Part shown: positions 1 through 26,832 of the stretch, in pieces | How the letters are laid out: the number at the start of each line of letters is the position of its first letter | How positions within the stretch are numbered: position 1 is the stretch's first letter | Virus record (IMG/VR): IMGVR_UViG_3300005533_000239 | Span: 1-26,832 of that record | Direction: 5' to 3' (one strand) | DNA from: a virus | DNA length: 26,832 bases | The notes under the pieces: model-generated | The model's database searches: none | Told to the model about the DNA's origin: nothing | Seen by the model: only the letters and a program-made list of their open reading frames with translations | Made by a program: the position numbers and the translations under genes

Positions 1-9
1 GGCCAGAAA

Positions 10-222
10 ATGGCCGCTTCACAGCAGGAGCTTGCCGACGCGGTACGGTCGCTCACTGATAAAGATGACCGCGAACGAATCGAGCAGCGTCGCTTATTGA
101 GTTATGTCGGAACGCAACTAGAGCGCGTGATCGACTCTCAGGATGAGTTGCAGCGCTCGATGGAAGAAATGAAACATCAGCACAGATCGAAAGGCACAAG
201 AGATGAGCAGCATTCAGCGTGA
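10..222 (+). CDS. Small hydrophilic coiled-coil protein, 5' end uncertain
   Basis: I do not recognise this protein. The ATG at 10 gives 70 residues rich in Glu, Gln, Arg and Asp with a heptad-like pattern, so a short helical coiled coil is likely. There is no membrane segment or signal peptide, so it is not a holin. The frame stays open to the left edge (three more codons), so it may be the end of a longer gene. The next gene starts inside it (ATG at 203, 20-base overlap), which fits a tightly packed phage operon just upstream of the terminase genes. Mu-like phages often carry small structural or lysis-accessory ORFs here, but that assignment is only positional. Confidence 0.5.
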   Translation: MAASQQELADAVRSLTDKDDRERIEQRRLLSYVGTQLERVIDSQDELQRSMEEMKHQHRSKGTRDEQHSA

Positions 223-523
223 AGCACAGATGAAGCGGTGGAGAGGCGTTGTGCTGTCGCTCGTTCGTAATGGGCACCTAAAGCAGGAAAGCCGTCTGGA
301 TGATCTTTGCCTATGGGGCCTGCTGCAGGACCTTGGATATTCGGTGAGCCAGAACGACGTGCGCACTTTGCTGCAGGACCTTGGGGAGATGAGCTATCTC
401 AAATTTCGCCAGCAAAAGGATGACGCCACCGGAGATGTTCGTATCAGCGAAATACAAATCACGGCGCATGGCTTGAGGATCGTGGCCAAGGTCGAGACTG
501 ATCCGCTTGTGCAGGTGGTCTAG
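203..523 (+). CDS. Small winged-helix phage protein upstream of the terminase
   Basis: A 106-residue protein with the helix and beta-wing pattern of a small winged-helix fold: a helical first half (residues about 5-60) with LLQDLG occurring twice, then LGEMSYLKFRQQ and an ITAHGLRIV tail. This resembles small phage proteins that lie directly before gp27 in many Mu-like phages (the VpaChn25_0724-type family). I infer that relation from fold pattern and position, not from a clear motif. It may bind DNA or be a packaging accessory. Its stop TAG (521-523) shares one base with the GTG start of the next gene, so the two are translationally coupled. Confidence 0.6.
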   Translation: MSSIQREAQMKRWRGVVLSLVRNGHLKQESRLDDLCLWGLLQDLGYSVSQNDVRTLLQDLGEMSYLKFRQQKDDATGDVRISEIQITAHGLRIVAKVETDPLVQVV

Positions 524-1176
524 TGCCAAAGCGCCCGCATACCGGAGAGAAGCGCAAGACGCAGCAGCCGCTAAAGATCGACCGGCTGCCGGTCGAGCTG
601 CGCGACCGCATCCAGGCCGAACGTGTCGCCGGGCGGACATGGGACGAGATCGAGCAGCTTTCTCCGGACTTTAAAGAGTGGGGAAAAGTTGCTGCAGAGG
701 TACTGGCGCTATTTCCCGATAAGAGACTTCCCCAAGTCTCTTTGCATCGTTGGTATGACTTGCGCGTTTCGCAGGTAAAGGCTGAAGTGCTGGCAAGGGC
801 GCAGGCAGCGCGTGAATTCGCGAACGCTTTTGCAGTGCGAGGATTTGAGAATCTGCCCGATGCGGTCAGGAACGCTCTCGGCGATCAAATCTTCGCGCTC
901 ATGCAGTCCTCCAACGCCAAAGATCAGCAGAAATTTCGCAGTGAGCTTCTGAAGCTGGGCCTTCTGCTGGTCGAGCAGCGGAAGCTCGACATCATGGAGC
1001 GCGCCCAAGCCACAAACGAGCGCAAGCAGTCGACCAGCGAGAAGGCTCTGGAGATGCGGATCGCTCAAATGCAAGAGAAGGCACAGGCGCTTAAGAAAGA
1101 GGTCGACGAGAAGAAGAACCTTTCGCCGGAAGAGCTGAAGAGGAAGATCGACGAAATTTACGGACTTGGCCAATGA
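523..1176 (+). CDS. Small terminase subunit, Mu gp27-like (DUF3486)
   Basis: 217 residues with the layout of the DUF3486 (Mu gp27) family. The N-terminus is basic (KRPHTGEKRK), followed by KIDRLPVELRDRI and an HTH-like region (ERVAGRTWDEIEQL) ending in SLHRWYDLR at about residue 75. A long helical and coiled-coil half follows, with a charged end (EELKRKIDEIYG). Family members act as the small terminase subunit, which recognises phage DNA and loads the large subunit for packaging. The start is GTG at 523, overlapping the previous stop. The end overlaps the lysozyme start (ATG 1173, ATGA arrangement). Being two genes before the large terminase supports the call. Confidence 0.85.
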   Translation: MPKRPHTGEKRKTQQPLKIDRLPVELRDRIQAERVAGRTWDEIEQLSPDFKEWGKVAAEVLALFPDKRLPQVSLHRWYDLRVSQVKAEVLARAQAAREFANAFAVRGFENLPDAVRNALGDQIFALMQSSNAKDQQKFRSELLKLGLLLVEQRKLDIMERAQATNERKQSTSEKALEMRIAQMQEKAQALKKEVDEKKNLSPEELKRKIDEIYGLGQ

Positions 1177-1613
1177 ACGATCAATCGCAACAACTCAAGC
1201 TTCGTGGTTTGATAACGCAGCTCATCAGGGATGAGGGGCTGAGATTGAAGCCATATACGGATTCAAAAGGAATCCTGACCATTGGATACGGGCGCAATCT
1301 GCAGGCCGTCGGCGTGACAGCACTTGAGGCCGAGATTCTTCTGATGAACGACATCGGCAGCCACACGAATGCACTAATTTGTGCTCTGCCGTGGACGCAA
1401 CGCCTGGATGTTGCCCGCCGTGCGGCGCTGGTGAACATGTCTTTCAATCTCGGACTTAAGGGACTTCTTAAGTTCCGCAAAGCGCTTGCCGCCATTGAAT
1501 CCGGCGACTATCCACTTGCAGCACAGCAGCTCTTGAAATCGGCGTGGGCCGAGCAGGTTGGAGGAAGGGCATGTCGCATTGCCAAGCAAATTGAAACGGG
1601 AGAGTGGCAGTGA
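1173..1613 (+). CDS. Endolysin, T4-type lysozyme (glycoside hydrolase family 24)
   Basis: 146 residues. The catalytic triad of GH24 is intact with T4 spacing: Glu21 in RDEGLRLKPY, Asp30 in YTDSKG and Thr36 in LTIGYG (T4: Glu11, Asp20, Thr26). It should cleave the MurNAc-GlcNAc bonds of peptidoglycan at lysis. Further family signs are GYGRNL, the NMSFNLGLKGLLKFRK block and GGRACRI near the end. There is no signal peptide or N-terminal anchor, so a holin is expected to release it; none is seen next to it. Its position between small and large terminase is uncommon but seen in some Mu-like phages. It overlaps the large terminase start by four bases. Confidence 0.93.
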   Translation: MNDQSQQLKLRGLITQLIRDEGLRLKPYTDSKGILTIGYGRNLQAVGVTALEAEILLMNDIGSHTNALICALPWTQRLDVARRAALVNMSFNLGLKGLLKFRKALAAIESGDYPLAAQQLLKSAWAEQVGGRACRIAKQIETGEWQ

Positions 1614-2959
1614 GCGCCGTGGAAAAAGGTGGAGTTGTGGCCACGCTTACCGCGTTGGTTGTCCTTTACGCCTACCAGAAAAGATGGATCGAGGATGAGT
1701 CTCGCTTCAAGCTGATGGTGAAAGGCCGGCAGACTGGCCTGACCTTTTCAACGACTCTTCGCCATGTTCGCCGTCGTCTAGCCACCAAAGGCACTACGGT
1801 TTGGATCTCTGCCTCGGAGCGGCAATCGAAAGAAGCCATCGAATACTGCAAAGTTCATCTGCAGGCTGTGAAAGAGGCTTTCGATTTCGAAGAGATCGAG
1901 TTTCCAGATACGACGGAAAAGGCATATCAGATCACGTTTCACCACAACGGATCGCGCATCATCGCCATGCCCGCGAACCCTGACACCATTCGCGGATTCA
2001 GCGGCGACGTTGTCTTGGACGAATTCGCCTTTCATCGGGATGCCATGAAGATCTGGCGCGGCGCTATGGCGATCATCAGCCGTGGCCACAGCCTTGAGGT
2101 GATTTCCACTCCGAACGGGCAATCGGGGAAATATTGGGACATCTGCAGGCAGGCAAGTGTCGATCCGCTTGGTGGAATGAAGGAATGCCGTTGGACCAAG
2201 GGAATCTGGTCTGTTCATTGGCTCGATATCTACACGGCTGTGGAAGAGAGATGTCCTGTCGACGTCGCCGCACTACGCGAAGCGGCGGGAGACGAAGACA
2301 CATGGCTGCAGGAGTACTGCTGCGCCTTCCTGGCCGACGCCCAGAACTACATTCCGATGGAGTTGGTGGTCTCCTGCGAGAGTGCCCACGCCACAGTCGA
2401 TCTGGCGGTAGAAAGCTTAGTGGGCAACGTGTATCAAGGCGTCGATATTGGCCGTAAGAAAGACCGCACAGTAGATATCGCACTTGAAAAGGTTGGTGAC
2501 GTGCTGTGGATGCGCCGCATGAACACGATGGAGCGGACTCCTTTCCGCGCCCAGTTCGATCTGATCGAGCCGGTAACGCGCCGCTCTCTACGCTCTTGCG
2601 TCGACTCAACCGGCATCGGTGCTCAGTTGGCAGAGGATCTCAAACTCAAGCACGGTCCAAAAGTTGAAGAGGTTGTCTTCACCATTGCCAACAAAGAGGC
2701 AATGGCGACCGAAACCAAACGCGCCTTCGAAGAGCGCCGTGTCCGGATAGCTTCGGCTCCAGCACTGCGGCGAAGCATCAACGCCGTGAAACGGTACTCC
2801 AGCACGACGGGACATTTCAGATTTGACGCGGAGCGCACCGAGCAGGGCCATGCCGATGAATTCTGGTCTCTGGCATTGGCGATTGCCGCTGCTTCCGGTC
2901 CCTCCATCTCAACCGACTTTCTCGCCAGCTCTTCGAGCCAGGCGCACGTGTACGCATGA
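1610..2959 (+). CDS. Terminase large subunit, Mu gp28-like
   Basis: ATPase and nuclease motor that packages DNA into the head. I choose the GTG at 1610: GGGAG at 1598-1602 lies 7 bases upstream and the start overlaps the lysozyme stop (GTGA); an in-frame GTG at 1604 would leave no spacer. Counting from 1610 (449 aa): adenine-binding Q motif LYAYQKRW about 19-26, Walker A-like KGRQTGLT 38-45, Walker B VVLDEF 134-139 (Asp137, Glu138), coupling motif VISTPNG 164-170. The C-terminal half shows an RNase H-like nuclease with Asp279 (GVDIG), Asp332 (CVDSTG) and Asp416 (HADEFWSLALA). It is shorter than Mu gp28 (about 550 aa), but all motor and nuclease motifs are present. Confidence 0.92.
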   Translation: MSAVEKGGVVATLTALVVLYAYQKRWIEDESRFKLMVKGRQTGLTFSTTLRHVRRRLATKGTTVWISASERQSKEAIEYCKVHLQAVKEAFDFEEIEFPDTTEKAYQITFHHNGSRIIAMPANPDTIRGFSGDVVLDEFAFHRDAMKIWRGAMAIISRGHSLEVISTPNGQSGKYWDICRQASVDPLGGMKECRWTKGIWSVHWLDIYTAVEERCPVDVAALREAAGDEDTWLQEYCCAFLADAQNYIPMELVVSCESAHATVDLAVESLVGNVYQGVDIGRKKDRTVDIALEKVGDVLWMRRMNTMERTPFRAQFDLIEPVTRRSLRSCVDSTGIGAQLAEDLKLKHGPKVEEVVFTIANKEAMATETKRAFEERRVRIASAPALRRSINAVKRYSSTTGHFRFDAERTEQGHADEFWSLALAIAAASGPSISTDFLASSSSQAHVYA

Positions 2960-4422
2960 GCCAAACTGACCAATTCGTTGACATGTCTGCAGCGGACGAT
3001 CTGCCTGCCAAGGCCCCAAAGGGAGCGTTAGCTACGCCTGATGTGCTTGAAGGCGTCTACCGCACTACGCTCTCACTGGCCAATGCGTTCGTGGGTGTGA
3101 GCGATCCGACGGTGATCTGGACAGCGATGATTCGTGATTTCCGCACAGCGTTCCTTTTCTATCGTGAACTGGAAGAGAAGGATGACGATGTTGGCTCTGC
3201 GCTCGAAATGCTGAAGTTGGCCGTGCTGTCGCGTGAGTGGCAGATTTTACCGGGCGACGAATCCGGCCCGGCGCAGGATGCGGCGCAATTCTGCAAGCAG
3301 CAAGTCGAAGGACTGTCCAATTTTCGCGGAGTGCTGGAGGCTCTGCTGGATGCGGCTGGATATGGTCTGTCCATATCAGAGGTGATTTATGACGTTAGCT
3401 CCGGACAAGCCGGACTGTCATCGATCCACGATTTGCCGCAGGAGTTGTTCAGCTTCAATCCGCAGTACATGATGCAATCTGGGCCTCTTCGCCTGTTGAA
3501 GAATCCTTACGCCGTCGATGGCGGCGATCTCGTTCCCGAAGAAAAGTTCTTGATCTTCAGCTTTCGTCCGCGATCCGGCAATCGTCGCGGGCGCCCGCTG
3601 CTGCGTCGCGTGTTTTGGCCGAGCTGGTTCAAGCGCCAGACGGTGCGTTTCTGGCTGCGCTTCGCTGAGAAAGGTCCAGGCACCGCCGCAGTCATGTATC
3701 AGCCTGGAGCCACAGACGACGAAAAGAGCAAGGCGTTGGCGGCCGCCGAAGCCATGATCGAGAAGGTTGCCATCGCCGTTCCCTCGAATTTTCAGGTGGT
3801 GAAGGAACTGCTCACTTCATCGCGCACGCAGAATCCGGGTGTGTACGAAAAGCTGCACGACAAGATGAATTACAAGATCGCCCGCGTCATCCTCGGTCAA
3901 ACGCTCACCACTTACGGCAACGAGGGAGGAACGGGATCGCGCAGCCAGGGCGACGTTCATCGCAAGATGTTTTTCCTGAAAGATATCGAGCTTGCCGGTC
4001 AGCTCGAAACCATCATCACGAATCAGTTGCTACGGCGGCTGACCATTTGGAACTTCGGCCCCAACGTCCCAACGCCAAAGTTTCTGATCGATAAGGAAGA
4101 TGAAGAAGATCTGGTTCAGCGCATCGGGATCGATTCAGAGGCGCAAGCCATGGGCGTACCGATCCCAAAGAAGTACATGCAATCCCGTTATGGCATTCCA
4201 GAGCCGGGTCCACAAGATCAAGTGCTCTCTCCATCCGGTGCTCCTGGCGCGCCGATATCGAGCGGCGCTGCCGCGATCAGCAGTCTGAGCGATGCAGTTG
4301 CCCGCCACAATCTTCGCGAGGTGCGTAGTTTGCTTGGTTCCCTTCAGGGACGCCTCGGAGATCTTTATAAGAAGCGCATCCACGAAGTAGCCGAAGGGCT
4401 TAGGGGAGGGAGCATCGAATGA
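2956..4422 (+). CDS. Portal protein, Mu gp29-like (DUF935)
   Basis: 488 residues matching the DUF935 portal family, the dodecameric ring at the capsid vertex through which DNA passes and on which the terminase docks. Family-type stretches include AMIRDFRTAFLFYRELEEKD, WQILPGDES, LLDAAGYGLSISEVIYD, FSFRPRSGNRRGRPLLRRVFWPSWFKR, and VARVILGQTL-type text (IARVILGQTLTTYGNEGG) before the C-terminal helices. The start ATG overlaps the large terminase stop (ATGA), and the end overlaps the head morphogenesis gene the same way. Order terminase, portal, gpF-like is the standard Mu arrangement. Confidence 0.92.
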   Translation: MSQTDQFVDMSAADDLPAKAPKGALATPDVLEGVYRTTLSLANAFVGVSDPTVIWTAMIRDFRTAFLFYRELEEKDDDVGSALEMLKLAVLSREWQILPGDESGPAQDAAQFCKQQVEGLSNFRGVLEALLDAAGYGLSISEVIYDVSSGQAGLSSIHDLPQELFSFNPQYMMQSGPLRLLKNPYAVDGGDLVPEEKFLIFSFRPRSGNRRGRPLLRRVFWPSWFKRQTVRFWLRFAEKGPGTAAVMYQPGATDDEKSKALAAAEAMIEKVAIAVPSNFQVVKELLTSSRTQNPGVYEKLHDKMNYKIARVILGQTLTTYGNEGGTGSRSQGDVHRKMFFLKDIELAGQLETIITNQLLRRLTIWNFGPNVPTPKFLIDKEDEEDLVQRIGIDSEAQAMGVPIPKKYMQSRYGIPEPGPQDQVLSPSGAPGAPISSGAAAISSLSDAVARHNLREVRSLLGSLQGRLGDLYKKRIHEVAEGLRGGSIE

Positions 4423-5234
4423 TCTCCGTTCACCATCGCGCTCTTTCAACTGTGGCCCCGCATCTTCTGACCGATTCCTTTCAAAGGGAACTTGGCGGCG
4501 TGTATGCGCGCTATCTGGCTGCGTTCGATCTGATGGGCCGCGCCCATGTTCTTGTAGATGCCCAGAAAAAGACTGGCAGGCAATTTCGTGCGGCGACGAC
4601 GGCAAGCTTCGCCGATGAACTTGGCTTCGAGAATGTCCCTTTTACCGCTGCCATTGATCGCATCATCAAGCTGATTGGAATCAAGCGGGATGCCTTTGAT
4701 GGGCTTGCCAAGAAGTATCAGAAGCAGGCGTTCACCATTTCCGGCATCAGCGATCTCAGGCTGATCCAGCAGATCAAGAGTGCCCTGGCAGATGTTCTCG
4801 AAAGCGGCGGAACGCAAGAAGATTTTCGCGCAGCCGTGGATGAGCTGACCGACGAAGCAGGAATTGAGCGGCTGTCAAAGGTTCAGATCGACACGGTCTT
4901 TCAGACGAACGTAATGACGGCATACAGCAACGGCCGGTTTGAGCAAATGTCTGATCCCGCCGTAGCGGCCGCGCTTCCTTACTGGGTGCTTCGCACGGCT
5001 GGCGATTCTCGCGTCCGGCTCGCTCACGCCGTTCTAAACGGTTTTGCTGCACGCAATGACGATCCTGTGTGGAACCGGCTGTATCCGCCTCTTGGCTTCA
5101 ACTGCCGGTGTCTCGTTACCGCCGAGGGACCGGACGATGTCGACGACGAAGCGGACACTCCTGGACTGCGCCGCATTCCGCCTGCAGCCGCAGGCGTACC
5201 TGACGATGGATTTGGAGGAGAACCAGAAGCATGA
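4419..5234 (+). CDS. Head morphogenesis protein, Mu gpF (gp30)/SPP1 gp7-like
   Basis: 271 residues. The C-terminal domain carries the hallmark of the Mu F/SPP1 gp7 family: TAGDSRVRLAHAVLNG, then DDPVWNRLYPPLGFNCRCLV, with the conserved R..HA, PP.G..CRC pattern at about residues 192-230. The middle (RLSKVQIDTVFQTNVMTAYSNGR) is the typical helix before it. These proteins sit inside the head near the portal and help assembly or DNA ejection. The call is supported by position right after the portal, with an ATGA overlap at 4419 and another into the protease/scaffold gene. Confidence 0.92.
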   Translation: MISVHHRALSTVAPHLLTDSFQRELGGVYARYLAAFDLMGRAHVLVDAQKKTGRQFRAATTASFADELGFENVPFTAAIDRIIKLIGIKRDAFDGLAKKYQKQAFTISGISDLRLIQQIKSALADVLESGGTQEDFRAAVDELTDEAGIERLSKVQIDTVFQTNVMTAYSNGRFEQMSDPAVAAALPYWVLRTAGDSRVRLAHAVLNGFAARNDDPVWNRLYPPLGFNCRCLVTAEGPDDVDDEADTPGLRRIPPAAAGVPDDGFGGEPEA

Positions 5235-6385
5235 GCACTCTGAATGGACAGTGGGTCGAGTTGTTTCGCGCTGGAGACTATGGCGACAACGGATCGTATA
5301 CCACCGCCGACATCGACAAGATGATCGCGCTCTACGATCCGGGGAAACACGAAGCTCCGGTGGTTGTCGGTCACCCTAAAGACGACGCTCCCGCGTATGG
5401 CTGGGTGGAGAAGCTTCGCCGCGTTGGAGATGTGCTGCAGGGCAGGCTGAAGCAGGTGCCAGCCGCATTTGAGGAACTAGTACGCGCTGGCAGCTTTAAA
5501 AAACGCTCTATCAGTTTTTACCGCACTGCCAGTGGACCGGCACTGCGGCACGTCGGTTTCCTCGGCGCAATGCCGCCCGAGGTGAAGGGCCTTGCTGATG
5601 TGAAGCTTGCTTCTTTCAGCGCTGGTGAAGCAATAGCAGTTGATTTCAACGAAAAGGAGGATGAGATGGACCCTGAGCAAATGCAGAAGAGCTTCATGGA
5701 ATCGCTGAAGAAATTCTTTTCCGATTTGATGAAGCCCAAGACCGTTGCAGAGATGAACGAGAAGGAGCTTGATAAGCGCATTGCCGATGCAATCGCAGAG
5801 TCGGCCAAAAAGTTTGAGGAGCAGTTGGCAAAGTTTGCCGGAAAGCCGAAAGGCGACGCCGATGGCGACGATGACGACGACGATGATGAGGAGGATGACG
5901 AGCCGAACAGCGGCAAAGCCAACGCAAAGAAGAAAAAGGCTGCCGCCAGCTATGCCGAGGCGCAAATCAAGCGCGTGAAAGACGGTCAGCGATGGATTCC
6001 CGCCTTCGACAAGATGGGCATTCCGCAGATCTTCACCGAGCTTGCGTTGGTGGAAACCAAGGTCAGCTTTGGCGAAGGCGACAAGAAAGTCGAAAAGCCC
6101 CACGCAGAAGTGTTCGCGGATTTCCTGCTGGCTCTGCCCAAGATGGTGCCCGATGGACAAATCGTCGTCACAACAGCCGCGTCAGGCAAAGGTGCCAAGA
6201 AATCAGTCCGGTTCACCGAGCCTTCGCCGAGAGGCGGGGTTGTGGTCGATATGGATTCAGTTTCTCTAGCCGAAGCCGCAAAGGATCTATCTACAAAAGA
6301 GAAGATTTCCTACGGAGAAGCTCTTACGAGATTGCGCGCCAGTGGCGAGTACGAGCCGGGTGCTGCAGCAGTGGGGAATGTCTAA
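5231..6385 (+). CDS. Prohead protease and scaffold, Mu I-like (gp32)
   Basis: 384 residues in two parts. Residues 1-140 match the Mu I protease: GDYGDNGSYT, PVVVGHPKDDAPAYGWVEKL (His48), a block around KKRSISFY (Ser93/Ser95, likely to include the nucleophile) and GFLGAMPPEVKGL. The second part is helical, then very acidic (nine consecutive Asp/Glu around residue 216), then Lys-rich, as expected of a scaffold core. The protease matures the prohead and is then removed. A strong internal ribosome site (AAGGAGG, 5654-5660) sits before in-frame Met146, so a separate scaffold is probably made, as Mu makes Z from the 3' part of I. The start overlaps the previous gene (ATGA). Confidence 0.88.
   Translation: MSTLNGQWVELFRAGDYGDNGSYTTADIDKMIALYDPGKHEAPVVVGHPKDDAPAYGWVEKLRRVGDVLQGRLKQVPAAFEELVRAGSFKKRSISFYRTASGPALRHVGFLGAMPPEVKGLADVKLASFSAGEAIAVDFNEKEDEMDPEQMQKSFMESLKKFFSDLMKPKTVAEMNEKELDKRIADAIAESAKKFEEQLAKFAGKPKGDADGDDDDDDDEEDDEPNSGKANAKKKKAAASYAEAQIKRVKDGQRWIPAFDKMGIPQIFTELALVETKVSFGEGDKKVEKPHAEVFADFLLALPKMVPDGQIVVTTAASGKGAKKSVRFTEPSPRGGVVVDMDSVSLAEAAKDLSTKEKISYGEALTRLRASGEYEPGAAAVGNV
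5654..5660 (+). promoter_or_regulatory. Internal Shine-Dalgarno site for the scaffold start
   Basis: AAGGAGG, a full anti-16S match, lies inside the protease coding region 5 bases before in-frame ATG 5666. It falls exactly at the junction between the protease domain and the scaffold domain. Confidence 0.75.
5666..6385 (+). CDS. Internal-start scaffold protein, Mu Z-like (same frame as protease gene)
   Basis: Nested in frame within the protease gene. ATG at 5666 follows AAGGAGG (5654-5660) with a 5-base spacer, one of the best ribosome sites in the window. An out-of-frame ATG at 5661 is too close to the site to compete well. The 239-residue product starts MDPEQMQKSF. It holds helical scaffold-like segments, the Asp/Glu run, a Lys-rich patch and the conserved C-terminal half. 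In Mu, Z is made the same way from gene I and forms the internal scaffold of the prohead. The start is inferred from the site and the parallel with Mu; expression is not shown by the sequence. Confidence 0.75.
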   Translation: MDPEQMQKSFMESLKKFFSDLMKPKTVAEMNEKELDKRIADAIAESAKKFEEQLAKFAGKPKGDADGDDDDDDDEEDDEPNSGKANAKKKKAAASYAEAQIKRVKDGQRWIPAFDKMGIPQIFTELALVETKVSFGEGDKKVEKPHAEVFADFLLALPKMVPDGQIVVTTAASGKGAKKSVRFTEPSPRGGVVVDMDSVSLAEAAKDLSTKEKISYGEALTRLRASGEYEPGAAAVGNV

Positions 6386-6389
6386 ATCG

Positions 6390-6406
6390 CGCTGATCTTA
6401 TCAGCG
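6390..6406 (+). other. Short perfect hairpin after the scaffold stop
   Basis: CGCTGAT, loop CTT, ATCAGCG: a perfect 7-bp stem starting five bases after the scaffold stop codon. No T-run follows, so it is not a standard terminator. An mRNA end or processing point that sets the ratio of scaffold to downstream capsid proteins is possible; this is inference. Confidence 0.5.
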
Positions 6407-6465
6407 TAATGCAAATGAGTCTCTTCGCGGGCCGCCGCCGCTGATCGGGCGCAGAAAGGAAGGTT

Positions 6466-7557
6466 ATGGCTAAGTCGCAGTTTGGAGTTATCTCGCCCAA
6501 TCTCACGCGCACGTATGCGGGAGATGTTCCGCTGGCGGCGGGCGTGGCCGTTATCGCAGGAGCTGCCCCTGCATCGGTTACATTGCCAGCCGCGCCCAAT
6601 GCCAGAGCTTTGGGCGTTACCGCACTTCCAACGATCAACGCTGGCGATCCGGTTCCTCTCATCCAATTCGGCGAAGTCACGGCAATCGCCGATGGTCCGA
6701 TTGCTCGCAATCAGTGGGTCATCATCAATAGCGCGACCGGGCAGCTTGCTCCGGTCGGCAACGTTTCTGGAACTTTTTACGAAGTCGTCGGCATAGCTCT
6801 CGAAGCTGCGGTTCAGCAGGGAGATGAGTTTCTGCTGTTCGTGATTCCATTCCGCACCATCGACAATGCGGCCAGCCCAATTGTTTCGAGCCTCACGCTG
6901 AACGGATTCTTTTTTGAATCCTTCGCCGACAATCTGGTGGCTCACGCTGGAGGAGGACAGGCAAATGCAACTCCGCTCACAGCGGAGATCAACCGGATCG
7001 GAACCGTTGTCAATGTTGGCGATAGTTGCGTTCTACCACCGGCTCAGAGAGGGCTCACCATCATGGTGATCAATCACGGAGCCAATCCGGCACAGATTTT
7101 TGGCACTGGAAACGATGTCATCAACGATGTGCCGGCTGGCATCGGCGTGTCGCAGATGCAGGGTTCATTCGTGATCTACTCCTGCGTCTCTGCTGGCCAG
7201 TGGTATGCCAACGGAATTGGCACAGGATACGCTGGCTCGCTTCCAACCGTTTCCAGTCTGAATGGAATTGTTGCGTTCGCTGGCGGCGGACAGGCAAACG
7301 CCACACTGCTTCCGGCCGTGTTGAATCGCGTAACGGTTGTCGCCTCTGTTGGAGACAGCGTAAAACTGGTGGCCGCAAGCGTGGGAGTTCAGCAGACGGT
7401 CACCAACGCAGCAGCCAACAGCATGAATCTATTCCCCGGCGTCAATGACGCAATCAACTCTCTTGGCGTCAATGCCGCATTCGCAATTCCTGGCGGAAAG
7501 ACCGCCAACTTTTCCTGCGCAGTCGCTGGGCAGTGGCATTCAGTGTTAAGCGCATAA
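6466..7557 (+). CDS. Head decoration protein (DUF2190-like) with two extra C-terminal repeat domains
   Basis: 363 residues. Residues 1-130 have the beta-rich pattern of DUF2190 capsid decoration proteins: LAAGVAVIAGA, LGVTALPTINAGDPVPLIQFGEV, PIARNQWVIINSATGQL, and VVGIALEAAVQQGDEFLLFV. These trimers usually cap and stabilise the shell, and stand-alone members are about 110 aa. The rest holds two related units of about 90 aa (158-249 and 269-363). Each begins AGGGQANAT, continues with LNRV/INRI and VGDS, and ends AGQWH/AGQWY. They could be outward-facing domains that bind surfaces. AAAGGA at 6455-6460 lies 5 bases before the ATG. The gene sits between scaffold and capsid, as expected. Confidence 0.82.
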   Translation: MAKSQFGVISPNLTRTYAGDVPLAAGVAVIAGAAPASVTLPAAPNARALGVTALPTINAGDPVPLIQFGEVTAIADGPIARNQWVIINSATGQLAPVGNVSGTFYEVVGIALEAAVQQGDEFLLFVIPFRTIDNAASPIVSSLTLNGFFFESFADNLVAHAGGGQANATPLTAEINRIGTVVNVGDSCVLPPAQRGLTIMVINHGANPAQIFGTGNDVINDVPAGIGVSQMQGSFVIYSCVSAGQWYANGIGTGYAGSLPTVSSLNGIVAFAGGGQANATLLPAVLNRVTVVASVGDSVKLVAASVGVQQTVTNAAANSMNLFPGVNDAINSLGVNAAFAIPGGKTANFSCAVAGQWHSVLSA

Positions 7558-7615
7558 ACACCAATCATTTTTCCTTCGTGCTGAAGGGAACGACGTTTAG
7601 GGAGGATTTTTCTAG

Positions 7616-8584
7616 ATGGCAACTCGACCAATCAATTTCGCCGGTGCAATGGTAAATCCGGTACAGGGGAAGATTGACGTTGCGCTTTCGCAGTTCGCGC
7701 AACTCTACCGTAACAATTCGATGGTGGCTGAGGTGCTACTGCCGCGAGTCCCCGTCGAAGCGCAATCAGATTTCTATTGGATATTTGGACGTGAAAATCA
7801 GGCGTTGCGCGAAAACGATTTGCGCGCTCCAGCAGCTCCGGCTGAGAGAATCCAGCAGACGCTTTCAAAGAACCGCTATTTCTGTCCCGATCATTCTCTG
7901 GCGAGAGAGATTCCTGACGAAGAACGGGCCAATTTTAGCGCAGGCGACGTAGAGCAGTGGGCCACGCAAACCATTCTGGATAAGTTGTTCTTGCGTCAAG
8001 AGGTCCGTGCTGCGGCGCTTGCAGCGAATCCGGCCAATTATGCCAATACCAACGTTGTCACCTTGGCTGGCGGATCGCAATGGTCTGCCCTCGCTGATTC
8101 CTCCCCTATCAGCGACGTTGAGACTGGCAAGTCTGTGATTCGGCAGATTGGCCAGGAAGCAAACGTGATGATCATCAGCGATCCTGTCTATCAGAAGCTG
8201 AGGGTTCATCCGGCGATCATCCAGCGCCTCGTTTATACCAAAGGCGGACAAGTAACCCTGGACGATTTGGCTGCTGTCTTTGGTGTTGCCAAGGTTGTAT
8301 TGGCATCGGCGGTCCAGCTCGATCAAAACGCAGTGCCACGTTTCGTGTGGGGAAAGGTTGCAATTCTTGCGTACGTGCAACAGAACGCCAGTCCGGCTGA
8401 TGTCAGTTTTGGAAAGACGTTTGTGTGGAAGAACGCACCCGGCACAGTGGAGGGGTTCAGTACTGAAATTGCGCGTCTGACACCTGCCAGCGCGAAGGCA
8501 GACGAGTTGGCCGTCCATTTCTATTACGCACAGCAAGTGACCAGCAACATCAGCGCGTATCTGTTCAATAACGCCGTCGCTTAG
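7616..8584 (+). CDS. Major capsid protein
   Basis: 322 residues, likely an HK97-fold shell protein. It follows the scaffold and decoration genes directly, which is the standard place. Protein features fit capsid proteins of this group: N-terminal arm, FYWIFGRENQALREND, helix EQWATQTILDKLFLRQEVRAAALAA-type text at about residues 120-145, VMIISDPVYQKLRVHPAII, LASAVQLDQNAVPRFVWG, and VWKNAPGTVEGFSTEI. It is not clearly of the Mu gpT family, so the head may be a mosaic. GGAGG at 7601-7605 is 10 bases before the ATG; a small CCTTC/GAAGG hairpin (7573-7587) lies just upstream. Two GC-rich hairpins follow the stop. Confidence 0.85.
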   Translation: MATRPINFAGAMVNPVQGKIDVALSQFAQLYRNNSMVAEVLLPRVPVEAQSDFYWIFGRENQALRENDLRAPAAPAERIQQTLSKNRYFCPDHSLAREIPDEERANFSAGDVEQWATQTILDKLFLRQEVRAAALAANPANYANTNVVTLAGGSQWSALADSSPISDVETGKSVIRQIGQEANVMIISDPVYQKLRVHPAIIQRLVYTKGGQVTLDDLAAVFGVAKVVLASAVQLDQNAVPRFVWGKVAILAYVQQNASPADVSFGKTFVWKNAPGTVEGFSTEIARLTPASAKADELAVHFYYAQQVTSNISAYLFNNAVA

Positions 8585-8588
8585 GTCT

Positions 8589-8610
8589 CCGCCGTGGTTC
8601 GACGCGGCGG
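8589..8610 (+). other. GC-rich hairpin 1 after the capsid gene
   Basis: CCGCCGTG, loop GTTCGA, CGCGGCGG: an 8-bp stem with one G-U pair, four bases after the capsid stop. There is no T-run, so an intrinsic terminator is unlikely. A 3' mRNA stabiliser for the abundant capsid transcript is plausible. Confidence 0.55.
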
Positions 8611-8650
8611 AAATCCAAAACGACGGAGGTCGCGGAGAATCGCCAGAGCT

Positions 8651-8678
8651 GCCGTCCAGGGCGAAAGCCCTGGGCGGC
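8651..8678 (+). other. GC-rich hairpin 2 with GAAA tetraloop
   Basis: A 12-bp stem (8651-8662 with 8667-8678, one G-U pair) closed by a GAAA loop, a GNRA-type tetraloop that is very stable in RNA. It stands 38 bases before the start of the secreted-type gene. No T-run follows. It could protect mRNA ends, act as a weak attenuator, or be a copy of a REP-like genomic repeat. Confidence 0.65.
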
Positions 8679-8716
8679 GTCAAAGTAGCAAATCATCGTT
8701 CTTAAAGGAGAGACGA

Positions 8717-9193
8717 ATGACGAGGAAGATATCCATTGTGCTAGTCGTGGTTGGCGCAGCCCTATTAGGGTTGATGACCGCCCCTTCCACCCACGTGATC
8801 GCGCAACAAGTTGGTGAGCAGAATTTGCTCAAGCTGAGATTCGTCAGCGCTGGGGCCAGTGCGCAAGGCAGCAACATATTGCAGACTGGCGAATTGAGCA
8901 ATGTTTCACCCGCCGTTGCAACATCCACGCTCACGCGGGTGATCGCCGCGCCCTCAACATCGCAGACTTACATCAGGTCGGTCTTAGTAGAGAAATCTAC
9001 CGGCTCGTCCGGCTCTTTCACGATTCAGTTTGGCACTGGCACCAATTGCGCAACCGGCACCACAGTTGTTCTAGGGCCGGTTGTCAATCCGCCAATTCAA
9101 ACGTACTACCTGGGAGCGCAGGTCCCGCCCGGCCAGGACGTGTGCGTCCAGACCGATGCTTCCACTACGTCGGTCAGATTGCTCTTCAACTAA
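8717..9193 (+). CDS. Small secreted-type protein inside the head operon
   Basis: I do not recognise a family. I choose ATG 8717 over the in-frame upstream GTG at 8594: AAAGGAG (8704-8710) lies 6 bases before it, and the upstream extension is Arg-rich and overlaps the hairpins. The 158-residue product starts with a classic signal peptide: MTRK, a hydrophobic core to about residue 24, then THVIAQQ as a likely cleavage region. The mature part is Ser/Thr/Gly-rich and beta-prone (SSGSFTIQFGTGTNCATGT, PPGQDVCVQTD) with two cysteines. Signal peptides are unusual among head genes. It could be a cargo gene acting in the envelope, or a virion protein whose N-terminus is hydrophobic for another reason. 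Confidence 0.7.
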   Translation: MTRKISIVLVVVGAALLGLMTAPSTHVIAQQVGEQNLLKLRFVSAGASAQGSNILQTGELSNVSPAVATSTLTRVIAAPSTSQTYIRSVLVEKSTGSSGSFTIQFGTGTNCATGTTVVLGPVVNPPIQTYYLGAQVPPGQDVCVQTDASTTSVRLLFN

Positions 9194-9238
9194 ATCCGCG
9201 AACCTAGCAAATCCTTTTTGAAAGGGGTAATAAACAAA

Positions 9239-9397
9239 TTGGCTAACGATAAATCACCTAAAAGAAATTACCGCGTTCTGTACCCCCTGCGTCGCGATGG
9301 CCAGGATCATGCTGTCGGATCTGTGCTCGAGCTGACGCAAGAGGAAGCAGACTCCATCGGCACTGAAGTGATTCAGCGCGTAGCGAGGGAAGATTAA
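9239..9397 (+). CDS. Small head protein (52 aa) with TTG start
   Basis: TTG at 9239 opens a 52-residue frame ending with TAA at 9395-9397, which overlaps the next ATG (TAATG). AAAGGGG at 9221-9227 lies 11 bases upstream, a little far. The text RNYRVLYPLRRDGQDHAVGS followed by VLELTQEEADSIGTEVIQRV looks like the short Mu-phage proteins between capsid and gp36 (gp35-type position). Those proteins also have a Y.V..PL..DG opening and an LT.EEA helix. There is no ATG in the frame, so standard ORF finding can miss it. Role unknown; it is probably a minor head or connector-associated protein. Confidence 0.65.
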   Translation: MANDKSPKRNYRVLYPLRRDGQDHAVGSVLELTQEEADSIGTEVIQRVARED

Positions 9398-9825
9398 TGG
9401 CTTACGCGACTCAAGACGATCTCTCTCCTCGCCGTATTACACCGTCCGAGTTGGTGCAGTTGACCGATGACACCAACTCCGGACAGGTCAACGTGAAGAT
9501 TGTCTCGGACATATTGGACGAGGCGTCGGCGTTGATCGACTCTTACTGTCGGCAGAGATACACCATCCCTCTTCAGTCGTCGAATCAAGTCAATGGACTT
9601 ACGCTCACGATTGCGGAATGGTTCCTGTACCAGCGCCGCAAGAGGATGAAGAAGGATGTAAGCGAAGCTTATGAGTATGCGCTTCAGTTTCTTCGCGATG
9701 TGGGTGTTGGCAAGGCTTCGCTCGATCAGCCGGTTGCGGCTGTCCCTCAGTCCGGATCTGGCGACGTCAGGGCCACACAGAACGCTGAGCGCTTCAGCGA
9801 CGACAATCTTGCGGGGTACGTGTGA
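9397..9825 (+). CDS. Head-tail connector protein, Mu gp36-like (DUF1320)
   Basis: 142 residues with the DUF1320 signature: MAYATQDDL at the start, then a helix VKIVSDILDEASALIDSYCRQRY and the proline-containing end YTIPL, later LTIAEWFLYQRRKR and YALQFLRDVGVGKASL. Proteins of this family form the adaptor ring beneath the portal. The start overlaps the previous stop (TAATG) and the end overlaps the next start (GTGA), so it belongs to the same translational chain. Confidence 0.9.
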   Translation: MAYATQDDLSPRRITPSELVQLTDDTNSGQVNVKIVSDILDEASALIDSYCRQRYTIPLQSSNQVNGLTLTIAEWFLYQRRKRMKKDVSEAYEYALQFLRDVGVGKASLDQPVAAVPQSGSGDVRATQNAERFSDDNLAGYV

Positions 9826-10292
9826 GTCCTATCCCCACAATCGGCGTCACCATTAACGATCAGCAGTTGCAGATAGCGCTACGCAACTTCAGCCAGCGAT
9901 TGAATCCGCAACCTATTCTGCGAATCGTCGGACAGATCATGCGTAGCTCCATCATTCGCACGTTTCAGGATCAGGGTTCGCCAGTTGGTTCGTGGCGTGC
10001 GCTGTCTCCCGCAACTCTGAAGCGTGGCAAAGGTGGTCCAGGCCGGAAGATCCTCATTCAGAGCGGTAGGCTTCGCAGCAGTGTGACCGACAACGCGCAG
10101 TACGTGATTTCCGGCACCGTGCTGCGCATCGGCTCTAACCTCAAGTATGCGCGCATCCAGCAGGAAGGCGGATTCGCGGGTCGCGGACGCAAGGTGAGAA
10201 TTCCCGCTCGCCCCTTTCTTGTCGTCCGCCCTGAAGATCCAGGCAAGATCAAGGCAGCCATTGAGCGGTACGTACAGACAGGATCACAGTAG
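9822..10292 (+). CDS. Tail completion / virion morphogenesis protein, Mu gpG and P2 gpS-like
   Basis: 156 residues of the phage virion morphogenesis family. Typical stretches are RIVGQIMRSSIIRTFQDQGSP, GSWRALSPATLKR, ILIQSGRLRSSVT, LRIGSNLKYARIQQEGG and the end IPARPFLVVRPED. The pattern W..L...T, L..SG.L..S and YA..QQ.G with RPFL is diagnostic. The protein joins head and tail. Start is GTG at 9822, overlapping the stop of the previous gene by four bases. Confidence 0.9.
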   Translation: MSPIPTIGVTINDQQLQIALRNFSQRLNPQPILRIVGQIMRSSIIRTFQDQGSPVGSWRALSPATLKRGKGGPGRKILIQSGRLRSSVTDNAQYVISGTVLRIGSNLKYARIQQEGGFAGRGRKVRIPARPFLVVRPEDPGKIKAAIERYVQTGSQ

Positions 10293-10751
10293 ATGCCCAC
10301 TCAATTCAAGATCGATGATGCCGAGAATGGATTGATTGCCGTCCTGCGTTCCAGTCCGCTATTACCAGGGGTGCAGGTCGACGGATTGTCGAGTAAAGAC
10401 TTCGATGAGCAGGGAAACTTGGTGGCGATTCCGCCCGCCGCGCTCGTGATGTTCGATGCTACGCAGGACAATCCGAGTCAAGACCCGACTCGCAAGACGT
10501 ACCAGACGTACCACGATTTCTTGGTCTTCGTCGGAGCACAGGACTTGCGTACCGCGCAACAAGAACGAAGCAGCGCCCAGGCGCTCGTAGATTCGGTACG
10601 CGCTACTCTCGCGGGACAAAGGCTTCCGCTGGACGGCGGGACATCACAAACAGGCCCAGTGGAGCTTGCAGGTGTCAGCGCAGAGCAGTATGGCAAGGAC
10701 GGTACTTGGTATTCGGTTCGTGTGCGCGTCCAAGCTATAGCGCAATTTTGA
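10293..10751 (+). CDS. Tail terminator-like protein, Mu gp37-like (DUF1834)
   Basis: 152 residues. The layout fits the DUF1834/gp37 group: N-terminal helix DAENGLIAVLRS, a variable strand region, PPAALVMFD, YHDFLVFVGAQDLRTAQQE, a helix ALVDSVRATLAGQRL, and the closing strands WYSVRVRVQAIAQF. Members are thought to cap the tail tube and join it to the head connector. It starts directly after the previous stop and sits one gene before a small unknown ORF and the tail tube gene. Confidence 0.8.
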   Translation: MPTQFKIDDAENGLIAVLRSSPLLPGVQVDGLSSKDFDEQGNLVAIPPAALVMFDATQDNPSQDPTRKTYQTYHDFLVFVGAQDLRTAQQERSSAQALVDSVRATLAGQRLPLDGGTSQTGPVELAGVSAEQYGKDGTWYSVRVRVQAIAQF

Positions 10752-10761
10752 GGAGGAATAA

Positions 10762-11034
10762 ATGTCAGGGGAAGATTTTGTTGATGTGCAACTGAGCGAG
10801 TTTGGAGCGAAATGGTCCGGTGGAACGCTTGTGCGCGTTCACGACGGTCGACATGAATTCTCGTTCGCGCCCGGCCAAACACAACGCGTGACCAAAGCCT
10901 TCGATTGGTTGAGAGTGCTCAGCATCCAGATGATCGATGGCCACCCGCTGTTCGAGATCGCTCCGAAGCCGCAGCCACCTATTGAAAAGATCGCGCCCAC
11001 CAAGGCGCAAAAAAGGGAGAGTGATTCACAATGA
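10762..11034 (+). CDS. Small unknown protein before the tail tube
   Basis: 90 residues that I do not recognise. GAGGAGG overlaps the previous stop (starting 10750) and lies 5 bases before ATG 10762, so translation should be strong. The N-terminal half looks beta-rich (VQLSEFGAKWSGGTLVRVHDG, EFSFAPGQTQRVTKAFDWL) and the end is Pro/Lys-rich. In Mu, a short protein (gp38, DUF2635) occupies a similar place, but I see no convincing match. The end overlaps the tail tube start by four bases (ATGA). Confidence 0.7.
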   Translation: MSGEDFVDVQLSEFGAKWSGGTLVRVHDGRHEFSFAPGQTQRVTKAFDWLRVLSIQMIDGHPLFEIAPKPQPPIEKIAPTKAQKRESDSQ

Positions 11035-12344
11035 GTTATGAGCCGCAACATTTATTAGAGGTGCGCAATCTGGCCCTTGCACCCAACAAGCAGGCCGCGC
11101 TGCAGGTTCCGGTTGCGCTGGCCAGCTACACGCAACGGCCTCGTCTTCCCGGCACATCGTTTGCCCAAATCCAGAAGCAGTATTTCTCGGATGAACAGTT
11201 GGCCAACAAAGGTCACCAGTGGCCAACGTTGAAGGTGCCTACGCAGTACACCACGGCATTCGACGCCACCTGGGATCTGGATAGCTTCGTTGCCGGTTGG
11301 CTCATGGCTTTCAGCATGGGCTCAGTAGTGGTCAGCGGCGCTGGCCCGTTTACCCATGTCTTTAAATTCATTCAATCGTCGAACCAGATGCCGGTGACTA
11401 GCGTCTTATTTCAGGACACCAACGACATCTTTTACCAAATGCCGGACTTGGCGATTTCAGATCTGGTCATTACAGGCAAGGACACCGGAACTGCCCAGGC
11501 ACAGTTCAAAATGGTCGGTACCGGAAAATATGTCGACGGCGCGGTTCCACTTCCTCCAATCACGGTTCCTCAATACCTATTGGCGTCAGATACCGATATC
11601 CTGATCGGCGTTCCTTCACCGCAGATTGCTCCTGTACTCGCTCCTGTGGTGAATGGAGCGCTTGCGGGTGCCACCTATTTCGTGCGCATTACGTACACGA
11701 CAGCCGCCGGAGAAACTCTTGCTGGGCCTGAGTCTTCGATAGTGGTTCCGGCCAACAGCGTTCCACAAGTGATCTCGCCGGCAGCAATGCTCGGAGCCAC
11801 CGGATGGAATGCGTACATCTCGACCGCTACCGGCGCGGAGACCAAACAGAACGTCGCACCCAATGCCATTGGCGCTCCATTTCAACTTCCTGCGGCCGGA
11901 TTGATTGCGGGAACTGCTCTGCCGCTGGCTACGACTGCTCTCAGCAGCATCAAGGAGCGTGTGCGAGAGTGGCAGGTGCATCTTGCCATGGATATGTCTC
12001 CGCATCGGGCGCCGGGTGGAGGATTGTTCGCCACCTTTATGAAGGTTCTGAAGCAGCGAGCAACCTGCACCTTGCAGGTAGCGGCCAAAGACGTCGATGA
12101 CATGCGCAGTCTTTTCATTAACGACACGCTGAGAGAGCTGCAGATCAACATCAACAGCGGCCCATCTCAGCAGCTCTTGATGAAGTTTCCCGGCATTTTT
12201 TTTACAACCCAGCTTTCCGCCCAGGGAGTCGAGTTGACGTGGCAACTCACGGCAGGCGATCAGGACGTCATCAAGAATGGCGTCAATGAAGTATTTCAGG
12301 CCACGGTAATCAATAACGTTCCCGCGTACATGATCGCGGCGTAG
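11031..12344 (+). CDS. Major tail tube protein with inserted Ig/Fn3-like domain
   Basis: 437 residues. The two flanking parts (about 1-200 and 305-437) fit a siphovirus tail tube protein: LDSFVAGWLMAFSMGSV, VTSVLFQDTNDIFYQMPDLAISDLVITG, and the closing strands AQGVELTWQLTAGDQDVI. Tube proteins stack as hexamers around the DNA channel. Residues about 205-302 are an insert that reads as a fibronectin/Ig-type repeat (GATYFVRITYTTAAGETLAG, PESSIVV, GWNAYISTATG). Such inserts decorate the outside of tails. A Mu-type sheath gene is not present nearby, which supports a non-contractile tail. ATG overlaps the previous stop; a run AAAAGGGAGAG lies upstream. Confidence 0.78.
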   Translation: MSYEPQHLLEVRNLALAPNKQAALQVPVALASYTQRPRLPGTSFAQIQKQYFSDEQLANKGHQWPTLKVPTQYTTAFDATWDLDSFVAGWLMAFSMGSVVVSGAGPFTHVFKFIQSSNQMPVTSVLFQDTNDIFYQMPDLAISDLVITGKDTGTAQAQFKMVGTGKYVDGAVPLPPITVPQYLLASDTDILIGVPSPQIAPVLAPVVNGALAGATYFVRITYTTAAGETLAGPESSIVVPANSVPQVISPAAMLGATGWNAYISTATGAETKQNVAPNAIGAPFQLPAAGLIAGTALPLATTALSSIKERVREWQVHLAMDMSPHRAPGGGLFATFMKVLKQRATCTLQVAAKDVDDMRSLFINDTLRELQININSGPSQQLLMKFPGIFFTTQLSAQGVELTWQLTAGDQDVIKNGVNEVFQATVINNVPAYMIAA

Positions 12345-12355
12345 AAAGGAGGACG

Positions 12356-12565
12356 ATGCAAAACTTGGAAACCATTTTCCAGTACCACTCGCCTCGCGAG
12401 GATCAGCTGCCTAAGTATTCGGCGATCAGAGAGGCCGCAAAGCAATTCGCCAAAGTGGTGCTTGAAAACACTCCCAAGTGCGCTGACCAGACGGCGGCTA
12501 TCAGGAAGATACGTGAGTCCATGATGACTGCCAATGCTGCCATCGCTCTTGACGGGATCTGCTGA
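12356..12565 (+). CDS. Acb2/Tad1 hairpin-domain protein, predicted cyclic-nucleotide sponge
   Basis: 69 residues that match, from memory, the short phage family now named for Acb2 and Tad1. The pattern is FQYH at 8-11, a loop (SPREDQLPKY), a first helix YSAIREAAKQFAKVVLENTP, and a second helix with SMMTANAAIA at 55-64. Characterised members bind and sequester nucleotide signals, blocking CBASS (Acb2) or Thoeris (Tad1). Relatives often read Y.PP...Q...Y..IR, TP and MWANAAIA; here Trp is replaced by Thr. AAAGGAGG (12345-12352) gives a very strong ribosome site with a short 3-base spacer. The gene sits between tail tube and chaperone-position genes. Binding activity is inference. Confidence 0.72.
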   Translation: MQNLETIFQYHSPREDQLPKYSAIREAAKQFAKVVLENTPKCADQTAAIRKIRESMMTANAAIALDGIC

Positions 12566-12572
12566 AATAACC

Positions 12573-12600
12573 GGGGCACGTCAATTTGTTGCCGTGTCCC
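12573..12600 (+). terminator. Hairpin after the Acb2/Tad1-like gene, weak terminator candidate
   Basis: GGGGCACG, 12-base loop, CGTGTCCC: 8-bp stem with one G-U pair, six bases after the TGA stop. The following TCCTTCTT is pyrimidine-rich but not a proper T-run. It may be a partial terminator or an mRNA 3' boundary. Confidence 0.4.
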
Positions 12601-12614
12601 TCCTTCTTGAAGTA

Positions 12615-12689
12615 CCGGTGGCACCGCTTCGCTTCCGGATCTGGCCGCACCGCTTCGCGGCCTGCAGGTCGCACCGCTTCGCTACCTGC
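12615..12689 (+). repeat. Array of three hairpins sharing the core GCACCGCTTCGC
   Basis: Three exact copies of GCACCGCTTCGC start at 12621, 12647 and 12671. Each is flanked by short arms that differ between copies but pair with each other: CCGG/CCGG (12615-12618, 12635-12638), GGCC/GGCC (12643-12646, 12659-12662) and GCAGGT/ACCTGC (12664-12669, 12684-12689). The changing but still complementary arms suggest selection for structure. On the minus strand the core contains GCGAAGC, a sequence known to form an unusually stable single-stranded DNA mini-hairpin. The array lies in the 189-base gap before the next gene. Confidence 0.7.
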
Positions 12690-12754
12690 CCGATAGACGG
12701 CTTTATCAATAGGACCATTCCGATCACATTCATTACAAACTTGGAGCGAATCAA

Positions 12755-13522
12755 ATGGAAGATACACAACCGGTGCTGCAAAAAGTCAGTGAAGGAGCGT
12801 TGTTGCCGCTCGATGGCGACAGGGCTGTCTCCTTCATTGATGGTAAGTTTCCCTACACCTTTTACTTCTCTCGCCTAACTCAAGCCGATTGGCAAACCTA
12901 TTATGAGGCAGTGGTATACACCACTCAGAATCAGAAAGAATCGCAAATCACCGTGCTGGACATGGAGAATCCTGGCATTGATCTGGTTCAGCAAAAACTC
13001 ATCAGGGTGGATGGCTATAGAGGAGATTTCACATCCAAACCCGGATGGCAAGCCAAGATCATGCCTCGGCATTTGCGGCCTGCAGCGTGGCTGCTTCGGT
13101 TCGTTGGCCCTTGTGAAGGATTTGGCGAGGATCGTCCATTCGACCCTGAGTGCATCGAAATTGGCCTTACAGCCGCATGGGGAATTACCGAACCCGGCAA
13201 GATGAGTGGCTATGAAGGGCTCGTTCACCGCTTTGCCCCAGTGACCGCTGAACATCGGCGCAAGTTTTATCGGGCTAGCAGCGAGAGCCGTGTTGTGGGA
13301 GGCAGTCGCAACGGCAAAACCATCCATGCTCTTCGCCACAGGCTTCTTTTCTCGTTTTATGACGAGTTGATTCTTAGCGTGGATGGCTACAAAGTGAAGG
13401 ACCGGCCTTTAACCGACGTTACCGAGATACGCAACGAGATGGACGGCTTCCACAAAGTAAAGGCCGTTGAGCTTCTCTTTGCGGGAGCTTCAAAATCAGT
13501 CGATACGGCAGAGGCTGAATGA
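12755..13522 (+). CDS. Unknown protein in the tail-assembly-chaperone position
   Basis: 255 residues; family not recognised. GGAG at 12743-12746 lies 8 bases before the ATG. The N-terminal part looks beta-rich (RAVSFIDGKFPYTFYFSRL), followed by a helical and mixed region with many aromatics, and an end reading VTEIRNEMDGFHKVKAVELLFAG. The gene sits between tail tube and tape measure, where siphoviruses encode their tail assembly chaperones (gpG/gpGT in lambda). It overlaps the next gene by four bases (ATGA at 13519). I see no X XXY YYZ slippery site at its end, so the lambda-type frameshift is not supported. A structural tail protein is also possible. Confidence 0.6.
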   Translation: MEDTQPVLQKVSEGALLPLDGDRAVSFIDGKFPYTFYFSRLTQADWQTYYEAVVYTTQNQKESQITVLDMENPGIDLVQQKLIRVDGYRGDFTSKPGWQAKIMPRHLRPAAWLLRFVGPCEGFGEDRPFDPECIEIGLTAAWGITEPGKMSGYEGLVHRFAPVTAEHRRKFYRASSESRVVGGSRNGKTIHALRHRLLFSFYDELILSVDGYKVKDRPLTDVTEIRNEMDGFHKVKAVELLFAGASKSVDTAEAE

Positions 13523-13908
13523 TCACCGTTTCCCAGGATCACGATGGAGTCCGCATGGCGGCTGTGGAGCTGTTCGAACAGCAGCTCCACAGCCAGGACG
13601 CGGATCGCGCTCTGGCCAATGCGTCCATCTCTGGTGAGATTGATGACGCTCTTCTAGCCAAACTGTGCCCAAACAGCAATCTCTCACCAGGATATAGGGA
13701 CTTTGTCGTCTACATGCTGTGGCTTAAATCGATGATGCATGCTGGTGTCCAATTTCACCTTACCGATGGCGAAGCCGAGGGACTTCGCGCAATTGAGGCG
13801 GCGCGTCAGGAATTTGTTGGCAAGCACCCGCCATGCCGATACTGCGGAGCTTTTCAGTACAGCACCGTCAGCATGCGTTGCCACAAATGCAGAAAGGAGT
13901 TGCGCTGA
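13519..13908 (+). CDS. Second tail-chaperone-position protein with C-terminal zinc ribbon
   Basis: 129 residues. Residues 1-100 are mostly helical (VELFEQQLHSQDADRALANA, DFVVYMLWLKSMMHAG). The end carries a four-cysteine zinc ribbon: Cys106 and Cys109 (PCRYCG), then Cys121 and Cys124 (RCHKCRKEL). The start overlaps the previous stop (ATGA) and the stop abuts the tape measure ATG. A partner role with the preceding gene in tail assembly is inferred from position. A 13-bp perfect inverted repeat lies within codons 14-26. A second in-frame ATG at 13555 lies just before that repeat and could be an alternative start. Confidence 0.65.
   Translation: MITVSQDHDGVRMAAVELFEQQLHSQDADRALANASISGEIDDALLAKLCPNSNLSPGYRDFVVYMLWLKSMMHAGVQFHLTDGEAEGLRAIEAARQEFVGKHPPCRYCGAFQYSTVSMRCHKCRKELR
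13560..13594 (+). repeat. 13-bp perfect inverted repeat inside a coding region
   Basis: GGCTGTGGAGCTG (13560-13572), 9-base loop, CAGCTCCACAGCC (13582-13594). The loop side overlaps a second palindrome, CTGTTCGAACAG (13570-13581). The repeat starts 41 bases after the gene's ATG and 5 bases after in-frame ATG 13555, so it could slow ribosomes or hide the second start. Confidence 0.7.
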
Positions 13909-16900
13909 ATGGCCACACAGTTGGAGCTTGAATTCCACCTCGATCAAAATGGCGCACCTTCGCTGATCGATAGTCTGAAGCAAAAATTTTCGGATTTCTT
14001 TGCTCGTGTAAAAGCCTGGGCTACCGGCAGTGGTGACGCGGCCAAATCTGCTGGTGAGGACATCAAAAAGGTTGGAGAAGAAGCCGAGAACTCCGGTAAA
14101 AAGGCTGAGAGCGCTTTTCGCGGCATCGAGTCAGAGGAGCGACAAGCGCATATCGCCGGTCAACTTCTCACTCGGACGTTAGGTGTCGAGATGCCGCGCG
14201 CTCTCGAAAATGTGATCGCCCACAGCTCTGTGCTCGGCCCAGTCTTCAAAGCGGCTTTCGGCGCATCAATTGTCGCTGCTGTTATCCCTGTCATCGGTGA
14301 GATAGGCAAAAAGATCATTGAGATCACCGACGACATGGCTGGATACACGGAAGAAGTGAAGAGAATGGAGCAGGAAACAATTCAGGCCAGCAGAAAGAAC
14401 TGGATTGAGCCTGAAACTTTGGGTGCTAGTCTAGCTCATCTGGATGAGATCAATGCTCGCCTACAGCAAATTGAAGAGGAAAAAAAGAAACTTGAAGAAG
14501 GTGGAAACCAGCCGACCGAAGACGATATTGGAAGCGAAGGTGTAAGCGCCGACGCTGCTGAAACACGCAAAGAGCAGCAACTTAATAGCCTAAAGGCAGA
14601 AGGTATTCGTTTAGAAGAGGACAAGCAGAAATTGCAAGCGAATGAGCTTGGTCAGCTTCAGCAGATTGTGCTTGCCTCAAAAAAACAAGCCGATCTAGCT
14701 GGAAAAACTGGCTTTGCCCGCGCAGCAATTGAAGAAAAGCAGGCTCTTCAAGAACTGTCGAAACAATATGGCGTATTAGGCAGGGATCACAAGGAGTTTG
14801 AACAAGCCAGAGATAACCTAACTAAAATCTCCACGGCACAGATCGTTGACCTTGAGCGCCAAGCAGCAGAACAAACTCTCGCGCTTCGCCACCAAGTGGC
14901 AGACGAGTCACTTCACGACGAAGACAAGATTAGAGCCGACGAGCAATTCTCAATTACAGAGGTGGAGCGGTTACGTCAACGCAGTCTGATCACCCTGCAG
15001 GATGTGAAGCAACGTGAAGTGGCCATTCACCAGCAGGCGGCAAATAAGATTCGCGCTCTCAATCTCGAAATCGCCAAGGTCGAGCAAGGTACTCAGGACT
15101 TCATCCTTGAACAGCAGTTGTCAACGTTGCAGGGCGAGGATCGCATCAACGCTGAACGTAATCTGAAAATCAAACAATTCGAAGATGAGCGCAAGAATAT
15201 TCTTGCTCAAGCAGGCGACCATCTCACGGACCTGGAACTTACCCGCCTAGTAGCAATTACTCAGAAAGAACAAGCGTATTGGGATGCAACCGATGCTCAG
15301 ATTACGGCAGGCCGCAAGCAGGCTGCAGAAGAAAGAGCGCAATTGTTAGAGCAGACTGCCGAACGGCAGAGGGATGCCGAGGCTACAGCGGCACTCGCGA
15401 CGGTTCCGCCATGGTTGAAAGCCTACGCGCAAATTGAAATCGAAAGTAATAAACGATTGCTGTCCATCGATAAGCAAGAGCAATCACAGCTGAGTAAATA
15501 TAAGGAAGGCAGCCAGGAGTACATTGCGATTGAGTCCGCTGCAGAGGCAGAGCGTGCCGCAGTGCATGCCGAGATAAACGAGAAGATCATTGCGGAAAAC
15601 GAAAAGCTTACCCAGCAGCTTGGCAGTGAGTTGGAGAGTGTTTTCAACGATATTGGTTCCGGCAAGATCGGCCAGACGATTCTGAAAAACATGGAGCATC
15701 TGTTCTTTCAGATTCTTGCGCAATGGCTTCTGACGATGGGTTCCATGAAATCAGGAGCAGGCAGCATCCTTGGCTCAATCGTTTTTGGTCAAGGCTCCGT
15801 GGGCGCGGGAGTTCTGGGCGGCGGTGGTGGAAATCCTCTGGCTGGCTTGCTTGGTCCCGCATTGGGCGGTGTAAGCACGGCGAGCGGTACGCCGCCATTT
15901 ATTTCTTCCGGAGCCAATGCAACTGCGCCAGGTGTATTTGGTTTGGGTGGACTTCCGCTGGGCGGCGGATCGACCGCATCTGCGCCACAGGCCGCATCAG
16001 CATCAGGTCCCGACCTTTCCACGTTGTTCGGGTTGAGTGGTGCTCCGTTTGGAGGTACCACTACTGGTGTAACGCCACCATTTGCTCCTGGTGGTTCTAC
16101 AAGTTCACTCGGGAGCAGTCTTCTCACTCCCTCTGGTGCGCTCAGTACAGCAAGCTTTGCCGATACGATCACTCAACCGTTGCGCGCTCCTCAAGTCCAA
16201 GGTGGTCTTCTTGGTGGCTTGAAAAGCCTCTTCAGCTCCGGCGGCGCAGGAGTTGGATTAGCTGCCGGACTTTTGCCACTATTGGGTAACGCTGTTGGCG
16301 GCAAGCTGGGACTGCTGGGCACATCTCTACCATTGTTTGCAGCGCTCAATCCGTTCGGGTTGGCGTCCGGGCTGATCTCAGGAGCGCTTGGCCTGGGTCT
16401 GGCTTCTGCTGCAGGCGGCGGCCTGCTTGGTTTTGGCGTTGGTCTGCAGCACGGTCCTCTGGCTGGCGCGCTGGCCGGAGCTGGCGGCGGCGTCGGCATA
16501 GGTGCGCTGCTTGGGCTTATCACCGGACTAGGCGGCCCAGTTGGCCTCATAGTTGGCGGCATCGTCGGATTGTTGGGTGGAATCTTTGGCGGCCTGTTCG
16601 GCGGCAGTAAGCGTAAGAGAGAGGCCAACGACTATTTCACAAAGCAGATTCAACCAGCGATTCAAAAGATCGAGGATGAGTACAAGAGCTTTCAGCTTGA
16701 TTCACTGAGTGCCCATCAGCAACTCGACCAACTCGATCAACAGGCCGAGGACGAGTTGAAGAAGCTCAAAGACGAAGGAAAGAGCGTTTGGAAAAACAAA
16801 GTGCATCCAGCGATCTTGGCTTCCGAAAAAGATATCGACTCGCTCGAAGTCGAGCGCCAACGCCGATCCGGACTGCTTTTCGGGCCACCGCAGTTTCACG

Positions 16901-17181
16901 ATGGCGGATACGTCTCTGCGTCCTATGCCAGCTTCAACACGCTTCCAGGCGAGCTGCCCGCTGTGCTCCGTAAGGGTGAGTTTGTCGTGAATCAATCTTC
17001 CACAGCCGATAACTTGCAGACACTGCACCGCCTCAACAGTGGGGGCACAGTTGGCGGCGACATCCACATTTACGGTTCTCTTGTGCAGGCTCAGAGTGTA
17101 GATGAAGCATGGTTGCGTAACGGTGGAATCGACAAGATCATTGCAGGCCTTCAACGCGCCAAAAGTGAGGGGAAGATATGA
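13909..17181 (+). CDS. Tail tape measure protein
   Basis: 1090 residues, the largest gene, directly after the chaperone-position pair. It sets tail length and is ejected ahead of the DNA. Layout: residues 1-90 helical; a hydrophobic stretch about 97-140 (VFKAAFGASIVAAVIPVIGEIG); about 170-600 long coiled coils rich in Glu, Gln, Lys and Ala; about 620-900 Gly-rich and hydrophobic, with likely membrane segments ending GGIFGGLFGGSKRKR; then helices. Near the end, FHDGGYVSASYA and LPAVLRKGEFVVNQ form the common tape-measure C-terminal motif. By the lambda rule of about 1.5 angstrom per residue, a tail near 150-160 nm is expected. An AAAGGAG site lies before the ATG. Confidence 0.92.
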   Translation: MATQLELEFHLDQNGAPSLIDSLKQKFSDFFARVKAWATGSGDAAKSAGEDIKKVGEEAENSGKKAESAFRGIESEERQAHIAGQLLTRTLGVEMPRALENVIAHSSVLGPVFKAAFGASIVAAVIPVIGEIGKKIIEITDDMAGYTEEVKRMEQETIQASRKNWIEPETLGASLAHLDEINARLQQIEEEKKKLEEGGNQPTEDDIGSEGVSADAAETRKEQQLNSLKAEGIRLEEDKQKLQANELGQLQQIVLASKKQADLAGKTGFARAAIEEKQALQELSKQYGVLGRDHKEFEQARDNLTKISTAQIVDLERQAAEQTLALRHQVADESLHDEDKIRADEQFSITEVERLRQRSLITLQDVKQREVAIHQQAANKIRALNLEIAKVEQGTQDFILEQQLSTLQGEDRINAERNLKIKQFEDERKNILAQAGDHLTDLELTRLVAITQKEQAYWDATDAQITAGRKQAAEERAQLLEQTAERQRDAEATAALATVPPWLKAYAQIEIESNKRLLSIDKQEQSQLSKYKEGSQEYIAIESAAEAERAAVHAEINEKIIAENEKLTQQLGSELESVFNDIGSGKIGQTILKNMEHLFFQILAQWLLTMGSMKSGAGSILGSIVFGQGSVGAGVLGGGGGNPLAGLLGPALGGVSTASGTPPFISSGANATAPGVFGLGGLPLGGGSTASAPQAASASGPDLSTLFGLSGAPFGGTTTGVTPPFAPGGSTSSLGSSLLTPSGALSTASFADTITQPLRAPQVQGGLLGGLKSLFSSGGAGVGLAAGLLPLLGNAVGGKLGLLGTSLPLFAALNPFGLASGLISGALGLGLASAAGGGLLGFGVGLQHGPLAGALAGAGGGVGIGALLGLITGLGGPVGLIVGGIVGLLGGIFGGLFGGSKRKREANDYFTKQIQPAIQKIEDEYKSFQLDSLSAHQQLDQLDQQAEDELKKLKDEGKSVWKNKVHPAILASEKDIDSLEVERQRRSGLLFGPPQFHDGGYVSASYASFNTLPGELPAVLRKGEFVVNQSSTADNLQTLHRLNSGGTVGGDIHIYGSLVQAQSVDEAWLRNGGIDKIIAGLQRAKSEGKI

Positions 17182-18503
17182 GCCAAAACAACATTCTCAA
17201 CCCCACTGCATCAAGCGTATTCAATCCAGAATATCCGCTCCGCATTGTCGATCCGAGCACAGTTGCCCGCACTCAAGCCCGCAGCGGTCGCGTATATGCA
17301 AAGCGCGTGGTGGCTCGCGGCCCGGTATTTTCTCTGCAGTGGAACAACCGGCAATTCTCTACCTATAACGCATTGCGGCAATGGTTCCGTCAATATTCGC
17401 AGGACTTTTTCACGCTCTTCGACATCGATGGCGGTCGCTATTACAGCGGGCAGTTTCAGGATGAACCTCAGTATGAAATCGCTGGCAACGACAAGGTGAA
17501 CATCACAGCAACCTTTGCAGTCATTCCCGGCCTGCCTATGTTTCAGTATCCCGCCACCTGGGGAATCGACTCCATCATGTTTGACGAGCGCGATGGCTTT
17601 GGCTCCGATCTGGTAAAGCTCACTGGCAATTGGGATCATCGGACAAAGAATCTGCTGCTCTTCTCTCAAGACATGGAGAACACCACATCTGTAAACATTA
17701 CGCCTGGAGGATGGTTTTTCGACGGAGCAAGTTCCGTCCTCGCAGACAATGCTGCGGACCCTTTTGGCGGGCAGCTTGCTGATCTGATAACAAAAGGCAG
17801 CGGCTCTTTCGTAAACTTTGCCAGTGTCTTCCAGCCAGTTGCTTATTTCCCACGCCCATCGCAATCGTTCACATTGTCTGTATATCTCGGTGTTCCGACC
17901 GGAGCTGCAGCGCTTCCAGGCGTCACTCTCAATTTTTCGGACACGAACATCAATAACAACTCTGGCCCGTTCACGCTGTCCACCGTGCCACAGCGGTTCA
18001 GCTTCACTTCGTCAGGATACGGAGCAAACAACAAAGGATTATTGCTTGTAGGAGTGACTATTCCTGGTGCTGCCGGAACCAAAATCACGGCGTTTGGATG
18101 GCAACTGGAATCTGGCATTGCACCCAGTCAATACACATCCACCACCAATTCACCTGTGGAACTCCCTTTCCCCAGTCCCAATCCGGCTTACTTCAACGGC
18201 TTCGCCTACTGGTCCCCAGGCACGTCGCCGGCAGATGCAGCCGAGTGGCTTTATCTTGGTTATGGTTTTCGCCTTTGGTCGCCCCGCAATACGGACATGG
18301 GTATCGCCCAAGTGTCTATTGATGGTGTCAGCGTGAGCAATGTAGATATGTTCTCGCCTGTGCTCGCTGCATCCTCTCCTGTTCTGACTTTTGCCAATGT
18401 TCCCTTCGGGCTGCACAGAATCAAAATCTCACCAACCAACACAAAGAACGCAGGCAGCTCAGATTTCATCATCGCTGCTGATGCTGTGGAGGCAATGCAA
18501 TAG
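17178..18503 (+). CDS. Distal tail protein with sugar-binding-like domains
   Basis: 441 residues. Residues 1-125 fit the N-terminal beta domain of distal tail proteins that close the tail tube: FSLQWNNRQFSTYNALRQWF, FFTLFDIDGGRYYSGQF. Residues about 150-335 look like a jelly-roll binding domain, with NLLLFSQDMENTTSV and the closing motif ITAFGWQLESGIAPSQYTST that ends many such phage modules. Residues about 345-441 form a second lectin-like domain (GYGFRLWSPRNTDMGIAQVS, IDGVSV, GLHRIKISPTNTKN). Together they suggest a receptor-binding or glycan-gripping role at the tail tip. ATG overlaps the tape measure stop (ATGA). The binding roles are inferred from domain style. Confidence 0.75.
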   Translation: MSQNNILNPTASSVFNPEYPLRIVDPSTVARTQARSGRVYAKRVVARGPVFSLQWNNRQFSTYNALRQWFRQYSQDFFTLFDIDGGRYYSGQFQDEPQYEIAGNDKVNITATFAVIPGLPMFQYPATWGIDSIMFDERDGFGSDLVKLTGNWDHRTKNLLLFSQDMENTTSVNITPGGWFFDGASSVLADNAADPFGGQLADLITKGSGSFVNFASVFQPVAYFPRPSQSFTLSVYLGVPTGAAALPGVTLNFSDTNINNNSGPFTLSTVPQRFSFTSSGYGANNKGLLLVGVTIPGAAGTKITAFGWQLESGIAPSQYTSTTNSPVELPFPSPNPAYFNGFAYWSPGTSPADAAEWLYLGYGFRLWSPRNTDMGIAQVSIDGVSVSNVDMFSPVLAASSPVLTFANVPFGLHRIKISPTNTKNAGSSDFIIAADAVEAMQ

Positions 18504-19211
18504 ATGCCTAGAACACTTCCAACCGGAATGCAGGCGGAGCTGTCGAAGCATGGCGGCTTTGTAGACACGATTCTTCTCGACATTCAAACCTCCGATGGCA
18601 GCACGTTTTTCTGGACCGATGTCGAGGGCGTGTATCCAACCCGAATTGTTGCAGGCACTCAGTTCTATTTGCCGTGGGTTAAATCAGCCGGTCCATTCAA
18701 GCGCACTCGCGATCTCTCGACAGACTCCGGAGACCTGGTTCTGCAGAATTTATCTGGAAACACCATTGATCGAGACGTTGCGTCGGCCTTGAAGAACCAT
18801 GAGTTCGAGGGCGCGCTAGCGGTTGTGCGCTTCTGGTCGCCGTTGATTGCGGCAGCACGAGACGAGTTGCACATGACTCTTTCTGAGCAGAACCCGCGTG
18901 AAGATGAGGTGTCTTTTCGGATGCTTCAGCTATTTGACACCTCTCAATATGACGTTGCGGGTGACGTCCAGGATGAGATTTGCACTTGGCGCTATAAGAG
19001 CCCACAGTGCGGTGCCACGGACTCTGCCACTTCATGCACCAAGTTCTTTTCCGACTGCGTGGTTCATGGAGCAGTGGAAAGGTTCAACGCAATCGTCACC
19101 ATTGTTCCGAATGTGGCTGTGACTACGCCGCCAACTCAGTTTGGTGGTGGCGGCAACCGTGGTGGCAGCGACCGCATTCCTCCAAGGCTTCTCCGGCCTT
19201 TGGTGAGGTAG
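18504..19211 (+). CDS. Minor tail protein, lambda gpL / phage BR0599-DUF2163-like
   Basis: 235 residues. The N-terminal part is a tail hub-type beta domain (FVDTILLDIQTSDGSTFFWT). The C-terminal part has four cysteines at 160, 169, 178 and 185 in the order C-9-C-9-C-7-C: CTWRYKSPQCG, SCTKFF, DCVVHG. Lambda gpL holds a [4Fe-4S] cluster with four cysteines where the first and last spacings are also 9 and 7. An iron-sulfur cluster is therefore likely here, with a shorter middle loop. The tail ends Gly/Arg-rich. The protein joins the distal tail ring to the central tail-tip protein, which is encoded next (5-base gap). Confidence 0.78.
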   Translation: MPRTLPTGMQAELSKHGGFVDTILLDIQTSDGSTFFWTDVEGVYPTRIVAGTQFYLPWVKSAGPFKRTRDLSTDSGDLVLQNLSGNTIDRDVASALKNHEFEGALAVVRFWSPLIAAARDELHMTLSEQNPREDEVSFRMLQLFDTSQYDVAGDVQDEICTWRYKSPQCGATDSATSCTKFFSDCVVHGAVERFNAIVTIVPNVAVTTPPTQFGGGGNRGGSDRIPPRLLRPLVR

Positions 19212-19216
19212 AGATT

Positions 19217-21904
19217 ATGGGCTCTGTCGCGCTACTGCAAGGATCGGCGGCGTTCTCTCAGATCGCAAATGCTCAGCTTGGGATTGCTTTGCCTCTGGCT
19301 TACGGCTACAACCGCGTTAGAGGTAACAATGTCCTTCTCCAGCAGCTCACTGATAAGAGCACTGTGGCTTTCTACATTTACGGCGAGGGTGAGTGGGACG
19401 GCCTGGAGCGCCTCTGGCTGAACCGCAAGTTGGCCAACATCGCAGACACGACGGTTGTGCATTTCCATCCTGGAATTGATGGTGTACTGGGAAGAGGACT
19501 GAATCCAACGTCGGTGGGAGGCGATCAAGGTGTTGATCAGTTCTTTTCGTTGCTTCCAAGTAATTTCCAGCGCGTAACCTTCTCCCGTAAGGCTTATCTG
19601 GCCGTTCATGTACAGCCCGATCCGGCAGCTCCAAGCGCGACTCTCGATGTAGTCGCAGATTGCCGATGTTGCAAGGTGCGCCAATTCGACGTTAACGGCA
19701 ACCAAACCGCTTACGGCTTTTCGACCAACGGAGCATGGCAGGTGCTTGACCTTATCCTTCGTACGGTTCTCAAGCCTGATTGGCTTCCAAGTGCGGCGGC
19801 CGCCGCCGGTGGCGATCTCACTGCGGACGAAAAGGCGAGGATTGATTTTACGTCGTTGCTGGATTCAGTCGCATGGTGTGATTTCAACATCGGCAACGGC
19901 ATCAAGCGGTTTGAATCTAGCGTTGCCTTCCCGTCCTCGGTAAAGCTTCAACAGGCTCTCGCTCAGCTTTTAACGATGTCTCAGCTCTTTGTACATGAGG
20001 CCGCTGGTCGCATCTTCATACGCGCCGACAAGCCGCGTGTATCCACGTTCATCCTAACCGCAGATCACATCGTTCCCGGCACCGGCAATTTCGACAAGAT
20101 CGATCTTCACGGCACAACCAACCGAATCATCGCTTCATACAACGATCTCAATCCGATGGATCAAGCCGATATCGACACAACCGCCAACAACGGTCTCGTT
20201 AGGAATGCAGGTGTGGTTACTGTGAAAACAAAGGGCCAGCATCCGTTCCTGCAAAACGATAATGTGCAGATTCTCAACTGCGACGATCCCAGTTTTACAG
20301 GCGTGTTTACCCTATCAAGTGTTCCCACTTCGATCAGTTTCACGTTTGCTCAGCCGGGTGCAAATGCGACAAGCGGAAATGGCTACTGCGGCATGCCCGA
20401 AAGCAGATTTATTGGGCGTTCGACGACAGTCGATCACGAGAAGCATCAGAACGCGATTGGCCAACGTGGTCTGCGCTTGAATGCGGCATTTAGGCGGGTT
20501 CCGCTGAATATCACGCTCGGCAATAACACCAGTGAGCGCACGTTTCGCATTTTGAATTTCTTGAAGATACGCAATCTCGGTGTTGATGCGTCTCCCTACA
20601 ATGCTCCCTGGACTGCCCAGTTCACGATCTATTGGGATGCTGTGGACTCACAAGGCCGTTCTTTTGCCGAGCAGCTATTGGGAGACGTGCTGACGATCGA
20701 TCGCTCGATCTCCGAGGAATTTGCTGGCGACTACGAGATCTTAGATGCCACGATCAATCATCCGTCCAGTTCTTCCAGTGGCGGCTCCGGCGGCGGCAGC
20801 AATAGCGGCTCATCGTCTATAAACGTGGCAACGGTCGAAGTTAAGCTGCTTCAGTTTATTCCCTCTGCTTTTTCGGATGTGTCAGTGGGCAATGCTCCGC
20901 TTGCGTCATCCATCGTTCGTGGCGATTTGCCGCTCTCATTGCCTACGGACAATCTCATTCGCAATGGCGATTTCGAGCAAGGCATGGGCAATTGGCAATC
21001 ACTGATCCCAAACCTCGGATTTCAGATTCGCCACGGCATTCCTGGCCTTCCGCGTGGATCATCCGAATTGATGGTCAATCCCACATCTCAGGGCTTTCAA
21101 TTCCAAGGCGTCGAACTGATCCCTGTGGACATCAATAAGGTGTATTTGATGGAGTGCTGGCTAAGAATTGTCGCCCCGTTGACAGGCGGCATCCGTTTCT
21201 TTTGCGGTCTTCAGGAATATGACCTTAATAAGAATCAGGTATTCCATTTTCCTGGCAACGCCTTTGCTATGTGGTGCTCGTTTGTGCTGGCCGCGTCCAC
21301 AGTCGGCAACACCTGGCAGTTTTCGTCGGTTGAAATATCTGGCTCCAGCACCAGCCCCTCTACTACTCAATTCAATGCTGCGGCAGCTTATGTTTCTGCA
21401 GCTATCTTTCTTTCCGGAGATGCTGCTGGAGTCGGCCAACAGGTCGAGATGTGCGGATTTCGCCTTTCAGAGGTTGCGGCCGGATCGCGCCGAGCGATCA
21501 CCGGGTTGAATGGCGTAGGCCAGATTATCAACACTTTTAAGAGCAATCCTGTAAACAGCAACGGTGCTCCGACAGGTCCAAATCCTCTCACGCAAGTTGG
21601 CACATCTACCGCTATTGCTGTTGCATCTAACGCCATCCAGTTCGGTGCTGGCGTCGTTGCATATAACTCAGGATCGTTGAACCCTGGTTCTTACGGCACT
21701 TTTGCCGTTTATGCAATCGATCCCACTTATGCTGGCGGCTCTCAGCCCTTTTTTGCCACTCCTTCCAACCAAGTTCTTTCCAGCAACGATGGCATTGTTC
21801 CTATGGGCGTCATTACAACGGTTTCTAGCGGTGGTGGCGCTGGTACAGGTGGAGGAACTGGCGCAGCAGGCGGCGGCAGCGTCAGCAGAACTTTATTGAG
21901 GTGA
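19217..21904 (+). CDS. Central tail-tip / host-specificity protein (gpJ-like position)
   Basis: 895 residues. I choose ATG 19217 (GAGG at 19204-19207, 9 bases upstream); the frame stays open back to 19007, but that part overlaps the gpL-like gene in another frame. Residues 1-about 510 form the tail hub core: IALPLAYGYNRVRGNN, FYIYGEGEWDGLERLWLN, DCRCCKVRQFD, WQVLDLILRTVLKPDWLP. A Ser/Gly linker of about 18 residues lies near 517-535. A new domain begins at about 579 with NLIRNGDFEQGMGNWQ, the usual opening of a carbohydrate-binding (CBM4/9-type) jelly roll, running to about 745. The end is Gly-rich (about 871-888). This is the likely main receptor-binding protein. Receptor unknown. Confidence 0.78.
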   Translation: MGSVALLQGSAAFSQIANAQLGIALPLAYGYNRVRGNNVLLQQLTDKSTVAFYIYGEGEWDGLERLWLNRKLANIADTTVVHFHPGIDGVLGRGLNPTSVGGDQGVDQFFSLLPSNFQRVTFSRKAYLAVHVQPDPAAPSATLDVVADCRCCKVRQFDVNGNQTAYGFSTNGAWQVLDLILRTVLKPDWLPSAAAAAGGDLTADEKARIDFTSLLDSVAWCDFNIGNGIKRFESSVAFPSSVKLQQALAQLLTMSQLFVHEAAGRIFIRADKPRVSTFILTADHIVPGTGNFDKIDLHGTTNRIIASYNDLNPMDQADIDTTANNGLVRNAGVVTVKTKGQHPFLQNDNVQILNCDDPSFTGVFTLSSVPTSISFTFAQPGANATSGNGYCGMPESRFIGRSTTVDHEKHQNAIGQRGLRLNAAFRRVPLNITLGNNTSERTFRILNFLKIRNLGVDASPYNAPWTAQFTIYWDAVDSQGRSFAEQLLGDVLTIDRSISEEFAGDYEILDATINHPSSSSSGGSGGGSNSGSSSINVATVEVKLLQFIPSAFSDVSVGNAPLASSIVRGDLPLSLPTDNLIRNGDFEQGMGNWQSLIPNLGFQIRHGIPGLPRGSSELMVNPTSQGFQFQGVELIPVDINKVYLMECWLRIVAPLTGGIRFFCGLQEYDLNKNQVFHFPGNAFAMWCSFVLAASTVGNTWQFSSVEISGSSTSPSTTQFNAAAAYVSAAIFLSGDAAGVGQQVEMCGFRLSEVAAGSRRAITGLNGVGQIINTFKSNPVNSNGAPTGPNPLTQVGTSTAIAVASNAIQFGAGVVAYNSGSLNPGSYGTFAVYAIDPTYAGGSQPFFATPSNQVLSSNDGIVPMGVITTVSSGGGAGTGGGTGAAGGGSVSRTLLR

Positions 21905-21910
21905 ATTTCT

Positions 21911-22387
21911 ATGACAAACAACATTACTCATACGGTTAATGCAACTCTTGACGATGGAACCATCCAAACGCACACAGCCGAGGCCCTAGAAGTTCGGCAC
22001 TTCGCGGATGGGTGCATCGGCGTTATGTCAAGCTGCTGCGGCAAGGTTGGCGGCACCGCAGTTTGTTCTTCATGTCAGGGAAATGGATGTACATCCTGCC
22101 ACAATAGCGGGTCCGTTAAGCTCGAAGACACTCGCTCCTGGCACACCTTTTACGATGTCGCATCGCTCTCCAATGAGCAAATGCTCTCTGAAGTGAAATT
22201 CCATGTTCAGCGGGTTGCTGAAAACCACCTTGCAAGGAGCAAGGCAATGGCGTTCATTGTCGGTCTGATTAAGCCTTCTGATTCGTCTCCCACAGTAGTA
22301 CCACTAACCAATTCCTTTAACGCTACTACTACTGTGCAGCCCAAACCCGTCTCAGTGCAGCCTAATTCAGGTAAAATTCCAAATTAG
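21911..22387 (+). CDS. Small Cys-rich zinc-binding-like protein at the end of the tail operon
   Basis: 158 residues. Cysteines at 35, 42, 43, 52, 55, 60 and 63 with His64. The stretch CSSCQGNGCTSCHNSG contains a CXXCXGXG unit like the DnaJ zinc finger, followed by a second CXXC. The C-terminal third is Ser/Thr/Pro/Val-rich and looks disordered. It starts 6 bases after the tail-tip stop with GAGGTG upstream and is the last + gene of the operon. Possible roles are a folding helper for the tail-tip protein or a lysis/regulatory gene; neither is shown. Its stop overlaps the stop of a minus-strand frame by three bases (22384-22387). Confidence 0.7.
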   Translation: MTNNITHTVNATLDDGTIQTHTAEALEVRHFADGCIGVMSSCCGKVGGTAVCSSCQGNGCTSCHNSGSVKLEDTRSWHTFYDVASLSNEQMLSEVKFHVQRVAENHLARSKAMAFIVGLIKPSDSSPTVVPLTNSFNATTTVQPKPVSVQPNSGKIPN

Positions 22388-22608
22388 TGCAGCGCAATTC
22401 GCCTAGCCACACGGATGGCACAAATGCTTCCAAGTTGTTTTTCGTTCATTTTTGCCCGACCAGCTTTGTCGCGGAACAGGATGGTCTCATCATCGGCTTC
22501 GTGATTGCCTTGGTTTAGCAGTCCTATCCTGACGAGGGTTATATTCACTTTGTCGGCGGTTTTGCCGTGCCACAAAAGTGCCGGGCCAATGAGCGGGATT
22601 TTTTGCAA
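22384..22608 (-). pseudogene. Same-frame continuation behind a TGA stop
   Basis: A 74-residue open frame with only a TTG start (22606-22608) and no ribosome site. It lies in the same frame as the upstream minus-strand gene and is separated from it by one TGA (22630-22632) plus eight sense codons. The text looks like real protein (IPLIGPALLWHGKTADKVNI, TLVRIGLLNQGNHEADDETI). The likeliest reading is the C-terminal part of a longer gene cut by a nonsense mutation. Chance openness or stop readthrough are alternatives. Confidence 0.4.
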
Positions 22609-22629
22609 GCTGAATGATGTGGAGTCCGA

Positions 22630-22974
22630 TCAGGGCGCCTGCGCGATATCGATCTTCAGCGAGCGGTTACTGCCAGTTACCTCAACACCCTTTGTGCCCC
22701 GAATCGTGTCCAGCGGAATCGAAACATCGTAAGAACACAAAGAGGGGAAAATCGCCTCGCGTCGGTCCCATAACACCTGAATCTGCCAGTACTCAGGTTG
22801 TGTCACGTACATCTGCGGTTCGAGCTTCACCGGGCAACCGGCAGCGGAACCGCTCGGAGTATTCCCCCTCACCCTCAGAATATGTGCGCCCGGCCTATCT
22901 CCGGCCGCGATTTCCGCCTTCTCGAAATCGACGGGAATCCAGTCTGCTTCATGTCTTGAATCCGATGTCCTCAT
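22630..22974 (-). CDS. Unknown 114-aa protein, possibly truncated by a stop codon
   Basis: Not recognised. ATG at 22974 has a good ribosome site on the minus strand (AGAGGGAGAGG about 5 bases upstream). The text has a dense soluble-domain look: PVKLEPQMYVTQPEYWQIQV, AIFPSLCSYDVSIPL, DTIRGTKGVEVTGS. It reads as a beta-rich domain. Past the TGA the same frame remains open for another 82 codons (see the next minus-strand entry), so the full form may have been about 195 residues. It is the third gene of a minus-strand cassette, opposite to the phage operon, and so is likely cargo or host DNA. The plus-strand frame over the neighbouring stretch lacks a ribosome site and is Arg-rich, so I reject it. 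Confidence 0.6.
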   Translation of the reverse strand: MRTSDSRHEADWIPVDFEKAEIAAGDRPGAHILRVRGNTPSGSAAGCPVKLEPQMYVTQPEYWQIQVLWDRREAIFPSLCSYDVSIPLDTIRGTKGVEVTGSNRSLKIDIAQAP

Positions 22975-23074
22975 GTTGCCTCTCCCTCTAAAGCATTCTA
23001 AAGTTCAGCGGGCGCGCCGCAGTCGAACTCGTGAACGAATCTGTGGAAATCAGTGGCGGAAAACCTCCGAGGCC

Positions 23075-23341
23075 TTAACTTTGCAGCGGCACAGAGCCCA
23101 GCTTGCTGGCATAACTAAGAAACACGCCGATCTGGTTTTCAATTCGTCTCGCCGTGCCGCTGTACTCCGGCAGAATGATTGTCCCGTCAGGACGAATGTC
23201 AAATGCCGGGAACCGTCGGCGATCCCTGGACCGTCCACGGGATATAAGCGCTATCGAATCCGAGACGCCAAATACGAACTTTCCGTCGGCCGTGGGAACG
23301 AATCCACTCACTTCCTCGGGCAAAAAAATCGGAGGTGCCAT
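23075..23341 (-). CDS. Unknown 88-aa protein in the minus-strand cassette
   Basis: Not recognised. It starts at ATG 23341, three bases after the TAG (23345-23347) of the upstream gene and in the same frame, with only a weak AGGGC site. Translational coupling is therefore likely if it is real. The text (MAPPIFLPEEVSGFVPTADG, FAFDIRPD-type FPAFDIRPDGTIILPEYSG, ENQIGVFLSYASKLGS) looks like soluble protein with a beta-strand start. A competing plus-strand frame (22973-23452) covers this stretch but has no ribosome site and a shadow-like composition. Alternatively, this could once have been one longer gene with the upstream one, split by the TAG. Confidence 0.5.
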   Translation of the reverse strand: MAPPIFLPEEVSGFVPTADGKFVFGVSDSIALISRGRSRDRRRFPAFDIRPDGTIILPEYSGTARRIENQIGVFLSYASKLGSVPLQS

Positions 23342-23344
23342 GCC

Positions 23345-23830
23345 CTAATCGATGGCTTGCACGCTCACGGTCAGCCGGTTGTTCCGAAAACCAAACGCGA
23401 CGAAATGTTCCCATTGAATTTCTCCGTGCAAATTGGAGACGGACTTACATGACGCGACGACGTTTGCGACACCTCCACTTACGACGCCGGAACCGGCGCA
23501 CAGAACGGCTTGGCCAGTTTGGTTGTTGTACACCAATGCGGCAGACCCGCTGCCATTTGCCACACCTCCGCTGCCCTGGATCGATAAACTATTGTCGGAT
23601 CCGGCCGTGGGCGTGACGCAGCCGATGGACGATGCACTGCAGGTACTGATCGGCTCCTGCCCTCCGCCACTTGGCACCACACTGTTGTTAGCGCAAAAAC
23701 TGATCGCCCCAGTGGACTGGTTGACGGATATCATGGCGAACGCAGTTTGTGCCGTGGTGAAGACAGGTGTCGTTGCAGTCGAACCTTGAGTTGCAACTGT
23801 AGACGACGAAAGATGCATAGCGCCGGCCAC
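23345..23830 (-). CDS. Secreted Ser/Gly-rich protein with a damaged or shifted signal peptide
   Basis: The annotated part starts at GTG 23830 and gives 161 residues: Ser/Thr/Gly/Ala-rich, beta-prone, with several spaced cysteines (ISFCANNS, STCSASSIGC, VLCAGSG, ASCKSV). It is probably an extracellular or surface protein. Upstream in the same frame come 13 more sense codons that read as a hydrophobic signal core (FVAGIFVILTIVAGAM) with no start codon before a TAA. One frame over, ATG 23880 starts MKRK with AAGGA about 10 bases upstream. Joining the two by a one-base shift gives a textbook signal peptide. It leads the minus-strand cassette. Family unknown. Confidence 0.6.
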   Translation of the reverse strand: MAGAMHLSSSTVATQGSTATTPVFTTAQTAFAMISVNQSTGAISFCANNSVVPSGGGQEPISTCSASSIGCVTPTAGSDNSLSIQGSGGVANGSGSAALVYNNQTGQAVLCAGSGVVSGGVANVVASCKSVSNLHGEIQWEHFVAFGFRNNRLTVSVQAID

Positions 23831-24219
23831 GATTGTCAGAATGACAAAGATGCCGGCGACGAAGCAGATTTACGTTTCATTCGAAAATTTTCCTTTCATT
23901 TTTTTGAACAGCGAAGCATTTCCCGCAAAGTTTTTCGCTCTCCAGAACGGCCAAACAGACGGATCGCACTGTGTGCCTCTATCAGAGAGTGAAGATTTGC
24001 GTCGATTCGTTACAGACTTTTTGATTTTCTTCGGATTATCCGCAAGTAAACCGGCAAGCTGATTACGAAAGCCACATTCACGATGGCCTGAACAACTTAG
24101 AATCTGATTCCCAGAAAAACAACAAAAGGGTTTGCCGGGAGGAATGGGCCAATAACTCAATGGAGCTTTTTGGTGCCGCGAAATGCAACCGAGTTAGAAC
24201 GGTAAGCTGCCGAGGAATA

Positions 24220-24264
24220 TGGTAGGCACGAGGAGACTCGAACTCGTGACCTCTACCGTGTCAA
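24220..24264 (-). other. tRNA gene 3'-end fragment, candidate attachment site
   Basis: Read on the minus strand, this is the 3' part of a tRNA: anticodon loop TTGACAC (would be Val, GAC), GGTAG as stem, AGGTC variable loop, T-arm ACGAG-TTCGAGT-CTCCT, then CGTGCCT, A and CCA. The T stem has one C-C mismatch, and the bases before the anticodon loop do not pair with GGTAG, so no 5' half is present. Integrases commonly cross over in tRNA anticodon or T loops and leave such fragments at the far side of an element. It marks a likely edge of this prophage or of a neighbouring island. Confidence 0.65.
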
Positions 24265-24349
24265 TTTTGAGGCCACTAACCTAAAGCCCTTTGCCTGCTT
24301 TGCTTTTCCGATTTTTCTCGCCCCCAAAACACCTCAAAATCGACGGGTT

Positions 24350-24371
24350 TTGGTGACGAATTGGTGACGAG
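24350..24371 (+). repeat. Tandem 11-base repeat next to the tRNA fragment
   Basis: TTGGTGACGAA followed directly by TTGGTGACGAG. It lies about 85 bases beyond the tRNA fragment on its 5' side. It could be a pair of recombinase arm-type sites, but two short copies are weak evidence. Confidence 0.45.
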
Positions 24372-24499
24372 TTTTTTACGATAAACCAAGTGTTGCTTTT
24401 GACCTTCCGACCACATAGAGTTTCAGGGATTTATGCGGGAACGCTAAGGTAGTCTGTCGTAAGTCTAGCCTCAATTCTCTTGCCAATCGAGGTTTGTTC

Positions 24500-25264
24500 A
24501 TGGGTGAAAGTGAAAAGGATAGTGGTGAAAAGGACAGTGGTGAAAAGGATAGTGCTTCACAAACCAACCATTGGTGGGAGTATTATTTCGTCCGATATTT
24601 TGTTGGTACGGTTGTGGGGTGCGGGGTAGTGCTGTTTTTGAGCCAAGGGCCTTTCGGATCATTCCTAAAACCAATTAGCAGCATGCAAGACGCACGAGGA
24701 TCGATTGGGCTTCTTGGACTGGGACTCGCGTACTGTTATATAGCAAGTGCTCCGATGTTGGTCCTTCATTCGACCAGAGGACAATTCCTGAGCACATCTA
24801 TTGGTCGCAGAACGTTAGCCGTCATTCTAATAATGTTCGTGATCAGCGTTTGCGCATATTGGTACTTCTACCACTGTTTGGCCTGTTCAGCTCTTGGACA
24901 GGCCGCTCCTTGGATTTTGTTCGGGGTTACAACCATACAGGTTGCGCTAATTGCAGAAGCACAAAGCGATTGCTTTGCGCTCAGCAAGAAATTTTATTCA
25001 AATCTTAGCAAGGCAAGATCGAAAAAAGGTCATATTCCGAACTATGTAGAGTCCTATCGACATCTCCGTGAACATGCGAATGCTTGTGCAATTATTGTCT
25101 TAGAGATCTTGCTTGCATTCGCGTTGGCATCGATTTCAAGTGTCGAGGGGCTGATGCTTGCACTCTTGGTCTGGACCCTTCCTGGGGGATATTGCTGGTT
25201 CATAGCAACCGCGCTTGAGCAATCTCTAGCCGATCCTTCCGAGACAGCACATCGACATCACTGA
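24500..25264 (+). CDS. Six-helix membrane protein of unknown function
   Basis: 254 residues from ATG 24500 (GAGG at 24489-24492, 7 bases upstream); a TTG at 24494 is less likely. The N-terminus is hydrophilic and holds EKDSG repeats from three 15-base units, then HWWEYYFVRYFVGTVVG leads into the first helix. Hydrophobic segments lie at about 30-48, 69-90, 105-125, 135-155, 194-213 and 215-238. A basic cytoplasmic-type loop (KKFYSNLSKARSKKGHIP) separates helices four and five. No catalytic motif is visible. It is convergent with a restriction gene, so an accessory or defence island is possible, but the function is unknown. Confidence 0.75.
   Translation: MGESEKDSGEKDSGEKDSASQTNHWWEYYFVRYFVGTVVGCGVVLFLSQGPFGSFLKPISSMQDARGSIGLLGLGLAYCYIASAPMLVLHSTRGQFLSTSIGRRTLAVILIMFVISVCAYWYFYHCLACSALGQAAPWILFGVTTIQVALIAEAQSDCFALSKKFYSNLSKARSKKGHIPNYVESYRHLREHANACAIIVLEILLAFALASISSVEGLMLALLVWTLPGGYCWFIATALEQSLADPSETAHRHH
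24510..24554 (+). repeat. Three 15-base tandem repeats in coding sequence
   Basis: GTGAAAAGGATAGTG at 24510, 24525 and 24540; the middle copy has one change (C for T). It keeps frame and encodes the EKDSG repeat, so copy-number change would alter only the length of the cytoplasmic or outer N-terminal tail. Confidence 0.85.
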
Positions 25265-25330
25265 GAGCACCACGACTAAAAAGCGACGGATCATTCACCA
25301 GAGCGCTGCTCCACAATTCTCGTAACTCTG

Positions 25331-26241
25331 CTATTCCGAAACTGCCAAGTAGTAAACAGCCTTCAACGGAAGGAGTCTCTTGTCGGTCTCGGCTATTTTG
25401 TCGTAATGCTGTACCCACAGATCGAAGAGTTTCTCTGAATCGACTAGAGTGATTTTGCGTGTCTCTTGACCTCTGGCCTCTCTTTCTGCAGTAGAAGTAA
25501 ACCCTCCTGTTGAAACAAAAATCCCACGTCTTGATGTCCCAAAAGGGCCATGAAAGAGCGCAGCCCATCTGCGTCAATCGATTTTGCATGTCGCTTTACC
25601 TGCACCTTGATCCTTGGATTGCTAGTGCCAAGGGGATCGATATGAGCGACAATATCAATTCCCTTATCTGGTCCCGGAGGAGAGATCCACGACACGTGAT
25701 AGCCCATCGCTTTTAATAGAGCTGCTACAAGAGCCTGCAACTCGTAGGGATTCATATTTTGGAGATGACGAGAGATTTCCTCCCAGGCCAACTCTTCCGC
25801 TTCTTCTAGAGTTGTGCTCGCGCTTTCCGGAGGATTATCGTCCGCTTCGTCACTCGCCTCAGGTTGACCAGCTTTCCATTTGCGATAAAGTTCGCCGGCT
25901 TTCCGCGCAAATTCTTCGGGCTCTTTATATTTGCTATATGCAACCTTGCCGTCTTCCGTAAGAACCCATTTGCCTCTGCTTTTTATCAACCATCCAGCTT
26001 TTACGGGTGCTATTGTCCCGAATCGCACAATCTTTTCGAATCGTCGCACGCCAGGGTGTTTTGGATAGTAGCTCTTCTCGAAATCAGTGAGAGTTAGAGA
26101 CTTTTCGAGTGTTGCCAATAAATCTTTTGCCGGCAATCCTTCTGGATGTTCAAGCAAGACCGCGAATGCTTTTCTTCCAATTTCTCCAACTCTTTTTTGA
26201 GTAATTGCGCCATATCCGCTCCATAGAGATGTTGTAACCAC
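25331..26241 (-). pseudogene. mrr: Mrr-type restriction endonuclease, broken by a one-base deletion
   Basis: Starts at GTG 26241. Residues about 10-125 form the Mrr N-terminal winged helix (GRKAFAVLLEHPEGLPAKDL, KIVRFGTIAPVKAGWLIKS). Residues about 150-239 hold the catalytic PD-(D/E)XK domain: ELQALVAALLKAMGYHVSW, Asp196 in KGIDIVAH, and the QVK motif 214-216. Relatives cut modified foreign DNA. At residue 239 (HQDVG) the frame shifts at the CCC run 25523-25525; the present frame stops at 25444. Restoring one G gives GIFVSTGGFTSTAEREARG and a tail through DLWVQHYDKIAETDKRLLPL to TAG at 25331. That is 303 residues, close to E. coli Mrr (304). The cut comes after the active-site residues, so a truncated protein might fold poorly or keep partial activity. 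Confidence 0.85.
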
Positions 26242-26415
26242 GATATGCGTGCTGTGAGGCTTCCTACGATTGAATTGTGGGTAACATCACACGTTCATAT
26301 TGGGGAGGACGATAAGGCCCGCGAAGCAGGTCGGCAATCTGCCAAATGAGGGTTGCGTGTTCTTGGTGATTTTGCATGAGCTAACCCGCAAAGATAGTGC
26401 ACGAGGGGTATTTGA

Positions 26416-26832
26416 TCAACTATCTTGTGTGGATCGAGAGCTCGCATGCGTGATTCGGTTGTCCGGGCAAGCGATACAAATGCCCAAGTTCTTTATCGCG
26501 AAAAATGTCTGCTCATCGCCGACGTGAGAAATGAAATTCATGTTGACTCGATAGTACTCATTTTCTAATGGTGTAATGTCGAAAAGCCGCCCATTAGCAT
26601 CTCGAACAACTGAGTGTGCGGTCAGTCCAAGAGAGTTTCCAAATGATGCGTAGGTTACCCATCCCCGGACTGCAGTATGGCCAGGATTTGCCTCCACCCA
26701 CTTATCTACATTGCGGTGACAATGCGCGACCTCAGGATTCCAGCCGTCGCTTGATACCGGCTTGAACGGCACGTGTTCCGCTTCTCCAAGCCTTTTGCAA
26801 ATGGACGTTATATAGTCCTCCCTATTCAACAC
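26416..26832 (-). CDS. Unknown protein, possibly partial at the right edge
   Basis: 138 residues readable, from GTG at the last bases (26830-26832), so the true start may lie outside the window. Not recognised by name. Conserved-looking stretches are VAHCHRNVDKWVEANPGHTA, VRGWVTYASFG, LTAHSVVRDANGRLFDITPL. The pattern C-H-x-N-V, then HSVV..DG.LFDITP, with spaced His and Cys, resembles a small cysteine-protease or transglutaminase-like fold (C...H...D order), but this is only a pattern guess. It points the same way as the broken mrr gene; 174 bases separate them with nothing evident in between. Confidence 0.6.
   Translation of the reverse strand: MLNREDYITSICKRLGEAEHVPFKPVSSDGWNPEVAHCHRNVDKWVEANPGHTAVRGWVTYASFGNSLGLTAHSVVRDANGRLFDITPLENEYYRVNMNFISHVGDEQTFFAIKNLGICIACPDNRITHASSRSTQDS

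Follow-up and report, generated by a model that had tools for sequence, protein, structure and literature searches.

A predicted Acb2/Tad1-type immune-signal sponge carried as optional cargo beside the inferred tail-tube gene of a phage contig with a Mu/B3-like head module

The stretch of DNA analysed here (the window) is the contig of a soil phage, 26.8 kb in length, whose head module (genes for terminase, portal, minor head, protease, major head, head-tail adaptor and neck) is Mu/B3-like. The features with which we are concerned lie in an interval among the tail genes and at its two borders:

11031..12344, + strand: gene inferred to encode the major tail (tube) protein; borders the cargo site on the left, follows the head-tail connectors and is a conserved neighbour in all carriers and non-carriers
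12347..12352, + strand: Shine-Dalgarno AGGAGG of the sponge gene
12356..12565, + strand: gene of the Acb2/Tad1 hairpin family (PF24729) for a 69-aa protein; predicted sponge for immune signals, belonging to the A43/R50/T58 ("MTAN") branch, on the basis of HMM, AlphaFold2 (AF2) model and PDB match
12566..12754, + strand: what remains of the cargo interval, non-coding, with a stem at 12573-12600 ahead of three stem-loops; fold z=-2.7
12755..13522, + strand: tail-region gene without a family (p12755), right border of the cargo site; conserved order

The first of these genes probably encodes the tail tube, since it comes behind the head-tail connectors and ahead of a gene of tape-measure length; PHROG and Pfam searches gave no match for its protein or for that of p12755. 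The small gene between them is confirmed as a real one, because its ATG stands behind a strong Shine-Dalgarno sequence (AAAGGAGGACG-ATG) and 11 nt past the stop of the tube gene, and because most changes relative to its nearest homologue are silent. Compared with that homologue (L002, 96% identical), 11 of the 69 codons are changed, 8 silently and 3 with replacement, and 9 of the 14 base changes fall at third positions; intact homologues are also present in L033 and L036. A first, sequence-only reading of this DNA had counted the ribosome site among the strongest of the window, and it indeed ranked fourth of the 23 starts scored, with a duplex energy of -11.6 kcal/mol, after those at 10762 (-12.2), 7616 (-11.8) and 4419 (-11.7 kcal/mol). 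In base composition the gene does not stand out as foreign within the window (52.9%, tube gene 55.2%); the corresponding values in L033 are 51.5 and 60.5%. Counts of promoters or terminators for the sponge alone were at shuffle level, and an autonomous "moron" cassette is thus unsupported.

Proteins of the Acb2/Tad1 family soak up bacterial immune signal molecules. That the 69-residue protein belongs to this family had been proposed before any database was consulted, and the HMM search bears this out: it matched the Pfam family PF24729 (Acb2/Tad1 hairpin) with E=1e-11 and 45.3 bits at a curated cut-off of 27, as did 17 of 17 aligned relatives. PHROGs contains the family with no function attached, and NCBIfam and PADLOC searches with the protein gave no match. 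Since a phmmer search of the PDB with the single sequence returned designed helical proteins only, a profile was needed to reach solved structures; the profile of the relatives (A1) matched 9ptq (Acb2 homolog 43; E 0.01) and, weakly, 7uq2 (T4 Vs.4, which is T4 Acb2; E 0.11). The direct comparison of A1 with T4 Acb2 was also weak (hhalign probability 14%, E 0.002). In GenBank records of Paenibacillus and Brevibacillus phages (e.g. L026, L242), genes of the hairpin family carry the label "putative phosphomannomutase", apparently a misannotation that has spread.

The AlphaFold2 monomer model (17 sequences) is a two-helix antiparallel hairpin, as had been anticipated, with helices at 15-38 and 43-65, pLDDT 89 and no strands. 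The first four PDB chains found with it by Foldseek were 9ptq, 7uq2, 8h2x and 7uq2 again, all of them Acb2; the top match was 9ptq, in which homolog 43 was solved with 3'cADPR (TM 0.72, rmsd 1.2 Å over 55 columns), followed by T4 Vs.4 and then PaMx33 Acb2. VIA-align gave Z 7.5 to 9ptq (61 residues, rmsd 1.7 Å), 6.5 to T4 Acb2, 6.0 to PaMx33 Acb2 and 5.2 to Tad1. A two-helix hairpin is, however, a common shape: the best Foldseek match had an E-value of 0.96 (probability 0.92), and the Z of 5.7-7.5 reached by the Acb2 entries lies within the range of unrelated hairpins. The fold match therefore leans on the HMM, and the predicted fold supports the HMM result but is no proof by itself. The ligand in 9ptq indicates that short family members are able to bind a TIR-type signal, beyond the signals of CBASS.

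Homolog 43, like our protein, is short and hairpin-only, and its Phe2, His5 and Lys19 correspond in the aligned ranges to Phe8, His11 and Arg25 of the sponge. However, the two are only 21% identical, and homolog 43 has Thr4 at the place of Tyr10 and Arg37, Thr44 and the aromatic Phe52 at the places of Ala43, Arg50 and Thr58. The sponge may have the fold of the Acb2 proteins of T4 (7uq2) and PaMx33 (p26, 8h2j), and by alignment it shares with them the Acb2 trait of a conserved ligand Tyr with a basic residue 15 positions further on (Y8/K23 in T4, Y11/K26 in PaMx33, Y10/R25 here). These proteins are longer, with 88-94 aa and a longer stretch between the helices; T4 Acb2 moreover has Thr68, Trp76 and Phe82 where the sponge has Arg50, Thr58 and Ala64, and vs.4 sits among small non-virion genes. 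The sponge and Tad1 (CbTad1, 7uav/8kbf; motif SRENACALTHVEEALMW) have the hairpin region in common, but Tad1 has an N-terminal beta-sheet (PMC12043709) which the strandless 69-residue model lacks, and its helix 2 follows the pattern Arg/Thr/Trp (SRE...T.......W; Arg/Thr/Phe in 9ptq) instead of Ala43/Arg50/Thr58. ORF101 of the Tunturiibacter phage Tunturi_1, annotated as hypothetical, is 60% identical, belongs to the MTAN branch and comes from a phage with an Acidobacteriota host; unlike the gene in the window, it is placed outside the tail module, in a group of small ORFs close to RNase H.

It had been remarked in the sequence-only reading that the usual Trp before ANAAIA is Thr in this protein. 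The Thr is correct, but it is no peculiarity of this protein, being the rule in about 90 distinct sequences. We aligned the 91 sequences of the sponge's own branch with 72 of a Paenibacillus-like branch; motif patterns were used to gather both sets, and the Trp set, which comes from one Paenibacillus-like query, is narrow, so that the exact fixation of residues is overstated. The sponge's branch has Ala43, Asp44, Ala47, Arg50, Arg53, Thr58 and Leu/Cys65, the other Arg43, Glu44, Leu/Val47, Thr50, Glu53, Trp58 and Arg65, whereas Phe8, Tyr10, His11, Pro13, Tyr21, Arg25, Pro40, Met57, Ala59, Asn60 and Ile63 are common to both. As far as the alignment tells, Thr58 is thus a branch trait and part of a larger residue switch; a near-fixed set including Ala43, Arg50 and Arg53 marks the whole subfamily. 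The switched residues are mostly 3-4 apart, which would put them for the most part on a single face of helix 2.

Does this switch mean that the protein binds something else? It is possible, at somewhat less than even odds in our judgement, that the changed helix-2 positions (43, 44, 47, 50, 53, 58, 65) make a retuned sponge, by which cyclic trinucleotides and gcADPR would no longer be bound as they are by relatives, and another TIR- or CD-NTase-made signal would be taken up instead. The near-complete difference at these seven positions, next to the shared Phe8, Tyr10, His11, Tyr21, Arg25, Met57, Ala59 and Asn60, argues for this. Position 43, Ala here, is Arg in homolog 43, Tad1, the Trp branch and PaMx33, where it is Arg67, a trinucleotide contact that is given no weight as evidence here. 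Furthermore, Arg50 aligns with T4 Thr68, and the phage Bas35 variant T68M was reported to have lower binding (PMC12657230). On the other hand, the fixed differences may also be structural, and their apparent fixation is inflated by the narrow Trp set. Intermediates exist as well among phages found without motif seeding, with positions 43/50/58 read by eye: Ala/Arg/Trp in Jenst, Ala/Thr/Phe in phage 1706, and Arg/Thr/His in Chidiebere, with Myrna and Tunturi_1 having Ala/Arg/Thr. L021 is a further intermediate, with Arg/Thr/Thr.

Genomes with relatives of the sponge are those of Acidobacteriota and Planctomycetota, besides a few others; among annotated phages, the one with the nearest relative infects Tunturiibacter (Acidobacteriota). 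We searched for the capsid gene in 299 genomes of Terriglobia, the inferred class of Acidicapsa; 37 of them have a related gene (best 47% identical), and one Terriglobia contig carries a collinear head-tail module. The capsid protein had no match in the genomes of five sponge-bearing bacterial loci, and these loci therefore do not fix the host. An acidobacterial host is likely, and the earlier suggestion of a poorly sampled host group is plausible on the same grounds. SMODS nucleotidyltransferases were found in 23 of 200 Terriglobia genomes and ThsB-type TIR domains in 39 of 200, counted as family matches rather than confirmed operons, so that both signal types would be available as targets.

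The SMODS enzymes would fit another possibility, namely that the protein binds cyclic dinucleotides as T4 Acb2 does and is directed mainly against CBASS. We consider this rather unlikely. The pair of the dinucleotide pocket is kept, with Tyr10 in 92% and Arg25 in 98% of the branch, and the Tyr8 to Ala mutant of T4 Acb2 is binding-deficient (PMC12657218, PMC12657230). However, Phe82, which stacks on the ligand base in T4 Acb2 (PMC12657218), has no equivalent in the sponge; since the aligned residue is Ala in PaMx33 Acb2 too, Phe82 is not a defining Acb2 trait. Moreover, the crystals of the closest homologue with a solved structure contained 3'cADPR, and in the probable host class ThsB-type TIR genes are no rarer than SMODS genes. 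With the Tyr/Arg pair kept, Phe82 missing and 3'cADPR in the nearest solved relative, the ligand may be of the CBASS or of the TIR type.

In the interval between the tube gene and p12755, the sponge is optional accessory cargo. A search with the single tube protein gave only 3 tail-module loci, while the tube alignment gave 17. We compared 13 lineages that have this tail module in common; the sponge is present in 4 (the window; L209/L210; L217 = L033; L220/L222 = L036/L037) and absent in 9 (L211, L213, L214/215, L216, L218, L219, L221, L223, L224; the L219 contig ends before p12755 but past the stem-loop array, and was counted as a non-carrier). The tube genes of L033, with the sponge, and of L199 (= L219) and L200 (= L214), without it, are about 90% identical in DNA, and 3' of the L033 sponge the sequence GTAACGAGTGGACAG runs on as in L200; this comparison of presence and absence does not tell gain from loss. 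Between L033 and L036 the tube proteins are 85% and the sponges 72% identical, which may reflect either faster change or separate acquisition of the sponge. Two other ORFs are candidate anti-defence or regulatory cargo of the same slot: a LuxR-type HTH ORF (PF00196) in L221 (5359-5658) and an ORF without a Pfam family beside the sponge in L220 (5532-5942). At the right end of the window, an Mrr-type restriction endonuclease gene (25444-26241, - strand; PF04471, 1.1e-14) is possible phage defence cargo or host flank.

Could the protein nevertheless be a part of the tail? Other Mu-like modules have the sponge elsewhere: L005 beside the head-tail adaptor, L069 and L108 between the genes for minor head and protease, and L073 between those for portal and minor head. 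In unrelated phages, portal, terminase, scaffold or endolysin genes make up 9 of the 20 sponge neighbours tested, and others are DNA/RNA-metabolism (helicase, RNA ligase), methyltransferase or integrase genes. The patchy presence at one site and the unrelated neighbours make a tail part unlikely. A small tail or tail-assembly protein with a chance helical-hairpin likeness to Acb2/Tad1 would fit the strong ribosome site, the tail-region genes on either side, of which the inferred tube gene is one, and the many homologues adjoining virion genes, but we find it highly improbable given the 9 of 13 lineages that lack it, its varied neighbours in unrelated phages and a curated family match that is to sponges. 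The sequence-only reading, which had described the gene as embedded in the tail operon, was thus right about the placement, but its words should not be taken to mean a tail gene. Short anti-defence ORFs at fixed sites between core genes are also known among the accessory genes of Pseudomonas Mu-like siphophages, in regions of genomic plasticity which include anti-CRISPRs (PMC4378225); those proteins are different, and the plastic regions are found mostly on the left arm of the genome. In the cultured Gordonia phage Chidiebere (L240), a hairpin-family ORF directly follows the portal gene in a virion module; after it come an RNA ligase and an ORF that bears the annotation ADP-ribosyltransferase.

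We therefore favour, with a probability of about 0.75, a sponge with which the phage takes up an immune signal, either a cyclic nucleotide or cADPR, and whose gene is carried as cargo beside the tail-tube gene and co-transcribed with it. The weak direct comparison with T4 Acb2, the commonness of hairpin folds, Ala64 in place of T4 Phe82 and Ala43 in place of the Arg of PaMx33, Tad1 and the Trp branch speak against this reading. In this sponge, minimal hairpin-only protomers are predicted to pack into the hexamer of the Acb2/Tad1 family, and the pockets between protomers would bind, without cleaving it, a cyclic oligonucleotide of CBASS or a TIR-made cADPR isomer; with the signal sequestered, the host effectors would stay off. 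It had been proposed that the sponge is made with virion proteins, and the place on the tail-gene transcript, 11 nt behind the tube stop, agrees with this. Behind a presumably very abundant late tail-tube mRNA, the strong ribosome site would give a high dose of sponge, which would be needed because sponges act stoichiometrically and not catalytically. The sponge would also be made as virion proteins, the triggers of some Thoeris systems, accumulate. In staphylococci the major capsid protein triggers Thoeris (PMC12578639), and late co-expression of a sponge would therefore be useful.

A bolder idea, rather unlikely in our judgement, is that Ala43/Arg50/Arg53/Thr58 define a class with a ligand of its own, in which an Arg moved two helical turns along helix 2 and the oligomer was retargeted to a signal not known for Acb2/Tad1; Acidobacteriota and Planctomycetota phages would then ship it beside virion genes so that its dose follows virion output. 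Neither the family nor the sponge idea is new. The branch and the way it is carried as cargo in the tail slot are, as far as we searched, undescribed. The preprint of Hadary et al. 2025, a survey of sponge diversity which is cited in PMC13232231, may already include members of the branch, and the novelty would then be lower. If our preferred reading of an immune-signal sponge is true, it provides a defined, testable sponge branch (about 90 distinct sequences in our sample) from hosts whose phages have hardly been studied. Paired phages with and without the gene, together with a sharp residue switch, would be material for learning how sponge specificity changes, and the position beside virion genes of high output hints at the way in which phages set the dose of inhibitors that are not catalytic.

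Lastly, the cargo interval also holds three consecutive stem-loops (window 12612-12693, units at 12621, 12647 and 12671) with the constant core GCACCGCTTCGC. In the alignment A3 of 10 phages (window, L209, L211, L213, L214, L217, L218, L220, L223, L224), 9 of the 18 predicted pairs show compensatory changes of both bases in one phage or more, and an Rfam search of the window gave no match. The array always lies between the tube gene and p12755 in these phages, with or without the sponge, and it therefore belongs to the tail operon and not to the sponge; it has the look of a conserved element of RNA (or DNA). In L238, a Terriglobia genome contig whose collinear head-tail module lies on the reverse strand, similar stem-loop sequences (GGCACCACTTCGCC, GGGCACCTTCGCCC) follow the tube gene at the corresponding place, suggesting that the element is older than the phage group of the window.
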